Source: Actinomycetota bacterium
GTDB lineage: Bacteria; Actinomycetota; CADDZG01; JAHWKV01; JAOPZY01
Length of the DNA stretch: 57,930 nt
Assembly (NCBI GenBank): GCA_025963875.1
Contig: JAOPZY010000231.1
Location: 1 to 57,930 of the forward strand
Direction: 5' to 3'
Under the pieces are notes generated by a model. That model ran no database searches and was not told the DNA's origin. It saw nothing but the letters and a program-made list of their open reading frames with translations. A program made the translations under genes and the position numbers. Shown piece by piece: positions 1-57,930 of the stretch. Each line of letters opens with the position of its first letter. Position 1 is the first letter of the stretch.

Positions 1-2559
1 CGGCATGACTTCGAAACCTGGCTCCCGAAGCTGAGCGACCGCGGTGTGGTCCTGTTCCACGACACCAACGAGCGTGGAGCCGAGTTCGGTGTCTGGCGGC
101 TGTGGGCGGAGGTTGCGCAGCACTACCCCCACTTCGAGTTTCTGCATGGCCACGGCTTGGGCATCTTGTCCGTGGGTCCCAACGAACCGCCCGCCCTCGG
201 GGATTTCCGGGCGAGCTTCGAATCGGAACCATGGATCCAAACCCTGTTCTACGAGCTGGGCCGGCGTTTGGGCCTCCAAACGCAGGTCATGAGGGACAAG
301 ATGAGCGCGGAGCACGCCGCGCGCGAGAGGGACCGGCTCAATGACATCATCCGCATCCAGCAGGAAGCCCTCGAGGAGAAGGACCGGGGCCTGGCCGTCC
401 AGCACGCAGCCCTCGAGGAGAAGGACCGAGGCCTGGCCGTCCAGCAGGCAGCCCTCGGGGAGAGGGACCGACTCCTTGAAGGGCTGCGAACGGCCCTGAG
501 CGCCCACGAGTCCGAACTCGTGCAGCTGCGCACCAAGGCAGAAGAACACGACGCGGTCCTGGCGACCCGGGACACGTTGATCGCAGAGCAGGAGGCAGCC
601 CTGGCTGCGAGCCGTGTCGAGAGCGCGGCGGTGAGCGCCGAGCTTGACCAGCTCCGTCAGCGAGCCGGCTACCGCGTCCTGGAGGGCACGATCCGCCAGG
701 TGGACCGCTTGGCTCCGTGGTCGACGCGGCGTCGCCAGATCGTGCTCGCGGGCGCAAAGGTCGCGAAGGTGGTGATGAACGAAGGCCCCGCCGGTGCCGT
801 GAAGCGGCTGCCAAAGATCGCAACGTGGGCGCCGCACATCTTCGGCGTGGCCCGCCTTCCCCAAACGCCGCCCGCGCTGCCCGCACCCCCACCGCGTGGC
901 CAGGAGCTCACGTACAACGAGGAATACCAGATCTGGATGCAGCGCCACGCTCCCTCGACGGAGGAGCTGGCTGCCCAGCGGGCAGCGTCGAAAGACTTCC
1001 CGTACCGGCCCAGGATCAGCATCCTGATGCCCGCCTACAATACGAATCCCTCGTGGCTCATCGAGGCCGTGGAGTCGGTGCGTGCCCAGAGCTACCCGAA
1101 CTGGGAGCTCTGCATCGTCGACGACGCCTCTCCGGACCCTGCAGTCGGCAAGGTCCTCAGGCGCTACCGGCTGCAGCGCCGCATCCGCACGGCGCGCCTG
1201 GCGGAGAACTCCGGCATCGCAGCCGCCTCAAACCGTGCCCTCTCCATGGCGACCGGCGAGTTCATCGGCTTTCTCGACCACGACGACGAGCTGAAACCCA
1301 ATGCCCTGTACGAGGTCGTGAAGTTGCTGAATCAACAGAGCGGCCTTGACTTCATCTACTCCGACGAGGACAAGAAGGAGCTCGATGGCAGGCTCGTCGA
1401 CCCCTTCTTCAAACCGGACTGGTCCCCGGAGCTGTTCCGAACCACCAACTACGTCACGCATTTCGCCGTCTACCGTGCGTCCGTCATCGACCGGGTGGGC
1501 CGGCTCCGGAAGGGCTACGACGGGAGCCAGGACCATGACCTGGCCTTGCGGGTGACCGAGGTCACGGATCGGATCGCCCACATCCCCCTGCCCCTGTACA
1601 CCTGGCGGAAGGTACCCGGCTCGGCGGCCGGATCCCCCGACGCCAAGCCCTGGGCGTACCAGGCGGGAGCGAAGGCACTCCAGGACAGTCTCCGCCGGCG
1701 CGGCCTGAGCGGGGACGTCGGTCCGGGCATCTGGAAAGGGAGCCACCGCATCCGTTACCACGTGAGCGGTGAGCCGACCGTCGGGATCATCATTCCGACC
1801 CGGGACCGCGTCGATCTCCTCCGCCAGTGCATCGGCAGCATCGAAGACCTGTCGACCTACTCCCACTACGAGATCATCGTGGTCGACAACGACTCCGCCG
1901 ATCCCGAGACTCTCGACTTCCTGTCCACACTCAAGGGCAGAGTGATCGGGTATCCCGGATCCTTCAACTTCGCCAACATGATGAACACGGCCGCCCGGGA
2001 GGCCCGGACCGACATGCTCCTCTTCCTCAACAACGACACCGAGGTGATCACACCCGGGTGGATCGAGGCCATGCTGGAGTACGCCCAGCAACCCCAGGTC
2101 GGTGCGGTGGGCGCCCGGCTCCTCTACCCGCAGGGACATCCCCAGCACGAGGGCATCATCATGGGCCTCGGCCACGGCACCGCCGGCAACGTGGACCACG
2201 GTGGCTACTTCTCGTTGGGCCACTCCGTCCTCAACACCACGGCGGTGACCGCGGCCTGCATGATGACCAGGACCGCGTTCTTCACGGAGCTCGGCGGCTT
2301 CGAGGAACGGCTGACCGTCGCCTTCAACGACGTAGACTTCTGCCTGCGCGTGCGGCAGGCGGGGTACGAGGTCGTCTACACGCCCTACGCTGAGCTCTAC
2401 CACTACGAGAGCGCCAGCCGGGGATCACTGCACCCACCGGCCGACGAGACGTTTTTCTGCAGCCGGTGGGGCCGTCCCGGGGACATCGTGGATCCCTTCT
2501 ACAACCCCAACCTGGACCTCGGGCGCCCGTACCGGATCAGCGTCGACGACTGGCATTGA
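1..2559 (+). CDS. Methyltransferase-tail / coiled-coil / double GT2 glycosyltransferase, 5' end outside window
   Basis: The reading frame is open from base 1, so the gene starts upstream. The first visible residues end in VVLFHDTNERG, which resembles the C-terminal part of class I SAM methyltransferases often fused to glycan glycosyltransferases. Residues about 85-215 form a Glu/Arg/Leu-rich coiled coil with a 14-residue tandem repeat. Two GT2 (GT-A) domains follow: the first starts near visible residue 340 (ISILMPAYNT, then VDDASPD and DHDDE), the second near 594 (VGIIIPTRDR, then VDNDSAD and NNDTE). Both keep the acidic metal-binding motifs, so two sugar additions by one cytoplasmic polypeptide are plausible. 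The acceptor and donor sugars cannot be read from sequence. Confidence 0.88.
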   Translation, partial: RHDFETWLPKLSDRGVVLFHDTNERGAEFGVWRLWAEVAQHYPHFEFLHGHGLGILSVGPNEPPALGDFRASFESEPWIQTLFYELGRRLGLQTQVMRDKMSAEHAARERDRLNDIIRIQQEALEEKDRGLAVQHAALEEKDRGLAVQQAALGERDRLLEGLRTALSAHESELVQLRTKAEEHDAVLATRDTLIAEQEAALAASRVESAAVSAELDQLRQRAGYRVLEGTIRQVDRLAPWSTRRRQIVLAGAKVAKVVMNEGPAGAVKRLPKIATWAPHIFGVARLPQTPPALPAPPPRGQELTYNEEYQIWMQRHAPSTEELAAQRAASKDFPYRPRISILMPAYNTNPSWLIEAVESVRAQSYPNWELCIVDDASPDPAVGKVLRRYRLQRRIRTARLAENSGIAAASNRALSMATGEFIGFLDHDDELKPNALYEVVKLLNQQSGLDFIYSDEDKKELDGRLVDPFFKPDWSPELFRTTNYVTHFAVYRASVIDRVGRLRKGYDGSQDHDLALRVTEVTDRIAHIPLPLYTWRKVPGSAAGSPDAKPWAYQAGAKALQDSLRRRGLSGDVGPGIWKGSHRIRYHVSGEPTVGIIIPTRDRVDLLRQCIGSIEDLSTYSHYEIIVVDNDSADPETLDFLSTLKGRVIGYPGSFNFANMMNTAAREARTDMLLFLNNDTEVITPGWIEAMLEYAQQPQVGAVGARLLYPQGHPQHEGIIMGLGHGTAGNVDHGGYFSLGHSVLNTTAVTAACMMTRTAFFTELGGFEERLTVAFNDVDFCLRVRQAGYEVVYTPYAELYHYESASRGSLHPPADETFFCSRWGRPGDIVDPFYNPNLDLGRPYRISVDDWH
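370..453 (+). repeat. 42-bp tandem repeat coding for coiled coil (two near-identical copies)
   Basis: Bases 370-411 and 412-453 are nearly identical 42-bp units, followed by a degenerate third copy. Each unit codes for 14 residues of the form LEEKDRGLAVQxAA, which is two heptads. The repeat lies in frame in the coiled-coil part of the first gene, so copy number can change without a frameshift. Confidence 0.85.
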
Positions 2560-2591
2560 TTCGACCGCAGGACTTCAGAAAGCGAGGACCC

Positions 2592-3236
2592 ATGTCAGAC
2601 GACTCCTTCACGTCGGCCTTCATCGCCGAGTCCATCGAGATCCTCCGCGGCCTCTCCGTCGAGGAGGTGGATGCCGCCATCGCATTGCTGGCCCAGACCC
2701 GCCGCCGGGGCGGCCGGGTCTTCTTTTGCGGGTCGGGAGGCGGAGCCGGGCACGCGTCGCACGCCACCTGCGACTTCCGCAAGCTGGCTGGCTTCGAGGC
2801 CTACTGCGTCTCCGACAACGTCTCCGAGCTCACGGCTCGGGTGAACGACGACGGCTGGGACAGCTCGTATGCCAACTGGCTGGCCGGCTCCAGAATCAAC
2901 GGCAAGGACTGTCTCGTGGTCTTCTCGGTCGGAGGCGGGGACGAGGAACGAGGCGTCAGCGCCAACCTGGTGAACGCCATCCACAAAGCTCGGGAGGTCG
3001 GTGCCTCCGTAACGGGAGTCGTGGGGCGCGACGGCGGAGCGTTGCGGCGCCTGGCCGATGCCTGCATCCTCGTCCCCACCGTCATCCCGAGCAACGTCAC
3101 CGCCCAGACGGAGTCCATGCAGGCGCTTCTCTGGCACCTGATGGTGATGCACCCCGACCTGCTGGCGGCCACACCGAAATGGGAGTCGATGGAAGCGGCG
3201 GCGTCGGCGCCCAGCGGCTCGATCGGTGGCGTCTAG
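2592..3236 (+). CDS. gmhA: SIS-domain sugar-phosphate isomerase, phosphoheptose isomerase (GmhA)-like
   Basis: The 214-residue protein is a single SIS domain. By family it should convert sedoheptulose 7-phosphate to D-glycero-D-manno-heptose 7-phosphate in the cytosol. The phosphate loop is FCGSGGGAGHASH, followed by VFSVGGGDEE and a C-terminal TESMQALLWHLM helix. Relative to E. coli GmhA the loop serine is Gly and a downstream Glu is Asp, so it belongs to a divergent subgroup. The ATG follows an AGCGAGGA ribosome site. The assignment is supported by HddA, HddC, GmhB-like and transaldolase genes in the same window. Another SIS sugar-phosphate isomerase cannot be excluded. Confidence 0.72.
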   Translation: MSDDSFTSAFIAESIEILRGLSVEEVDAAIALLAQTRRRGGRVFFCGSGGGAGHASHATCDFRKLAGFEAYCVSDNVSELTARVNDDGWDSSYANWLAGSRINGKDCLVVFSVGGGDEERGVSANLVNAIHKAREVGASVTGVVGRDGGALRRLADACILVPTVIPSNVTAQTESMQALLWHLMVMHPDLLAATPKWESMEAAASAPSGSIGGV

Positions 3237-4228
3237 TGGATCAGTGCGCAAAGCCGGGCCTTGATGGGTCGCAGGGGGCCCGCATCAACCTCAGCGTGGT
3301 CCTCCCGGTGTACAACGAGGCGGCCACCGTGGGCAGCATCATTGACGACGTACTGGCGCTCGACCTCCCCGACATCGACATCGAGTTGATCATCGTGGAG
3401 AGCAACTCCAGCGACGGGAGCCGGGATGTCGTTGCCGGGTATGCAGACCACCCTCGGGTGAAGCTCGTGTACCAGGACCGCCCCTCGGGCAAGGGAAGCG
3501 CAGTTCGCGCCGGCTTCTGCCACGCTGCGGGCGACATCCTCCTTATCCAAGACGCCGACCTCGAATACCGGGTCGAGGAGTATCCCATCGTGTTGGCTCC
3601 CCTGATCGCCAACGAGGCGAACTTCGTCCTCGGGTGCCGTCACTCGCCCGGGAAGGCGATGCGCCACTTCGAAGCGGCTCGCCACATGAGTTGGCTCATG
3701 AACGGCGCCCACTGGGCCTTCACCACCATGTTCAATGTGGTGTACCGGACGAAGCTCCGGGATCCGTTCACCATGTACAAGGTCTTCCGGACATCCTGCA
3801 TCGTCGGCGTCCCGTTCACGTCCAACCGGTTCGATTTCGACTGGGAACTCGTGGCCAAGCTAGTGCGGCTCGGCAACATCCCGCTGGAGGTTCCAATCAC
3901 GTACGTGTCACGGGATTTTGACAGTGGCAAGAAGGTGCGGTTCTTCCGGGACCCCTTAACCTGGATGGTGGCCCTCGCCAAGTTCCGGTTCACGAAGCTC
4001 ACCGCCGCCGACGGAGACCCCACCGTGGCCCTTCCCCGCATGCCCGTCAGGTCCGAACCCGCTCCACTTGCACCCGTCAGGCTCGAGCCGCTGCACAAAG
4101 GTAGTCCGAACGGTGCGGCACAGTCTGAGACGTTGCCGTCGCCGCAGGCAGCGAATGGGTCGAGTCAGCCAGAGGATGGAAGCGCCTCGGCAACGTCGCT
4201 CGGGAGCGCCGGGCACACGACCGTCTAG
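3236..4228 (+). CDS. GT2 glycosyltransferase, dolichol-phosphate-mannose-synthase-like
   Basis: The GTG start overlaps the last base of the SIS gene's TAG stop, which implies translational coupling. The 330-residue protein opens with a GT2 fold (LSVVLPVYNE, residues about 20-30), then VESNSSDGS and a metal-binding QDADLEY near residue 106. The spacing and the RPSGKGSAVRAGF segment resemble polyprenyl-phosphate sugar transferases (DPM1/Ppm1-like). No transmembrane segment is evident. The last 70-80 residues form a Pro/Ser/Ala-rich tail of unknown role. It may charge a polyprenyl carrier or add a sugar to the growing glycan; sequence cannot distinguish these. Confidence 0.8.
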   Translation: MDQCAKPGLDGSQGARINLSVVLPVYNEAATVGSIIDDVLALDLPDIDIELIIVESNSSDGSRDVVAGYADHPRVKLVYQDRPSGKGSAVRAGFCHAAGDILLIQDADLEYRVEEYPIVLAPLIANEANFVLGCRHSPGKAMRHFEAARHMSWLMNGAHWAFTTMFNVVYRTKLRDPFTMYKVFRTSCIVGVPFTSNRFDFDWELVAKLVRLGNIPLEVPITYVSRDFDSGKKVRFFRDPLTWMVALAKFRFTKLTAADGDPTVALPRMPVRSEPAPLAPVRLEPLHKGSPNGAAQSETLPSPQAANGSSQPEDGSASATSLGSAGHTTV

Positions 4229-4233
4229 CCGCA

Positions 4234-5148
4234 GTGGCCCCTCACCCGGCCGCCGGCGAACACAAGAATGACCCCGCACCCCGGATCGTGCCTGCATCCT
4301 GCCCAGCCTGCCTTGGGCCAGCCCAGCTGAAGCGGGCCAACGCGTACGGCGACACTTCCCTGTACCTGTGCAGCAAATGCGCCACGGAATTCATCGATCC
4401 GCAGCCGAGCGACGAGCGCCTGAACGAGATCTACTCCAGCTCGTACTACGACCCTTGGGCGGTCGACAAGGATCCAACGGTGGAAGCGATGAAGCGCACC
4501 ACCTTCGCCTGGATCCTGGCCCAGTGTTCACCACCCTCCGGCGGCCGGATCCTCGACATCGGGTGCGCCACCGGATTCCTGCTGCGAGTCGCCTTGGACC
4601 AGGGACTCGAAGCTTGGGGCATCGACCTCAATGCCTATGCCATCGAGCAGTGCCGGCAGCTGGTGCCCGACACGCACGTGCATTGCGGGTTTCTTGCCGA
4701 CCAACCCTTCGACGGCATTTCCTTCGACGCCATCTTTATGGTCGACTTCATTGAGCATGTCCGGGATCCGGAGAAGGAGCTCCGCGGGGTGTGGGAGCGT
4801 TTGTCGGAAGGCGGCGCTGCAGTGATCTCCACGCCGCGCACGGACTCAACGGTGCACGCTCTCACTGGTCGGGGGTGGCCGCAGTACCGGGAGGAACACC
4901 TGACCTACTTCTCACTCCCCGGGATCACCACACTCCTGCGTCGGTGCGGTTTCGAGGTGGTCAGGAGCCGCCCCACCCGCAAAACCGTGACCCTCAACTA
5001 CGCCCACCGGCTGATGCAGGCATACCACCAGCCCTACGCGACTCGGATCGCGCACATGATCTGGAAAGGACTTCCCTTCCTCCGAGAGGTCACGTTCCCC
5101 GTGCGGCTGGGGGAGATGACCGTGGTGGCCCGCAAGACGTCAGGCTGA
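4234..5148 (+). CDS. Class I SAM-dependent methyltransferase with N-terminal zinc ribbon
   Basis: The 304-residue protein begins with a small C-x2-C ... C-x2-C ribbon (CPAC near residue 23, CSKC near residue 48), as in sugar C-methyltransferase-like proteins. A Rossmann methyltransferase follows: motif I ILDIGCATG near residue 106, acidic loop GIDLN, post-motif FDAIFMVDFIEHV, and a STPRTDS strand. The GTG start lies 5 bp after the preceding stop, so it is in the rightward operon. The likely role is methylation of a sugar or glycan terminus. The 3' end overlaps the convergent YfhO-like gene by 9 bp. Confidence 0.82.
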   Translation: MAPHPAAGEHKNDPAPRIVPASCPACLGPAQLKRANAYGDTSLYLCSKCATEFIDPQPSDERLNEIYSSSYYDPWAVDKDPTVEAMKRTTFAWILAQCSPPSGGRILDIGCATGFLLRVALDQGLEAWGIDLNAYAIEQCRQLVPDTHVHCGFLADQPFDGISFDAIFMVDFIEHVRDPEKELRGVWERLSEGGAAVISTPRTDSTVHALTGRGWPQYREEHLTYFSLPGITTLLRRCGFEVVRSRPTRKTVTLNYAHRLMQAYHQPYATRIAHMIWKGLPFLREVTFPVRLGEMTVVARKTSG

Positions 5149-7545
5149 GTTCCGGGTCCTGCGGAGCTGGGAGGTCGCAGCGACGAGGAGACCGACCAGC
5201 CCCGCGACGGGCAGGCCCCACAGCACGGCCCGGGACGCCGGCCGGTACCGGAAGACAATTCGCGATGCCTCGGCGCCCAGGACAACACCCCGGAAGGCGA
5301 CGTCGGTTGGCAGCACCGTCGCCGGCTGGCCGTTCACGGTCGCCTCCCAGCCCGGTGCGTAGGTATCGGTGAGGACCAAGAGGCTCCGTGGGCCCGCCGC
5401 AACCTGCACGACGACTTCGTCGGGGCCGTAGGACGCAATGATGGCCGGCCGGGAGGTGACGGACTGCGGATCCAGCGCCAACGGTACCGAGGACTCAACA
5501 ACCGCCTGGTGGTTGGGATCAAAGCGGTCAACCCGGGTCGTTCCATCCCCAAAGGCATGCCCGAGACCCTTCAGGTACGTCGTTGCGGCAGCCATGTCAC
5601 CCACCGTTTGGGCGTCCCGTACGGTGAACACCCGCGGGATCCGGTCAGCGTTCTCGAAGACGCTGACGCCACCGGCGGTGCCGACCAGCCGGTACTGGCC
5701 AGAGCCGTTCAAGCCGCCGGAGGACACTGACCCCGTCAGGACGTACCGGACCCCCATCAGATCGAACATGGGGTTGACTTCGATCTGGCCGAGCTTCATC
5801 CCGTCGCCGGTGAACCGATCGAAGAATGGGCCGACGAACGTGCCGACATAGGCGACGTAGCGCCGCAGGTACAACGCATCCAGGCTGCGAATGTCCTGGA
5901 TGCCGAACACCCCCGCGGTGTTGGCATAGAGCTTGCTGTCCAGACCGAAGACCCGAGCCTGCGGATCCGTGGCCGGACCGCCGGACAGGTAGTGCATCCA
6001 CGGGGGCTCCCGGTACGGGTTCGCCCGGGGCGAGTAGACGGCGGGAGCCAGCAACAGGAGGAGCTCGAGCAGCATGACGCCGGCGGCCGCCGGCGCTGCG
6101 AACCGGCGCAGGCCGGGAAGCAACCTGGGGGCCACGACGGCGGCCAGCACCCCGCCGCCGGCGGCCAGCGCCAAGGCGTAGAGGACGTACTGCCGCGTCG
6201 GGGACTGGTGTGGGGGCACTGCCAGCACCGGACCGTTCGCGATCAGGAGCGCAACGACTGCCAGAGCCAAAAGGAGGGCGGCCACGACGAACCGTCGCAG
6301 GCCGACCTCACCTGCCCTGATGGCATCGACGGCGATGCCGGCCACAACAGCAAAACCAACATTGACCAGTGGCGGTGCGAACGCGATGAAGTTGACACGG
6401 TTCAGAAGCGGGAGGCGTCCGATGAGCTGGAAACCCGGGACGCCGTGAATCTTCAGGAGCAGCACCGCACCGAGCCCGAGAAAGAACCACCCTCCGAACC
6501 GGCGCATGGTGGCCGGCGAGGCAACCGCAACCACGATGAAAGCCGCGCCGGCTGCTCCGACCCAGCTGCGCGTGGGCGAGAACCGAACAACCCTGAGCGC
6601 CGCCGGGTAGCCATTGACGAAGGGAATGAGCCAGTTGAGGAGCGTAGCTCTTGACGCTGCCCCGAGCCCTTGCCCGGTCGTGTGGACGTTGAAGGAGATG
6701 CGGAGGTACCCGAGCAACAGCAGCAGCAGAGGGGCAGCCAGGAGCAGACCGGCGACCCCGGCCCCGCCAAGGCGCAACGTCGCTCGCAACCTCCACCCCA
6801 CATCCCCGCGGGGGTTCTTGATCACGCGGTAGACGCCATAGAGCGCTGCCGCTGCCACAACGAGGAGGCTGGCCTCCGGCATGCCGACGAGGATGGTGGC
6901 GGCAAGAGCGGCCGCAAGGGCGGCGACCCACACGATCCTGTCCGATTGCACCGAGCGGTCCACGAACAGAAAGAGGATAGGAAGATAGCTGTAGACGCGG
7001 ACAAACGAATTGTTGGCGTCCGTGGCAAAGTAGCCGGACAGCACGAATGCGCCAGTCCCTGTGAGCGCCCCCAGTGTGCTGAGTCCAAGGTTGCGAAGGA
7101 ACAGATACATGCCTACAGCCCCGAGGACCAGGGAAAAGAGCAGCGTGAGGTCCCAGGTCAATGTCGTTGGATGCAGATTGACGGCAAGCATCATGGGGTC
7201 GAAAACAGACGACTGACCGTTGGCAGCGAGTGGTGTCCCCGCTCCCTGGTAGGGATTCCACAGCGGCACGACGCCGTGCGCGATCTGGCGGTGAGCAACC
7301 TGGGCCCAGGGCAGCATCGCCCATGCGGATGCTCCCGGGTCGACACGGAAGTTGTCGTTGGACAAACGCCTGATGCCCGTCGGCAGGTCGGTCCCGTTGA
7401 CGCCGGGCATGACACTGGACGTGTCGAACGTCTTCCCCCCGAACGCGACGCTGTGATAGGCGATCAGCACCAGGGCCACCGCGGCAAGCATGCCAAGGAG
7501 ATCCCGGCGCCATGGCCTCGTCGGAGGCTTACCGGCCGCCGGCAT
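5140..7545 (-). CDS. YfhO-family polytopic membrane protein (GT-C-like)
   Basis: The 801-residue protein has an N-terminal signal-anchor helix, at least ten further hydrophobic segments, and a soluble C-terminal part ending in one more membrane helix. The early extracytoplasmic region (LWNPYQGAGTPLAANGQS) and the architecture match the YfhO family, related to GT-C transferases and implicated in glycosylation of wall polymers. It is the last gene of the leftward heptose operon, and its ATG lies 17 bp inside the end of hddC, so it is translationally coupled. A role in transferring lipid-linked sugar outside the membrane is inferred from context. Confidence 0.8.
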   Translation of the reverse strand: MPAAGKPPTRPWRRDLLGMLAAVALVLIAYHSVAFGGKTFDTSSVMPGVNGTDLPTGIRRLSNDNFRVDPGASAWAMLPWAQVAHRQIAHGVVPLWNPYQGAGTPLAANGQSSVFDPMMLAVNLHPTTLTWDLTLLFSLVLGAVGMYLFLRNLGLSTLGALTGTGAFVLSGYFATDANNSFVRVYSYLPILFLFVDRSVQSDRIVWVAALAAALAATILVGMPEASLLVVAAAALYGVYRVIKNPRGDVGWRLRATLRLGGAGVAGLLLAAPLLLLLLGYLRISFNVHTTGQGLGAASRATLLNWLIPFVNGYPAALRVVRFSPTRSWVGAAGAAFIVVAVASPATMRRFGGWFFLGLGAVLLLKIHGVPGFQLIGRLPLLNRVNFIAFAPPLVNVGFAVVAGIAVDAIRAGEVGLRRFVVAALLLALAVVALLIANGPVLAVPPHQSPTRQYVLYALALAAGGGVLAAVVAPRLLPGLRRFAAPAAAGVMLLELLLLLAPAVYSPRANPYREPPWMHYLSGGPATDPQARVFGLDSKLYANTAGVFGIQDIRSLDALYLRRYVAYVGTFVGPFFDRFTGDGMKLGQIEVNPMFDLMGVRYVLTGSVSSGGLNGSGQYRLVGTAGGVSVFENADRIPRVFTVRDAQTVGDMAAATTYLKGLGHAFGDGTTRVDRFDPNHQAVVESSVPLALDPQSVTSRPAIIASYGPDEVVVQVAAGPRSLLVLTDTYAPGWEATVNGQPATVLPTDVAFRGVVLGAEASRIVFRYRPASRAVLWGLPVAGLVGLLVAATSQLRRTRNSA

Positions 7546-8260
7546 CCAACCTTCGCGCCGCGCCCAGCCCCTGCAGGTAGCCGTTGGTCTCCTGGAAACC
7601 CCCCTCGCTCCCGATCTCGTAGAAGCGCTCCGCCACTTCGAACCCCATCAGCTCCGTGCCGGCGATCAGCGATTGCAGGGCCTCCCCGAGGTCGAAGGTA
7701 GTTCCCGGGGCGAACGGAGCGAAGGCGCCGGCCGTGAGGATGCTCATGCCGTAGTCGATGTACTCGTAGGTCCCGGGGGGCGCTCCCTTGCGGTAGTCCA
7801 CGACCAGCCCTTCCCGGAAAGCGACGTTGCTCGGATCCCAGGCGTCACGGTTCCTGAGCACCGTCATCAGCCCCTTCCGCCCGGCGCGCCGGAACGCCGC
7901 CTCGACCTCGGCCATCGGGACCTGGAGGTAGGTGTCGCCGTAGGTGACCCAGAAGGCATCGCCGAGCAGCGGGAGGGCACGGCGCACGGCACCCCCCGTG
8001 CCGAGGAGCGCCTCGCCGTCGGGCAGGATCTCGATGTCGAGCCCGTAGGCGGCGCCGTCTCCCACATGCTCCGCGATGGCGCCTGCGCCGTGGCCGAGCA
8101 GCATCACCACCCGTGTGGCCCCCTGCTCGGCGAGCTGGCCCAGCTTGAAGTCGATGAACGGGCGGCCGGCCACCTCCAGGAGCGCCTTAGGGAGGCGGGG
8201 CCCGGTTCGTTTGGCCATCCGGGTCCCGAGGCCTCCCGCCAGCACGGCGACCGGGTACAT
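7529..8260 (-). CDS. hddC: Sugar-1-phosphate nucleotidyltransferase, D-glycero-alpha-D-manno-heptose 1-phosphate guanylyltransferase-like
   Basis: The 243-residue protein has the NTP-transferase signature AVLAGGLGTRM and a Lys in RLPKALLEVAGRPF, a GTGGAVRRAL segment and a metal-binding VTYGDTYL. Length and order match HddC, which makes GDP-heptose from heptose 1-phosphate. The gene is 4 bp after hddA and overlaps the YfhO-like gene, so the three are cotranscribed. Nucleotide specificity (GDP rather than ADP) is inferred from pairing with an HddA-type 7-phosphate kinase rather than with HldE. Another hexose-1-phosphate guanylyl- or uridylyltransferase is the alternative. Confidence 0.78.
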   Translation of the reverse strand: MYPVAVLAGGLGTRMAKRTGPRLPKALLEVAGRPFIDFKLGQLAEQGATRVVMLLGHGAGAIAEHVGDGAAYGLDIEILPDGEALLGTGGAVRRALPLLGDAFWVTYGDTYLQVPMAEVEAAFRRAGRKGLMTVLRNRDAWDPSNVAFREGLVVDYRKGAPPGTYEYIDYGMSILTAGAFAPFAPGTTFDLGEALQSLIAGTELMGFEVAERFYEIGSEGGFQETNGYLQGLGAARRLDAGGR

Positions 8261-8264
8261 GCGA

Positions 8265-9242
8265 CTAGACGACCACCAGGGCCGAGCCCTCGTAGTCGAA
8301 GCTGAAACGGACCTCCGGCAGCCCGAGGCGCGCCATGGCCGCCCGGAGGTCGGCCTTGGCTTCTGAGTAGAAGAGCAGGAAACCGCCGCCCCCGGCGCCG
8401 ACCAGCTTGCCGCCGGAGGCGCCGCACTTCAGCCCGGCGTTGATCCAGGCGTCGATCTCGAGGTTCGTGGCACTTGGGGAACGCTGGCGCTTCAGCTCCC
8501 ACTGGAGTGTCATGAGCTTGGCGAAGGTGGGCAGGTCGCCCGTGACGAGGGCCTGGAAGCTCTCCTGGCCGATCTCCGTGACGCGGCCGAGGTTGCTCGA
8601 CGTCTCCGTGTTGCCGGCCCTGGACTTGGCGTCCTGGTCGGCGAGGACCTCGGAGGCGGATCGTCGCTGGCCCGTGTAGAAGAGAAGGAGGTTCTCCTCG
8701 AGCCGCCACCGTGTGTCCTCGGACATGGGTACGGGCACGACCTCCACCGAGTCGTCGGGGTGGAAGCGGAATGACGTGACCCCGCCGAGGGCGGCGATGT
8801 ACTGGTCCTGCTTCCCGACGGGCTCGCCCAGGCGGTCGATCTCGATGTGGCAAGCCTGCTCGGCCAGCTCCCGGTTGGAGACCAGCCGCCGCTGGTGGGC
8901 GTGCAGGGCCTTCAGGACGCCGACCGTGAAGCTGCCCGAGGAACCCAGCCCCGTGTTCGCCGGGATGTCGGCCATCGAGGAGATCTCGACCCGACGCTCG
9001 ACACCCGTGAGCCGGAGCGCCTCCCGCAGCAGTGGGTGCCGGATGTCCGACACCCTGGTGACGTGCTCGACCTGCGAGTACTTGAGCAGGATGTCGTCGT
9101 CGAAGTTCTGGTTGACGGCGATGTAGACGTGCCGGCTGATGGCGGCCGCCACCAGGAAGCCCCCCGACACCCGGTAGTGGGAGGGCAGGTCGGTGCCGCC
9201 GCCGCCAAGCGAGATCCTCATCGGTGTGCGCGTGATGATCAA
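8265..9242 (-). CDS. hddA: GHMP kinase, D-glycero-alpha-D-manno-heptose 7-phosphate kinase-like
   Basis: The protein starts IITRTPMRISLGGGGTDLP, the typical HddA beginning, and has the GHMP ATP loop IPANTGLGSSGSF (residues about 97-109) and a C-terminal GGKLVGAGGGGFLL motif. It should phosphorylate C1 of heptose 7-phosphate. I chose the TTG at 9242 because it restores the conserved N-terminus and overlaps the upstream gene's TGA as TTGA, like its neighbours; the ATG eight codons later is the alternative. Product length is 325 residues, normal for the family. Confidence 0.83.
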   Translation of the reverse strand: MIITRTPMRISLGGGGTDLPSHYRVSGGFLVAAAISRHVYIAVNQNFDDDILLKYSQVEHVTRVSDIRHPLLREALRLTGVERRVEISSMADIPANTGLGSSGSFTVGVLKALHAHQRRLVSNRELAEQACHIEIDRLGEPVGKQDQYIAALGGVTSFRFHPDDSVEVVPVPMSEDTRWRLEENLLLFYTGQRRSASEVLADQDAKSRAGNTETSSNLGRVTEIGQESFQALVTGDLPTFAKLMTLQWELKRQRSPSATNLEIDAWINAGLKCGASGGKLVGAGGGGFLLFYSEAKADLRAAMARLGLPEVRFSFDYEGSALVVV

Positions 9243-10225
9243 CTGCGGTAAGCCTCCTCGACGACGGTGAAGGCGGCGATGCAGTCTTCGATGCTCGCCC
9301 CCCGGCTCTCCCCCCCGGTCGCCGCCGAGAGGAAATCGGCGACCTCGAGCGCCCAGGACCGGTCCGCCTGCGGCCATTCCCAGATCGTGGTCGCCGGTGG
9401 CCCCATCTCGGGGAGCATCTCGTAGAGGGCGAGCCGCTCCACCCCGTAGCTGCCGCCCAGGCCCGTGATCTCCAGCTTCGCGGTGCGGTAGGCGATCTCG
9501 AGGGAGAAGAGGTTCTTCCACTCCGTCCACGAGGCGTGCAGCCACGCGAAGCCGCCCGAGCGGGGACGGAGGGCGAGGAAGGCGTTGTCCTCGACGTCGC
9601 TCTGCCAGAAGTCGGTCCTGCACTCGGCGAAGACGAGATCGACGTCGCCGGCGATGTACCGGGTGAGGTCGATGAGGTGGATCCCCTGGTCCACGAGCTC
9701 ACCTCCGCCAGAGGCCTCCCGGCGGGCGCGCCACTCCTTCTCGTAGCCGGGCCGGCCCCCGTGGCCGTAGCGCCCACGGATGTGCATGAGGTCGCCGTAG
9801 GGCTTCTGCGACGCGATGTCCCTGGCCCGGAGCAGCGACGGGTGGAAACGGTGGTTGAAGCCCACCTTGACCACCCTGCCGGCTGCCCGAGCGGCGTCCC
9901 GCACCGCCACCAGGTCCTCCAGGCGGTGCGCCCCCGGCTTCTCGACGAGGACGTGGCACCCTGCCTCGAGCGCCGCCAGCGTCGAGGGGCCGAGGGCCGA
10001 GTGGACCGTCGCCACGATGGCGACATCGGCCTCGACGCCCTCCAGCCCCGCCTGGATCGAGTCCGCGACCCGGACGCCGGCAGCGGTCGCCGGCAGGGTT
10101 GCGGCCAGGGCCTCGGCTCGGCCGAGGTCGAGGTCGACGAGCGCGACCACCTCCACCCCGGCCGGGAGGGCCTGCAGGCGCTTGCGGCCGATGAGCCCGC
10201 AGCCGATCACCGCCACGCGGGTCAT
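9239..10225 (-). CDS. Gfo/Idh/MocA-family NAD(P)-dependent oxidoreductase
   Basis: The 328-residue protein has an N-terminal Rossmann fold (VAVIGCGLIGRKR), the family motif VEKPGAH around residue 92 and a C-terminal domain with GGGELVDQGIHLID, which carries the expected catalytic His. Members oxidise or reduce sugars, often at C3 of NDP-sugars. The ATG overlaps the upstream epimerase stop as ATGA, and an AGGAGG site lies just upstream. In this operon it probably modifies the nucleotide sugar used by the glycosyltransferases. The substrate is not readable. Confidence 0.83.
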   Translation of the reverse strand: MTRVAVIGCGLIGRKRLQALPAGVEVVALVDLDLGRAEALAATLPATAAGVRVADSIQAGLEGVEADVAIVATVHSALGPSTLAALEAGCHVLVEKPGAHRLEDLVAVRDAARAAGRVVKVGFNHRFHPSLLRARDIASQKPYGDLMHIRGRYGHGGRPGYEKEWRARREASGGGELVDQGIHLIDLTRYIAGDVDLVFAECRTDFWQSDVEDNAFLALRPRSGGFAWLHASWTEWKNLFSLEIAYRTAKLEITGLGGSYGVERLALYEMLPEMGPPATTIWEWPQADRSWALEVADFLSAATGGESRGASIEDCIAAFTVVEEAYRS

Positions 10226-11187
10226 GTCCGGACCTCCTGCCTGGTCAGGATCCATGTGTTGTTCGAGAGGTAGTCGACCGTGCGCTCCACGGCCTGGCGG
10301 ATCGTGTAGGCGGGTTCCCAGCCGATCGCCCGCATCTTGGCGGTGGCGAGGTAGATGAAGGGGTTGTCCCCGATCCACCCGCGGTCGCCTCCGGTGTAGG
10401 TCACGTCCGGGCGAAGCCCGAGGCGCTCGCAGATCCAGCCTGCCGACTGGTCGACGGTGCAGTAGTCCTCGACCCCGAGGTTGTAGACCTCGTGGCCCCC
10501 GGTGCGGGGCAGCCGGTCCAGGATCGCCGCAACGCAATCGGTGACGTCGAGGTAGCTCTTGCGTTGCTTGCCGTCGCCGAGGATGGTGAGCTTCGTAGGG
10601 TCCTCGTTGAGCTGGCGCATGAAATCGACCACGTGGCCGTGGGTGTAGCGGGCGCCCATGATCGACACGAAGCGGAAGACGGTGGTGGTGATGCCGCACC
10701 CCTCGGCGTAGGCGGCGATCAGGCCCTCGCCCGCCAGCTTGGATGCGCCGTAGAGCGACGTCTGGATGGGGAAGGGACAGTCCTCAGGGGTGGGGATCAC
10801 CGTCGCCTCGCCGTAGACGGAGCCCGTCGAGGAGAACAGCAGGCGGGGGACCCCTGCGACGCGGACCCCTTCCAGCACGTTGTGCGTCACGACGATGTTC
10901 TGCTTCAGGTCGCGGTCCGGTGTGTTCCAGCCGAAGCGGACGTCGGCGTTGGCTGCCAGGTGGATGACGGCGTCCGCCCCCCGGAAGAGGTCGGGCAGGG
11001 CGTCACCGCTCTCGAGCAGGTCCAGGGTGGCGAGCCGGAAGCCCGGCTCGCCCACCGCCCGCTCCAGGAACCGGACGCTGCCGGTGGAGAAGTTGTCGAT
11101 CCCGACCACCTGGTGGCCGGCGGCCAGGAGCGCGTCGGTGGTGCTGGACCCGATGAAACCGGCCGCCCCGGTGACGACGACCTTCAC
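10222..11187 (-). CDS. NAD-dependent NDP-sugar epimerase/dehydratase (extended SDR)
   Basis: The 321-residue protein has the extended-SDR NAD motif VTGAAGFIGSS, SSTGSVYGE with the catalytic Ser/Thr region, and YGASK with catalytic Tyr and Lys. It ends with the substrate-binding region typical of GalE/RfbB relatives. The GTG start overlaps the preceding SDR stop as GTGA. It could be a 4-epimerase or dehydratase acting on UDP-hexose or GDP-heptose; the sequence does not decide. Its place between an SDR and a Gfo/Idh enzyme suggests a short series of nucleotide-sugar modifications. Confidence 0.82.
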   Translation of the reverse strand: MKVVVTGAAGFIGSSTTDALLAAGHQVVGIDNFSTGSVRFLERAVGEPGFRLATLDLLESGDALPDLFRGADAVIHLAANADVRFGWNTPDRDLKQNIVVTHNVLEGVRVAGVPRLLFSSTGSVYGEATVIPTPEDCPFPIQTSLYGASKLAGEGLIAAYAEGCGITTTVFRFVSIMGARYTHGHVVDFMRQLNEDPTKLTILGDGKQRKSYLDVTDCVAAILDRLPRTGGHEVYNLGVEDYCTVDQSAGWICERLGLRPDVTYTGGDRGWIGDNPFIYLATAKMRAIGWEPAYTIRQAVERTVDYLSNNTWILTRQEVRT

Positions 11188-12047
11188 CGGCGCTCCACCT
11201 CCCCGAACAGCACGCCGTCGATCCGGCGGAGGGTGTACGCGGAGGTGCCGTTCAGCTGGTCCGCCTCCTCGCCGATCCGCCCCAGCGGGTCCCACTTGGC
11301 GCTGAGCAGCTTCCCGGTGAGGCAACCGGAGCGCTCCGACGCCAGGAACAGCATGGCCTCCCCGACCTTTGCGAGCGAGTCGCCACCTTCACGCTGGGCC
11401 ACGCTGCTCGCATGGAAGGCCTCGCCGGCCACCTCCGGGCCGGCTTCGATCACGGCATCGATGAGCGACGTGCTGATCGCGCCGGGCGCCACGGCATTGA
11501 CCAGGATGCCGAAGGGGGCCAGCTCCTTGGCGAGCGTCTCGGTGAGCCCGGCGACGGCTGCCTTCGACGCCGTGTAGGCGCTCACGCGCGCCGGCGTCCC
11601 CGGGCCGCCGACACCGCCGCCGCCGACGTTGATGATCCGGCCTGCTCCCGCCGCCTGCATGGCAGGGGCGAACGCCCGGATGACGTGCATCACCCCGAGC
11701 AGGTTCACCGACACCGCCGACGCCCAGGCATCCGGCTCCACCTCGGTGATGAGGCCGACGGGCCCGTAGATGCCGGCGTTGTTGACGAGGACGTCCACCC
11801 GGCCGAAACGCTCCCCCACCGCATCGGCGAAGCCCCGCACACTGGGGTAGTCGGCCACATCGACGGAGCGGACCAGGACCTCCGTGCCGAAGCGCTCGTG
11901 AAGATTCGCCCGCACCTCCTCCAGCTCGTCCGGCGACCGGGAGCACAGCGCGAGCTTGGCCCCGGCCTCGGCCAGGGTCTCGGCGGTGTAGCGGCCGATC
12001 CCCCGCCCGGCACCGGTGACGACACAGACTTTACCGGCGAGGGACAT
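11184..12047 (-). CDS. Classical SDR-like oxidoreductase with the catalytic Ser position occupied by Gly
   Basis: The 287-residue protein has the classical SDR fold: TGAGRGIG (residues 11-18), NNAG (89-92) and Y158-x3-K162 in SAYTASK. The usual serine 13 residues before the tyrosine falls in the run NVGGGGVGG, so position 145 is Gly. Either the serine is supplied elsewhere or the chemistry differs. The gene starts 2 bp after the dehydrogenase-like gene and overlaps the epimerase gene. The last 60 residues (SAKWDPLGRI and beyond) extend past the usual SDR end. The substrate is probably a sugar, from context. Confidence 0.78.
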   Translation of the reverse strand: MSLAGKVCVVTGAGRGIGRYTAETLAEAGAKLALCSRSPDELEEVRANLHERFGTEVLVRSVDVADYPSVRGFADAVGERFGRVDVLVNNAGIYGPVGLITEVEPDAWASAVSVNLLGVMHVIRAFAPAMQAAGAGRIINVGGGGVGGPGTPARVSAYTASKAAVAGLTETLAKELAPFGILVNAVAPGAISTSLIDAVIEAGPEVAGEAFHASSVAQREGGDSLAKVGEAMLFLASERSGCLTGKLLSAKWDPLGRIGEEADQLNGTSAYTLRRIDGVLFGEVERR

Positions 12048-12049
12048 CT

Positions 12050-13342
12050 CTATGCAGGCCTGCCGACGACGGCGTGGACAAAGCCGGCGTCCGCAAGCCG
12101 CACGGCATCGAGGAACCCTGCGGGATCGAAGACGACCCTCCGCCGCATGGTCGCGCCCAGCCGCTCAGCGTCCAGCTCCTTGTACTCGGGCCAGGCGGTC
12201 ATCAGCACGAGCGCGTCCGCTCCGGCCGCCGCCGCGTAGGGGTCGTCCGCCACCGCGAAGCCCAGGTCCGCGCCCGCCGAGGAGTCGACCGCCGGATCGT
12301 GGGCCACCACCGGCGCGCCCCCCGAGACCAGGCCGCGGGCAAGCTCGACGCTCTGGCTGCGCCGCAGCGTGCTCGTGCCGGGCTTGTAGGTCAGCCCGAG
12401 CACACCGATCCGGGCACCGGCGAGCTCGCCCACCAGTGCCCCGACGCGGTCGACCGTGGACGAAAGGCGGCGGTGGTTGACCGACCAGACGGCGTCGAAG
12501 AGCTCCGCCGGGACCCCGTGCTCCCGACCTGCCGTCCGCAGCGATTGGAGATCCCGCCCGAGGGTCCCGCCGGCGAAGCCCAGCCCCGGGAGGATGGGCG
12601 CCCGGGGGCTGACGCGAGCGTCGGCCTTCAGGGCGGCGGCCACATCCCAGGCGTCGGCGCCGACGGCCTCGCAGAGGTCGGAGAGCTGGCTCATGAAGCT
12701 GATGCACGTGGCGAGGTAGGCGTTCATCGCATGCTTGGACATCTCCGCACTGGCGACGCTCATCGTCACCTTGGGGCAGTCCAGCGTCGCGAACAGGCTC
12801 CCGACCCGCTGGGCGACCTCGGGGTCGTCGGCCCCGATGACCAGCCGGTCGGGGTGGAAGAACACGTCCAGCGCCCCGCCGAGCCGCAGGTTCTCCGGCA
12901 TGCAGGCCACCGGGATCGGCCGGCCCGTGGCCTCACCGATGCTCGCAGCCAGGCGGTGGGTGGTGCCCACCGGCACCTGGCTCATCACAATCAGAACGGT
13001 GGGGGCACGCAGCATCGAGCCCACCTGCTTCACCAACTCCTCCAGCGCGTCCAGCGAGGCGGTGTCGTCGTCGAGCACCTCGACGTCGGTGGCGACGACG
13101 GTGAACTCCGGGTCGCCGAGGCCGGGGTCGGAGGTGGTGACCGGGTGCAGGGATCCCGCCGCGATCTGCCGGGCGATCAGGTCGTCCAGACCCGGCTCCC
13201 GCACCGGCGCGGCTCCGGCACGGAGTTGAACGATGGTGGTCTCCGAGAGGTCGGTCACCCACACCTCGTGACCGAGAGCGGCAAGACCTGCCGCTACGAC
13301 GGATCCGAGATGCCAGGCCCCCCAGACTCCTATGGTCGACAA
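12050..13342 (-). CDS. UDP-glucose/GDP-mannose dehydrogenase-family protein lacking the catalytic cysteine
   Basis: The 430-residue protein keeps the three-domain plan: an N-terminal NAD domain (GVWGAWHLGSVVAAGLA), MPENLRLGGALD with the conserved Glu, AEMSKHAMNAYLA with the conserved Lys and Asn, and a C-terminal sugar-binding domain (LGLTYKPGTSTLRRSQS). The segment that normally reads GFGGSCFPKD is GFAGGTLGRD here, so the catalytic Cys is Thr260. Without a thiohemiacetal the normal four-electron oxidation to an acid is not expected; a two-electron oxidation or epimerisation is possible. The start is TTG, 10 bp after the transaldolase gene. Confidence 0.82.
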   Translation of the reverse strand: MSTIGVWGAWHLGSVVAAGLAALGHEVWVTDLSETTIVQLRAGAAPVREPGLDDLIARQIAAGSLHPVTTSDPGLGDPEFTVVATDVEVLDDDTASLDALEELVKQVGSMLRAPTVLIVMSQVPVGTTHRLAASIGEATGRPIPVACMPENLRLGGALDVFFHPDRLVIGADDPEVAQRVGSLFATLDCPKVTMSVASAEMSKHAMNAYLATCISFMSQLSDLCEAVGADAWDVAAALKADARVSPRAPILPGLGFAGGTLGRDLQSLRTAGREHGVPAELFDAVWSVNHRRLSSTVDRVGALVGELAGARIGVLGLTYKPGTSTLRRSQSVELARGLVSGGAPVVAHDPAVDSSAGADLGFAVADDPYAAAAGADALVLMTAWPEYKELDAERLGATMRRRVVFDPAGFLDAVRLADAGFVHAVVGRPA

Positions 13343-13352
13343 GAGCGCTGCG

Positions 13353-14024
13353 TCACGACATCCACTTGGCGAAGTCGTTGCAGAACTGGGCCACGACCTC
13401 GTCGGTCTTGGGGTGCTGGCACATCTTGACGAGGAACGGCGGCGGGACGGTGACGATGTGGGCGCCCGCCAGGATCGCCTCGTTGATGTCCATGATGTGG
13501 CGGATGGATCCGACGATGATCTCGGCGTCGCTGCCCGACCGGTCCATGGCGGCCCGCACGTCCGTCACGACCCTGGCAGCGTCGTACCCGGTGTCGCGGA
13601 TGCGGCCGTAGAAGAGGCTGACGTAGCGTGCCCCCGCGTCGAGGGCCATGACCGCCTGGTTGAACGACATGCAGCACGTGGCGTTGACCGGGATCTTCAT
13701 GTCGGTGAGCCGGGTGATGAGGCGCAGTTCGTCCCACCCGACCGGCACCTTGATCGTGAGGCCCTTGTAGTCGCCGAAGTGCGACACGAGCTCCTCGGCC
13801 TGGCGGATCATCTCGTCGGGGTCCATCGTGAACACCTCGACGGACAGCGGCAGCGGGGCACCGAACTTGGTGATCAGGTTGATGATGTCCCGGACGATCT
13901 CCCGGTAGTCCCGCTTCTCCTCCTTGGCGAGGATCGACGGGTTGGTGGTGACGCCCGAGGCGAAGCCCCGGGAAAGAGAGGCCTCAATCTCCGTCAAGTT
14001 TGCAGAATCGACGAATAGCTTCAT
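13353..14024 (-). CDS. Transaldolase / fructose-6-phosphate aldolase-like protein
   Basis: The 223-residue protein matches the short transaldolase family: MKLFVDSANLTEI, SGVTTNPSIL, the Schiff-base lysine in GLTIKVPVGWDE and a YGRIRDTGYDA loop. Transaldolase exchanges sedoheptulose 7-phosphate with fructose 6-phosphate and erythrose 4-phosphate. As first gene of the operon that holds hddA and hddC it may feed sedoheptulose 7-phosphate into heptose synthesis, which is an inference. The ATG was chosen because it gives the conserved N-terminus, with a GAGGTG-like ribosome site upstream. Confidence 0.82.
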   Translation of the reverse strand: MKLFVDSANLTEIEASLSRGFASGVTTNPSILAKEEKRDYREIVRDIINLITKFGAPLPLSVEVFTMDPDEMIRQAEELVSHFGDYKGLTIKVPVGWDELRLITRLTDMKIPVNATCCMSFNQAVMALDAGARYVSLFYGRIRDTGYDAARVVTDVRAAMDRSGSDAEIIVGSIRHIMDINEAILAGAHIVTVPPPFLVKMCQHPKTDEVVAQFCNDFAKWMS

Positions 14025-14058
14025 ATACGCACCTCGGGTCGGTTCCAGACGCGGAGAC

Positions 14059-14067
14059 CTTATAGCA
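14059..14067 (-). promoter_or_regulatory. Possible -10 element of the leftward heptose operon
   Basis: On the minus strand this reads GCTATAAGG, a TATAAG-like -10 element about 35 bp upstream of the transaldolase ATG. It lies in the only sizeable gap before the eight-gene operon. No good -35 element is visible, so the call is weak. Confidence 0.3.
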
Positions 14068-14136
14068 TCGGCTGCGTGTGGTGCAGGTTCACCGAACTCC
14101 TCACACTGGCATCCGGAGCGGTTGTTATTAACCCGT

Positions 14137-14153
14137 CCGGTCCTCTGGACCGG
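14137..14153 (-). terminator. Hairpin after the regulator gene
   Basis: A perfect 7-bp stem with a 3-nt loop (CCGGTCC, AGA, GGACCGG on the minus strand) begins 1 bp after the stop codon of the leftward regulator. It is followed by ACGGGTTAATAAC, a weak T-rich tract. It probably separates the regulator from the heptose operon, which reads in the same direction. Confidence 0.55.
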
Positions 14154-14154
14154 C

Positions 14155-15492
14155 TCAGGCGGGCAGGAGCGTGTCGGCGAGATCGAAGAAGTCGGCCACA
14201 GGGTGTGAGTCCCGATGGGCGCTGAGCCGGTGGCGCAGGTCGGCCACGGCGTCGGCCGACCTGGACGAACGGACCGTGGCGGCGAGCCGGACAGTAGAGG
14301 CGGCCTCTGTGGCGGCCGCCTGCAGGTCGTGGTTGGCGAGCGCCGCCCGGGCGAGCGTGGCGTGCGCGAGGGAGCCTCTCCTCGCCCGGCTCTGGCGTTG
14401 GGCCTCGGCAGCGGAGCGGGTGGCGAACCGGGTGGCCTCCTCCGGCTGGTCGAGGTCCCGGAAGGCATGGCCGTACTCGCCGTTCAGGTAGGCCGCGTCG
14501 ATGAAGCGAGCCCACTCGGGTTCTTCGGGCAGGTGGATGGCGCCGGCGGCCCGTTCTGATTCGAGGATGGAGTATGCCGCGGCCTGGCCGTCCCCGAGAG
14601 CGGCCTCGGCTCGTGCCTGCAGGGCCCACAGGTCGGCGAGGCAGGCGGGGCTGCGGCCATGGCGGAGGCCGGCCCGTCCTGCCCGAGCGAGCTGGAGACC
14701 CTGGTCGGGGTGCCCGGTGAGGGTTGCCTGGTCCGAGAGCCCGGCGAGGACATGGGCACCCAGCTCCGGGCTGCGGGCCTCGTGGGAGAGCCGGAGCGCC
14801 TGGATGAGGTAACGCTGGGCCAGGACGTGCTCCCCGTCGTCGAAGGCCATCCAGCCGATCAGGTAGAGCTGCTCGGCACCGGCTTCGTAGAGCGTCCGGC
14901 CGGCGTCGGTGGAGGCGTCGTTCGAGCGGAGCAGGGGTGTGACCGTCGAGGTCAGGTAGGCGGCAAGTTGCTGGCGGGCGTGGCCACCCCCACGCATGAC
15001 GTCCAGCTCCTGGAAGAAACCGAACATCCGACGGATGGCGTCGACCTGGTCGCTGGTCACCTTGCGCGTGGGGGAGGTGGCCTCCTCCAGAGTGGCGAGG
15101 AGCCAGTCCCGGCTTGGTCCGATCGAGGCGGCTACGGCGAAGAGGGCTGTCTTGAGGAAGGTTCTGCGTTTGATGTCGGCCTGCCCCAGCTGGTCGACGG
15201 TCTCGAGGGTGTCAGGGATCGAGGGGGTGTACTCGAGTCCAAGGCGCTGAAGGTCCTCGGATGGCTCGTCGAAGCTGAGCGGGTCGGTGACGAAGAGGGC
15301 GGCAAGGAGCCGCCGGTAGCTGGGGCTGGGTTGCTTCTGGCCGCGCTCCCATTTGGAGACCATGGCGGCGTCCACGCCAATACGTTCGCGGTTCTGCTCC
15401 CATGCGACGCGTGCCAGCTCGGCGGCGAGCTCTTCCTGCGTGAGCCCCCGCTCGATGCGCCGCTGGCGAAGCTGTTCGTTCCAAGCAGTCAT
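14155..15492 (-). CDS. XRE-family regulator with C-terminal TPR-like repeats (module copy A)
   Basis: The 445-residue protein has an N-terminal helix-turn-helix (GLTQEELAAELA, then VSKWERGQKQPS, residues about 16-56). A twin-arginine-like segment KRRTFLKTALFAVAAS follows at 108-123, then a long helical repeat region of TPR type. Such proteins are DNA-binding regulators whose TPR part senses a ligand or partner. It is divergent from two small genes with a 77-bp shared promoter region. A related regulator with homologous small genes lies at 42547-44302. The ATG gives the full HTH; longer upstream frames look non-coding. Confidence 0.82.
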   Translation of the reverse strand: MTAWNEQLRQRRIERGLTQEELAAELARVAWEQNRERIGVDAAMVSKWERGQKQPSPSYRRLLAALFVTDPLSFDEPSEDLQRLGLEYTPSIPDTLETVDQLGQADIKRRTFLKTALFAVAASIGPSRDWLLATLEEATSPTRKVTSDQVDAIRRMFGFFQELDVMRGGGHARQQLAAYLTSTVTPLLRSNDASTDAGRTLYEAGAEQLYLIGWMAFDDGEHVLAQRYLIQALRLSHEARSPELGAHVLAGLSDQATLTGHPDQGLQLARAGRAGLRHGRSPACLADLWALQARAEAALGDGQAAAYSILESERAAGAIHLPEEPEWARFIDAAYLNGEYGHAFRDLDQPEEATRFATRSAAEAQRQSRARRGSLAHATLARAALANHDLQAAATEAASTVRLAATVRSSRSADAVADLRHRLSAHRDSHPVADFFDLADTLLPA

Positions 15493-15569
15493 GTCAGGAC
15501 CGATGAGGGACCGACGAGGACCACCTCGCGGACCTGTTGGGTGAAAGCGGTTCCGCTCAGGATACCGAC

Positions 15570-15818
15570 ATGAGTGGACGGTCGGCCGCGCGACCGCAGT
15601 TCTTGCGCATCTGCTGGGAGATCGCCAACGAAGAGGGGGGCCGGGTGGTTGAGGCCACCCTGTGCCGTGACCACCGGCGCGAGATTGCCCGCAAGTACCC
15701 GGACGCTCGAGGCTCCGGCCAACTCGGTGACTCGTGTGACGCCTGCGCAGGCCGGCAGCCGAGCAGGATCGCAGGTGGCCTCGATGGGCACAGCATCGGA
15801 AGAGTCCCACACCCGTGA
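15570..15818 (+). CDS. Small cysteine/histidine protein, possible zinc-binding (module copy A)
   Basis: The 82-residue protein is unknown to me. It contains ICWE near the N-terminus, then a C-x2-H-x20-C-x2-C arrangement (LCRDHR followed by GDSCDACAGR), which would suit one zinc ion. No signal peptide is present. A homologue with identical Cys/His spacing is encoded at 43854-44075, also next to a regulator of this type, so this is a real gene family. The next gene overlaps it as GTGA. A partner or anti-regulator role for the adjacent XRE protein is inference. Confidence 0.7.
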   Translation: MSGRSAARPQFLRICWEIANEEGGRVVEATLCRDHRREIARKYPDARGSGQLGDSCDACAGRQPSRIAGGLDGHSIGRVPHP

Positions 15819-16045
15819 GCGCCACCGTCCCACGGCCCGACCATCCTCGGCAAGCGCCTGATGCCGAGCGGATGGACCGCATCCTTGCCAAGCTGGGTCA
15901 TGTCTGGCGTCGCGTGCCTGACTGGCGCCTCGCATGGCTGATCGTCAACCTGGTCCCTCCCGGACCCAAGGCGTCGGACACGGCTATCGAGCTCGAGCTG
16001 GATCGTCTGCTCAACCCCGACCTCGGACGGGCTGAGCCAGGATGA
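15815..16045 (+). CDS. Small Trp-rich helical protein of unknown function (module copy A)
   Basis: The 76-residue protein overlaps its upstream partner by GTGA, so the two are probably made together. Its core is RILAKLGHVWRR, DWRLAWLIVNL and SDTAIELELDRLL. This resembles small bacterial proteins carrying a P-D-x-R-L-G-Q-L-x-x-N motif, which as far as I know lack a described function. A homologue lies at 44081-44302 in the second module. Its 3' end overlaps the convergent gmhB-like gene by 35 bp. Confidence 0.68.
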   Translation: MSATVPRPDHPRQAPDAERMDRILAKLGHVWRRVPDWRLAWLIVNLVPPGPKASDTAIELELDRLLNPDLGRAEPG

Positions 16046-16601
16046 AGTCCACGCAGGCCCGCAGGTCACCGGTGAACCGGGCGGCGAGGCCATCGGGCGG
16101 CCCGCCGATGCTCGTGGCGTCCCAGCTCCAGGGCCGTTCCACGAGCAGTCCTTGCATGCCGGCGGCCTCGGCGGCTGCGAGATCCACCCAACGGTCGCCG
16201 ATCAGCCAACTCCGAGCCAGATCCACGCCCCAGTCCCGTGCCCCGGCGTGGATGAGGCCGGGCTTCGGCTTGCGGCAGAGGCAGCCGTCTTTCGTGTCGT
16301 GGGGGCAGACGTAGACGGCGTCGATGGGCAGCGCGCCACGAAGTGCCTCGTTGATCTGCTCCACAGCATCCAGGCTGAGGTCCCCCCGTGCGACGTCGGG
16401 CTGATTGCTGACGACGAGCAGCATGTAGCCCGCTGCTCGAAGCCGCACGAGATCCCCCTTTGCCGTGGGAAGGATCTGCAACTCGGCGACCGTGCGGGGC
16501 GTCGAGGCTACGGCGCCCTCCATACGGACCTCGTTGAGGACGCCGTCCCGGTCCAGGAAGACGGCGGCACGCCCAGATTCGACCATGTGCTGCCGGAGCA
16601 T
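16011..16601 (-). CDS. gmhB: HAD-family heptose bisphosphate phosphatase, GmhB-like
   Basis: The 196-residue protein has the HAD nucleophile motif FLDRDGVLN (Asp17 and Asp19), the VSNQ motif II, and CPHDTKDGCLCRKPKPG, the zinc-binding loop plus conserved Lys typical of GmhB. It should remove the 7-phosphate from heptose 1,7-bisphosphate between the HddA and HddC steps. It is separated from hddA and hddC by the regulator module and has its own divergent promoter region. An internal ATG at 16586 is an alternative start; neither has a clear ribosome site. Histidinol-phosphatase-like activity is the main alternative. Confidence 0.8.
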   Translation of the reverse strand: MLRQHMVESGRAAVFLDRDGVLNEVRMEGAVASTPRTVAELQILPTAKGDLVRLRAAGYMLLVVSNQPDVARGDLSLDAVEQINEALRGALPIDAVYVCPHDTKDGCLCRKPKPGLIHAGARDWGVDLARSWLIGDRWVDLAAAEAAGMQGLLVERPWSWDATSIGGPPDGLAARFTGDLRACVDFILAQPVRGRG

Positions 16602-16721
16602 AGTGGAGGGAACGGTTCATCTGACCAAGTCTGGGCGGGTGTCCCTTGAGGAGATGGGCATCTATATGCTTTGTGCGTCGGTTCGACTGTTCAGCGTCGC
16701 TTGGTCCAGGAGAATCGAACC

Positions 16722-18101
16722 ATGACGGAATCGGCCTCCTGCAGCATCGGCGTCTGGGGAACCTTCGACACCGACGCCTTCTACGACGCGCTCGTGCCCC
16801 GGGTCCTCCGGCGTGAGCTCAAGGCGCGGCTCCCGGGCGCCAGGATCATCACGTTCGCCCCGTACGGATCCCTGAGGCCCACGCCGCACGACGGCGGCGA
16901 GCCCTCCGAGCCCCTCGGCCGGTGGACTCCCGACCGGGCAGCGGCGATGGCGTCGGACCTCGACTGCATCCTCCTCACTTGCACCGATCCGCCGCTCGAC
17001 CAGCAAAGCCTCGCCCGGGCCTACGGGGTGGACCGCGCGGAGCTCGAAGCGCTGCAAGTCCAGCGTTGGTTCGTGGACGGGCCCGGTCCCGCGACGGAGG
17101 AGCGCTGCCCGGTGATGACGTTCGGGTCCGATCTCGGGGTGCTCGCCCCGAAGCTGTTCTCCCCCGAACTTCTCGCTAAGCGCCTCGAGTACCTGTGGCT
17201 CATGGGTTGGTACCCGCCCGAGGGTGCCGCCGTCGTGGTCGAGGGGGACGCAACTCTCCTCCCGGTCGTACCCGACCTCGTCGGCGCGCTGTCCGGATTT
17301 CTGGCGTCGGAGCCCGATCTCAAGGTCGTCCTTGGCGAACTGGGATCTCCGGGCGACGCCGACTTCGCCTCGGAGGTCGCCGCCGGGCTGCCGCCCGAGT
17401 CGGTGCACCGCCTCCCCCGCTGCGCCGGGATCGAGGACATCGCCGCCGCCATCGCCAACTGCGCCATCTTCGCAGGGAGTTCCGAGCGCGCAGGCCGCGT
17501 CGCGCAGGCGTACGGGCGGGCCTGGGTGACGCTCGATCCCGCCGCTCTCCCCGCCTCGGAGGACTTCGAACGTGCACGCAAGGCCGATGCCGCTCCGGCG
17601 GGCGGATCCGCACCGGCAGCGCAGGCCGAGGCCGAGCTCGACCTTGTCGCCGAGATCGCCCGGACCGCCGCATTCGCACGCAGGCAGAAGGAGGCACGCA
17701 TGCCCGAGACGCAACACCCGGCCGAAACCGAGGACGCGCTCGGCCAACTCCAGGTGGCCCACGAAGCCCGGAGCCGGCGCCTGGCCACGGAGCGCATGGT
17801 CTTCGCGAACCATCTCCACAAGGCCGAGGCCGAGATCGGCCGGTTGAAGGAGGAGCTGGCGCGCCTGCGAGAGGAGCTGTCCCGTGCCGACGGCCGGGCC
17901 GCCCAGGCCGAAGCGGCCACCCGGGCCGAGACTGACGCACGCCTGGCCGTCGAGGAGGAGCTGGCAGGGCTCAGGGCCACCCGCACCTTCCGCTACACCG
18001 CCGAGCTCCGCAGCGTCTACGGACGGCTCCGGAAGCTGGGCGACACCTCCCCGCCGACCGCCGACCCCCCGCCTCCGGCCGAGACGAAGCCCAGTCAGTG
18101 A
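16722..18101 (+). CDS. Polysaccharide pyruvyl transferase-like protein with C-terminal coiled coil
   Basis: The 459-residue protein begins IGVWGTFDTDAFYDALVPRVL and continues with FAPYGSLRPTPHDGG, which resembles the N-terminus of polysaccharide pyruvyl transferase/WcaK-like proteins. A Rossmann-like second half has VVVEGDATLLP and FAGSSERAG. Residues about 320-430 form an Ala/Glu/Arg-rich coiled coil, ending TFRYTAELRSVYGRLRK as in other glycosyltransferases of such loci. The ATG has an upstream CCAGGAGA site. The next gene overlaps it as GTGA. It may modify or transfer a sugar; the family assignment is from resemblance only. Confidence 0.62.
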   Translation: MTESASCSIGVWGTFDTDAFYDALVPRVLRRELKARLPGARIITFAPYGSLRPTPHDGGEPSEPLGRWTPDRAAAMASDLDCILLTCTDPPLDQQSLARAYGVDRAELEALQVQRWFVDGPGPATEERCPVMTFGSDLGVLAPKLFSPELLAKRLEYLWLMGWYPPEGAAVVVEGDATLLPVVPDLVGALSGFLASEPDLKVVLGELGSPGDADFASEVAAGLPPESVHRLPRCAGIEDIAAAIANCAIFAGSSERAGRVAQAYGRAWVTLDPAALPASEDFERARKADAAPAGGSAPAAQAEAELDLVAEIARTAAFARRQKEARMPETQHPAETEDALGQLQVAHEARSRRLATERMVFANHLHKAEAEIGRLKEELARLREELSRADGRAAQAEAATRAETDARLAVEEELAGLRATRTFRYTAELRSVYGRLRKLGDTSPPTADPPPPAETKPSQ

Positions 18102-20038
18102 AACAACTCGCGATACCCCCCACCGCCCACCCCCTGGTGTCGGTGGTGATGGTGACCTACGGCGGCAAGCAGTGGGTGGAGCCGGCGGTCGACGCCCTCG
18201 TCGCCAACACCGACGCCCCGTTCGAGCTGATCGTGGTGGACAACGCCTCGAGCGATGGGGTCCAGGACGTGCTCCGCAGCATCGAGGGGGCCAGGCTGTT
18301 CTTCAACGATCGCAACGTCGGCTTTGGCCCGGGGGCCAACCAGGGTGTGCTGCATGCCATCGGGCGGTACGTCTGCATCCTCAACAGCGACGCATTCGTC
18401 GAGCAGGGATGGCTGCCCCCCCTGATCGAGGTCCTGGACACCGATCCCCGGGCAGGCGCCGTGGTCCCGCGCCTGCTGCACCTCGACGGGGTCCTGCAGG
18501 AGGCCGGCGGCGTGGTCGGCAGCGACGGTTCGACACGCGCGCTGGGCGACGGCGACGATCCCGAGGAGCTCCAGTACCGCTTCCGCCGCTACGTGGACTA
18601 CGGGTCTGCGGCGTGCCTGCTGATGCGCCGCTCGGTGTTCCTCCAGATCGGTGGGTTCGATCCGGCGTACCCGCTCGGCTACTGCGAGGACGTCGACCTG
18701 TGCTTCGCCCTGCGGGAGCGGGGGCTCCGGACGGTGTACGAGCCTCGGTCCAGGGTCCGCCACGTGCGGTGGGGCTCCAGCAGCCGGGTGGAGGCGGAGC
18801 GCCGGGTCTTCGCCAACCAGCCGATCCTGCTCGCCCGGTGGCGGGAGCGTCTGGCCGGGCGCCCGTCATTCGCCGATCCCCCCTTCGAGCCCCACGACGT
18901 GCTCCAGGCCCGCGACGCCGACGCCTACGACCGCATCCTGCTCGTCACGGACTCGGCCTGGGGCTGCCCCGGCCCCCCCTCCCCCCGCCTCAGGGCAATG
19001 GCAGCCGCCATTCCCGCCATGTGGCCCGACGCACGCATCACCATGCTGCTCGGCGCCGCCGAGGCGGGCGACGGGTTGACCGGCCCCCTGCTGCGCGCGG
19101 GCATCGAGGTGGCTGCCGAGAAGGAATGGGACGCCTGGTTCGAGGCGCGCCGCTTCCACTACTCAACGGTCGTGGTCCCGGGGGCGGCATGCTTCGAACG
19201 CTTCGACCCCCTGATCGCCGCCACACAACCGCAGGCGGCCCGGGTCCACGACATCGAGCGGCTCGCCTCCCGGTCCACGCCCCACCTGGAGCGCTGGTGG
19301 CCGGGCCTCAACGGCGGCCCTGCCGGCGCCATGGCGCGCCGCCTCCCCTCGCTCGAGGCCTGGGGCATCGAGTCGGCCGACGCGGTGCTCTGCGCGACAC
19401 CCGCGGCCATCGCCTTCGCCAACGCCGTGAGCCCGAGGGTGCCGGCGTTCCTGGCCCCCGGCGCCTCCGAGCCGGCGTCGCCCCCCTTCGCCGAGCGGGA
19501 GGGCCTGGTGATGGTGGGCGACCTCCTGTCCGGCGTCGGCTTCGAGGACGTGGGCGGCAGCGAGCTGCTCGGTCCCCTCCGGAGCATCCTGAGCGAGATC
19601 GCCGCGGTGGCCCCGCAGCTCGGCGAGGGGACAGGGGTCCGCGACGGGGTGGCCTCGGTGAGCAGGCGGGCGCTGCTGAACCTACCCGTCCGCGACGGCA
19701 CAGCGCATCCGGCACGGGTCCACCTGGCGGTGCCGCCGTTCACCGGCGGATCCATTCTGGCGTCCCTCGGCGCCGGCGTCCCCGTCGTGATGTGGCGCGG
19801 GGCCGCCGAGGGCCTGGGACTGCCGCTCGGCGAGCTGGAGACCCTGCTCGTCGCCGACGACCCGGCCGGCTTCGCACGCCGGGTCCTCGACCTGCATCGG
19901 GACCCTGCCCTCTGGCAGTTCGCCCACGAGGGCCTCCTGGCCGCCGCCGCCGGCCGGTTCGACCCCGCTGCGATGAGGCGGGGGCTGTGGTCGGCGCTCG
20001 CCCGCTGCGGCCTGGGCCTCCCAAGTCAGGTGGAGTGA
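18098..20038 (+). CDS. Bifunctional GT2 plus GT-B-like glycosyltransferase
   Basis: The 646-residue protein has an N-terminal GT2 domain of the rhamnosyltransferase type: VSVVMVTYGG, VVDNASSDG, LNSDAFVEQGW and the GYCEDVDLC motif (residues about 12-240). Residues about 280-640 look like a degenerate GT-B domain, with a late VPPFTGGSILASLGAGVPVV segment resembling the GT4 sugar-nucleotide region. The start overlaps the upstream stop as GTGA. It probably adds one or two sugars to the surface glycan. Confidence 0.8.
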   Translation: MKQLAIPPTAHPLVSVVMVTYGGKQWVEPAVDALVANTDAPFELIVVDNASSDGVQDVLRSIEGARLFFNDRNVGFGPGANQGVLHAIGRYVCILNSDAFVEQGWLPPLIEVLDTDPRAGAVVPRLLHLDGVLQEAGGVVGSDGSTRALGDGDDPEELQYRFRRYVDYGSAACLLMRRSVFLQIGGFDPAYPLGYCEDVDLCFALRERGLRTVYEPRSRVRHVRWGSSSRVEAERRVFANQPILLARWRERLAGRPSFADPPFEPHDVLQARDADAYDRILLVTDSAWGCPGPPSPRLRAMAAAIPAMWPDARITMLLGAAEAGDGLTGPLLRAGIEVAAEKEWDAWFEARRFHYSTVVVPGAACFERFDPLIAATQPQAARVHDIERLASRSTPHLERWWPGLNGGPAGAMARRLPSLEAWGIESADAVLCATPAAIAFANAVSPRVPAFLAPGASEPASPPFAEREGLVMVGDLLSGVGFEDVGGSELLGPLRSILSEIAAVAPQLGEGTGVRDGVASVSRRALLNLPVRDGTAHPARVHLAVPPFTGGSILASLGAGVPVVMWRGAAEGLGLPLGELETLLVADDPAGFARRVLDLHRDPALWQFAHEGLLAAAAGRFDPAAMRRGLWSALARCGLGLPSQVE

Positions 20039-20051
20039 GTCGGATCTACAG

Positions 20052-20130
20052 GAGAAGGTTGGGAGCCCAGCGCTCACATACGCGCGATACGCTCCCAACT
20101 TCGGGCCAGGGGCCTGGCATCAACCTTCTC
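20052..20130. terminator. Nested inverted repeats between convergent genes
   Basis: An outer 10-bp repeat (GAGAAGGTTG at 20052-20061, CAACCTTCTC at 20121-20130) encloses a 9-bp repeat (GTTGGGAGC at 20058-20066, GCTCCCAAC at 20091-20099) and a small GC hairpin at 20105-20118. The outer and inner arms share bases, so the two folds exclude each other. It lies between convergent genes, so bidirectional termination is likely. There is no U tract. Confidence 0.5.
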
Positions 20131-21130
20131 AGCGGTGGCTGCTGGGCTCGTCGAACGACACGTCGATGGCCTCCTCGGGGCGCCGGATGTTCTGGGTGGC
20201 CTGCATGGCCAGGACCCGCCGGTCCGCTGGCGTGAGAGGTGGCTGCACGATCGAGCGGGGCCAGAGCCGCAGGGCATGCACGACGTTGATCTCCGCGGCG
20301 TAGACGGTGATCTCCGACAGCAGGTACACCCAGGCGACCACCCCCAGGACGATGGCGAAGAGCCCGTACACCTCGCTGCCGATCCGCAGGTTGCGGCCGA
20401 TGAGGTAGCCGCCGATCATCTGGAGCACGCTCCAGGCCACGCCACCCACGAGCGCCCCCGGCCAGAGCCGGTGCGTCGGCACCTCCGCAGGCGTGAGAAT
20501 CCGGAACACGGCCAGGAACATGCCGACGTCGAGCACTGTGGACAACAGCAGGCCGCCCACCCGCCAGCCCACGGCATGGTGGCCGAGGGCTCCCAGCCCT
20601 GCCACCGGCGTCGTCACGACCACGCCGATGCCGAGGAAGGCGAGGAACATCAACGACCGGGCCAGCCGCACCCAGTAGTTGGGGCGCTTTGTTCCGGGGA
20701 GGCACCATACCTGCGCCATGGTGAACAGGCCGGCCTGGGCCAGCCCGAAGCATCCCCACAGAAGGGTGACGATGCCCACGCCCAGGGCCACAGGGCTGCT
20801 CCGCTGGAGGCGGTGGACGTTGTGGGCCAGGTCGGGCCCCACGATGGGGATCTGGGCGAACGCCGTGCCCAGGAGCTCCTGGCGCAGCGCGGGCCGGTGG
20901 CCGAGGAACATGCTGGCGAGGGTCACGAGCACGAGCAGGAGCGGGAAGAGCGAGACGAACCCCGCGTGCGCCAGGTTGTTGACGAGCACGCCCGCGTTGT
21001 CGTCCCCGAACTTCTTCACGACGCCGAAGGCGAAGGCCGTGGAGGGATGGCGCTGCTGGAATGCATCGACGCGGCGCACGAAGCCTTCCAGGAGGTTGCC
21101 CGAAGGGTCCACGCCCACTGCCGTGCTCAT
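20129..21130 (-). CDS. YihY/BrkB-family inner membrane protein
   Basis: The 333-residue protein has about six transmembrane segments, including AHAGFVSLFPLLLVLVTLAS, VALGVGIVTLLWGCFGLAQA and a terminal VYGLFAIVLGVVAWVYLLSE helix. The amphipathic FGDDNAGVLVNNLAHAGF motif before the first helix matches the YihY/BrkB family, once misnamed RNase BN. The biochemical function of the family is not settled. It is convergent with the GT gene and divergent from the next gene, so it is probably not part of glycan synthesis. Confidence 0.85.
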   Translation of the reverse strand: MSTAVGVDPSGNLLEGFVRRVDAFQQRHPSTAFAFGVVKKFGDDNAGVLVNNLAHAGFVSLFPLLLVLVTLASMFLGHRPALRQELLGTAFAQIPIVGPDLAHNVHRLQRSSPVALGVGIVTLLWGCFGLAQAGLFTMAQVWCLPGTKRPNYWVRLARSLMFLAFLGIGVVVTTPVAGLGALGHHAVGWRVGGLLLSTVLDVGMFLAVFRILTPAEVPTHRLWPGALVGGVAWSVLQMIGGYLIGRNLRIGSEVYGLFAIVLGVVAWVYLLSEITVYAAEINVVHALRLWPRSIVQPPLTPADRRVLAMQATQNIRRPEEAIDVSFDEPSSHR

Positions 21131-21240
21131 GGCAGCACTATTCCCCGAATCTGCCAGGTTTCACTCGTTCCAGACGCGGCGCGTTTGTGGGAGAAGACTC
21201 GCTTGTCCGAGGGTGCCGCCGCCGCGGGACACGGGTCCAG

Positions 21241-21246
21241 TAGAAT
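21241..21246 (+). promoter_or_regulatory. -10 element for a leaderless transcript
   Basis: TAGAAT sits exactly 6 bp upstream of the GTG at 21253, so transcription would start on the first base of the start codon. No Shine-Dalgarno sequence precedes this GTG. The same spacing occurs at 34394 and 47729. Confidence 0.5.
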
Positions 21247-21252
21247 CACCCG

Positions 21253-22188
21253 GTGCCGAAGGCCACGCCACGTTCACGACTCGGGCGAAAGCTCCAGGAC
21301 TCGTTCCTTCCGGTGCGCCGGATGTTGTCGCGGGCGGTCCTCGTCTACGAGGAGCGCCACTTCCGGGACGTCGCCGTCGAGGGCGTCTACAGCGCCCTGG
21401 CGGCAGAAGCCAGGAAGCTGCGCATCGAGCTCAAGTCCCTCGAGGAGCGCGCCATCATCCGCTTGGACATCCTGATGGAGGAGCTGTGGCGCCGGATGGA
21501 GGGCGTGGGAGCCCGGCAGGCCACCGAGATCCAGCGGCTGTCCGCCCGCCTGGACGACCTGCAGGCGCAGAGCGCCGGGCGGGTCCCGGAGTTCCAGCGC
21601 CTCGCGGCGCAGATGGCGGAGGCCCAGGCGATGGCGGCGGAGGTGGCGGCAATCCGGCTCTCCGGTGGCAGCGCCGCACCCGACCCCACCGCGCGGTGGG
21701 AGGCGTACGTGAAGGAGCTCCAGGGCTTCGAACCGGTAGCCGACCTGACGGCGGCCGGCGGCTTCCTCGAGGTGGCAAGCACCGCCGGTCTGGCCGCCTA
21801 CGTCGTGGACGGCGATCCGGTGCAGCACCTGCGCAGCGTCGCAGACGGAACGCTCGGCGGCGCCTTCTGCGGCGAGGTGCCCGAGCAGAGGGTCGCGGAC
21901 CTCATGGCCGAGCTTTCCCGGGCGCTGCGGCCCGGTGGGGTCGCCATCTTCGAGACCAGCGACGCCGTCCCGCCGGCCCTCTCCGTCGCGGCACGCGCCG
22001 CGGGGCTGGACATCGAGGACAACGGGTCGTCGCTGCCGCTCGACGGCCGCCTGGGGGGCGTGTCGGAGGAACTGTCCGACCCGGCACTGCGGGAGATCGC
22101 CCTCGGCATCAACGGACTGGTCGGCCGCCTCAACGATGTCCTCCACGGCCCTCAAGAGCACGGACTCGTGGCCCGGCGGCCCGGATGA
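21253..22188 (+). CDS. Coiled-coil protein with degenerate methyltransferase-like domain
   Basis: The 311-residue protein opens with a basic segment and a helical coiled-coil region (about residues 45-150). The second half resembles a SAM methyltransferase (SRALRPGGVAIFETSD, then LSVAARAAGLDI), but no glycine-rich motif I is visible, so SAM binding is doubtful. It precedes the GT4/methyltransferase gene by 25 bp and is probably cotranscribed. A scaffolding or length-control role in glycan assembly is possible but unsupported. The GTG start is backed by a leaderless-type -10 element. Confidence 0.62.
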   Translation: MPKATPRSRLGRKLQDSFLPVRRMLSRAVLVYEERHFRDVAVEGVYSALAAEARKLRIELKSLEERAIIRLDILMEELWRRMEGVGARQATEIQRLSARLDDLQAQSAGRVPEFQRLAAQMAEAQAMAAEVAAIRLSGGSAAPDPTARWEAYVKELQGFEPVADLTAAGGFLEVASTAGLAAYVVDGDPVQHLRSVADGTLGGAFCGEVPEQRVADLMAELSRALRPGGVAIFETSDAVPPALSVAARAAGLDIEDNGSSLPLDGRLGGVSEELSDPALREIALGINGLVGRLNDVLHGPQEHGLVARRPG

Positions 22189-22213
22189 TACGGCGCCTTG
22201 AGGGGCGCCAGGG

Positions 22214-24022
22214 TTGACCCTTCACGTCGGCCTGGCGACGACCCTGCCGCCGGCGCCGACGGGACCTGCGGAGTTTGTCGCCGGCGCACTCCCCGAGCTG
22301 GCCCGGGCGGCACGGATCACCTGCTTCGTGGACAACCCCGCCCTTGTCGAGCCGGCACTGAAGGATCGCTTCGCCATCCGGCCGCTGGACGAGCGCACCG
22401 ACCCCGACGTCGACATCGTCGTCTACCACATTGCCAACAACCTGGCCCAGCTCTCCATCTATCAGGCCGCCATGAAGGGTCCGCCGGGGCTGCTGGAGAT
22501 CCACGACGGGTCGCTGCACCACACCCTCGCCGATCTGACCCTGGGAGCGGACGACGCCGAGGCGTACCAGGACCTGCTGCGCCAGGAGCACGGCGCAGCG
22601 GGGGACCGCCTCGCAGACCTGCACATCCACGGCCACCGGGGCAGCATCGAGCTGTTCATGTTCGACCTGCTGAAAGGCGTCCTCGACCGCCACCTCGGCG
22701 CAGTGGTCCACAACCGCTACGCCGCCGACCTCATCGCTCTCCGGGCGCCCGCCCTGCCGACGTGGGTCGTCCCGCTGTCCGCTCCGGTCCCGGCGCCAGC
22801 CGCCTCCCGGGAGGCGCTGGGCCTGCCGGGCGACACCCTCGTGATCGCCCACTTCGGGTTTGTGACCCAGCCAAAGCGCCCGTTCCTGTTGCTGGAGGCC
22901 TTCGCCCGCCTCCGGGCATCGGGCCGGCGCTGCCACCTGCTCTTCGCCGGACAGGACGACACATCCGGGCGACTCGCGACCGAGATCCAACGGCTGGGGC
23001 TCGCCGGCGAGGTGACGATCACCGGCTACCTGGAACGCCAGCAGATGGATGCGCTCATCAGCTCCGTCGACATCGTCGTCAGCCTGCGGTTCCCCCACGT
23101 CGGCGAGACCTCCGCAACCCTGGGGGCGGCGCTGGCCGCCGGACGCCCCGTCGTGGTCCAGGAGACGGGGAGCTGGGCGGAGCTGCCGGAGCATGCCGTG
23201 TTGCGGGTGCCCGCCGGCGGCGATGAGACAGCTGCCCTGACCGCGGCCCTCGACCGGCTGGCCTCGAACCCCCTCGAGCGCTCCCGGTTCGGCGAGGCCG
23301 CCCGTGCCTATGCCGCGGACTCCCTGGGGGCGGGGCGGTACGCGCAGAGCATCGTCGACGCGGCACGGGCGGTCGCGGTGTCGTCGCGGGTGCCTCCGTC
23401 GGCCCGGCTCGAGCACCGCCGGGCGGACGTTGCCGCCTTCCTGGCCAAGGCAACCGAGCGGCTCACCACGGGGACGTTCCTCATGGGGGCGCCGGCGCCG
23501 GTTGCGGCACTCCGCGCCCTGCCTCCGGCCCGGCCGGGAGCAAGGCTGCTCGACATGGGGGGATCACCCGCGTTCCTTCGGATGCTGGAGTGCGTCTGGG
23601 GCTACGAGGTCCGTGGATGCCTGCCGGCCGGCATGCCCTCGCCCGGTCGGCGGCTGAGCGGCCACGTGGACCTGGCGGACCCGGCGACGGGGGCGCTCCC
23701 CTACGAATGCGCCGCCTTCGACGTGGTGACGCACTGGGGCGGCCCCGCCGTCGATCTGGCAGAGGTCAACCGTGTACTCCGGCCGGAGGGGCTGCTCGTC
23801 CTCACATCCCGGTCGAGTTCCCATTCGAGCCAGCAGTGGGACCAGCGGGCGCTGCGACGAAGCCTGGAGGAAGCCGGCATGTCCACCGAGGCGGTGTCGG
23901 AGGCCGGCGATGCTCTGACCCTGGCAGTGGCGCGAAAGGTGGGCCTTCCCCACCCGGCCAGAGTTGGCGGCCGTCAGGCGATGCGGGAGGTTGTCGTCAC
24001 CCTTCGTTCGCTGCGGGCCTGA
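22214..24022 (+). CDS. GT4 glycosyltransferase fused to C-terminal methyltransferase-like domain
   Basis: The 602-residue protein has an N-terminal GT-B fold (LHVGLATTLPPAPTGPAEFV, IAHFGFVTQPKRP near residue 213, HLLFAGQDD). The GT4 donor-site region is altered: VGETSATLGAALAAGRPVVV replaces the usual E-x7-E segment. Residues about 395-600 resemble a SAM methyltransferase (RLLDMGGSPAFLRMLE, AAFDVVTHWGG, NRVLRPEGLLVLTSR) with an atypical motif I. The start is TTG. The 3' end overlaps the convergent DksA-like gene by 49 bp. It probably transfers and modifies a sugar on the surface glycan. Confidence 0.75.
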   Translation: MTLHVGLATTLPPAPTGPAEFVAGALPELARAARITCFVDNPALVEPALKDRFAIRPLDERTDPDVDIVVYHIANNLAQLSIYQAAMKGPPGLLEIHDGSLHHTLADLTLGADDAEAYQDLLRQEHGAAGDRLADLHIHGHRGSIELFMFDLLKGVLDRHLGAVVHNRYAADLIALRAPALPTWVVPLSAPVPAPAASREALGLPGDTLVIAHFGFVTQPKRPFLLLEAFARLRASGRRCHLLFAGQDDTSGRLATEIQRLGLAGEVTITGYLERQQMDALISSVDIVVSLRFPHVGETSATLGAALAAGRPVVVQETGSWAELPEHAVLRVPAGGDETAALTAALDRLASNPLERSRFGEAARAYAADSLGAGRYAQSIVDAARAVAVSSRVPPSARLEHRRADVAAFLAKATERLTTGTFLMGAPAPVAALRALPPARPGARLLDMGGSPAFLRMLECVWGYEVRGCLPAGMPSPGRRLSGHVDLADPATGALPYECAAFDVVTHWGGPAVDLAEVNRVLRPEGLLVLTSRSSSHSSQQWDQRALRRSLEEAGMSTEAVSEAGDALTLAVARKVGLPHPARVGGRQAMREVVVTLRSLRA

Positions 24023-24357
24023 TCCGACCGGCAGAACCGTGCAGCGGGCCAGGCCTCGAGGCGGGGTTCGCCAATAGGTTGCCCGCACGCCTCGCAGATC
24101 CCATACATTCCGGCATCAAGGCGCTCCAGGGCCCGCTCGACATCAGCGATCTTGGCCTCCATGCCGATGAGGATGGAAAGGTCCTTGGCCCGCTCGAACG
24201 TCTCTGAGGCCATGTCCGCGGGGTGCTGGTCGTAGTCCCCCTGCTCCGAGGAGGCCTCCACGTTCGACTCCCCGTTGGGCACCGAGAGCGTGCCGGTCAA
24301 CTCGGCCAGGCGCCGGCGCTCAGCCTCCAGTCGCTTGCGAATCTCTGCGGTCTCCAC
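23974..24357 (-). CDS. DksA/TraR-family zinc-finger-like protein with an atypical fourth ligand
   Basis: The roughly 127-residue protein has an N-terminal coiled coil (EIRKRLEAERRRLAEL), a central segment, ALERLDAGMYGICEACG and a C-terminal half ending ARFCRSDQ. Family members bind zinc with C-x2-C-x17-C-x2-C and bind RNA polymerase through the secondary channel. Here the last cysteine is Asp (C-R-S-D), so zinc binding may be weakened or Asp may serve as ligand. I chose the GTG at 24357, which has a GAGAGGGG ribosome site; ATG 24390 is an alternative. Confidence 0.75.
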   Translation of the reverse strand: METAEIRKRLEAERRRLAELTGTLSVPNGESNVEASSEQGDYDQHPADMASETFERAKDLSILIGMEAKIADVERALERLDAGMYGICEACGQPIGEPRLEAWPAARFCRSDQARSERRVTTTSRIA

Positions 24358-24476
24358 CTGACCACCCCTCTCACTCGAGCGCAAGCCCATTTGGAACGCC
24401 AGCATTCCCCGATGGCGACGGACAACACATCCTCCCGGGAAGGTGGTCGTGAGCGACGGCCATGATCCACGGCAGG

Positions 24477-24482
24477 TAGGCT
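24477..24482 (+). promoter_or_regulatory. -10 element, near-leaderless transcript
   Basis: TAGGCT lies 7 bp upstream of the PIG-L gene's ATG, so the predicted transcript begins at or within a base of the start codon. No ribosome-binding site is visible there. Confidence 0.4.
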
Positions 24483-24489
24483 GGAATCC

Positions 24490-25317
24490 ATGGTCACCCC
24501 CCTGACCCTCATGGCGGTCCACGCCCACCCCGACGACGAAGCCATCAGCACGGGCGGCGTCCTCGCCCGGGCTGCTGCCGAGGGTATCCGCACGGTGGTC
24601 GTCACCTGCACCAACGGTGAGCTCGGCGATGGTCCCGGCGGAGTGAAGCCGGGCGAGGAGGGCCACGACGAGGCCGCGGTCGTCGCCACCCGGCGAGCCG
24701 AGCTCGAGAAGGCCTGCAAGGAGCTCGGCGTCGACCACCTCGAGATGCTGGGCTACCACGACTCCGGGATGGTCGACTGGTCCTACAAGGATCAGCCCAA
24801 TGTCTTCTCGCAGGTACCGGTGGACGAGGCTGCCGGCCGGTTGAGCGAGCTGTTCGATCGGTACCGCCCCGCTGTGGTCATCTCCTACGAGGAGGATGCC
24901 GCCTACGACCACCCCGACCACGTGCAGACCGCCCGGGTGACCCTCGCCGCGATGGCGGCCACCCCAATCCCGAGGAAGCTCTACCAGGCGGCGATGAGCA
25001 TGCAGCACTGGGAGCGGGTGTTGGCGGCACTGAAGGAAGCGGGCATCGAGATGCCGTTCCCCGATCCGGACCCCGAGTTCATCGAGCGGATGGCACAGAC
25101 ACAGGAACGCATCACCACGACGGTGGACGTCAGCCGGTTCATCGACCGCAAGCGGGCAGCGGTGTCGGCCCATGCCAGCCAGATGGACGAGACATTCTTC
25201 ACGGGCATGCCTGCGGACACCTTCGAGCTCGCCTTCGGGCAGGAGCACTTCATCCGGGCCTACGACACCACGAAGGCCCCACTTCCGGAGGACGACCTGT
25301 TCGCAGGTCTTCGCTGA
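24490..25317 (+). CDS. PIG-L/LmbE-family zinc deacetylase (mycothiol S-conjugate amidase-like)
   Basis: The 275-residue protein has the PIG-L metal motif AHPDDE at residues 12-17 and the third ligand region YDHPDHV near residue 140. The family removes acetyl groups from GlcNAc-type sugars; MshB and Mca of mycothiol metabolism are the best-known actinobacterial members, and its length and HASQMDETFF region fit Mca-like proteins. It lies between a divergent DksA-like gene and a DoxX gene 30 bp downstream. The exact substrate (mycothiol conjugate or glycan) is not decided by the sequence. Confidence 0.8.
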   Translation: MVTPLTLMAVHAHPDDEAISTGGVLARAAAEGIRTVVVTCTNGELGDGPGGVKPGEEGHDEAAVVATRRAELEKACKELGVDHLEMLGYHDSGMVDWSYKDQPNVFSQVPVDEAAGRLSELFDRYRPAVVISYEEDAAYDHPDHVQTARVTLAAMAATPIPRKLYQAAMSMQHWERVLAALKEAGIEMPFPDPDPEFIERMAQTQERITTTVDVSRFIDRKRAAVSAHASQMDETFFTGMPADTFELAFGQEHFIRAYDTTKAPLPEDDLFAGLR

Positions 25318-25347
25318 CGCCCTGGGTAGACAACGGGAGGAACCACA

Positions 25348-25851
25348 ATGCGGGATGTCCTCAAGCTCTTCGCACGCCTCGTCCTCGGGGCCTACATGGT
25401 GGTCCATGGTTCCCAGAAGCTCTTCGGAGCGTTCGGTGGCCCGGGCCTCGACGCGGCGGGCGCCGGCTTCGAGGCCATGGGCCTGAAGCCCGGCAAGCAC
25501 ATGGCGACGGTCGCCGCTGCCACGGAGTTGGGGGGCGGCGTCCTCACCGCCACGGGCCTTGCCGATCCCCTCGGGCCGATGATGATCATGGGGTCCATGA
25601 CCGTCGCAGCTGTCGCCCACCGCTCCAAGGGGCCCATGGCCGCCAAAGGTGGATTCGAGCTTCCGCTCACCAACCTCGCCCTTGCAGCCCTGGCCGCGGC
25701 CGACGGTCCGGGGAGGTTTGCGATCAACCGGCCGCTCCCGAAGAAGCTCACCGTCGTCGCCGCTGCCGGTGGTGCCGCTCTCGCCGGAGTCTCCGTGGCA
25801 ATGCTGCTGAAGCCCCCCGCCCCCGCCGCGGCCGAGGCCCCGGAGGCCTAA
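25348..25851 (+). CDS. DoxX-family membrane protein
   Basis: The 167-residue protein has about four hydrophobic helices and starts DVLKLFARLVLGAYMVVHGSQKLFGAFGG, the characteristic DoxX beginning. The ATG is preceded by GGGAGGAA at good spacing. DoxX proteins are linked to thiol/redox and detoxification functions in actinobacteria. It is 30 bp after the PIG-L gene and probably cotranscribed, which would fit a thiol-related role for both. The C-terminus is Ala/Pro-rich. Confidence 0.83.
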   Translation: MRDVLKLFARLVLGAYMVVHGSQKLFGAFGGPGLDAAGAGFEAMGLKPGKHMATVAAATELGGGVLTATGLADPLGPMMIMGSMTVAAVAHRSKGPMAAKGGFELPLTNLALAALAAADGPGRFAINRPLPKKLTVVAAAGGAALAGVSVAMLLKPPAPAAAEAPEA

Positions 25852-26196
25852 GGCGGCTTATTCCCGGACATTAGCGACAGATTTCCGCACCTTAGGTCGT
25901 CTTTTTCTTCCTCGTTTCGGAGCCTTTGGGTGATTGGGAGCTGAACTACATCCGCTTGATCCATTAGGAACCCCTCATGTAGTCCATTCGGGCTATATAT
26001 CTGCTCAAGCTTTACTTAGCCACCGTCGACGTAATGCCAAGCAGCGGCAAGGGGATCGCTGTTTTGGGGGACTTCGATCCGCAGCGCCATATCTGGTCGC
26101 CTGGGCCTGCGGGGAGTCAGTGGCGAAACCGAACCCAGAAAATCACTTGGCATGGCCTGTTCAAACGCGGGCCATGACCTGAAAGGAGTCGGCAGA
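25852..26196. other. 345-bp non-coding region before the secreted-protein operon
   Basis: This is the longest gene-free stretch, and its left part is visibly richer in A and T than the neighbourhood. It contains CTTTGGGTGA at 25924-25933, which recurs beyond the far end of the operon, and a weak 6-bp inverted repeat (CTACAT/ATGTAG, about 25946-25981). The sequence TATATA near 25993 could be part of a promoter. I see no recognisable riboswitch consensus or tRNA. A strong ribosome site (AAAGGAG) ends the region at 26182-26188. It is probably a promoter with a long leader. Confidence 0.5.
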
Positions 26197-26682
26197 ATGA
26201 GGCGTTTGTTCACCACGAAGCGGGGCGTTGCAGTTGCCGCGACCGTCGCTACCATGCTTGCGGCCAGCATCGGGGCCTACGCGTACTTCAGCACCACCGG
26301 CGCAGGGTCGGGCAGCGGCACCGTTGGTTCCAGCACGGCCCTGGCCATCAACCAGGCGACAATCTCCTACAGCAGCCCCGAGAACGCACTCATGCCGGGC
26401 ACGTCCGCGACGGTGACCTTCACGGTCGACAACCCCTCCACCGGTCACCAGCAGCTCGGGACCATCTCGGTCTCCAGCATCAGCACCGATCCCGCGCACC
26501 TCGGCTGTGACAGCGCGGCGAACCCGACGTGGTTCTCGACCACCACCGACGCCGTCGGCCACGACTACGCCCCCGGCCTCGGCCAGGCCGTGACCGGAAG
26601 CATCACGATCACGTTCAATGACCTCAACGTGAGCCAGGACGTCTGCAAGGGAGCACCGCTGACGTTCCACTACGCCGCCTAA
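26197..26682 (+). CDS. Secreted protein with SipW-type signal peptide, possible fibre or surface subunit
   Basis: The 161-residue protein has a basic N-terminus (MRRLFTTKRG), a hydrophobic stretch and ASIGAYAYFSTTGAGSGSGT. The A-x-A-Y-F ending followed by Gly/Ser residues is typical of TasA/CalY-like proteins processed by the SipW signal peptidase. The remainder is a beta-rich domain with two cysteines (LGCDS and SQDVCKGAP). The ATG follows an AAAGGAG site. It is the first of four secreted-protein genes. A structural surface role is inferred from the signal type and the company it keeps. Confidence 0.72.
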   Translation: MRRLFTTKRGVAVAATVATMLAASIGAYAYFSTTGAGSGSGTVGSSTALAINQATISYSSPENALMPGTSATVTFTVDNPSTGHQQLGTISVSSISTDPAHLGCDSAANPTWFSTTTDAVGHDYAPGLGQAVTGSITITFNDLNVSQDVCKGAPLTFHYAA

Positions 26683-26775
26683 TTACGGTTGCCTTGGGAG
26701 GGGCGGGATCATCCCGCCCCTCCGGGGCTTTCTGGACTCAACGTCGAGCACTCTTCACCGGCACCGGAGGACGCA

Positions 26776-28140
26776 TTGCACAAGGCAGAACAAGGAAAAA
26801 GGGTGACCAAAGGCAGAGCCGTCCTCGCGCTCGCCTCTGCCGTTGCCGTCGTCGCTACGGGGGTAGTGGCGGTCACTGCGGCTCTCGCCGCACCGCCCAC
26901 GCCCACGCCCACGATCCTTTCGGGGCCAAACGCTCCCACGACGTCCCGGACGGCTCTCCTCAGCTACAAGGACACCCAGACCTCAGCGAACTTCAAGTGC
27001 TCGCTCGACGCCGGCTTCTTCTTTTCGTGTCCGTCCGGCGGTATCAGCTACTCGGCTCTCAGCGAGGGTCCGCACACGTTCCGGGTGGAGGCCCAGGCGC
27101 TCACCATGTCGATGAGCGCCCCGGCGTCCCGTACCTGGTCGGTCGACACCGCCGCACCAACCGTCGCAGTCTCGTTCCCGGCCGCCGGTCGCGCCTACAA
27201 CGCCGCCGGCTGGAACGGAAGCTGCCTGCCGTCGCCGGGCCTGTGCGGCAGCGCCAGCGACGCCACGGGCGTGGCCAGCGTCCAGGTCGCCCTCTTGCAG
27301 CAGTCCAGCGGAAAGTACTGGAGCGGCTCGGGATTCACCGTCGCCTCCCAGGTCTTCCAGACATCCAACGGCACCACGTCGTGGCGGTATCCCGTGGCCC
27401 TGTCCAACCTGACCGACGGGTCCTACACCGTGTCGGTCCGCGCAACGGACTCGCTGGGCAACGCTACGGCAGGCCGGGCGCTGACCGCCGGCTTCCGTAT
27501 CGACACCATCGCGCCGCCGGCGCCGGTCATCACCGGTGCTCCCGACAACGCCACGTTCCAGACGCAGGCGGAGTTCCACTTCACCGACACCGAACAGGGC
27601 GCCACCTTCCGGTGCCAGCTCGACGGGGGGGCTTCCCCGTGTTCCGGGGGCGGGGCAGAGTACGAAAACCTCGCCGTCGGCGACCACTGCTTCAACGTCG
27701 CCGCGGTCGACGGGGCCGGGAACGTGAGCGCACCCGCCTCGCTCTGCTGGACCATCGCCATCAAGAACACCTTCGGCATCAGCGGGAACGCCAGCGCCCT
27801 GTTCTACCCGGGGGCCACGCCCCAGCCGCTCGACCTCGTGCTCACGAACCCGTTCAACTTCGACATCAAGGTCACCGCCATCACGGTCACTGTTCAGGCG
27901 GCCACGACGAAGAACGGCAACCCCAACCCGAGCTGCAACGGGACGCAGAACCTGGACGTGGCCCGGCCCTTCAACGGCACGGTGACCCTCGCCAAGAACG
28001 CCACGAAGTCGCTCTCCCAGCTCGGCACGCCACCCTCCCAGTACCCCCTCGTGCAGATGCCAGATCTCCCGGTCAACCAGGACGCATGCCAGAAGAGCAC
28101 CTTCCACATGTCCTACTCCGGCACGGCGGTGAAATCGTGA
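26776..28140 (+). CDS. Secreted multi-domain Ig-like protein
   Basis: The 454-residue protein has an N-terminal signal peptide (RAVLALASAVAVVATGVVAV, then AALAAPPTP). Two short Ig-like repeats of the CSLDxGxFxxC type follow (CSLDAGFFFSC near residue 75, CQLDGGASPC near 280), flanking a region with Ig/fibronectin-like character. The C-terminal 120 residues (SALFYPGATPQPLDLVLTNP, NQDACQKSTF) share a two-cysteine domain with the flanking genes. The TTG at 26776 has GGAGG five bases upstream; a GTG at 26803 is a good alternative. The next gene overlaps it as GTGA. It is probably an exported matrix or adhesion protein. Confidence 0.75.
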   Translation: MHKAEQGKRVTKGRAVLALASAVAVVATGVVAVTAALAAPPTPTPTILSGPNAPTTSRTALLSYKDTQTSANFKCSLDAGFFFSCPSGGISYSALSEGPHTFRVEAQALTMSMSAPASRTWSVDTAAPTVAVSFPAAGRAYNAAGWNGSCLPSPGLCGSASDATGVASVQVALLQQSSGKYWSGSGFTVASQVFQTSNGTTSWRYPVALSNLTDGSYTVSVRATDSLGNATAGRALTAGFRIDTIAPPAPVITGAPDNATFQTQAEFHFTDTEQGATFRCQLDGGASPCSGGGAEYENLAVGDHCFNVAAVDGAGNVSAPASLCWTIAIKNTFGISGNASALFYPGATPQPLDLVLTNPFNFDIKVTAITVTVQAATTKNGNPNPSCNGTQNLDVARPFNGTVTLAKNATKSLSQLGTPPSQYPLVQMPDLPVNQDACQKSTFHMSYSGTAVKS

Positions 28141-28601
28141 GGCGGCCGCTGTTCGTCGCGATGGTGTGTGCCATCTCGGTGCTGGTGCTCTCGAGCGGCG
28201 CCCACGCCTATTTCCGCGCATCCGGATCGGGGTCGGGAACGGGAGCGACCGGTACGCTCCAGCCGGCGACCCTCGTTGCTCTGGTGACGTCGGACACGCC
28301 GACGTCCACCCTGGTGCCGGGAGGAAGCGCCGACCTGATCCTCAAGATCAACAATCCCACCAGCTCCAATGTGACCCTCGTGGGGATCGCACCGAAGACC
28401 GGAGGCACCGTGACGCCGAGCCTGCCCGGCTGCACCACCTCCGGCGTCTCCCTGGCAACGATCGGAGCTCTCGCGATCACACTGACGCCTGGTTCCAACA
28501 CCGTGCACATCGGCAACGGGGCAACCATGAGCACGGCCTCGGTCAGCGGCTGCCAGGGAGCCACGTTCGCGATCGACGTCACGATCACGGTGCACCAGTG
28601 A
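28137..28601 (+). CDS. Secreted protein with SipW-type signal peptide, paralogue of the first operon gene
   Basis: The 154-residue protein begins RRPLFVAMVCAISVLVLSSG followed by AHAYFRASGSGSGTG, nearly the same cleavage region as the 26197 gene. The domain has LVPGGSADLILKINNPTSSN and two cysteines (LPGCTTSG, VSGCQGATF), placed like those of its neighbours. The start overlaps the upstream TGA as GTGA and the next gene overlaps its stop in the same way, so the last three genes of the set are translationally coupled. Function is unknown; an extracellular structural subunit is the best guess. Confidence 0.74.
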   Translation: MRRPLFVAMVCAISVLVLSSGAHAYFRASGSGSGTGATGTLQPATLVALVTSDTPTSTLVPGGSADLILKINNPTSSNVTLVGIAPKTGGTVTPSLPGCTTSGVSLATIGALAITLTPGSNTVHIGNGATMSTASVSGCQGATFAIDVTITVHQ

Positions 28602-30331
28602 TCCGCCAGCCCTGGGGTCGCCTACCATCTCGGCCGGCCGCGCGGAGCGCGACGGTGGTGGTTGCCGTCATCGCCATCCTGGCGATGTTCGCCGGCGCCG
28701 CCCTGGCGTTCTGGGGCAGCACCGACAGCTCCAACCCAGCCCGGGCCGCCGCGGACGTGCTGCAAGCCGGCTCGGCGCCGACTGGAAGCTCGACCAACCA
28801 GAACGTCACTGTGACCTGGACGGCCCGCTCCACCGTCGGCGGGCGGGCGGCGACCGGCTACAGCGTGAATCGCTATGCGAGCGCTGCAGGCGGAACCGCG
28901 GTCCCGGCCGGCGGCGGCTGCGGCGGGACGATCACTGTCCTGACCTGCACCGAGGCCGGCGTCCCGGCAGGAGTCTGGTACTACACGGTGACGCCGAAGC
29001 TGTCGCTGTGGGTGGGCAACGAGAGCGCCAGGACGCTCGTCAGCGTCAACCAGGCGCCGGCCATCACCACCCCCCCGAGCGTCACCTTCACGGTGGGAGT
29101 TGCAGCGAGCCTCACGGTCTCCACCACGGGCTTCCCGGCCGCGACGGTCTCTGAGACCGCGAGCCTGCCGGCCGGGATCACGTTCGCCAACAACGGCAAC
29201 GGCACCGCCACGCTGGGCGGCACGCCTGGGTCGAACACGGGCGGCACCTACTCGCTCACGATGACGGCGTCGAACGGCACGCTTCCGAACGCGACCCAGC
29301 CCTTCACGCTCACGGTCGACCAGGCGCCGGCGATCACGAGCGCACCGGGCGTCACCTTCACCGTGGGGACGGCAGGCTCGTTCACGGTCCAGACAACCGG
29401 TTTCCCCACAGCCCCCACGATCACCGGATCGGGCAGCCTGCCGGGTGGCGTGACTTTCGTCAACAACGGCAACGACACGGCCACGCTGTCCGGGAACCCG
29501 GGCACGTCGGGGACCTTCGCCCTCACCATCACCGCCTCGAATGGTGTTGCACCGAACGCAACGCAGAACTTCACACTGACCGTCGGCACCCGGCATTTGC
29601 TGCTGACCCCAGCAACGACCACCCCCGCCGCCGGAACCGCAGACAGCCTGACGATCACCGCCCTCGACGGAGCAAACAACGTGGTGACGACCTATACGGG
29701 CACCCAGAGCCTCATCTTCGGGGGGGCCACGCCGACCGGAACGTTCATCCCATCGGTCGTCGACAGCGCCGGCGTGACCAGGACGTTCGGAGCCTCCACG
29801 TCGGTCGCATTCACCGCCGGCGTGGCGACGGTCTCGGGAGGCAAAAACGGCGTCATGACGCTCTATAAGGCCGAGGCGGCGACCATCACGGTGACCGACG
29901 GCACGATCAACAATGCGCCCGGCCTCTCCGTGACAGTGAGCCCGGCTGCCGGTCGCCTTGCCTGGACGGCGGTCTCGAACCTGACCGGGACGCTGAGCCC
30001 CCCGTGTGGCTTCACCTGTACCTACACCGGCATCGGAGGGAGCGGCACGACCTTCAAGGCGAAGATCGCCCTGATGGATCAGTACGGGAATCCAATCGCT
30101 GCGCCAACAGGTGGCATCTCCGTGCTCGTCACGAAATCTGCAGGGACGTTCACGGGGAGTGCGACCATCACGATCCCCGCCGGCTCTTCCACGTCGAGCA
30201 CTGGCGGCGACGGCAGCGTGGGTGGAGAGATCACGTTCAAGAGCGAGACTTCCAACTGGTCGACCGATACCCTCACGGCAACGCCCACGCCCAACGTCGC
30301 GGCCACCGCCACGGCCAGCTTCACCAAGTAA
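28598..30331 (+). CDS. Large secreted protein with two putative-Ig (He_PIG) repeats
   Basis: The 577-residue protein has a signal-anchor (TVVVAVIAILAMFAGAALAF followed by WGSTDSSN), again with an aromatic residue just after an A-x-A-like site. A fibronectin-like part is followed by two He_PIG repeats of about 90 residues, each with ITxxPxVTFTVG and LPxGxTFxNNGNxTATLxGxP motifs. The C-terminal third is Thr/Ser-rich and beta-predicted, with no sortase motif or membrane anchor. The GTG overlaps the previous stop. An extracellular adhesive or matrix protein is likely. Confidence 0.75.
   Translation: MIRQPWGRLPSRPAARSATVVVAVIAILAMFAGAALAFWGSTDSSNPARAAADVLQAGSAPTGSSTNQNVTVTWTARSTVGGRAATGYSVNRYASAAGGTAVPAGGGCGGTITVLTCTEAGVPAGVWYYTVTPKLSLWVGNESARTLVSVNQAPAITTPPSVTFTVGVAASLTVSTTGFPAATVSETASLPAGITFANNGNGTATLGGTPGSNTGGTYSLTMTASNGTLPNATQPFTLTVDQAPAITSAPGVTFTVGTAGSFTVQTTGFPTAPTITGSGSLPGGVTFVNNGNDTATLSGNPGTSGTFALTITASNGVAPNATQNFTLTVGTRHLLLTPATTTPAAGTADSLTITALDGANNVVTTYTGTQSLIFGGATPTGTFIPSVVDSAGVTRTFGASTSVAFTAGVATVSGGKNGVMTLYKAEAATITVTDGTINNAPGLSVTVSPAAGRLAWTAVSNLTGTLSPPCGFTCTYTGIGGSGTTFKAKIALMDQYGNPIAAPTGGISVLVTKSAGTFTGSATITIPAGSSTSSTGGDGSVGGEITFKSETSNWSTDTLTATPTPNVAATATASFTK
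29051..29590 (+). repeat. Two diverged tandem repeats of about 270 bp encoding He_PIG domains
   Basis: Unit 1 (29051-29320) and unit 2 (29321 to about 29590) both begin CAGGCGCCGGC and have the same reading frame and motif order, with substitutions and small gaps. They arose by internal duplication within the secreted protein gene. Confidence 0.8.
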
Positions 30332-30406
30332 GCCGTGCCGGGTCCGCCACCCGCTCCAGGAGCGTAGGCCGGGTCGACGCCGAGCTCTGTCGGTACCCCT
30401 CGCTAA

Positions 30407-30451
30407 TCTTTGGGTGAATAGCCGCCATATTGACCACTTATCACCCAAAGA
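30407..30451. terminator. 11-bp perfect inverted repeat between convergent genes
   Basis: TCTTTGGGTGA at 30407-30417 and TCACCCAAAGA at 30441-30451 are perfect complements separated by 23 bp. The element lies 76 bp after the secreted-protein operon and 63 bp beyond the 3' end of the convergent GT gene, so it can serve both directions. The loop is long for an intrinsic terminator. Its arm repeats a sequence found at 25924. Confidence 0.5.
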
Positions 30452-30513
30452 AGGTCCTCTAGTTAGTTAAGGTTCTCTCATCCACACGGGGTTGGTCAGG
30501 ATCCGGTGGCCAC

Positions 30514-31710
30514 TTACAAAACTTCTTCGCTGTCCCCCCGACCCTCCGCCACTCGCTCCAGGAACAACTGGTACCGGTCCATGACCGAGTCCCAGCCGAA
30601 CCCTTCGGCGTAGGCCAGGCCGTTCGCACCGAGGGTCGCCGCGGTCTGCGGCTCCCCCAGCAGGATCTCCAGCGCGGCCTCGAAGTCGGCGTAATCGCGG
30701 TAGGCCAGCCCCCCCCGCGAGCGCCGGGCATGCCCGGCCGTCACGGCGCAGTGGCCGTTGACGAGGACCGGCTTCGCCTTGGTCCAGGCCTCGAGGAGCA
30801 CGATGCCGAAGCTCTCGGCCGGCGAGGGGTGGACGAAGGCAGTCGCCCCCTCCAGAGCACCCCAGCGCTCGTCGTCGCCGAGGATGCCGGGCACGACGAT
30901 GTCGTCATGGGGCGGCGGGGCCTGGACCACGGGGCCGGCGATCACCAGCTTCAGGGGGCCCGGGTGACGTCGCTTGAAGGCGGCGAACATCCTGGCCAGG
31001 TCGGTGGTGCCCTTGCCGTCCTCGACCCGGCCGAGGTACATGAGGTAGGGGTCGTCGCCCAGGCCTACCCGGGTGCGGAATGCCTCGGGGTCCCCCTTGC
31101 CCTCCTCGACGCCGAGGCCGACGAGACCAGCTTTGCCCGGCGGCCATCCCATCAGGCGCAGGATGAGCTCCCACTCCTCCGGCGAGTGCAGGTACAGGCC
31201 GGCGGCCGAGCGCACCACGGTGCGCACGATGGGCAGGCGCGCCTGGGCTTCGTCGTGGAGGGCGGGATGCAGGATCGAACGCTCCGCCACCAGCGGGAGA
31301 CCGACGAGCGTCGGGTAGTAGAGGTAGGTGTAGAAGATCCAGAGATCGGGCTCGTCAGCCCTCGACCGGATGTCCTCGATGAGTGACGGCACCAGCGGCC
31401 CCTGGTCCCGCACCCAGCGGGCGACCAGCGCGGGATCGGGGTCGGTGGTGGAAAGGACCCGGTCGGACAGGCGCTCGAAGCCGGGGGCCCGCGGGGCCGC
31501 CGTGGGGAAGCGCAGCACCTGGACGCCCTCGTCGGTGGAGGATCCCGTTGGCAGGTTGTTCGCCCAGGTGACGGCGTCGGTCGTGGCGCTGGTGAGCACC
31601 GTCACGTCCACCCCCCGGGCGGCCAGACGGGTGGCGAACTGGCGGCAGGCTGCCTCGGCCCCCCCGACGATCTGGGGGCCGTAGCGCTGCGCGACATAGG
31701 TGACCCTCAC
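30514..31710 (-). CDS. GT4 glycosyltransferase
   Basis: The 398-residue GT-B protein starts VRVTYVAQRYGPQIVGGAE, a typical GT4 acceptor-domain beginning. The C-terminal half has YLMYLGRVEDGKGT and the donor site HPSPAESFGIVLLEAW with the expected pair of glutamates. It is the third gene of a leftward set; its GTG overlaps the upstream stop as GTGA. It should transfer a sugar from an NDP donor to the growing surface glycan in the cytosol. Confidence 0.85.
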   Translation of the reverse strand: MRVTYVAQRYGPQIVGGAEAACRQFATRLAARGVDVTVLTSATTDAVTWANNLPTGSSTDEGVQVLRFPTAAPRAPGFERLSDRVLSTTDPDPALVARWVRDQGPLVPSLIEDIRSRADEPDLWIFYTYLYYPTLVGLPLVAERSILHPALHDEAQARLPIVRTVVRSAAGLYLHSPEEWELILRLMGWPPGKAGLVGLGVEEGKGDPEAFRTRVGLGDDPYLMYLGRVEDGKGTTDLARMFAAFKRRHPGPLKLVIAGPVVQAPPPHDDIVVPGILGDDERWGALEGATAFVHPSPAESFGIVLLEAWTKAKPVLVNGHCAVTAGHARRSRGGLAYRDYADFEAALEILLGEPQTAATLGANGLAYAEGFGWDSVMDRYQLFLERVAEGRGDSEEVL

Positions 31711-32774
31711 GCTGCGGGTTGGAACCAGGCGCCGAACAGCTGGTGGACCCGGGCCTCGAATTGCGCCGGGCCGAATGCGGCGACCCGCTCACGACCCGCA
31801 GCGGCCAGGCGTGCCCGGAGGGCCGGGTCCCCCACGACCGCGTCGACGAGGGCCGCCACGTCCTCGTAGCGCTTCTCCGTGAAGAAGATGCCGGCGTGGC
31901 CGACCGTCTCGGGCAGCGCGCCGGCGGCGTAGGCGATCACCGGGATCCCGGACGCCATCGCCTCGACCCACGGCAGGCCAAAGCCCTCGTGCTCGCTCAT
32001 CGAGACGAAGACGTCCGCGCTTGCGTAGTAGGCGGCAAGCGCCGGGTCCGACACCCTGCCGGCGAAGTGCACCTCCTCCACCCCCAGGCGACCGGCGAAG
32101 CGTTGCAGCGCCTCGACGTAGGCCCGTGTGTCGGGGCGCCCCACTACGAACAGCCGTGCGTCGCGGTCCCACGCCCGGCGGTAGACGGCGAAGACCTTCA
32201 GGAGGTCCTCGATGCGCTTGTTTGGGGCCATGCGGGAGACGAAGAGGAGGTCATGTCCCCGTTTCCCGGCACGCAGCCTGGCCGCCGTGGCGACGTCGGG
32301 CGGTGCCGCAAGCCGGGCTGGATCGACGAGCAACGGCAGCGTCGCGGTGTTCCGGAACCCGATCCCCTCCAGCTCCCGCTCCATGTAGCGGGAGTGGGCG
32401 ATGCCCAGCGTGGTGCCGGCTGCCAGCGGCTCCAGCTCCGCCCTCGCCTTCGACAGGGCGACGGCCAGGCCCGGGTCGTACGCACGGACGAACTCGGGCG
32501 GCGTGATCCCGTGGTAGTCGACGATCTTGACCGCGTCCACCCCGGCGAGCCATGCGCCGAGCGGCGAGGCATGGGCGGCGTGGTAGACGAGCACGTCGTC
32601 GGGCCGGATGTCCGCGTCCCGGTAGTGGACGGCTCCGGGGGTACGCTCCGGCGCGGCCTGCTGCACCACGAAGCCCCCGTGGGAAGCCCCGAGGACCTTC
32701 GCCAGGCTCCGGGCGTGATCCCCGATGGCATCGGCGCTTTCGAGGAACGGGACGAGCTGGAAGATCCGGGTCAG
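31707..32774 (-). CDS. GT4 glycosyltransferase with probable CTG start
   Basis: The C-terminal half is a clear GT4 donor domain: LLFVSRMAPNKRIEDLL, FAGRVSDPALAAYY, SMSEHEGFGLPWVEAMASG. The first ATG/GTG/TTG in frame (GTG at 32669) would remove the first beta strand of the acceptor domain, IFQLVPFLESADAIGDHA, which looks genuinely conserved. The frame extends back to a CTG at 32774 that overlaps the upstream TGA as CTGA, matching the 4-nt overlaps of the neighbouring genes. I therefore propose CTG as start (355 residues). The downstream GT gene overlaps it. Confidence 0.75.
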   Translation of the reverse strand: MTRIFQLVPFLESADAIGDHARSLAKVLGASHGGFVVQQAAPERTPGAVHYRDADIRPDDVLVYHAAHASPLGAWLAGVDAVKIVDYHGITPPEFVRAYDPGLAVALSKARAELEPLAAGTTLGIAHSRYMERELEGIGFRNTATLPLLVDPARLAAPPDVATAARLRAGKRGHDLLFVSRMAPNKRIEDLLKVFAVYRRAWDRDARLFVVGRPDTRAYVEALQRFAGRLGVEEVHFAGRVSDPALAAYYASADVFVSMSEHEGFGLPWVEAMASGIPVIAYAAGALPETVGHAGIFFTEKRYEDVAALVDAVVGDPALRARLAAAGRERVAAFGPAQFEARVHQLFGAWFQPAA

Positions 32775-33175
32775 CCTGGGACTCCCCTATCGCCGCCCTC
32801 TGCCTCCCGGGTCTGAACGATGGCCCGAAGCACCTCCGTCTCGGCGAGGTGGTAGGCGTTGAGCTGGTCCGTCAGGTGGCGCAGCGTCCATACCGTCACC
32901 GGGCGCAGCGCCCGCTTGGCGAGCCCGGCCACCATGCCCCGTAGCCCCGGCCCCGAGGCCAGCGCGATCGAGGGGTCGTACCGGTACCGCCCGAGCATGT
33001 CCACCACGGCCTCCAGACCCTCGCCCTCCGGCCGGGCCCCGCCGGGCGCTACCTCGAGGAAGAGCCGGTCGAGCGCGGCCCCGGTGCCCTCGGGCACCTC
33101 GCCCGAAAGCCGCTTGGCCGCGGCCGCGGCCCGAGCCCGCTCCACGACCTCCTCGTAGCTGCCCCCGTGGCCCAC
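32771..33175 (-). CDS. Small helical protein of unknown function in the glycosyltransferase operon
   Basis: I do not recognise this protein of about 134 residues. It is mostly helical, with EEVVERARAAAAAKRL at the start and LTDQLNAYHLAETEVLRAIV at the end. It heads a leftward operon with two GT4 genes, overlapping the next by CTGA. The GTG at 33175 avoids overlap with the divergent GT gene; an ATG at 33211 would overlap the start of that gene. The C-terminal helix resembles segments found beside glycosyltransferases in other loci, so a partner role is possible. Confidence 0.5.
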   Translation of the reverse strand: MGHGGSYEEVVERARAAAAAKRLSGEVPEGTGAALDRLFLEVAPGGARPEGEGLEAVVDMLGRYRYDPSIALASGPGLRGMVAGLAKRALRPVTVWTLRHLTDQLNAYHLAETEVLRAIVQTREAEGGDRGVPG

Positions 33176-33209
33176 AGCGCAGAGTCTACGTATGCTCTGG
33201 CCCCAGGTC

Positions 33210-34280
33210 ATGGAGATCCATCAGGTCGTCGTCACCGCGTCCCCCGGGGACGCCATCACCAATGCCGCTTTCGAGACCCGCAAGCTGCTGCGGCGGGACG
33301 GGGGCCGGTCCAACCTGTACGCCCGCTTCATCGACCCCAAGCTCCTGGGCGACGTGCTGCCACTCGACCACTTCCCGGCGCCCCGCCCCGACCTCGCCAT
33401 CCTCTACCACGCCTCCATCGGCCAGGCCGAGGTGACGAGGTTCCTCCTCCGCCGTCCCGAGCCGCTGGCGATGCTGTACCACAACATGTCCCCCGCGGAG
33501 CCGTTCGCCCCCTACGACCCCGGCTTCGCCGCCCTCCTCGAGCAGGGGCGGCGAGAGCTCGAGATGCTCCGCGAGCGCGTCTCGCTGCCGCTGGCGGTGT
33601 CGTGCTTCAACGCCGCCGACCTCGAGTCGCACGGCTACCGCGACGTGAAGGTCGCACCCCTGATCGTCGACCCCAGCCGGCTGCTGGACGTGACGCCCCA
33701 CCCGGAGACCGTCCGGTGGCAGAGCGAGGTGCCGGGCCCGGTCCTGCTCTTCGTCGGCCAGCTGTTGCCGCACAAGCAGCCGCACGTGCTGCTGCAGGCC
33801 TTCCATGCCCTCTGCACCTACCTGCTGCCCGAGGCCCACCTCTTTCTCATCGGCGCCCCCCGCCTCCCCCGCTACAAGGAGGTCCTGCAGTTCTTCATCG
33901 AGGAGCTGAACCTCACGCACTGCGGGATCATCCGCAGCCCCGTGACCGAGGCGGAGCTGGCGGCCTACTACCGCCGGGCCGACGCGTTCGTCACGCTCAG
34001 CGAGCACGAGGGGTTCTGCGTGCCGCTGCTGGAGGCGATGGCGTTCGAGAAGCCGATCCTGGCCCGCGCCTGCGGGGCGATCCCCGGCACCCTGGAGGAC
34101 GCCGGCCTCATGATCGGCCCCGACGACGGCACGCTCGTGGCAGCCGAGGCGATGCACGAGATCCTCACGAACGAGCCGCTGCGCAAGGACCTTGTGGAGC
34201 GGGGCCGGGTGCGCCTGCGCCACTTCCACCCCGACAAAGCCCGAGCGATCCTGCTCGACCACCTCTCCAGCCTAGGCTAG
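33210..34280 (+). CDS. GT4 glycosyltransferase
   Basis: The 356-residue protein begins MEIHQVVVTASPGDAITNAA and has a GT-B C-terminal half with VLLFVGQLLPHKQPH and the donor motif LSEHEGFCVPLLEAMAFEKP. It is divergent from the neighbouring GT operon with almost no space between, so their promoters must overlap. An in-frame ATG at 33192 is an alternative. It probably adds a sugar to the same glycan. The 3' end is followed by an AT-rich segment and the VapBC pair. Confidence 0.85.
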   Translation: MEIHQVVVTASPGDAITNAAFETRKLLRRDGGRSNLYARFIDPKLLGDVLPLDHFPAPRPDLAILYHASIGQAEVTRFLLRRPEPLAMLYHNMSPAEPFAPYDPGFAALLEQGRRELEMLRERVSLPLAVSCFNAADLESHGYRDVKVAPLIVDPSRLLDVTPHPETVRWQSEVPGPVLLFVGQLLPHKQPHVLLQAFHALCTYLLPEAHLFLIGAPRLPRYKEVLQFFIEELNLTHCGIIRSPVTEAELAAYYRRADAFVTLSEHEGFCVPLLEAMAFEKPILARACGAIPGTLEDAGLMIGPDDGTLVAAEAMHEILTNEPLRKDLVERGRVRLRHFHPDKARAILLDHLSSLG

Positions 34281-34309
34281 CGCTCCACAACGCAACTCTA
34301 GAATTCTTT

Positions 34310-34344
34310 TTCTGTTTGACCACGTATAAGGTGGTCAAACAGAA
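34310..34344. promoter_or_regulatory. 14-bp perfect inverted repeat upstream of VapBC
   Basis: TTCTGTTTGACCAC and GTGGTCAAACAGAA are perfect complements separated by GTATAAG. The element is 30 bp after the GT gene and 56-62 bp before the possible vapB starts. A VapBC autoregulatory operator is one reading; a terminator for the GT gene is the other. The arms are more perfect and the spacer more AT-rich than typical terminators here. Confidence 0.5.
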
Positions 34345-34393
34345 TCTCGATTTCTTCTGCGCGGCTGGAGCCACCCGTAGGCTCGGCACCTGC

Positions 34394-34399
34394 TACTAT
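34394..34399 (+). promoter_or_regulatory. -10 element for leaderless vapB transcript
   Basis: TACTAT is followed by 6 bp and then ATG at 34406. This places the predicted transcription start on the A of that ATG and argues for translation from 34406. Confidence 0.5.
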
Positions 34400-34405
34400 A
34401 TGAGC

Positions 34406-34654
34406 ATGTTAGACCGTCGACTGCAGATTCTCATCGACGAGGAACGGTGGTCCCGCTTGGAGGACGAAGCCAGCCGGCGCCAGGTCTCCGTCAGCACGCT
34501 GGTTCGCGAGGCCATTGACGAGCGCTATCCCGGCCGCGACCAGGAGCGCAGGGCGGCCCTCCGGGCGCTGCTCGATGCCGAACCGATGCCGGTGCCGGAC
34601 ACCGATGAGCTCCGTCGGGAGCTGGATGACATCAGGAGCCGGCGTCTCGCGTGA
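34406..34654 (+). CDS. vapB: Antitoxin of VapBC pair, ribbon-helix-helix type
   Basis: The 82-residue protein has a ribbon-helix-helix-like N-terminus (LDRRLQILIDEERWSRLEDE, then ASRRQVSVSTLVREAIDERY) that should bind DNA as a dimer, and a C-terminal acidic tail (PDTDELRRELDDI) that would block the toxin. The ATG at 34400 would add two residues; 34406 fits a leaderless promoter. The toxin start overlaps its stop as GTGA. The pair probably autoregulates through the inverted repeat upstream. Confidence 0.78.
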   Translation: MLDRRLQILIDEERWSRLEDEASRRQVSVSTLVREAIDERYPGRDQERRAALRALLDAEPMPVPDTDELRRELDDIRSRRLA

Positions 34655-35082
34655 TCCTGGTGGACACCACGGTGCTGGTCTATGCAGTGGGAACCGACCA
34701 TGCCCTCCGGACGCCCTGCCGCGAGCTACTGCGGCTTGTGGAAGAGGGTCGGGTCAGAGCGACGACGACGGTTGAGGTCCTTCAGGAGTTCGCCCACGTC
34801 CGCGCTCGGCGCCGCTCCCGGAAAGACGCTGCGGCCGTCGCCCGCAGCGCGGCTATCGGCCTGAGCCCATTGGTCCACCCCGAGTTCGAAGACCTCATGG
34901 ATGGTTTGGAATTGTTCCAGACCACCGAGCGCCTCGGTGCCTTCGATGCGGTACTGGCGGCCAGCGCGCGCCGGCAACGGTGGGCAATCGCGTCCGCCGA
35001 CGCGGCATTCGAGGCCGTTCAGGGCCTGCGGCATCTGAACCCCGCATCCCCGACGTTCCTGGAGGACGCTCGGGAGAGCTGA
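34651..35082 (+). CDS. vapC: PIN-domain ribonuclease toxin, VapC-like
   Basis: The 143-residue protein has the PIN-domain acidic residues: VDTTVLVYA near the N-terminus, Glu in TVEVLQEFAHVR, and Asp in GAFDAVLAA and ASADAAF. VapC toxins cleave RNA, often tRNA. It overlaps the antitoxin gene by 4 bp, the usual VapBC order. The pair sits between oppositely oriented glycan genes and looks like an insertion into the locus, though I see no attachment-site repeats. Confidence 0.83.
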   Translation: MILVDTTVLVYAVGTDHALRTPCRELLRLVEEGRVRATTTVEVLQEFAHVRARRRSRKDAAAVARSAAIGLSPLVHPEFEDLMDGLELFQTTERLGAFDAVLAASARRQRWAIASADAAFEAVQGLRHLNPASPTFLEDARES

Positions 35083-35088
35083 GGACCC

Positions 35089-36492
35089 CTATTCGGTGTC
35101 GGGGGCGGTGAGGCGGATCCAGGACAGGGCGGCCCCCAGCTCGGTGTCGTCGTCGCTCTCGGGGTTGGCGGCGTTCCATCGCACCGGGGCCAGCGTGTGC
35201 ATCATCAGGCGGGTGAAACGCCGGGAGGAGCGGTAGGCCTCCGGCACCACGCCCGAGTACACCGTCCCGTGCTCGTGCGGGGAGGTCATGAGCCGGACCG
35301 GCACCCCGTTGAGATCGAACGCCAGGGCCTCGGCGATCTGCGGTGTCATGAAGCCGACCGCCAGCAGCTCGATCCTCGTGCCCGGCCGCAGCGCCACCGG
35401 CAGGTCGACCCAGGCGTCCCGGCCCGGACCGCTCCAGCGGACACCGCCGTAGGGCAGCACCTGAGGCGGGTACCAGCCGCCGCCGACGAACGAGGGGTCG
35501 GCGAAGTCGATCCGGAAGGTGCCCGTCAGCTCGGCGGAGCGCTCGACGAGCTCCTTCTCCCGGCGGATCTGGAGCAGCTCGGCCGACAGGGCGGCGTCGA
35601 TCTCGGCTCCGACGTCGGCGGGGGCGGTCTTGCGGGCCAGCTCCAGTGCAAGACTCGAGAGGTCGAACAGCCTGTGGGCGCTGGTGACGCAGGCATCCCG
35701 GACAAGGCTCTGCCAGCCAGCTTCGTGATCGGGGTAGGCGCAGTCCTTCTTCAGGTAGACGGCGTTGGCCCAGAAGAGCTGGCCGGCGCCGGCGGGATAG
35801 GACGACGTGACGTCGTCGTAGTGGATCGTCTCGGTCGTCTGCCACTCGGTCCGCATCCCGGCCTGGGCGTAGTGGGCGAGGTTGCCCAGCTTCCAGAGCA
35901 CGAAGCCCTGCTGCCGCAGGTACTGGTCGACCTCGGGGAAGAGGGCGATGCCCTCGTAGAGCTCGTTGAACTCGACCTCGACCTCGATGAGCCGGACACC
36001 CTCGAGCGTGGCTTCGGCCCCCCGGAGCACGTCGAGCTCGGACCCCTGGGTGTCGATCTTCATGGCGTCGACCCGTCCAATCCCCAGGGACGCCCCCTCC
36101 GAAGCGCACCAGTCGTCGAGGGCCATCAGCTCGATCAGCGAGGTGTCCTCGAGCTGGCCGTCGGTGAGCCCGGGGTGCCGGGTCACCGCCTCGGTGGCGG
36201 GCGGGTAGATCGAGCAACCCTTGCGGTCCCGGGTGAGGTAGAGCGTCGCCAGGCCGGTCTGGGCGCCGAGCGCCACGGGGACGAAGCGCATCCGCTGGTC
36301 GCCCCGGTGGATCTCGCTGAGGCGGGCGCACTCCTCCTCGTCGGGCTCGAAGCCGATGGTCAGGCACTTCTCCCGCAGCCGGTCCCACGCCTGGGCGAAC
36401 CCCCAGCGGGCACCGACGTCGACCACGACGAGGCGCTCCGACAGGAGCCGCGACAGGACGACGAGCGCGTCGGATTCGGCGGTGATTTCCAC
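35089..36492 (-). CDS. FkbM-family methyltransferase with extra C-terminal domain
   Basis: The 467-residue protein has FkbM-type motifs: VVVDVGARWGFAQ (residues about 21-33), IGFEPDEEE, and VDAMKIDTQGSELDVLRG with the conserved D-x-x-G-x-E pattern. Residues after about 290 (LLQIRREKELVERSAELTG, then GGWYPPQVLPYGG) form an additional beta-rich region that could bind the glycan. FkbM enzymes O-methylate sugars or polyketides. The GTG start faces the next gene with 25 bp between, so the promoters overlap. Confidence 0.83.
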   Translation of the reverse strand: MEITAESDALVVLSRLLSERLVVVDVGARWGFAQAWDRLREKCLTIGFEPDEEECARLSEIHRGDQRMRFVPVALGAQTGLATLYLTRDRKGCSIYPPATEAVTRHPGLTDGQLEDTSLIELMALDDWCASEGASLGIGRVDAMKIDTQGSELDVLRGAEATLEGVRLIEVEVEFNELYEGIALFPEVDQYLRQQGFVLWKLGNLAHYAQAGMRTEWQTTETIHYDDVTSSYPAGAGQLFWANAVYLKKDCAYPDHEAGWQSLVRDACVTSAHRLFDLSSLALELARKTAPADVGAEIDAALSAELLQIRREKELVERSAELTGTFRIDFADPSFVGGGWYPPQVLPYGGVRWSGPGRDAWVDLPVALRPGTRIELLAVGFMTPQIAEALAFDLNGVPVRLMTSPHEHGTVYSGVVPEAYRSSRRFTRLMMHTLAPVRWNAANPESDDDTELGAALSWIRLTAPDTE

Positions 36493-36517
36493 TGGGGTGC
36501 TAGCCTACCGCCCATTC

Positions 36518-38968
36518 ATGCGTGTCGGCATCGACTACCGGATCCTCTCCGTCGGCCCCGCACTCGTGACCCGGGGGATGGGCCGGTACACCCAGCAGCA
36601 GCTCCGCGCGGTCCTCGACGTCGACGACCGCAACGAGTACGTGCTGCTGGCCAACCGCGGCAACGACCTGTCGCTCGTCGTCCCCGAGGTCCTCGAGGCG
36701 GAGAACACCTCGATCGAGGTGTTCTCGCCGCCGCGCCTCCCGCGGGACCCCCAGCACACCGACGTCCTGCTGCGCCTCGCCGAGGACTACCAGACCTGGC
36801 TGGCGAGCCTCGACCTCGACGTCTACCACGCCACGACCCCCTTCCTGCTCGAGTACCCCCTCCTCCTGCAGTTCGACGTCTGCCCCACGGTGGCGACGTT
36901 CTACGACGCCATCCCCCTGATCTTCGCTGATCACTACTACGGGACCACGGTCTACGACGCCCTCGCTCGGGACCACTACCTGCGGACCCTGCGGCTGGTG
37001 ACGGGCGCGGCACGGGTCCTCGCCATCTCCGACGCCGCCGGGCGGGATGCCGTCGAGCACTGCGGCATCCCCCCGGAGCGGATCGACCGCGCCTGGCCGA
37101 TCCCCGACGCCGTGTTCCGGCGGCTCCCCGACCACCTGCTCCGCAAGGTGCTCCTCGGCCTCGAGCACCGCCTCCGCCTGCCGGCCCGGTACGTCCTCAC
37201 CGTCACCTATCCGCACTACGCCAAGAACCTCGAGACGCTCCTCAAGGCCTACGGCGCCCTACCCGCCGCGGACCGGACGGAGCTCCCGCTCGTCATCTGC
37301 TGCTACCTGAGCGACGACACCCGGAGGCTGGTCATGGGCCTGGCGGAGGAGGCGGGCATCGCGGACGACATCGTCCTGACCGGTGTGGTCTCCGACGCCG
37401 AGCTGTGCGGGCTCTACAACCGGGCGACCGTCGTCGTCCACCCCTCGCGCTACGAGGGCTTCGGCCTGCCCATCGTCGAGGCGATGGCCTGCGGCGCCCC
37501 GGTCGTGACGACGACGTCGTCGTCGATGCCCGAGGCGGGGGGCGACGCCGGCATCCTCGTGGACCCCGACGACGTCGCCGGTTTCACCGCCGCGATCGCC
37601 CGCCTCGACCGGGACCCCGGCCTACGGGCCGAGCTTCGGGAGAGAGGCTTCGAGCAGGTCAAGCGGTTCAGCCCCCGCCAACTCGCCGATGCGACCCTGC
37701 GCAGCTACGAGGCGGCAGCCCGGCCGCCCCCCCCTGCACCGTCGGACCGCCTACGGCTCGCGGTGTGGACGCCCCTGCCGCCGGCCCAGAGCGGGATCGC
37801 CGACTACGCCGCCGAGCTGCTGGAGGGCCTCAGCCCCCACTGCGAGCTGGAGGTGTTCGTCGACGACGGCTACCTGCCCGCGAACGAGTGCCTCGACCGG
37901 TATCCGGTGCGGCACTTCACGGCGTTCGGAAGGCGGGCGGCCCAGGACCCCTTCGACGCGGTGATCTACCAGGTGGGCGGGTCGATGTTCCACCACTACA
38001 TGTCCGAGGCGCTCCGGACGCACCCGGGCATCGTCGTCCTCCACGACATGATGTGGAGCCACGTCCTCTACACGTGGGCGCACGAGCACGGCGACGACGA
38101 GGCGTTCCGCTCCGCGGTAGCTGAGCTGGAGGGCCGGGCGGCGCTCCAGGAGTTCGACGCCATCGACCGAGCCGACGTGGGATCTCTGTGGGCCTTCCTG
38201 TGCGCCCACCCGATGCTGGAGCCGGTGATCGGCGCCAGCCTCGCCCAGATCGTCCACCTGGATGCGGCGGCCGACCAGCTCCGGGCGGCCCACCCGGGCG
38301 CCAACCCGTGGGTGGTCCCGATGGGGGTCGACGACCCGTGCGCCGGCGACGTCACGACGGCCCCGCGGCTGGCCCGGTGCACGCTGCCGGACGTACCGCT
38401 CGACGCATTCGTCGTGGGGACCTACGGGATCGTCCACCAGTCCAAGCGCCTCGAGGCCTGCATCCGTGGCTTCGCAGGGCTGGCGGCCCAGCGGCCCGAC
38501 GCCGTGCTGCTCGTCGTCGGGCGGGCACTCCAGGAGCGCTACGTGGAGGAGCTGGAGAAGCTGGCCGCCAACCTGGGGTTCGGGGACCGGGTCCAGTTCA
38601 CGGGCCACGTGGAGCGCAACCGGTTCGATGCCTACCTGAAGGCGGCGGACGTCATCGTCAACCTCCGGACGCCGCTCAACACCCATATGTCGGCAACGCT
38701 GACGCGGGCGATCGCCACGGGCCGCCCCGTCGTCATCAACGACCTGCCGGAGTGGCGGTTCTTCCCCGACGGGGTGGTCCGCCGTGTCCCGGTGGACGGC
38801 GAGGTGCCGGCCCTCACCGAGGCGCTGCTGTCCCTGGCGGGCGACCCGGGGCTGCGGTCGAGGATGGCCGCCGATGCCCGCACGTTCTACGAGCGGGAAG
38901 GTAGCATCGGGCGCATGGCCGAGCGCTACCTGGAAGTCGTCACAAGAACCGCCGGAAGAACTGACTGA
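36518..38968 (+). CDS. Tandem double GT4 glycosyltransferase
   Basis: The 816-residue protein contains two complete GT-B/GT4 enzymes. The first (residues 1-405) begins VGIDYRILSVGPALVTRGMG and has the donor motif HPSRYEGFGLPIVEAMACG. The second (about 415-810) begins LRLAVWTPLPPAQSGIADYA and has GTYGIVHQSKR and VVNLRTPLNTHMSATLTRAI, a less canonical donor site. They are joined by a Pro-rich linker near residue 407. One protein probably adds two consecutive sugars. The ATG overlaps no gene; the next gene starts on its last stop base. Confidence 0.87.
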   Translation: MRVGIDYRILSVGPALVTRGMGRYTQQQLRAVLDVDDRNEYVLLANRGNDLSLVVPEVLEAENTSIEVFSPPRLPRDPQHTDVLLRLAEDYQTWLASLDLDVYHATTPFLLEYPLLLQFDVCPTVATFYDAIPLIFADHYYGTTVYDALARDHYLRTLRLVTGAARVLAISDAAGRDAVEHCGIPPERIDRAWPIPDAVFRRLPDHLLRKVLLGLEHRLRLPARYVLTVTYPHYAKNLETLLKAYGALPAADRTELPLVICCYLSDDTRRLVMGLAEEAGIADDIVLTGVVSDAELCGLYNRATVVVHPSRYEGFGLPIVEAMACGAPVVTTTSSSMPEAGGDAGILVDPDDVAGFTAAIARLDRDPGLRAELRERGFEQVKRFSPRQLADATLRSYEAAARPPPPAPSDRLRLAVWTPLPPAQSGIADYAAELLEGLSPHCELEVFVDDGYLPANECLDRYPVRHFTAFGRRAAQDPFDAVIYQVGGSMFHHYMSEALRTHPGIVVLHDMMWSHVLYTWAHEHGDDEAFRSAVAELEGRAALQEFDAIDRADVGSLWAFLCAHPMLEPVIGASLAQIVHLDAAADQLRAAHPGANPWVVPMGVDDPCAGDVTTAPRLARCTLPDVPLDAFVVGTYGIVHQSKRLEACIRGFAGLAAQRPDAVLLVVGRALQERYVEELEKLAANLGFGDRVQFTGHVERNRFDAYLKAADVIVNLRTPLNTHMSATLTRAIATGRPVVINDLPEWRFFPDGVVRRVPVDGEVPALTEALLSLAGDPGLRSRMAADARTFYEREGSIGRMAERYLEVVTRTAGRTD

Positions 38969-41181
38969 TGGTCCCCTTCAACAAGGTCGTGGAGATCGAG
39001 GATTTCGACGACTCCGGTCTCGCCTCCGTGATGCGCGAGGTCTGCGCGCACAAGGTCCCCCACCTCCCCGCCGGCTACCCGAAGGGGGCGGAGCACCGGA
39101 AGGACTGGGAGGTGGCGATGGCCGTGCGGGCCCTCGACCACTTCGGCGCGCTGGGGCCGGAGTCAGTGGTGCTCGGGGTCGCGGCGGGGGTCGAGGACAC
39201 GCTCTTCTACCTGACGACGCGGGCCAAGCAGGTCTTCGCCACCGACCGCTACCTGCTTCCGGGGGCGTGGATGCCGCTGGCGCCGCCCGTCATGCTGGCC
39301 GAGCCGCAGGCGGTGGCGCCCTACCCGTTCGACGTCAACCGGCTCGTCGTCCAGCACATGGATGGGCGGGCGCTGCGCTATCCAGACGGCATGTTCGACG
39401 GGATCTTCTCCTCGGGCTCCATCGAGCACTTCGGCGAGCTTCAGGACGCTGCGTACGCCGCCTACGAGATGGGGCGGGTGCTGAAGCCCGGCGGCGTGCT
39501 CTCGCTGTCGACCGAGTTCCGCCTGACCGGCCCCCCGGGGGGCATCGGCTGGCCCGGCATGACCCTGCTGTTCTCGAAGGAGAACCTGCTGCGCTACATC
39601 GTGGAGGCCAGCGGCCTCGAGCTCGTGGACGAGATCGACATCGACGTCTCCGACGAGACCCTCGCCAAGCCCTGGGACCTCAACATCGTGATCGAGCACT
39701 ACGACGCCGACCTCAAGGCGCAGCGGGAGTCGGCGGACCCGAGACCCGACTTCAACTTCTGGGAGTTCCCGCACCTGGTCCTCTTCCAGGAGGACTACGT
39801 CTTCACCTCGGTGCACCTGACGCTGCGCAAGACGGAGCGCTACCCCGCCACCGACAACGCCTGGGCGAAGCCGCCGGCGTCGGTGCTCGCCGGGATCAGC
39901 GAGTACAACCGCAGCGTCGTGGCGGAGCTCGGCGCCAGGTCGGCGCCCGCTTCAGCACCCGCCCCGGCTCCGGCTCCCCTGCCGGCGGTGGCGGCCGCGC
40001 CCGCGCCGTCGCCCGAGGCGACGGAAACCCCTCCGGTCACCCGCCTCGCCCGCATCGACGAGCTCCTGGCCGTGGTCGACGCCGGCCGGGAAGCCACCGA
40101 CGCAAGCCTCGGGGACATCGACCGGCTCGCGAGCGAACTGGATGTGCGGGCAGCGGAGCCGAACCTGGCGTCCCTACCCGATCTCGAATCCCCGGCGTGG
40201 CGGTCCAAGGAGGTGACGCTGCCCGAGGGCGTCGGCTTCGTGGTCGTCCTGGAGTCGGACCGGACGAACAATGTGATGTGGTACGACAACGGCCGCGTGC
40301 TCGACGAGCACCTGCTGAGCCTCATGCTGCAGCTCGTGAGCCCGGGCGACCGGGTCCTCGACCTGGGGGCGCACGTGGGTGTCTTCTCCCTGGCGGCGTC
40401 GGCGGCCGGGTGCGCGGCACTGGCGGTGGAGGCGTCGCCCACGAATGCCGCCCTGCTGCGCTCTGCGGTGTGGCGCAACGGCTTCCACGACCTCCACGTG
40501 GTGAACGCGGTGGTCGCAGCCGCGCCCGGTACCGCAGCGTTCGTCCCCAACGGGCCCTGGGGTCATGTCGCCTGGGAGCCCACGGCCGGGGCCGTCGACG
40601 TCCCCGCCGTCACGGTCGACGAGCTGGTGGCGGCCGTGGGCTGGGAGGGCGCCTCGTTTGTGAAGATGGACGTGGAGGGCAGCGAGGTCGATGCCCTCGC
40701 CGGGATGGCCCGGCTGCTCGGTGGCCCCGACGCGCCGCCGGTGCTGTACGAGTCCAACGCCCACACCCTCGAGCTGGCCGGCTGCAGCCCCCACGAGCTC
40801 GTCGCCGCGCTCGAGTCGCTCGGCTACGTGAGCTACCTCGTCGACCCGGGACGCCTCACCCGCCTGGGGCCGGGGGAGCCCCAGATCGAGACCGTCGCCA
40901 ACTGCATCGCCCTCAAGCGACGCCCCCCGGGCCTGAGCGGCTGGATCGTGTCCCCCAGGATGACCACCGACGAGCGCCTCACCAAGGTCCTGGTCGAGAG
41001 CGGGCACGACAACCCGCACTGCCGGCGGTACATCGCCGGGGCGCTGGCAACGTTCGATGAGGCGTTCCTTGCCCACCCCCAGGTGGTCGACGCCCTGGCG
41101 AGGCTGCGGGAGGACCCCCAGGAAGGGGTGCGGAGGGCCGCCGCATGGTCGGACGAGCGAGAGAGGGCGGATGCCCGATGA
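38968..41181 (+). CDS. Two-domain methyltransferase: class I SAM enzyme fused to FkbM enzyme
   Basis: The 737-residue protein starts on the last base of the upstream stop. Residues 1-290 are a methyltransferase (VVLGVAAGVEDTLFYL, DGIFSSGSIEHF, RVLKPGGVLSLSTEF). A Pro/Ala-rich linker covers about 320-350. Residues about 400-650 are FkbM-like (VLDLGAHVGVFSLAASAAG, VKMDVEGSEVDALAGM). The last 80 residues are a helical tail. Two methylations on the same glycan, perhaps at different positions, are suggested by the fusion. Confidence 0.85.
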   Translation: MVPFNKVVEIEDFDDSGLASVMREVCAHKVPHLPAGYPKGAEHRKDWEVAMAVRALDHFGALGPESVVLGVAAGVEDTLFYLTTRAKQVFATDRYLLPGAWMPLAPPVMLAEPQAVAPYPFDVNRLVVQHMDGRALRYPDGMFDGIFSSGSIEHFGELQDAAYAAYEMGRVLKPGGVLSLSTEFRLTGPPGGIGWPGMTLLFSKENLLRYIVEASGLELVDEIDIDVSDETLAKPWDLNIVIEHYDADLKAQRESADPRPDFNFWEFPHLVLFQEDYVFTSVHLTLRKTERYPATDNAWAKPPASVLAGISEYNRSVVAELGARSAPASAPAPAPAPLPAVAAAPAPSPEATETPPVTRLARIDELLAVVDAGREATDASLGDIDRLASELDVRAAEPNLASLPDLESPAWRSKEVTLPEGVGFVVVLESDRTNNVMWYDNGRVLDEHLLSLMLQLVSPGDRVLDLGAHVGVFSLAASAAGCAALAVEASPTNAALLRSAVWRNGFHDLHVVNAVVAAAPGTAAFVPNGPWGHVAWEPTAGAVDVPAVTVDELVAAVGWEGASFVKMDVEGSEVDALAGMARLLGGPDAPPVLYESNAHTLELAGCSPHELVAALESLGYVSYLVDPGRLTRLGPGEPQIETVANCIALKRRPPGLSGWIVSPRMTTDERLTKVLVESGHDNPHCRRYIAGALATFDEAFLAHPQVVDALARLREDPQEGVRRAAAWSDERERADAR

Positions 41182-42263
41182 CGATGGTGAGCTATGCCCA
41201 GAACCACGAGGACGTGTTGCTGGACCGCGCCTTTCCAAGGGGCAAGCCCGGCTTCTACATCGACGTCGGCGCAAACGAGCCGGTCCGGAACTCCGTCACC
41301 AAGCATTTCTACGAGCTCGGCTGGCACGGCATCAACGTCGAGCCGGGGGCGCACCCCTTCGCCCTGCTCGCAGCCGAGCGGCAGCGGGACGTCAACCTCA
41401 ACGTCGCCGTCTCCGACACCGAGGGCGAGCTGACCCTCTACGAGCTCCCGCCCGACCTCTCCGGCGGGTCGACCCTGTCGGAGGCCAACGCCGCCCGCCA
41501 CCGGGAGGCCGGGCATCCCGCACCGGGGCGCACCGTCGCCACCCTCACCCTCGCCCAGCTCTGCGAGCGCCACGCCCCCGCAACGATCGATTTCCTCTCC
41601 GTCGACGTCGAGGGCCACGAGCGGGAGGTCCTGGCCGGCGGCGACTGGGAGAAATGGCGGCCGCGCATCGTCGTGGTCGAGGCGACGGAGCCGACGACGA
41701 CCATCCCGACCCACGAGCAGTGGGAGGGCATCCTCCTCGAGGCGGGGTACCTCTTCGCAGCCTTCGACGGGCTCAATCGCTACTACGTCCGGAAAGAGGA
41801 CGCGGAGCTCGCCCCGGTCCTGGCGGTGCCGGTCAGCTGCCTGGACGACTACACGCCCCACGAGGTCTCCAAACAACTCCTCGACCTCGGCTGGGCCGCC
41901 GATCAGGCAGGCCGCCAGCTCGCCGCCTCCCAGGCGGTCAACGCTACCCTGCTGCAGGAGTACCAGGGCCTGGCGCGGGAGCTCAACCTGCTCCGGGCAC
42001 GCTACGAGAAGCTCGAGCGTGCCCTGACGGCGACGAGGGCGCAGTGCGAGGCGGTGCGGGCCATGGTGGTCGAGGGAGGCGACGGCCCGGTCGAGGCGCC
42101 GCCCACCCCCGACCCGATGGATGGCATCAGCCCAGCGAGCCTCGCCGTCGCACGGCGGCTGACCGGCCTCTCGGCCCAGCACCCCAAGGCGGCCGCAGCG
42201 GCGAAGACCGCACTGCGCAAGGGCCTCCAGGTGAAGCGGTCGCTGTCCGACCGCAACCACTGA
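41178..42263 (+). CDS. FkbM-family methyltransferase with C-terminal coiled coil
   Basis: The 361-residue protein has the FkbM core near its N-terminus: SYAQNHEDVLLDRAF, GFYIDVGANEPVRNSVT (motif I), NVEPGAHPF and DFLSVDVEGHEREVLAG. Residues about 230-300 are a coiled coil (LLQEYQGLARELNLLRARYE), resembling those of the other glycan enzymes in the window. The ATG overlaps the upstream stop as ATGA. It ends the rightward glycan operon, with 283 bp before the next gene. Confidence 0.85.
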   Translation: MTMVSYAQNHEDVLLDRAFPRGKPGFYIDVGANEPVRNSVTKHFYELGWHGINVEPGAHPFALLAAERQRDVNLNVAVSDTEGELTLYELPPDLSGGSTLSEANAARHREAGHPAPGRTVATLTLAQLCERHAPATIDFLSVDVEGHEREVLAGGDWEKWRPRIVVVEATEPTTTIPTHEQWEGILLEAGYLFAAFDGLNRYYVRKEDAELAPVLAVPVSCLDDYTPHEVSKQLLDLGWAADQAGRQLAASQAVNATLLQEYQGLARELNLLRARYEKLERALTATRAQCEAVRAMVVEGGDGPVEAPPTPDPMDGISPASLAVARRLTGLSAQHPKAAAAAKTALRKGLQVKRSLSDRNH

Positions 42264-42546
42264 AGGCCGCCTGCGGAAAAGCCCTCTCGCTATCACATCG
42301 AAGGGGCGTTCACTCGGGGAAGTTCCGTCACTTTTCGTCGTCCAGCAGCGAATAGTTACGAAACTTCGGCAGCTCGCCGGGCCGGGTAGGATCGCTGAGG
42401 TGGTGAAACACCCGTACCGCTCAGAGCCTCCCGGGCAGGTCGGAGATCGATGTGGAAGCTGAAATCGCTTGCACCAGGCCGCTCTCTCACCAGCCCGTAA
42501 GGTGTCGCCCTCCGTCTAGTAGCCACTGTAGTGGCCACGAGGTTGT
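42264..42546. other. Intergenic promoter region before the second XRE-TPR regulator
   Basis: These 283 bp hold no convincing gene. A frame on the minus strand is open but shows no family or coding character. The right end has a palindrome at 42522-42535 and GAGG shortly before the ATG. Nothing resembling a terminator is clear for the upstream FkbM gene. Confidence 0.5.
42522..42535. promoter_or_regulatory. Palindrome, possible operator of the regulator
   Basis: GCCACT, GT, AGTGGC is a perfect 6-bp inverted repeat with a 2-bp spacer, 11 bp before the regulator's ATG and directly after TAGTAG, which could be part of a -10 element. Position and symmetry suit an autoregulatory operator for an XRE dimer. 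Confidence 0.4.
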
Positions 42547-43671
42547 ATGTCGGTTGGTGCGCTGATTCGTGAGCTACGATCGACCTTGGGCTGGTCCCAG
42601 GGGCGACTGGCGTCCGCGTTGTGCGAGGCCTCACAACATGCCACGGTCAGCCGTGAGGACGTGTCCAGGTGGGAAAACGGCAAGCGGAGGCCCGGGCCCT
42701 TCTGGATGCGGCATCTGGCAACGGTCCTTCAAGTGCCGCTGGAAACGCTGGAAGGGGCAGATGTGCACCGCCGAGACTTTGTCAAAAGCGTTGCCGCAAC
42801 GCTGATCGCGCCCATCGTGGCGTCGGATCTCATCGAGGCGGGCTTTGCGGCCGCCCTGACAAACCGCCGCCTGACCCCGGATAAATGGCAGGACAAGATC
42901 GCTCGGTACGGCCGTGACTACATGTCGCTGGGGGCAGCGGAGATGCAACAGCACTTGACCGGCGATCTCGTCGCGCTTCAGCAACAGCTCGAGGAGCCGG
43001 CATTGTGGGCTGTGGCATCGCGTCTGATGACCCTCTACGGGAAGACGATCCCCGGAACCGACGGCTCCAAGGCGGTCCAGTGGTACAGAATGGCCGCCAC
43101 AGCGGCCGACCGGTCAGAAGATGACGCCTCGCGTGTATGGGTCCGAGGCAGAGCTGCGATCGCCCTCGGGTATGAGGGGGCCTGCCTGCCCGTGGCGGAG
43201 CGTTTTGCGAACCAGGCGCTTGCGATCAGCGACAGGCCGTCGCTCGGAATGCTGAATGCCGTTATGAGCAAGGCGCACATAGCAGCCATCCGAGGTGACG
43301 AACGGGAAGCGTTGCGCCTGCTTCAACAAGGTTGCAAGGTGTTCGACGTGGCGGGTTCGGAGGAGCAGCAGTCCGACTTCGCCATTCCCGAATGGCGCAT
43401 GGCCGTCTTCGCCAGTCTCCTGCTCGCAAGGCTCGGCCACGAGCGTGCCGCCGTTGTGGAGCAGGAGGTGGCCATGCGGAATCTGCCGGCCTCCCTTCCC
43501 CGTTTCGCCACCCACATCGACCTGCACCGCGGCTTGATGCTCGCTCGTGCCGGGGACCGCGCAGGAGGCATTGCCTACGGCCGCGAGGCGCTGCGCAAGC
43601 TCCCACCCGAACGGCACAGCCTGACCTTGCGCATGCTGCTCGCCGAGATCGAAGCCGCACCGGCTCCATAG
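42547..43671 (+). CDS. XRE-family regulator with TPR-like repeats (module copy B)
   Basis: The 374-residue protein has an N-terminal HTH (LGWSQGRLASALC ... VSRWENGKRRPGP, residues about 14-52), a twin-arginine-like HRRDFVKSVAATLIAP at 74-89, and helical repeats to the end (AVQWYRMAATAADRSEDDAS, AALLARLGHERAA-type helices). It parallels the regulator at 14155-15492, and homologous small genes follow each. Here the small genes lie downstream in the same direction after a 182-bp gap. It is probably a ligand- or partner-sensing transcription factor. The ATG is preceded by GAGG. Confidence 0.82.
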   Translation: MSVGALIRELRSTLGWSQGRLASALCEASQHATVSREDVSRWENGKRRPGPFWMRHLATVLQVPLETLEGADVHRRDFVKSVAATLIAPIVASDLIEAGFAAALTNRRLTPDKWQDKIARYGRDYMSLGAAEMQQHLTGDLVALQQQLEEPALWAVASRLMTLYGKTIPGTDGSKAVQWYRMAATAADRSEDDASRVWVRGRAAIALGYEGACLPVAERFANQALAISDRPSLGMLNAVMSKAHIAAIRGDEREALRLLQQGCKVFDVAGSEEQQSDFAIPEWRMAVFASLLLARLGHERAAVVEQEVAMRNLPASLPRFATHIDLHRGLMLARAGDRAGGIAYGREALRKLPPERHSLTLRMLLAEIEAAPAP

Positions 43672-43853
43672 TCGAGCCTCGGCGGGTCAGTCTTTGGCCC
43701 CCACGCTGGCTACTGCCCGGCCAGTTGATCCTTCGTAGCCTGACGACTCACACCGGCAATCGGGGAGTCAGGAGCGAGCGCAGTGCGAACAGGCGCGTGG
43801 GCAACCACGAACCCGTGGTGTCCAAACCGTATACGGAGATTGCAGGGGCCGGC

Positions 43854-44075
43854 ATGAGGAGGGCGCCGCTGCGGCCTGCGGACCGGGGATCCACTTTCCT
43901 CACCATCTGCTGGGAGCAGGCCCATGACGAGGCAGGAGGGGTCGCCCCGGTCCGGGCGACTCTGTGCCGTCAGCACCGGAGCGAGATCGCCAGTACGTAC
44001 CCAACCGCTCGGGGCTGCGGGAAGGCTGGAGACTCGTGCGATGCCTGTCACGGGCGGCCGCCGCAAAGGATCTGA
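43854..44075 (+). CDS. Small cysteine/histidine protein, possible zinc-binding (module copy B)
   Basis: The 73-residue protein has TICWEQAHDE, then TLCRQHRSEIA and GDSCDACHGR, giving the same C-x2-H-x20-C-x2-C spacing as the protein at 15570-15818. Other shared positions are ICWE, EIAxxYPxARGxG and GDSCDAC. No signal peptide or membrane segment is present. I do not recognise a described family. It lies downstream of the regulator, with TGA 5 bp before the next start. Confidence 0.7.
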   Translation: MRRAPLRPADRGSTFLTICWEQAHDEAGGVAPVRATLCRQHRSEIASTYPTARGCGKAGDSCDACHGRPPQRI

Positions 44076-44080
44076 GTGCC

Positions 44081-44302
44081 TTGAACAAGCCTCCTGGGCA
44101 AGCGGCTGATCCTGAGCGAAGGGAGCGCATCCTCGGCAAGCTTGGTCAGGTATGGCGGAGCCTGCCCGGCTGGCGCCTCGCATGGCTTGTCGACAACCTC
44201 GCCCCTCCCGGCACCGATGCCTCCGACGACGATCTCGAGCTGGCGCTGGATCGCGTGCTCCATCTCGACGGCCCACTTCCCCAAGTCAGAAGGGCACCTT
44301 GA
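44081..44302 (+). CDS. Small Trp-rich helical protein of unknown function (module copy B)
   Basis: The 73-residue protein is the homologue of the one at 15815-16045, sharing RIL-KLG-VWR, P-WRLAWL, NL-PPG, ASD and ELxLDRxL. The TTG start has AAAGGA at 44065-44070; a CTG at 44072 is possible. It is followed by a strong hairpin at 44369. It is probably produced together with the Cys/His protein and may act with it. Confidence 0.66.
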   Translation: MNKPPGQAADPERRERILGKLGQVWRSLPGWRLAWLVDNLAPPGTDASDDDLELALDRVLHLDGPLPQVRRAP

Positions 44303-44368
44303 GGGTGGTACGACACGAGGTCGCATGCTGCCGGTGGGCTCGTCGAGTGGAGGAATCAGCCCGGTCCC

Positions 44369-44417
44369 GACGTTTGGCGAAAATTTGTTCGCCTCGAACG
44401 AAAAAACGCCAAACGTC
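44369..44417. terminator. Long hairpin between convergent genes
   Basis: GACGTTTGGCG (44369-44379) and CGCCAAACGTC (44407-44417) are perfect complements, and the 27-nt loop contains a second stem (GTTCG at 44387, CGAAC at 44395) followed by a run of A. The element separates module copy B from the leftward lectin gene and probably terminates both. Confidence 0.65.
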
Positions 44418-44429
44418 CACGAGGGCCCT

Positions 44430-44951
44430 CTAGTTCTGCCAGATCTGGTTTGCGCCACCCCACCAGTCCCACACCTGGACCCGGTCGCCGTTGTTGTTGA
44501 TCCCGTTGGCGTCGGCATCGAGAACCTTGCCGTTCGCCAGGTTCTGGAAGACCAGGACGTTGCTTGACCCGGTGTACACCCGCCACTTCTGTTCGGTTCC
44601 GCCCCCACAGGCCCAGAGCTGCACCTTGTCGCCGTTGTTGTCGATGTTGTTGGCATCCGCGTCCAGGCACTTGTCGTCGGCGACATTCCTCAGGCGGAGC
44701 TGCGACGGGTCGTTGGGGTTGATGGGTTCGAGGTACCACTTCTGGTTGTCGCCGCCGTTGCAGTCCCAGAGCTGGACCCGGTCCCCGTTCTGGCTGAGGT
44801 AGTTGGCGTCTGCGTCCAGGCACTTTCCGCTCTGATAGTTGCGGATCACCGCCCCGCCCGACGCATGTGCCGAGCCTGCTATTGCGGAGAGCATCAACGT
44901 GGCGCATGCCACCAACGACAATCCCAACGCGCTGCGTTTGAACACCGACAT
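44430..44951 (-). CDS. Secreted ricin-type beta-trefoil lectin
   Basis: The 173-residue protein has a signal peptide (FKRSALGLSLVACATLMLSA, then IAGSAHA) and a single beta-trefoil of three repeats. Each repeat has a DADANxxxxNGDxVQxW segment and a QxW-type motif (QKW, QKW, QIW). Such domains bind galactose- or xylose-containing glycans; usually they are fused to hydrolases, but here the lectin stands alone. The ATG has an AAAGGAGG site. It could bind the surface polysaccharide or environmental glycans. Confidence 0.88.
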   Translation of the reverse strand: MSVFKRSALGLSLVACATLMLSAIAGSAHASGGAVIRNYQSGKCLDADANYLSQNGDRVQLWDCNGGDNQKWYLEPINPNDPSQLRLRNVADDKCLDADANNIDNNGDKVQLWACGGGTEQKWRVYTGSSNVLVFQNLANGKVLDADANGINNNGDRVQVWDWWGGANQIWQN

Positions 44952-45129
44952 CCGTAGCCTCCTTTTCTCGATCGGCTTGCGGTGAGTTACCGTGTCAAAC
45001 GCTAGGCCGGGGGGCTTCCGGGGTCATCAGTGCCCACACCCAATCCGGCTCAGTGCTGTCCCTGAACTTTTGTCGGGATCGGTTGGGGGTCAGCCCTTCA
45101 TCCCGGACGAGGAGGCAAGGGTCACGGTC

Positions 45130-46941
45130 GTGGCGCAGGCGGGTACAGCGGAGGGCGTTCAGGGGCGGGGACTTGCCGGCCACCCTCGCGCTGCGCAGGC
45201 GGCGCTCCTTGTCGCCGGGTTGGGCCTGGGCCTGGCCCTCGAGCTCGGATCGTGGTCCTCCTATCCCGCCACGTGGAGAGGAGTCGTCGATCTCGCGGTG
45301 GGATGGGCGTTCCTGCTCACCGGGTTCCTTGCGTCCTGGCGGCGTCCTGCGAACCGAACGGGGTGGCTCCTCACGGCAACCGGCCTGAGCTGGTATGCGG
45401 GCAACCTGCGATTCCTCGGCAACCCCGTCGCCTTCGCCCTGGGCGCCTGGCTTTCGGAGCTACCCGTCGCCGTCCTGGCGCAGCTCGTGTTCGCCTTCCC
45501 CACGGGTCGCCTGGAGTCACGTGCCGAACGGATCATCGTCGGCTCGATCTACGGCGCCATCCTCGGTTTGTCGGGCCTGCGGACCCTGGCCCTGGACCCG
45601 ACGGGCCAGGCGCGGTGCGGTGTGACGGGGGGCACCCGTGCGCGATGCACCGCCAATGCGGCCTTGATCTTCCACAGCCCGGCGGCGCACACGATCCTGA
45701 GCACGCTGCACGATGCGGTGCTCGCGGCCCTCAGCATCGTCGTCCTGGGGATGCTCGTCCGCCGTTTGGCGAAGGCGACGCCGCCGGCTCGCCGGACGTT
45801 GGCCCCCGTGCTGACGGTCGGTGCGGGGGTTGTCTGCCTGTTCGTTGGCGTGGACGTTGCCGGCGCTTCCCGGGCTGCCCCGGCCGTTCAGCACGCGCTG
45901 TACGGAGCTGCGCAGGTCGGCATCCTTGCACTGTCGTTCGCCTTCCTTGCCGGGCTCCTGCAAAGTCGCCTGGCGCAGATGGCGGTGAGCCGTCTTCTCC
46001 TCGAACTGGGGGAGACACCCCCACCGGGCAAGCTGCAGGGGGCCCTCGCCGTGGCACTCGGCGATCCGAGCGTCCAGCTGGCCTACTGGTGGCCGGATCG
46101 ACAGGCGTTTGTCGACCTGGAGGGCAGGAGGGTCCTGCTCTCCGGCCTCCCGGCTCCGCTCACGTTGACGGTCCTCAAGCGTGGAGAGGAACCTATCGGC
46201 GCGCTGGTGCACGACCGCCACCTCGACCAGGAGCCCGAGCTCATCGAGGCGGTCGGAGCCGCCGCCTCCCTCGCGCTCGACAACGAGCGGCTCCACGCCC
46301 AGCTGCGGGCGAAGCTGGAGGAGGTCGAGGCCTCGCGTACCCGGATCGTCGAGGCCACCGACGCCGAGCGCCGGCGAATCGAGAGAGACCTGCACGACGG
46401 CGCGCAGCAGCGCCTCGTGACCATGGCCCTCGAGCTGGGTGCCGTGCGAGCCCGGGCAACCCGCTCGGCCAATCCTGCGGTTGCCTCGGCGCTCGAGGGG
46501 CTGGGCGACCAGCTGTCGCTGGCGCTCAGGGACCTCAGGGATCTGGCTCGAGGCATCCACCCCGCCGTCCTGACCGAAGGGGGCCTCCGCCCTGCCCTGC
46601 TCTCCCTTGCGGAGCGGTCACCCGTCCCAACCCACGTTGCCGGAGCGCTGAGCGAACGATTGCCCGCGACGGTCGAGGCTACCGCGTATTTCATCGTCTC
46701 CGAGGCGCTCGCCAATGCAGCCAAGCATGCTCGGGCATCTTCGGTGACCATCACAGTTGCCCGTTGCAACGAACACCTGGAGGTCAGCGTCCTTGATGAC
46801 GGCGTGGGCGGAGCGGACCCGTCGCGGGGGTCGGGACTGTGTGGCCTGGCCGACAGAGCCGCCGCCGTGGGCGGAGCGCTGAGCGTGGCGAGCCCCCCGG
46901 GCGGTGGCACGCAGGTGACGGCGAGGATTCCGTGCGACTGA
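45130..46941 (+). CDS. Sensor histidine kinase, HisKA_3 (NarL-partner) type
   Basis: The protein of about 603 residues has an N-terminal region of about 8 transmembrane helices, a linker GAF-like region (residues about 300-400), a HisKA_3 dimerisation helix with H422 in RDLHDGAQQRLV, and a C-terminal ATPase (SEALANAAKHA N-box, GVGGADPSRGSGLCGLADR). It should phosphorylate the response regulator encoded 10 bp inside its 3' end. The signal is unknown. The GTG is a choice among weak starts; AAGG lies upstream. Confidence 0.85.
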   Translation: MAQAGTAEGVQGRGLAGHPRAAQAALLVAGLGLGLALELGSWSSYPATWRGVVDLAVGWAFLLTGFLASWRRPANRTGWLLTATGLSWYAGNLRFLGNPVAFALGAWLSELPVAVLAQLVFAFPTGRLESRAERIIVGSIYGAILGLSGLRTLALDPTGQARCGVTGGTRARCTANAALIFHSPAAHTILSTLHDAVLAALSIVVLGMLVRRLAKATPPARRTLAPVLTVGAGVVCLFVGVDVAGASRAAPAVQHALYGAAQVGILALSFAFLAGLLQSRLAQMAVSRLLLELGETPPPGKLQGALAVALGDPSVQLAYWWPDRQAFVDLEGRRVLLSGLPAPLTLTVLKRGEEPIGALVHDRHLDQEPELIEAVGAAASLALDNERLHAQLRAKLEEVEASRTRIVEATDAERRRIERDLHDGAQQRLVTMALELGAVRARATRSANPAVASALEGLGDQLSLALRDLRDLARGIHPAVLTEGGLRPALLSLAERSPVPTHVAGALSERLPATVEATAYFIVSEALANAAKHARASSVTITVARCNEHLEVSVLDDGVGGADPSRGSGLCGLADRAAAVGGALSVASPPGGGTQVTARIPCD

Positions 46942-47576
46942 TCCTTGCCGACGACTCGGTGCTCTTCCGCGAGGGGTTGGCCCGGGTGCTCGCCGAGGTC
47001 GGGTTCGAGATCGTCGCCCAGGCAGGCGACGGCCAGGCGTTGCTCCGGGAACTCGGTGCCCATCCCGCAGAACTGGCCATCGTCGATATCCGCATGCCCC
47101 CCACCCATACCGTCGAAGGACTGGTGGCCGCACGGCAGATCCGGGAGGAACACCGCGATGTCAACATCCTCGTCCTCTCCCAGTACGTCGAGACCGAGCA
47201 TGCCCTCGCCCTGCTGGAGCTCGGAACCGACGGTATCGGCTACCTGCTCAAGGACCGCGTCTCCGATCTTGCGGCGTTCGCCGACGTGGTCCGCCGCGTG
47301 GGCGACGGTGGATCGGCAATCGACCCGTCCGTCGTGGCGCAGCTGGTCGGCCGGCGAAGGGTGCACGACCCTCTCGGGAGGCTGACGGGCCGGGAACGGG
47401 ACGTCCTCTCACTCATGGCAGAGGGGAGATCCAATCAGGCCATCTCAGAGAAGCTCTACCTCACCGGCAAGACCGTGGAATCCCACGTCCGGAGCATCTT
47501 CATGAAGCTGGACCTGAGTCCGGTCGCTGAGGACCACCGCCGCGTGCTTGCCGTGCTCGCCTACCTCCGCGCCTGA
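46932..47576 (+). CDS. NarL/LuxR-family response regulator
   Basis: The 214-residue protein has a receiver domain (LILADDSVLFREG, phosphoacceptor Asp52 in VDIRMPP, conserved Lys in YLLKDRV) and a LuxR HTH at the C-terminus (LTGRERDVLSLMAEG, TVESHVRSIFMKLDL). Its GTG lies 10 bp inside the kinase gene, so it is the cognate partner. Targets are not visible. A weak hairpin (CTGACGGG/CCCGTCAG) spans the following gap. Confidence 0.9.
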   Translation: MRLILADDSVLFREGLARVLAEVGFEIVAQAGDGQALLRELGAHPAELAIVDIRMPPTHTVEGLVAARQIREEHRDVNILVLSQYVETEHALALLELGTDGIGYLLKDRVSDLAAFADVVRRVGDGGSAIDPSVVAQLVGRRRVHDPLGRLTGRERDVLSLMAEGRSNQAISEKLYLTGKTVESHVRSIFMKLDLSPVAEDHRRVLAVLAYLRA

Positions 47577-47728
47577 CGGGCTCCGGTGGACAAAGTGAGA
47601 TAGCCGAAGATGATACCCTTTAGTCGTCCCGTCAGAGATGACGCAATCTCCGCGGACCCTGCCCCAGACCCTGGCTCTTGTTCACCGTGGTCTCAGGAGG
47701 CAGGCATGTCGGACACCCTGGTCACCGC

Positions 47729-47734
47729 TAGCTT
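47729..47734 (+). promoter_or_regulatory. -10 element for leaderless hybrid-kinase transcript
   Basis: TAGCTT is followed by 6 bp and the TTG at 47741. The predicted transcription start coincides with the start codon, which supports the TTG although no ribosome site is present. Confidence 0.45.
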
Positions 47735-47740
47735 CCGCGC

Positions 47741-50700
47741 TTGAGCGGGTCCGGGAGGGTGGCCACCCTCAACAGGCCCCTGGCACCCGACTCCCACCAG
47801 CGCAACCGGAGGGCTTGGGCGGACAGAGCCTGGAGCCTCTACGCCGCGGCGGGAGGACTCGCCGCGGTCGGGTATCTGCTCCTCGGTGCCGGGGCCGGCA
47901 AGGGACCCTACTTCAATCTGATCGGCCTCTCCTCGCTCGTGGCGATCCTGACCGGTATCCGCCTGCACCGGCCACGGCGAAGGCTCCCCTGGTACCTGTT
48001 CGCATCGGGGATGGCGATGTTCGTCGTCGGCGACCTCTTCTACTACACGCTGCCGCAGCTGTTGCACCGCAGTGCGCCTCCGTTCCCATCCACGGGAGAT
48101 TTCTTCTACCTGCTGGTCTACCCGTTGCTCATCGCCGGGGTGGTGCTCCTGATCCGTCAGCGCAACCCGGGTACCGACGCCGTCGGCCTGATCGATGCCC
48201 TCATCGTCTCGACGGCGCTCGGTCTGGTGGCCTGGGTGTTCCTGATCCTGCCCTACGCCCGCGACCCCACACTGACGCTTGGACGCAAGCTCATCTCCAT
48301 GGCCTACCCGCTGATGGACGTCCTGCTCCTCGGAGTGGCCGCCAGGCTGGCGCTGGACCGGGGGAATCGCCGGCCCGCATTCAACCTTCTCATCCTGAGC
48401 ATGCTGTGCCTGCTCGCCGCCGACACCGCGTACGGTCTCATCGTCCTGCACGGGACCTACAACACCGGCAGTCCACTCGACGCCCTGTGGATCGCGTTCT
48501 ACGTGGTATGGGGCGCGGCGGCTCTGCACCCCTCGATGACGACGCTGTCGGAACCGGCGGTCAAAGTCGAGAGCACGCTGACCGGTTGGCGGGTCGTCCT
48601 CCTCGTCGGGGCCACCCTCGTTGCACCCCTGATCCAGGTCACCGACAGCTCCCCAGGGTACGCCTCGGGCATCCTGGTGGCCGGCGCCGTGGCCATTGTC
48701 GTCCTGGTGATCGTCCGAACTGCCGGCCTGATCCACCGCTACGAGGAGTCGCTGATCCGCGAAGGGGCGCTCCGGGAGGCGGGGGTCGCGATGGCAGCAG
48801 CGGGCAGCCGGGTGGAGATCCTTGCCGCCGCTCGGGAGGCCGTCCAGACATTGGTGGGAAAGGGGGCCGCGGCGCACCTCTTCCTGGTGGATGCCTCGGG
48901 AGAGATCCTGCCGCTGCCTCATCTGCAGCCGGCCCCGGCGAGCTCGTCGCCGATCTTCGTCGCCGATCTGCCACCGACGACGAAAGCGGCGCTGGCGCTC
49001 AGGGAGTGGAACACCGGCGACGCGGTCAAGGCCTTCAGCACGATGTTCGGGGCCGACTTCGGCGGCGCATCCACGTCGATGTACCCGTTCATCGTCACCA
49101 ACGATCTCCGGGCGGTCGTCCTGGTCAGTGGCGAGCGCCCCTTGCCTGACGGGACCGCCACAAGCGTGAGCGTCCTGGTCTCGCAGGTGGTGCTGGCCCT
49201 CGAGCGCGAGCAGCTCGCCGAGCAGATCCACCGGGAACGAAGCGAGGCGCGCTTCCGGAGCCTGGTCCAGATGGCTACCGACGTCGTGACGGTCGTCGGT
49301 GTCGATGCAACCATCCTCTACCTGAGCCCCTCGGTTGAACGGGTGCTCGGGTACCCTCCCGACGGGCTGATCGGCACGTCCCTGGTCGCCATCGCGCACC
49401 CGGACGACCGTTCCGTCGTGCTCGGCCTGGCTGCACCGACGTATGGGGCCGATCGGAGTGACGCGGTCGAATGGCGCGTGCACCACGCCGATGGTTCCTG
49501 GAAATACTTCGAGACCGTCAAGACGAACCTGCTTGACGACCCCAACGTCGGGGGGCTCGTCCTCAACAGCAGGGATATCAGCGAGCGGAAAAGGGCGGAA
49601 GTGGACCGGGAGCAGCTGCGGGGCAGGCTGCACCAGGCCCAGCGCCTCGAAGCCATCGGCCAGCTGGCCGCCGGCGTGGCACACGACTTCAACAACCTGC
49701 TGGCGGTGATTCTCATCTACGCAAACTTCGTCACGAAGCGCGTCGAGGCGAGGCCGGGGCAGGCCCCGGTTGCCGAGGACCTTGTTCTGGTCGCGGCGGA
49801 CACGGAGAAGATCCGCCTGGCCGCCGAGCGGGCGGCCGCCCTGACGCATCAGCTGCTGATCTTCGGCCGGCGCGGCGACATGGAGCCCAAGGTCCTCGAC
49901 CTGAACGACGTGGTGACGGATCTTCAGGAACTCCTCGGACGAACGATCGGCGAACACATCACGCTCCGCATCCGTCTCGATCCGGCGCTGTCGGCGGTTC
50001 GCATCGACCCGAGCGCGATCTACCAGGTGGTGATGAACCTCGTCATCAACGCCAGGGACGCCATGGCATTGGGGGGCACACTGACGATCGAGACGGTCAA
50101 CGTCGAGTTCGATCGTCCCTTGATGTGGGGATCCGACCTTGGCGTCGGGAACTACGTGCGCCTGAGGGTGACCGACACCGGATGCGGCATGCCGGCGGGG
50201 GTGGCTGCCCGGGCCTTCGACCCGTTCTTTACGACGAAGCCCACGGGTGAAGGCTCCGGCCTGGGTCTGGCGACGGTCTACGGCATCGTGAAGCAGGCGG
50301 AAGGCGATGTCCGCCTCTACTCGGAACCCGACCACGGGACCGTCATCACCGTCTACCTCCCCGCGACCGCGGATTCGATGGCAGTCCCAACCGAGGAACC
50401 TGCCGCAGCTCCTCAGCTTGGAGGCATCCGGACGATCCTCGTGGTCGAAGACGAGGAGGACGTCCGCGAGGGCATCGCCCGGCTGCTCGCCGACCACGCC
50501 TACAACGTCGTGAGTGCCCCGGACGGAGCGGAGGCGCTCCGGATGGTGGCCGAATTCGACGGTGCCATCGACCTGCTGCTCACCGACCTCGTCATGCCGG
50601 GGATGTCGGGCGGGGAGCTTGCCGAAACGCTGCTCCTGGAACGACCGGGTATCGGGGTGTTGTTCATGTCGGGCTATCCCCAGGGCCTGTCGGAGGAGAG

Positions 50701-50806
50701 CTACACGCCGGCAGCGGAGGGCGTTCTCTCCAAACCGTTCACCGAACGGGGGCTGCTGGAGGCCGTCAGGGAGTCAATCGCCTCACCTCAGGGAGGCGGA
50801 CAATGA
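47741..50806 (+). CDS. Hybrid sensor histidine kinase: 10 TM, GAF-like, PAS, HisKA, ATPase, receiver
   Basis: The 1021-residue protein has about ten transmembrane helices (residues 30-335), a GAF-like domain (about 350-490), a PAS domain (about 505-620), a HisKA helix with His near 648 (QLAAGVAHDFNNLLAVI), an HATPase (NLVINARDAM, GSGLGLATVYGIVKQ) and a C-terminal receiver (VVEDEEDVREG, Asp949 in LLLTDLVMPGMSG). The large membrane part could detect a hydrophobic signal. The downstream response regulator overlaps it as ATGA. Confidence 0.87.
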   Translation: MSGSGRVATLNRPLAPDSHQRNRRAWADRAWSLYAAAGGLAAVGYLLLGAGAGKGPYFNLIGLSSLVAILTGIRLHRPRRRLPWYLFASGMAMFVVGDLFYYTLPQLLHRSAPPFPSTGDFFYLLVYPLLIAGVVLLIRQRNPGTDAVGLIDALIVSTALGLVAWVFLILPYARDPTLTLGRKLISMAYPLMDVLLLGVAARLALDRGNRRPAFNLLILSMLCLLAADTAYGLIVLHGTYNTGSPLDALWIAFYVVWGAAALHPSMTTLSEPAVKVESTLTGWRVVLLVGATLVAPLIQVTDSSPGYASGILVAGAVAIVVLVIVRTAGLIHRYEESLIREGALREAGVAMAAAGSRVEILAAAREAVQTLVGKGAAAHLFLVDASGEILPLPHLQPAPASSSPIFVADLPPTTKAALALREWNTGDAVKAFSTMFGADFGGASTSMYPFIVTNDLRAVVLVSGERPLPDGTATSVSVLVSQVVLALEREQLAEQIHRERSEARFRSLVQMATDVVTVVGVDATILYLSPSVERVLGYPPDGLIGTSLVAIAHPDDRSVVLGLAAPTYGADRSDAVEWRVHHADGSWKYFETVKTNLLDDPNVGGLVLNSRDISERKRAEVDREQLRGRLHQAQRLEAIGQLAAGVAHDFNNLLAVILIYANFVTKRVEARPGQAPVAEDLVLVAADTEKIRLAAERAAALTHQLLIFGRRGDMEPKVLDLNDVVTDLQELLGRTIGEHITLRIRLDPALSAVRIDPSAIYQVVMNLVINARDAMALGGTLTIETVNVEFDRPLMWGSDLGVGNYVRLRVTDTGCGMPAGVAARAFDPFFTTKPTGEGSGLGLATVYGIVKQAEGDVRLYSEPDHGTVITVYLPATADSMAVPTEEPAAAPQLGGIRTILVVEDEEDVREGIARLLADHAYNVVSAPDGAEALRMVAEFDGAIDLLLTDLVMPGMSGGELAETLLLERPGIGVLFMSGYPQGLSEESYTPAAEGVLSKPFTERGLLEAVRESIASPQGGGQ

Positions 50807-51477
50807 TCCCAACCGTCGACGGCGCCACGCCCGAAGCCGGATCCATCCGGGTGCTGATCGCCGAGGACCAGGCGATGTTCGCCGAGGGCCTCTCCAGGAT
50901 CATCGGCGCCGAGCCGGACCTGCTGACGGTCGACACCGTGAGCTCGGCGTCGGAGGCCGTTCGTGCCGCCCGGACCCACGAACCGCATGTCGTGCTCATG
51001 GACTACCGGCTGCGGGACGGCGATGGCGTCACGGCAACGAAGCAGATCAAAAGCGAACTGCCTGAGATCCAGGTCGTGATGCTGACCGGATTTGCGGAGC
51101 CCTCGGTGCTGATCGCGGCCATGGACGCCGGGTGCTCCGGTTTCCTCACGAAGGACCAGGCCCTGCACGAGGTCGTCTCGACCGTACGGCGGGCCCATGC
51201 CGGAGAGCTGGTGGCGGACCCGTTCGTGCTTGCCAGCCTCCTGCCGCGGGTGAAGCGCAGCTCCGGAGGGCCTGATACGTCGCTGACCACGCGGGAACGG
51301 GAGATATTGATGCTGACGGCTCAGGGCCGGACGAGCCAGGACGTCGCGGAAGAAATGTCGCTCAGCGTGCACACCGTGAGGAACCACCTTCAAGCGGTGA
51401 TGAGGAAACTCGATGCCCATTCGAGGCTGGAGGCGGTAGCCAAAGCCGTCCGACGGGGCCTTATTCATCTCTCCTGA
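50803..51477 (+). CDS. LuxR-family response regulator
   Basis: The 224-residue protein has a receiver domain (VLIAEDQAMFAEGL, Asp67 in VVLMDYRLRDGDG, Lys in GFLTKDQ) and a C-terminal LuxR HTH (LTTREREILMLTAQGRTSQD, TVRNHLQAVMRKL). A GGGAGGCGG site precedes the ATG, which overlaps the hybrid kinase stop. It is the likely output of that kinase, perhaps through the kinase's own receiver. Confidence 0.9.
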   Translation: MIPTVDGATPEAGSIRVLIAEDQAMFAEGLSRIIGAEPDLLTVDTVSSASEAVRAARTHEPHVVLMDYRLRDGDGVTATKQIKSELPEIQVVMLTGFAEPSVLIAAMDAGCSGFLTKDQALHEVVSTVRRAHAGELVADPFVLASLLPRVKRSSGGPDTSLTTREREILMLTAQGRTSQDVAEEMSLSVHTVRNHLQAVMRKLDAHSRLEAVAKAVRRGLIHLS

Positions 51478-51539
51478 GCGCCGCTGAATCGCCCTCGGGC
51501 CCCCCAGCTGACCAAGCAATACCGACTACCGAAGATGGT

Positions 51540-51567
51540 CCCCATGCAGTATGCGGCCCTCATGGGG
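51540..51567. terminator. Hairpin downstream of the response regulator
   Basis: CCCCATG at 51540-51546 and CATGGGG at 51561-51567 are perfect complements with a 14-nt loop, 62 bp after the regulator. There is no clear T run. It may separate the signalling genes from the MFS gene. Confidence 0.4.
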
Positions 51568-51630
51568 AAGGTCGATATCAGAACATGATCGGTCCGACCC
51601 CCGGGCCGCCCCATCACCGGGAGTTCGCCC

Positions 51631-52905
51631 TTGAGCGTCGCGGCTCTGCCTCCCGTTGAGCGGAGGATCAGGCTCTCGGCGCCGCTCCGGCATCCTCGTT
51701 TCCTGCTGCTGATGACCGGCACGACTGTCTCCCTCCTCGGCGACGGCGTCTTCCTGATTGCCCTCACCTGGCAGGTCTACCTCCTGTCGAACGCGCCCAG
51801 CGCCCTCAGTTTCGTTGGGATCGCCATTTCCGGGCCCCAGGTCCTGTTCCTCCTGCTGGGCGGCGCCGTGAGCGACCGCATGGACCGCCGGGGCGTCATG
51901 CTCGCCTCGGATCTGGTACGTGGGACGGTCCTGGTGGCGATCGGCATGCTGACCGTGACCGGCCGGCTCCGCCTCTCCCACCTCTACGTCCTCGGTGGGG
52001 CCTACGGGGCAGCCTCTGCCTTCTTCGGCCCGGCGTACGAGGCCGCGGTCCCCGACCTCGTCCCAGCACAACTGCTGGTCCAGGCGAACTCCCTCGACCA
52101 GCTCGCCCGCCCACTGGCGCTGGCTCTCGCGGGGCCTGCCCTCGGCGGCTGGCTGATCGGCGCCTGGGGGGCGGGCTCGGCCTTCCTGCTGGACGCCGGG
52201 ACCTTCGCCTTCTCGGTGGCGATGCTGGTTGCCATGGGACGGTCGCCCGCCCGGCAGGGGGTGGAGGTGGGCACGTTCCGTCTCGCCGAGATTGCCGATG
52301 GGTTCCGCTTCATCCGCCGCCATGTCTGGCTCTGGGGCACGTTCGCGGCGGCAACCGTCGGCTACCTGCTCTTCATGGGCCCCGCCGAGGTGCTGGTCCC
52401 CTACCTCGTCAAGAACTCGCCGGGAGGCACCGCCGGAGAGCTGGGCCTGGTGTTCGCCGCAGGTGGCGTCGGGGCGCTGGGGGCGGCCCTCGTCGTGGGA
52501 CACCGTGGGATGCCCAGGCGCCACATCACGGTCATGTACCTCTGCTGGGCGATCGCCACCTTCTCGGTGGCCGGCTACGGGCTGGCAACGGCAGGGTGGC
52601 AGCTCATGGCCGTCAGCCTGGCCTTCCACGCCCTGGAGACAGCCGGAACGATCGTGTGGCTCACCGCCAAGCAGCGATTCGTTCCGACCTCGCTCCTCGG
52701 ACGTGTCTCGAGCCTGGACTGGTTCATCTCCATCTCGCTGCTGCCCCTCTCCTTCGGGCTCGCCGGCTGGGCTGCCTCGATCTTCGGGGCCCGGACCACC
52801 CTCGTGGCCGCAGGGCTTCTCGGTGGCTCCGTGACCCTGGCCTTTCTCTTCCTTCCGGGCATGCGCTCGACCCAGCTTCCTGCACGCCGCCTCCAGGCCC
52901 AGTAG
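51631..52905 (+). CDS. MFS transporter (enterobactin-exporter/TetA-like)
   Basis: The 424-residue protein has 12 predicted transmembrane helices and the MFS loop SGPQVLFLLLGGAVSDRMDR, then RRGVMLASDLVRG. It resembles the MFS_3 group of drug and siderophore exporters. The TTG has GGGAG upstream. It is 35 bp before the alpha-oxoamine synthase gene, so the two may be cotranscribed, and export of that enzyme's product is a reasonable inference. Confidence 0.85.
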   Translation: MSVAALPPVERRIRLSAPLRHPRFLLLMTGTTVSLLGDGVFLIALTWQVYLLSNAPSALSFVGIAISGPQVLFLLLGGAVSDRMDRRGVMLASDLVRGTVLVAIGMLTVTGRLRLSHLYVLGGAYGAASAFFGPAYEAAVPDLVPAQLLVQANSLDQLARPLALALAGPALGGWLIGAWGAGSAFLLDAGTFAFSVAMLVAMGRSPARQGVEVGTFRLAEIADGFRFIRRHVWLWGTFAAATVGYLLFMGPAEVLVPYLVKNSPGGTAGELGLVFAAGGVGALGAALVVGHRGMPRRHITVMYLCWAIATFSVAGYGLATAGWQLMAVSLAFHALETAGTIVWLTAKQRFVPTSLLGRVSSLDWFISISLLPLSFGLAGWAASIFGARTTLVAAGLLGGSVTLAFLFLPGMRSTQLPARRLQAQ

Positions 52906-52940
52906 GTCCCCCGTTTCGGGCCCACTCGAAAGGATCCTTC

Positions 52941-54239
52941 ATGCAGTCCGAAGCGCCCAAGGCATCTCGTGGGCGGCACTCGAAATGGCTCGATCAGTGT
53001 CAGGAGGCTTCCTCCGACCTCGCCCGCCTGCGTATCAGCCAACCGATGCTCGACGCCGTCATCGACGAGATCGCCGGCCGCATGATCCGGGTCGGTCACC
53101 AGTGGCTTGCGGACTTCGCCTCGTGCAACTATCTCGGTTTCGACCTGGACCCCGAGATCATCGCCGCCATCCCCGCGTACCTGGCCAAATGGGGCACGCA
53201 CCCGAGTTGGTCCCGGCTTCTCGGCAGCCCCGTTCTCTACGAGCGGATCGAGGAGCAACTGGCGCACCTGCTCGGCGCGCCCGACGTTCTCGCCCTCCCG
53301 ACCATCACCCACATCCACATGTCCGTCATCCCGGTGCTGGCGGGCTCGGGGACCATCCTCGTCGACCGGCGTGCGCACAAGACGATCTACGACGGGTGCA
53401 GCGTTGCGAAGTCCCACGGTGCCACCGTCGTCCGCTATCCCCACGACGACATGGAAGCGCTCGGGGAGCTGCTGGCGGCCGGCCCCGACTACCCGCGCAT
53501 GATCTGCACCGACGGCGTCAACTCCATGACCGGCAATGCTCCTCCCCTCCCGGAGCTCGCCCGCCTGGCTCGCGAGCACGACGCCACGCTGTACGTCGAC
53601 GATGCCCACGGCTTTGGCGTCATCGGAGAGCGTTCGGGGAATGAGACGTCGCCCTATGGCAGCAGGGGCAACAGCATCGTGCGGTTCTGTGGTGAGTCCT
53701 ACGACAACGTGGTCCTGGTCGCGGGGTGTTCCAAGGCGTACTCGTCGCTCCTGGCCTTCATCGCCTGCCCGACGCCGATCAAGAACTTCCTGAAGGTGGC
53801 CGCCCCGCCGTACCTGTACTCGGGACCCGCCCCGGTTGCGTCCCTGGCCACGGTCCTGTCCGGTCTGGAGGTGAACGAGCGGCGCGGGGATGCCATCCGG
53901 GCCGACCTCCACCGCAAGACGCGTCGGGTCCTCGACGCCCTGGACGAGCTCGGCATCGCCACGCCCAACGAATCGGGGTTCCCCATCATCGAGATCGCCC
54001 TGGCCGATCCCCACGATATCGACGACGTCGGGCGGTTCCTGTTCTCCCACGGGATCTACGTGACACTGGCGGCCTACCCCCTCGTCCCTCGCTCGGACGT
54101 CGGCTTCCGGGTCCAGATGACCGCAGCGAACACCGACGCCGAGGTCGACCAACTGGTCGGCGTGCTCGACGAGCTGAAAGCCCGATTCGGCCTCCGGATG
54201 GTCGACGAGCCGAGGGAGGCGATGGCTGGGCGAGGTTAG
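52941..54239 (+). CDS. PLP-dependent alpha-oxoamine synthase-like aminotransferase
   Basis: The 432-residue protein is a fold-type I PLP enzyme with the pattern of AONS/KBL/serine palmitoyltransferase/CqsA: FASCNYLGFD, RRAHKTIYDGC, VDDAHGFGVIGERSG (cofactor Asp and His) and the Schiff-base Lys in VAGCSKAYSS. These enzymes condense an acyl-CoA with an amino acid. The ATG follows GAAAGGA. No other biotin genes are nearby, so a KAPA synthase role is not favoured. Its neighbours (exporter, two-component genes) allow a signal-molecule role, but a lipid or secondary metabolite is equally possible. Confidence 0.8.
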   Translation: MQSEAPKASRGRHSKWLDQCQEASSDLARLRISQPMLDAVIDEIAGRMIRVGHQWLADFASCNYLGFDLDPEIIAAIPAYLAKWGTHPSWSRLLGSPVLYERIEEQLAHLLGAPDVLALPTITHIHMSVIPVLAGSGTILVDRRAHKTIYDGCSVAKSHGATVVRYPHDDMEALGELLAAGPDYPRMICTDGVNSMTGNAPPLPELARLAREHDATLYVDDAHGFGVIGERSGNETSPYGSRGNSIVRFCGESYDNVVLVAGCSKAYSSLLAFIACPTPIKNFLKVAAPPYLYSGPAPVASLATVLSGLEVNERRGDAIRADLHRKTRRVLDALDELGIATPNESGFPIIEIALADPHDIDDVGRFLFSHGIYVTLAAYPLVPRSDVGFRVQMTAANTDAEVDQLVGVLDELKARFGLRMVDEPREAMAGRG

Positions 54240-54372
54240 GTCCAGAACGCGCGCATGTGCGCGATTGCGGACTCACCTCGGTCCCAAGCCGCTGGATTTG
54301 TCGGGCTTCCTCTGAGGTCGTACCCTGATGCCGGGAGGGGGCCACGGCGGCCCACGGGCGGGAGTTTTACGG

Positions 54373-55389
54373 TTGAGAACGATCCTCTGCGACATGCTCG
54401 GCGTGCGTTATCCGATCATCCAGGACGGGATGGGTCCGTTCTCCACGGCGGCACTGGCCGCAGCGGTGTCGGATGCGGGCGGGCTCGGCACCGTCTCGAT
54501 CCCCGGCATGCTCCTCGGCCCCGCCGAGGCCGGGCGGCGGATGCGGGCCGAGATCGACCGGACGGCCTCCGGAACGGACCGTGGCTTCGCGGTCAACGTG
54601 CCGGTGGGCTTCGGCCCCGACGGCGAGCCCTTACCACCGACTGCGGCCTATCTCAGGGCGGTGCTCGACGCGAGACGCGATCCCGCAATCGGGGCCAGAC
54701 TCGTCGCCTGCATCACCTCGGCGGGGCTTCCTCCGCCCCAGCTCGTGTCGAGCATGCACGACGCCGGCCTCCTGCATCTCCACAAGGTGGGAGCGGTGCG
54801 GCATGCGCGCCGGGCGGTGGAGGCGGGCGTGGACGTTGTCATCGCGAGCGGCTTCGAGATGGGCGGCCACACCCATGCCCGGCCGGTGCACACGATGGTG
54901 CTGGCGCCCCAGGTCATCGACGACGTCGAGGTGCCCGTGGTGGTGTCCGGCGGCATCCACGACGGCCGGGGCCTTGCCGCCGCCCTCGCGATGGGTGCGG
55001 CCGGGGTCGGAATGGGGACCCGCTTCATCGCGACCTTGGAGAACGACTGGCATCCTGCCTACAAGAAGGCCATCGTCGACGCCGCCGAGTGGGGGGATGT
55101 CGTCTTCCCAGGTTTCTTCGGCCCGTTACGGGGACTCCGCAACGCAGGATCCGTGCGCCTCGCCGAGCTGATGGCTGCGGGCGAACTCGACGAGGAGGGC
55201 CTCACCGCCTGGAAGGAGGACCGCGTGATGGCCGCCCAGCACGACGGCGACGTGGACGGCGGTCTCGTCCTCGCCGGGCAGTGCGCGGCGGCGATCCACG
55301 ACATCGTCGCCGTCCCGGACCTGGTGGCGGGCATGGTGCGGCAGGCTACCGAGCTCCTCGCAGCGGCGGGGGCCCTGGCCGCCCGCTAA
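54373..55389 (+). CDS. Nitronate monooxygenase-like flavoprotein (2-nitropropane dioxygenase family)
   Basis: The 338-residue TIM-barrel protein has the family N-terminus LGVRYPIIQDGMGPFSTAAL, GLLHLHKVGAVRHARRAVEA, IASGFEMGGHT (variant of G-x-E-x-GGH) and VVVSGGIHDGRGLAAALAMG (FMN phosphate site). Relatives include enoyl reductases and nitronate oxidases. The TTG with GGGAG upstream restores the usual N-terminus; an ATG at 54328 is possible. The 133-bp gap from the preceding gene makes cotranscription uncertain. Confidence 0.8.
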   Translation: MRTILCDMLGVRYPIIQDGMGPFSTAALAAAVSDAGGLGTVSIPGMLLGPAEAGRRMRAEIDRTASGTDRGFAVNVPVGFGPDGEPLPPTAAYLRAVLDARRDPAIGARLVACITSAGLPPPQLVSSMHDAGLLHLHKVGAVRHARRAVEAGVDVVIASGFEMGGHTHARPVHTMVLAPQVIDDVEVPVVVSGGIHDGRGLAAALAMGAAGVGMGTRFIATLENDWHPAYKKAIVDAAEWGDVVFPGFFGPLRGLRNAGSVRLAELMAAGELDEEGLTAWKEDRVMAAQHDGDVDGGLVLAGQCAAAIHDIVAVPDLVAGMVRQATELLAAAGALAAR

Positions 55390-55404
55390 CGCCGTCCGAG
55401 TGCT

Positions 55405-56181
55405 TCACAGGACCTTGGAGAGAAAGGCTTTGGTCCGTGCCTCGCGGGGCGCGCCGATAACCTCAGCGGGCCGACCTCGCTCGACGATCACCCCGCCGTC
55501 CATGAAGACCACCTGGTCGGCGACTTCCCGGGCGAAGCCCATCTCGTGGGTGACGACCATCATGGTCATCCCCTCACCGGACAGCGCCCGCATCACGTCG
55601 AGGACGTCACCCACCAGTTCCGGGTCGAGGGCCGATGTCGGCTCGTCGAACAGCATCAGCTTCGGATCCATGGCGAGGGCACGGGCGATCGCGACCCGCT
55701 GCTGCTGGCCGCCGGACAGCTGGGAGGGGTACGCGCCTGCCTTCTCCTCGAGGCCGACGCGCTCCAGCAGGACGAGGCCCCGTTTCGTGGCTTCAGCACG
55801 TGATGCCCCACGGACACGCACGGGCGCCTCGATGATGTTGCCGAGGGCCGTCATGTGGGGGAAGAGGTTGAAGCGCTGGAACACCATGCCGACCTCGGCC
55901 CGCCGCTGAGCCACCTCCTTCTCCTTCAGCTCGTAGTTGCGGCTTCCCACCTGCCGGTAGCCGACGAGGTTCCCGTCCACCGAGATCCGTCCGGCATCGA
56001 TTTTCTCCAGGTGGTTGATGCACCGCAGCAGCGTGGATTTGCCCGACCCGGATGGGCCGAGGATCACCATGACCTCGCCCCGGTGGACCTCCAGGTCGAT
56101 GCCACGCAGCACCTCGAGCCTCCCGAACCGCTTGTGGACACCCTGGACGTCGACCATGGGGCGACCGCCGGACTCTGTCAT
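55405..56181 (-). CDS. Polar amino-acid ABC transporter ATP-binding protein (GlnQ/HisP type)
   Basis: The 258-residue protein has Walker [10 protein letters not shown], the signature [16 protein letters not shown], Walker B LMLFDEP and the switch VTHEMGFA, with the [16 protein letters not shown] segment of the polar amino-acid family. The ATG overlaps the permease stop as ATGA. It powers import of the solute bound by the adjacent binding protein. Confidence 0.93.
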
Positions 56182-57158
56182 CTCAGCACTCTGAACCAGG
56201 GCCGACCCGGCACCAGGTTGCGCCGTATCCGCTGCAGCGGCGTGAGCGGCAGTTCGCGCGATGCGCCGCGGGCGAAGCGGCGCTCGAGGTAGTACTGGCC
56301 GATCGTCGCGATGCTGGTGAGGACGAGGTACCAGATGCTCGCATCCAGAAGGAGCTCCACGACCCGCAGGTTCGTCGAGTAGATGTCGCTGGCCCGGCGC
56401 AGCAGCTCCCCGTAGAGGACAACCGACGCCAGCGACGAGGTCTTGAGCATCGAGATGAACTCGTTGCCCGTCGGGGGGATGATGACCCGCATCGCCTGGG
56501 GCAGGACCACCCGGCGCATGATCAGGCCTGAACGCATACCGAGCGCCTGGGCCGCTTCGGTCTGGCCTTCGTCGACCGAGATGATGGCGGCCCTGACGAT
56601 CTCGGCCATGTAGGCACCCTCGTTCAGGCCAAGGCCGAGGAGCGCCGCCATGAACGAGGTCATGAACAGCACCATCGGCTTCTGGTACAGCACGATGTGC
56701 GTGAAGGGCACCGAGACGGCGAACGTCTTGAACACCTGCGGCACCGCGTTGAACCAGAACAGCAGCTGGACCAGGACCGGCGTGCCGCGGAAGAACCAGA
56801 TGTAGAGCCAGCTCGTGACCGACAGCACCGGGTTCTTGGAGAGGCGCATCACCGAGAGGGTGACGCCCAAGGTGATGCCCACCATCTGGGCGAGGACCGA
56901 GATGACGAGGGTGTTGCGGAGGCCCACGAGGATGGACCTGTTGAAGAGGTAGTGCCGGACGACTGCGAAGTCGGCGAAGCGCGAGTTGACGATCAGCCGG
57001 ATGAGCAGCGCCAGAAGGCCGAGCAGGACGGCCGCGGCCACCCATCGGCCCCAGTGGCGGAGGGGGACCGCCAGGATCTGGTCGGGAGGGGTTTGCTCGG
57101 CTACCCCCTCGGTCTCAGGAGCCGGTACCGCCGTTGATGTCCGCGGTCTTGAGGGCAC
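56178..57158 (-). CDS. Polar amino-acid ABC transporter permease
   Basis: The 326-residue protein has five or six transmembrane helices and the family signatures [17 protein letters not shown] and [19 protein letters not shown], then TEAAQALGM, the EAA-type loop contacting the ATPase. A long N-terminal region precedes the first helix. The GTG lies 44 bp inside the binding-protein gene's 3' end. Only one permease gene is present, so it probably works as a homodimer. Confidence 0.9.
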
Positions 57159-57930
57159 CGGCCGAAACCCCCCACTTGCTCAGGATCTGGTCGTACGTGC
57201 CATCCCCAATGATCGCCTTGAGCGCCAACTGCACTGCGTCGCGGAGCTGCGTGTTGTCCTTGCTGAAGGCGATGCCGTAGGGAGCGCTCTGGAATTGCTG
57301 ACCGGTCACCTGGAAGTCGTTGCCGCCGCCCGACGTCTTGGCGTTGTAGGCCGCCACGGGGAAGTCGTTCAGGTCGGCGTCGCTGCGGCCGATCTTGAGC
57401 TGCTGCAGGGCGTCGGTGTCCTTGTCGAGCTTCAGGACGTTGACGGTTGCCCTGCCGGCCGCCTGGCACTTCGTTGACTGGCCGTCCGCCACGTCGGCCT
57501 GCGTGGTCCCCTTCTCCAAGGCGACCGTCTTGCCGCACAGGTCGTCCAGCGAGTTGATGTTTTTCGGGTTGCTCTTCTGCACGAGGATCGCCGTCCCGGC
57601 CGTGAAGTAGTCAACGAAATCATCCTCGGCCTGCCGGGTCTTCGTGTCCGTCCTCGCTGACATGACCATGTCGAAGCGCTTCGCCTTCAGGCCTGCGGGC
57701 TGCCCGTCGAAAGGTGCATTCAGGAACGTGACCTTGATCCCCAGCTTGGACCCCAGCGCCTGACCGATGTCGTAGTCCACGCCCTGCACCTGCTGCGTGC
57801 CCTCCTTGAAGAACTCGATCGGTGCGTAGGCGACGTCCGAGCCGACCTTGATCTCCTTGCTGGCCTGGATGGCCGCCGGCAGCTTGGCGAAGAGCCCCGA
57901 TGGGGTGCTCGCCGCCGTCGACGTGCTCTT
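57115..57930 (-). CDS. Extracellular solute-binding protein of polar amino-acid ABC transporter, N-terminus outside window
   Basis: The open frame extends to the right edge, so only the C-terminal 271 residues are visible. A Ser/Thr-rich linker leads to EIKVGSDVAYAPIEF, GVDYDIGQALGSKLGIKVTF and FDMVMSARTDTKTRQ, typical of family 3 binding proteins. A disulfide is possible between DDLCGKT and STKCQAA. The conserved acidic and Arg ligands for an amino acid (SARTDTKTR) are present. It is the first gene of the leftward transporter operon. Confidence 0.9.
   Translation of the reverse strand, partial: KSTSTAASTPSGLFAKLPAAIQASKEIKVGSDVAYAPIEFFKEGTQQVQGVDYDIGQALGSKLGIKVTFLNAPFDGQPAGLKAKRFDMVMSARTDTKTRQAEDDFVDYFTAGTAILVQKSNPKNINSLDDLCGKTVALEKGTTQADVADGQSTKCQAAGRATVNVLKLDKDTDALQQLKIGRSDADLNDFPVAAYNAKTSGGGNDFQVTGQQFQSAPYGIAFSKDNTQLRDAVQLALKAIIGDGTYDQILSKWGVSAGALKTADINGGTGS

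What the first reader, a model, noticed from the sequence alone, without database searches (positions are those of the whole stretch)
14155..16045. Duplicated three-gene module: XRE-TPR regulator plus two unknown small proteins (copy A)
Seen: a regulator on the minus strand faces two plus-strand small genes that overlap by GTGA. The first small protein has a C-x2-H-x20-C-x2-C pattern and the second a Trp-rich WRLAWL core. Both have homologues next to a second regulator of the same architecture about 27 kb away. Inference: the set travels together and the small proteins may control, or be controlled by, the regulator, much as small proteins accompany XRE regulators in WhiJ-type cassettes or peptides accompany RRNPP regulators. 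I know of no described system with these parts.
Basis: partly seen in the sequence, partly recalled or inferred. Interest (0 to 1): 0.78.

Follow-up and report, generated by a model that had tools for sequence, protein, structure and literature searches.

The report
Small Cys/His protein with interchangeable regulators
One bacterial genome carries twelve copies of a small, undescribed, probably metal-binding protein, eleven of them shown (and the twelfth likely) to sit beside a DNA-binding regulator gene, but the regulators come from unrelated families, as if one output had been wired to many different switches; the reported three-gene set is two of these twelve.

Summary
Copy A is regA (15492-14155, minus; NsdA-family XRE-TPR), sp1A (15570-15818) and sp2A (15815-16045), with a GTGA overlap. 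Copy B lies 28 kb away. The small proteins are 66% and 63% identical between copies; the regulators are only distantly related. Neither small protein reaches a Pfam, NCBIfam or PHROG model.

The three genes are not one fixed system. sp1 has 12 copies in this genome (9 intact, 3 frameshifted), and 11 lie within 2 kb of an HTH_31 or GntR match (P about 1e-15); the twelfth lies beside a regulator recognised only by eye. The regulator types differ: XRE-TPR, XRE plus an SCO3933/Pra-like gene, GntR-UTRA, WhiJ-type XRE with DUF397. DNA similarity between copies often covers only the sp1 gene and its ribosome site, so sp1 has been re-paired with unrelated regulators. sp1 was found in no other genome searched. 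sp2 occurs only at A and B and is a distant relative of small phage/plasmid proteins near DUF1040 that have no regulator neighbour. In the sister genus the copy A site is empty.

Best reading: sp1 is the regulated output of adjacent regulators, placed like pra beside korSA or iosA beside whiJ. Its activity is unknown.

The parts
14155..15492 (-). regA: XRE HTH plus TPR-like regulator, 445 aa, NsdA family
   Evidence: NCBIfam NF053720 NsdA_fam_reg 2.5e-105 (cut-off 75 bits, score 353.5); HTH_3 1.9e-8
15493..15569 (.). 77-bp divergent intergenic region between regA and sp1A, presumed shared promoter/operator region
   Evidence: four GGACC at about 11-bp spacing, but the periodicity is not significant against simulation (793 of 5000)
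15570..15818 (+). sp1A: 82-aa C-x2-H...C-x2-C protein, one of 12 genomic copies
15815..16045 (+). sp2A: 76-aa helical protein, distant relative of DUF1040-like phage/plasmid proteins; GTG start overlaps the sp1A stop; its 3' end overlaps the convergent GmhB-like gene by 35 bp
14025..16010 (.). extent of the insertion relative to sister genus G001, where the GmhB-like gene and the transaldolase-like gene are neighbours with about 50 bp between them
42547..43671 (+). regB: XRE HTH plus helical C-terminal region, 374 aa, not in the NsdA family model
   Evidence: HTH_31 4.9e-11; no NsdA match
43854..44075 (+). sp1B: 73 aa, 66% identical to sp1A
44081..44302 (+). sp2B: 73 aa (TTG start assumed), 63% identical to sp2A over 59 aa

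Best explanation
sp1 is a small, probably zinc-binding effector or accessory regulator that is the controlled output of the DNA-binding regulator encoded beside it. Each copy has been placed under a different guard: XRE-TPR (NsdA type), other XRE, GntR-UTRA (the broad class of KorSA/SCO3932) or a WhiJ-type XRE. When a guard receives its own signal it releases (or activates) the shared promoter region and sp1 is made; at copies A and B sp2 is made with it. Different inputs thus converge on one kind of output. Shown: the family, its copy number, its adjacency to regulators, the exchange of regulators between related sp1 copies, the empty site of copy A in a sister genus. Inferred: zinc binding, that the neighbour controls sp1, and what sp1 does.
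For: 12 copies in the genome; 11 of 12 within 2 kb of an HTH_31/GntR match although only 35 such matches exist in 3.84 Mb. Regulator type switches inside two well-supported sp1 clades, C200 GntR with C113/C115 XRE-TPR and C10 GntR with C109 XRE-like, and DNA identity of 74-85% between such copies stops at the sp1 gene and its ribosome site (C10/C109: -14 to +195). Geometry is that of a target gene: divergent from the regulator or downstream of it with its own 180-200 bp gap, never overlapping it. Operator-like repeats differ by locus: a 50-bp inverted repeat over a TTGACA-18-TATCGT promoter-like sequence before sp1 at C10, 19-nt arms in the GntR-sp1 gap at C200, duplicate blocks 126 bp apart in the WhiJ-sp1 gap at C45. 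Published precedents have the same geometry: SCO3932 (GntR) binds the promoter region it shares with SCO3933, and its homologue KorSA represses pra (PMC8584621); WhiJ9 binds the intergenic region and is needed for activation of the adjacent iosA (PMC10294661).
Against: No expression, binding or metal data. No recognised fold: Foldseek finds nothing better than E 2.3 for the sp1 model. No operator is shared between loci, and the 77-bp gap of copy A has no significant repeat. Three copies are broken, so at least some are dispensable. The family is known from one assembly only.
Confidence: 0.5

Rival explanations
1. sp1 is a protein partner of the regulator, as BldB/DUF397 proteins are thought to be of WhiJ proteins: it binds the regulator and changes its DNA binding.
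For: Paralogue family of about 70-90 aa next to regulators, as with bldB beside whiJ (PMC10294661); C45 has a WhiJ-type/DUF397 locus.
Against: The partners are structurally unrelated (GntR-UTRA, XRE-TPR, XRE-DUF5753), so no common docking surface is expected. At C45 the DUF397 partner is present as well and sp1 lies on the opposite strand. sp1 never overlaps the regulator in an operon.
Confidence: 0.22
2. Toxin-antitoxin-like pair: sp1 (or sp1-sp2) is toxic and the regulator acts as repressor or antitoxin.
For: Small gene beside a DNA-binding gene, many copies, interchangeable regulator, lineage restriction, decayed copies, copy A inserted as a unit.
Against: The regulators are 256-638 aa full regulators, not short antitoxins; no toxin family match. 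XRE/DUF397 pairs, once proposed as TA, did not behave so in tests (PMC10364602).
Confidence: 0.14
3. sp1 is a passenger of degenerate integrative elements (pSAM2/SCO3937-like) and its link to regulators is inherited from those elements.
For: Three copies follow an SCO3933/Pra-like gene (NF051478, 3e-16 at C116, below its cut-off); the GntR regulators are of the UTRA class; a NUDIX-like gene lies near the C3 copy (by eye).
Against: Nine of twelve copies have no SCO3933-like neighbour; no integrase or transfer gene was recognised near the copies (reading; not all neighbours were profile-scanned); intact copies keep protein-level selection.
Confidence: 0.14

Closest known systems
bldB-whiJ-abaA/iosA paralogue cassettes of Streptomyces (PMC10294661; PMC10364602)
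   Same: Many paralogous small proteins beside XRE regulators; a small gene of unknown structure next to a WhiJ regulator (iosA); C45 has the same layout: sp1, XRE-DUF5753, DUF397.
   Different: sp1 is not DUF397 and matches no described family model tried; its neighbours include GntR and NsdA-type regulators.
korSA-pra / SCO3932-SCO3933 of actinomycete integrative elements (PMC8584621)
   Same: GntR regulator controlling a small adjacent gene, either divergent or downstream; three sp1 copies follow an SCO3933-like gene.
   Different: sp1 is a separate protein; no integration or transfer genes recognised nearby; XRE guards replace GntR at most loci.
NsdA/NsdB family TPR-like regulators (NCBIfam NF053720; PMC12243394)
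   Same: regA and the C113 and C115 regulators are members by the curated cut-off.
   Different: The passages read describe no small Cys/His protein with NsdA; regB is outside the model.
DUF1040 (YihD) and the small phage/plasmid proteins near it
   Same: sp2 aligns with them: W...P-D-x-R-L-x-x-L...D, helical.
   Different: sp2 itself gives no DUF1040 match; the relatives reach only 1.7e-4 to 0.016, below the cut-off; relatives have no regulator neighbour.

Membership tests
NsdA family regulator (regA) | score above the curated cut-off of NF053720 over the full length | tested here: met
   353.5 bits against 75, residues 7-435
NsdA family regulator (regB) | score above the curated cut-off of NF053720 | tested here: not met
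   not listed at E <= 1
NsdA orthologue proper (regA) | NF050130 equivalog cut-off 830 bits | tested here: not met
   108.5 bits
WhiJ-type XRE with DUF397 (C45 neighbour of sp1) | HTH_31 plus DUF5753, followed by a DUF397 protein | tested here: met
   DUF5753 2.2e-64, DUF397 1.3e-21; Sco1979 family above cut-off
BldB/DUF397 (sp1) | DUF397 domain | tested here: not met
   no DUF397 match at E <= 1 for sp1A, sp1B or three paralogues
DUF1040 (sp2) | Pfam PF06288 gathering score | tested here: not met
   no match for sp2A/sp2B; phage relatives 1.7e-4 to 0.016, below the cut-off
RRNPP quorum-sensing pair | TPR regulator with a secreted pro-peptide gene next to it | tested here: inconclusive
   sp1/sp2 are 73-82 aa and sp1 is modelled as a folded domain; no signal-peptide predictor was available
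Type II toxin-antitoxin | toxicity relieved by the partner | not testable with these tools
   no family match for the small proteins in Pfam, NCBIfam or PADLOC
zinc-binding protein (sp1) | four conserved metal ligands and metal binding | tested here: inconclusive
   C, H, C, C invariant in 9 intact copies; metal binding itself not testable; no fold match

The most novel reading that the evidence does not exclude
sp1 founds an undescribed family of small Cys/His effectors that works as a universal output module: one genome attaches it to about a third of its HTH_31/GntR regulators irrespective of their class, so that unrelated sensors feed a single kind of response.
Probability: 0.3. Interest if true: 0.82.

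Novelty: new variant of a known kind. Interest (0 to 1): 0.6.

Why it matters
Regulator cassettes in actinobacteria (WhiJ/BldB/AbaA, KorSA/Pra) normally keep one class of regulator. Here the small protein is the constant part and the regulator is the exchangeable part. If sp1 is the output, it gives a natural series for asking what a regulator-target pair needs in order to be rewired, and a concrete candidate for an unknown cellular response that several signals converge on.

Tried and rejected
Conserved three-gene system: rejected, since regulators differ and sp2 is in only 2 of 12 loci. sp1 elsewhere: collection scans gave no confirmed relative, tblastn of phage and plasmid records found nothing beyond chance, 23 class relatives gave none at 1e-3, and about 400 phylum genomes gave none at 1e-4 (only 13 candidates scored per genome) or only chance pieces at 0.01. 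Weak sp2 profile hits in 5 phylum genomes lie inside long unrelated frames, and the sp2-like piece on C235 has no intact gene. Copies as transposons: no shared terminal repeats seen at the ends of the similar DNA. Contamination of the assembly: contig pieces correlate 0.94-0.99 with the window in 4-mers, and C113 and C144 carry what look like core genes (reading; not scanned). A GGACC array as the regA operator: not significant. Rfam: nothing at sp1. Structural match for either small protein: none.

Full report
What is there. regA is a clear member of the NsdA family of TPR-like regulators (NF053720, 2.5e-105). regB is a different XRE regulator with essentially only HTH matches. The small proteins match no Pfam, NCBIfam or PHROG model at a meaningful level.

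sp1 is a family of its own. A two-sequence profile found about ten further places in the same genome; an eight-sequence profile fixed the number at twelve. Nine are intact. Three (contigs C3, C259, C144) are broken by frameshifts. C-x2-H and C-x2-C are invariant. The reading frame is under selection. AlphaFold2 gives two strands, a helix that begins at the C-x2-H, a third strand and the C-x2-C loop, mean pLDDT 82, with no convincing match among solved structures.

sp1 is tied to regulators. The genome has 23 HTH_31 and 12 GntR matches at E <= 0.01. Eleven of twelve sp1 copies lie within 2 kb of one of them; chance for a random place is about 3.6%, binomial P 1.7e-15, taking copies as independent, which is generous because C3 and C116 share a whole cassette. 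The twelfth (C109) lies beside a gene that I recognise by eye as an XRE-like regulator but that no NCBIfam model matched. The partners are: NsdA-type XRE-TPR at A, C113 and C115; another XRE with a helical C-terminal part at B; XRE plus SCO3933-like at C3, C116 and C259; GntR at C10, C200 and C144 (UTRA domain tested at C10); WhiJ-type XRE-DUF5753 with DUF397 at C45.

The regulators have been exchanged. In the sp1 tree C200 (GntR) groups with C113 and C115 (XRE-TPR), and C10 (GntR) with C109 (XRE-like), both with strong support, while the C10 and C200 GntR proteins are 38% identical to each other. Pairwise DNA similarity of 74-85% starts 14-36 bp before the sp1 start and ends near its stop in the pairs C10/C109, C109/C144, C113/C115 and C115/C200. 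So either sp1 moved as a single gene or the regulator next to it was replaced. Copy A is an insertion, or a loss in the sister: in G001 the syntenic cluster has the GmhB-like and transaldolase-like genes side by side.

sp2. It occurs only at A and B. A plasmid protein of Miltoncostaea oceani (46% over 51 aa, E 0.01, a weak hit by itself) leads on to a set of phage and viral-contig proteins with the pattern RDPxRI..W..PDMRLGQLL...EDD, which match DUF1040 weakly. None of the neighbourhoods shown had a recognisable regulator next to it, by reading gene calls rather than by profile scan. sp2 is modelled as three to four helices, pLDDT 76. Its function is unknown; cotranscription with sp1 at A and B is inferred from the overlap or close spacing.

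How it works. sp1 lies divergent from the regulator, or downstream of it with its own gap; it does not overlap it. At C45 the layout sp1 / XRE-DUF5753 / DUF397 is that of iosA / whiJ9 / bldB9, where WhiJ9 binds the intergenic region and is required for activation of iosA (PMC10294661). At C10 the order GntR then sp1 is that of korSA then pra, and at C200 and C144 the divergent order is that of SCO3932/SCO3933, whose shared promoter region SCO3932 binds (PMC8584621). Repeats suitable as operators are present at C10, C200 and C45 and not demonstrable at A. I therefore prefer sp1 as regulated output (0.5), over partner of the regulator (0.22), toxin (0.14) and passenger of old integrative elements (0.14).

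Limits. One assembly of 273 contigs; organism not named by the tools (Actinomycetota, from the DUF397/NsdA families, is inference). Absence elsewhere is absence from the collections and sensitivities used; the phylum searches scored only 13 candidates per genome. Zinc binding, control of sp1 by its neighbour and any activity of sp1 are inferred. My gene calls come from a simple codon-usage caller.

Noticed in passing
L032:9414-9636 (C45 intergenic region): Two tandem copies of a block, 54 nt at 85% and 35 nt at 89% identity, spaced 125-126 bp, between sp1 and the WhiJ-type regulator.
   Followed up: partly
window 16011-16045: The 3' end of sp2A overlaps the convergent GmhB-like gene by 35 bp, so the insertion junction lies at or inside the end of sp2A.
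   Followed up: partly
window 34331-35082: A short RHH-like gene followed by an overlapping PIN-domain-like gene; looks like a VapBC-type pair (by eye).
   Followed up: no
window 44430-44951, minus: Secreted lectin-like protein with repeated QxW-type motifs directly downstream of copy B (by eye).
   Followed up: no
L028:7041-8957, L029:6479-8194, L033:6434-7678: Large XRE regulators with an unknown C-terminal region, each beside an SCO3933-like gene and sp1; the C3 and C116 proteins are 76% identical, the C259 one is decayed.
   Followed up: partly
L034:4158-4239, L035:8865-8923, L052:about 1530-1556: GGAGGGGA...TCCCCTCC-type inverted repeats a few tens of nt before the sp1 start in the C200/C113/C115 branch; no Rfam match.
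   Followed up: partly
L030:2052-2135, minus: c-di-GMP-I riboswitch aptamer about 6 kb from the C10 sp1 copy.
   Followed up: no
viral loci L063-L072, phage loci L060-L062: A set of small phage proteins with the core PDMRLGQLL...EDD that sits near DUF1040 but below its cut-off; the five scanned have at best weak matches to a PHROG of unknown function.
   Followed up: partly
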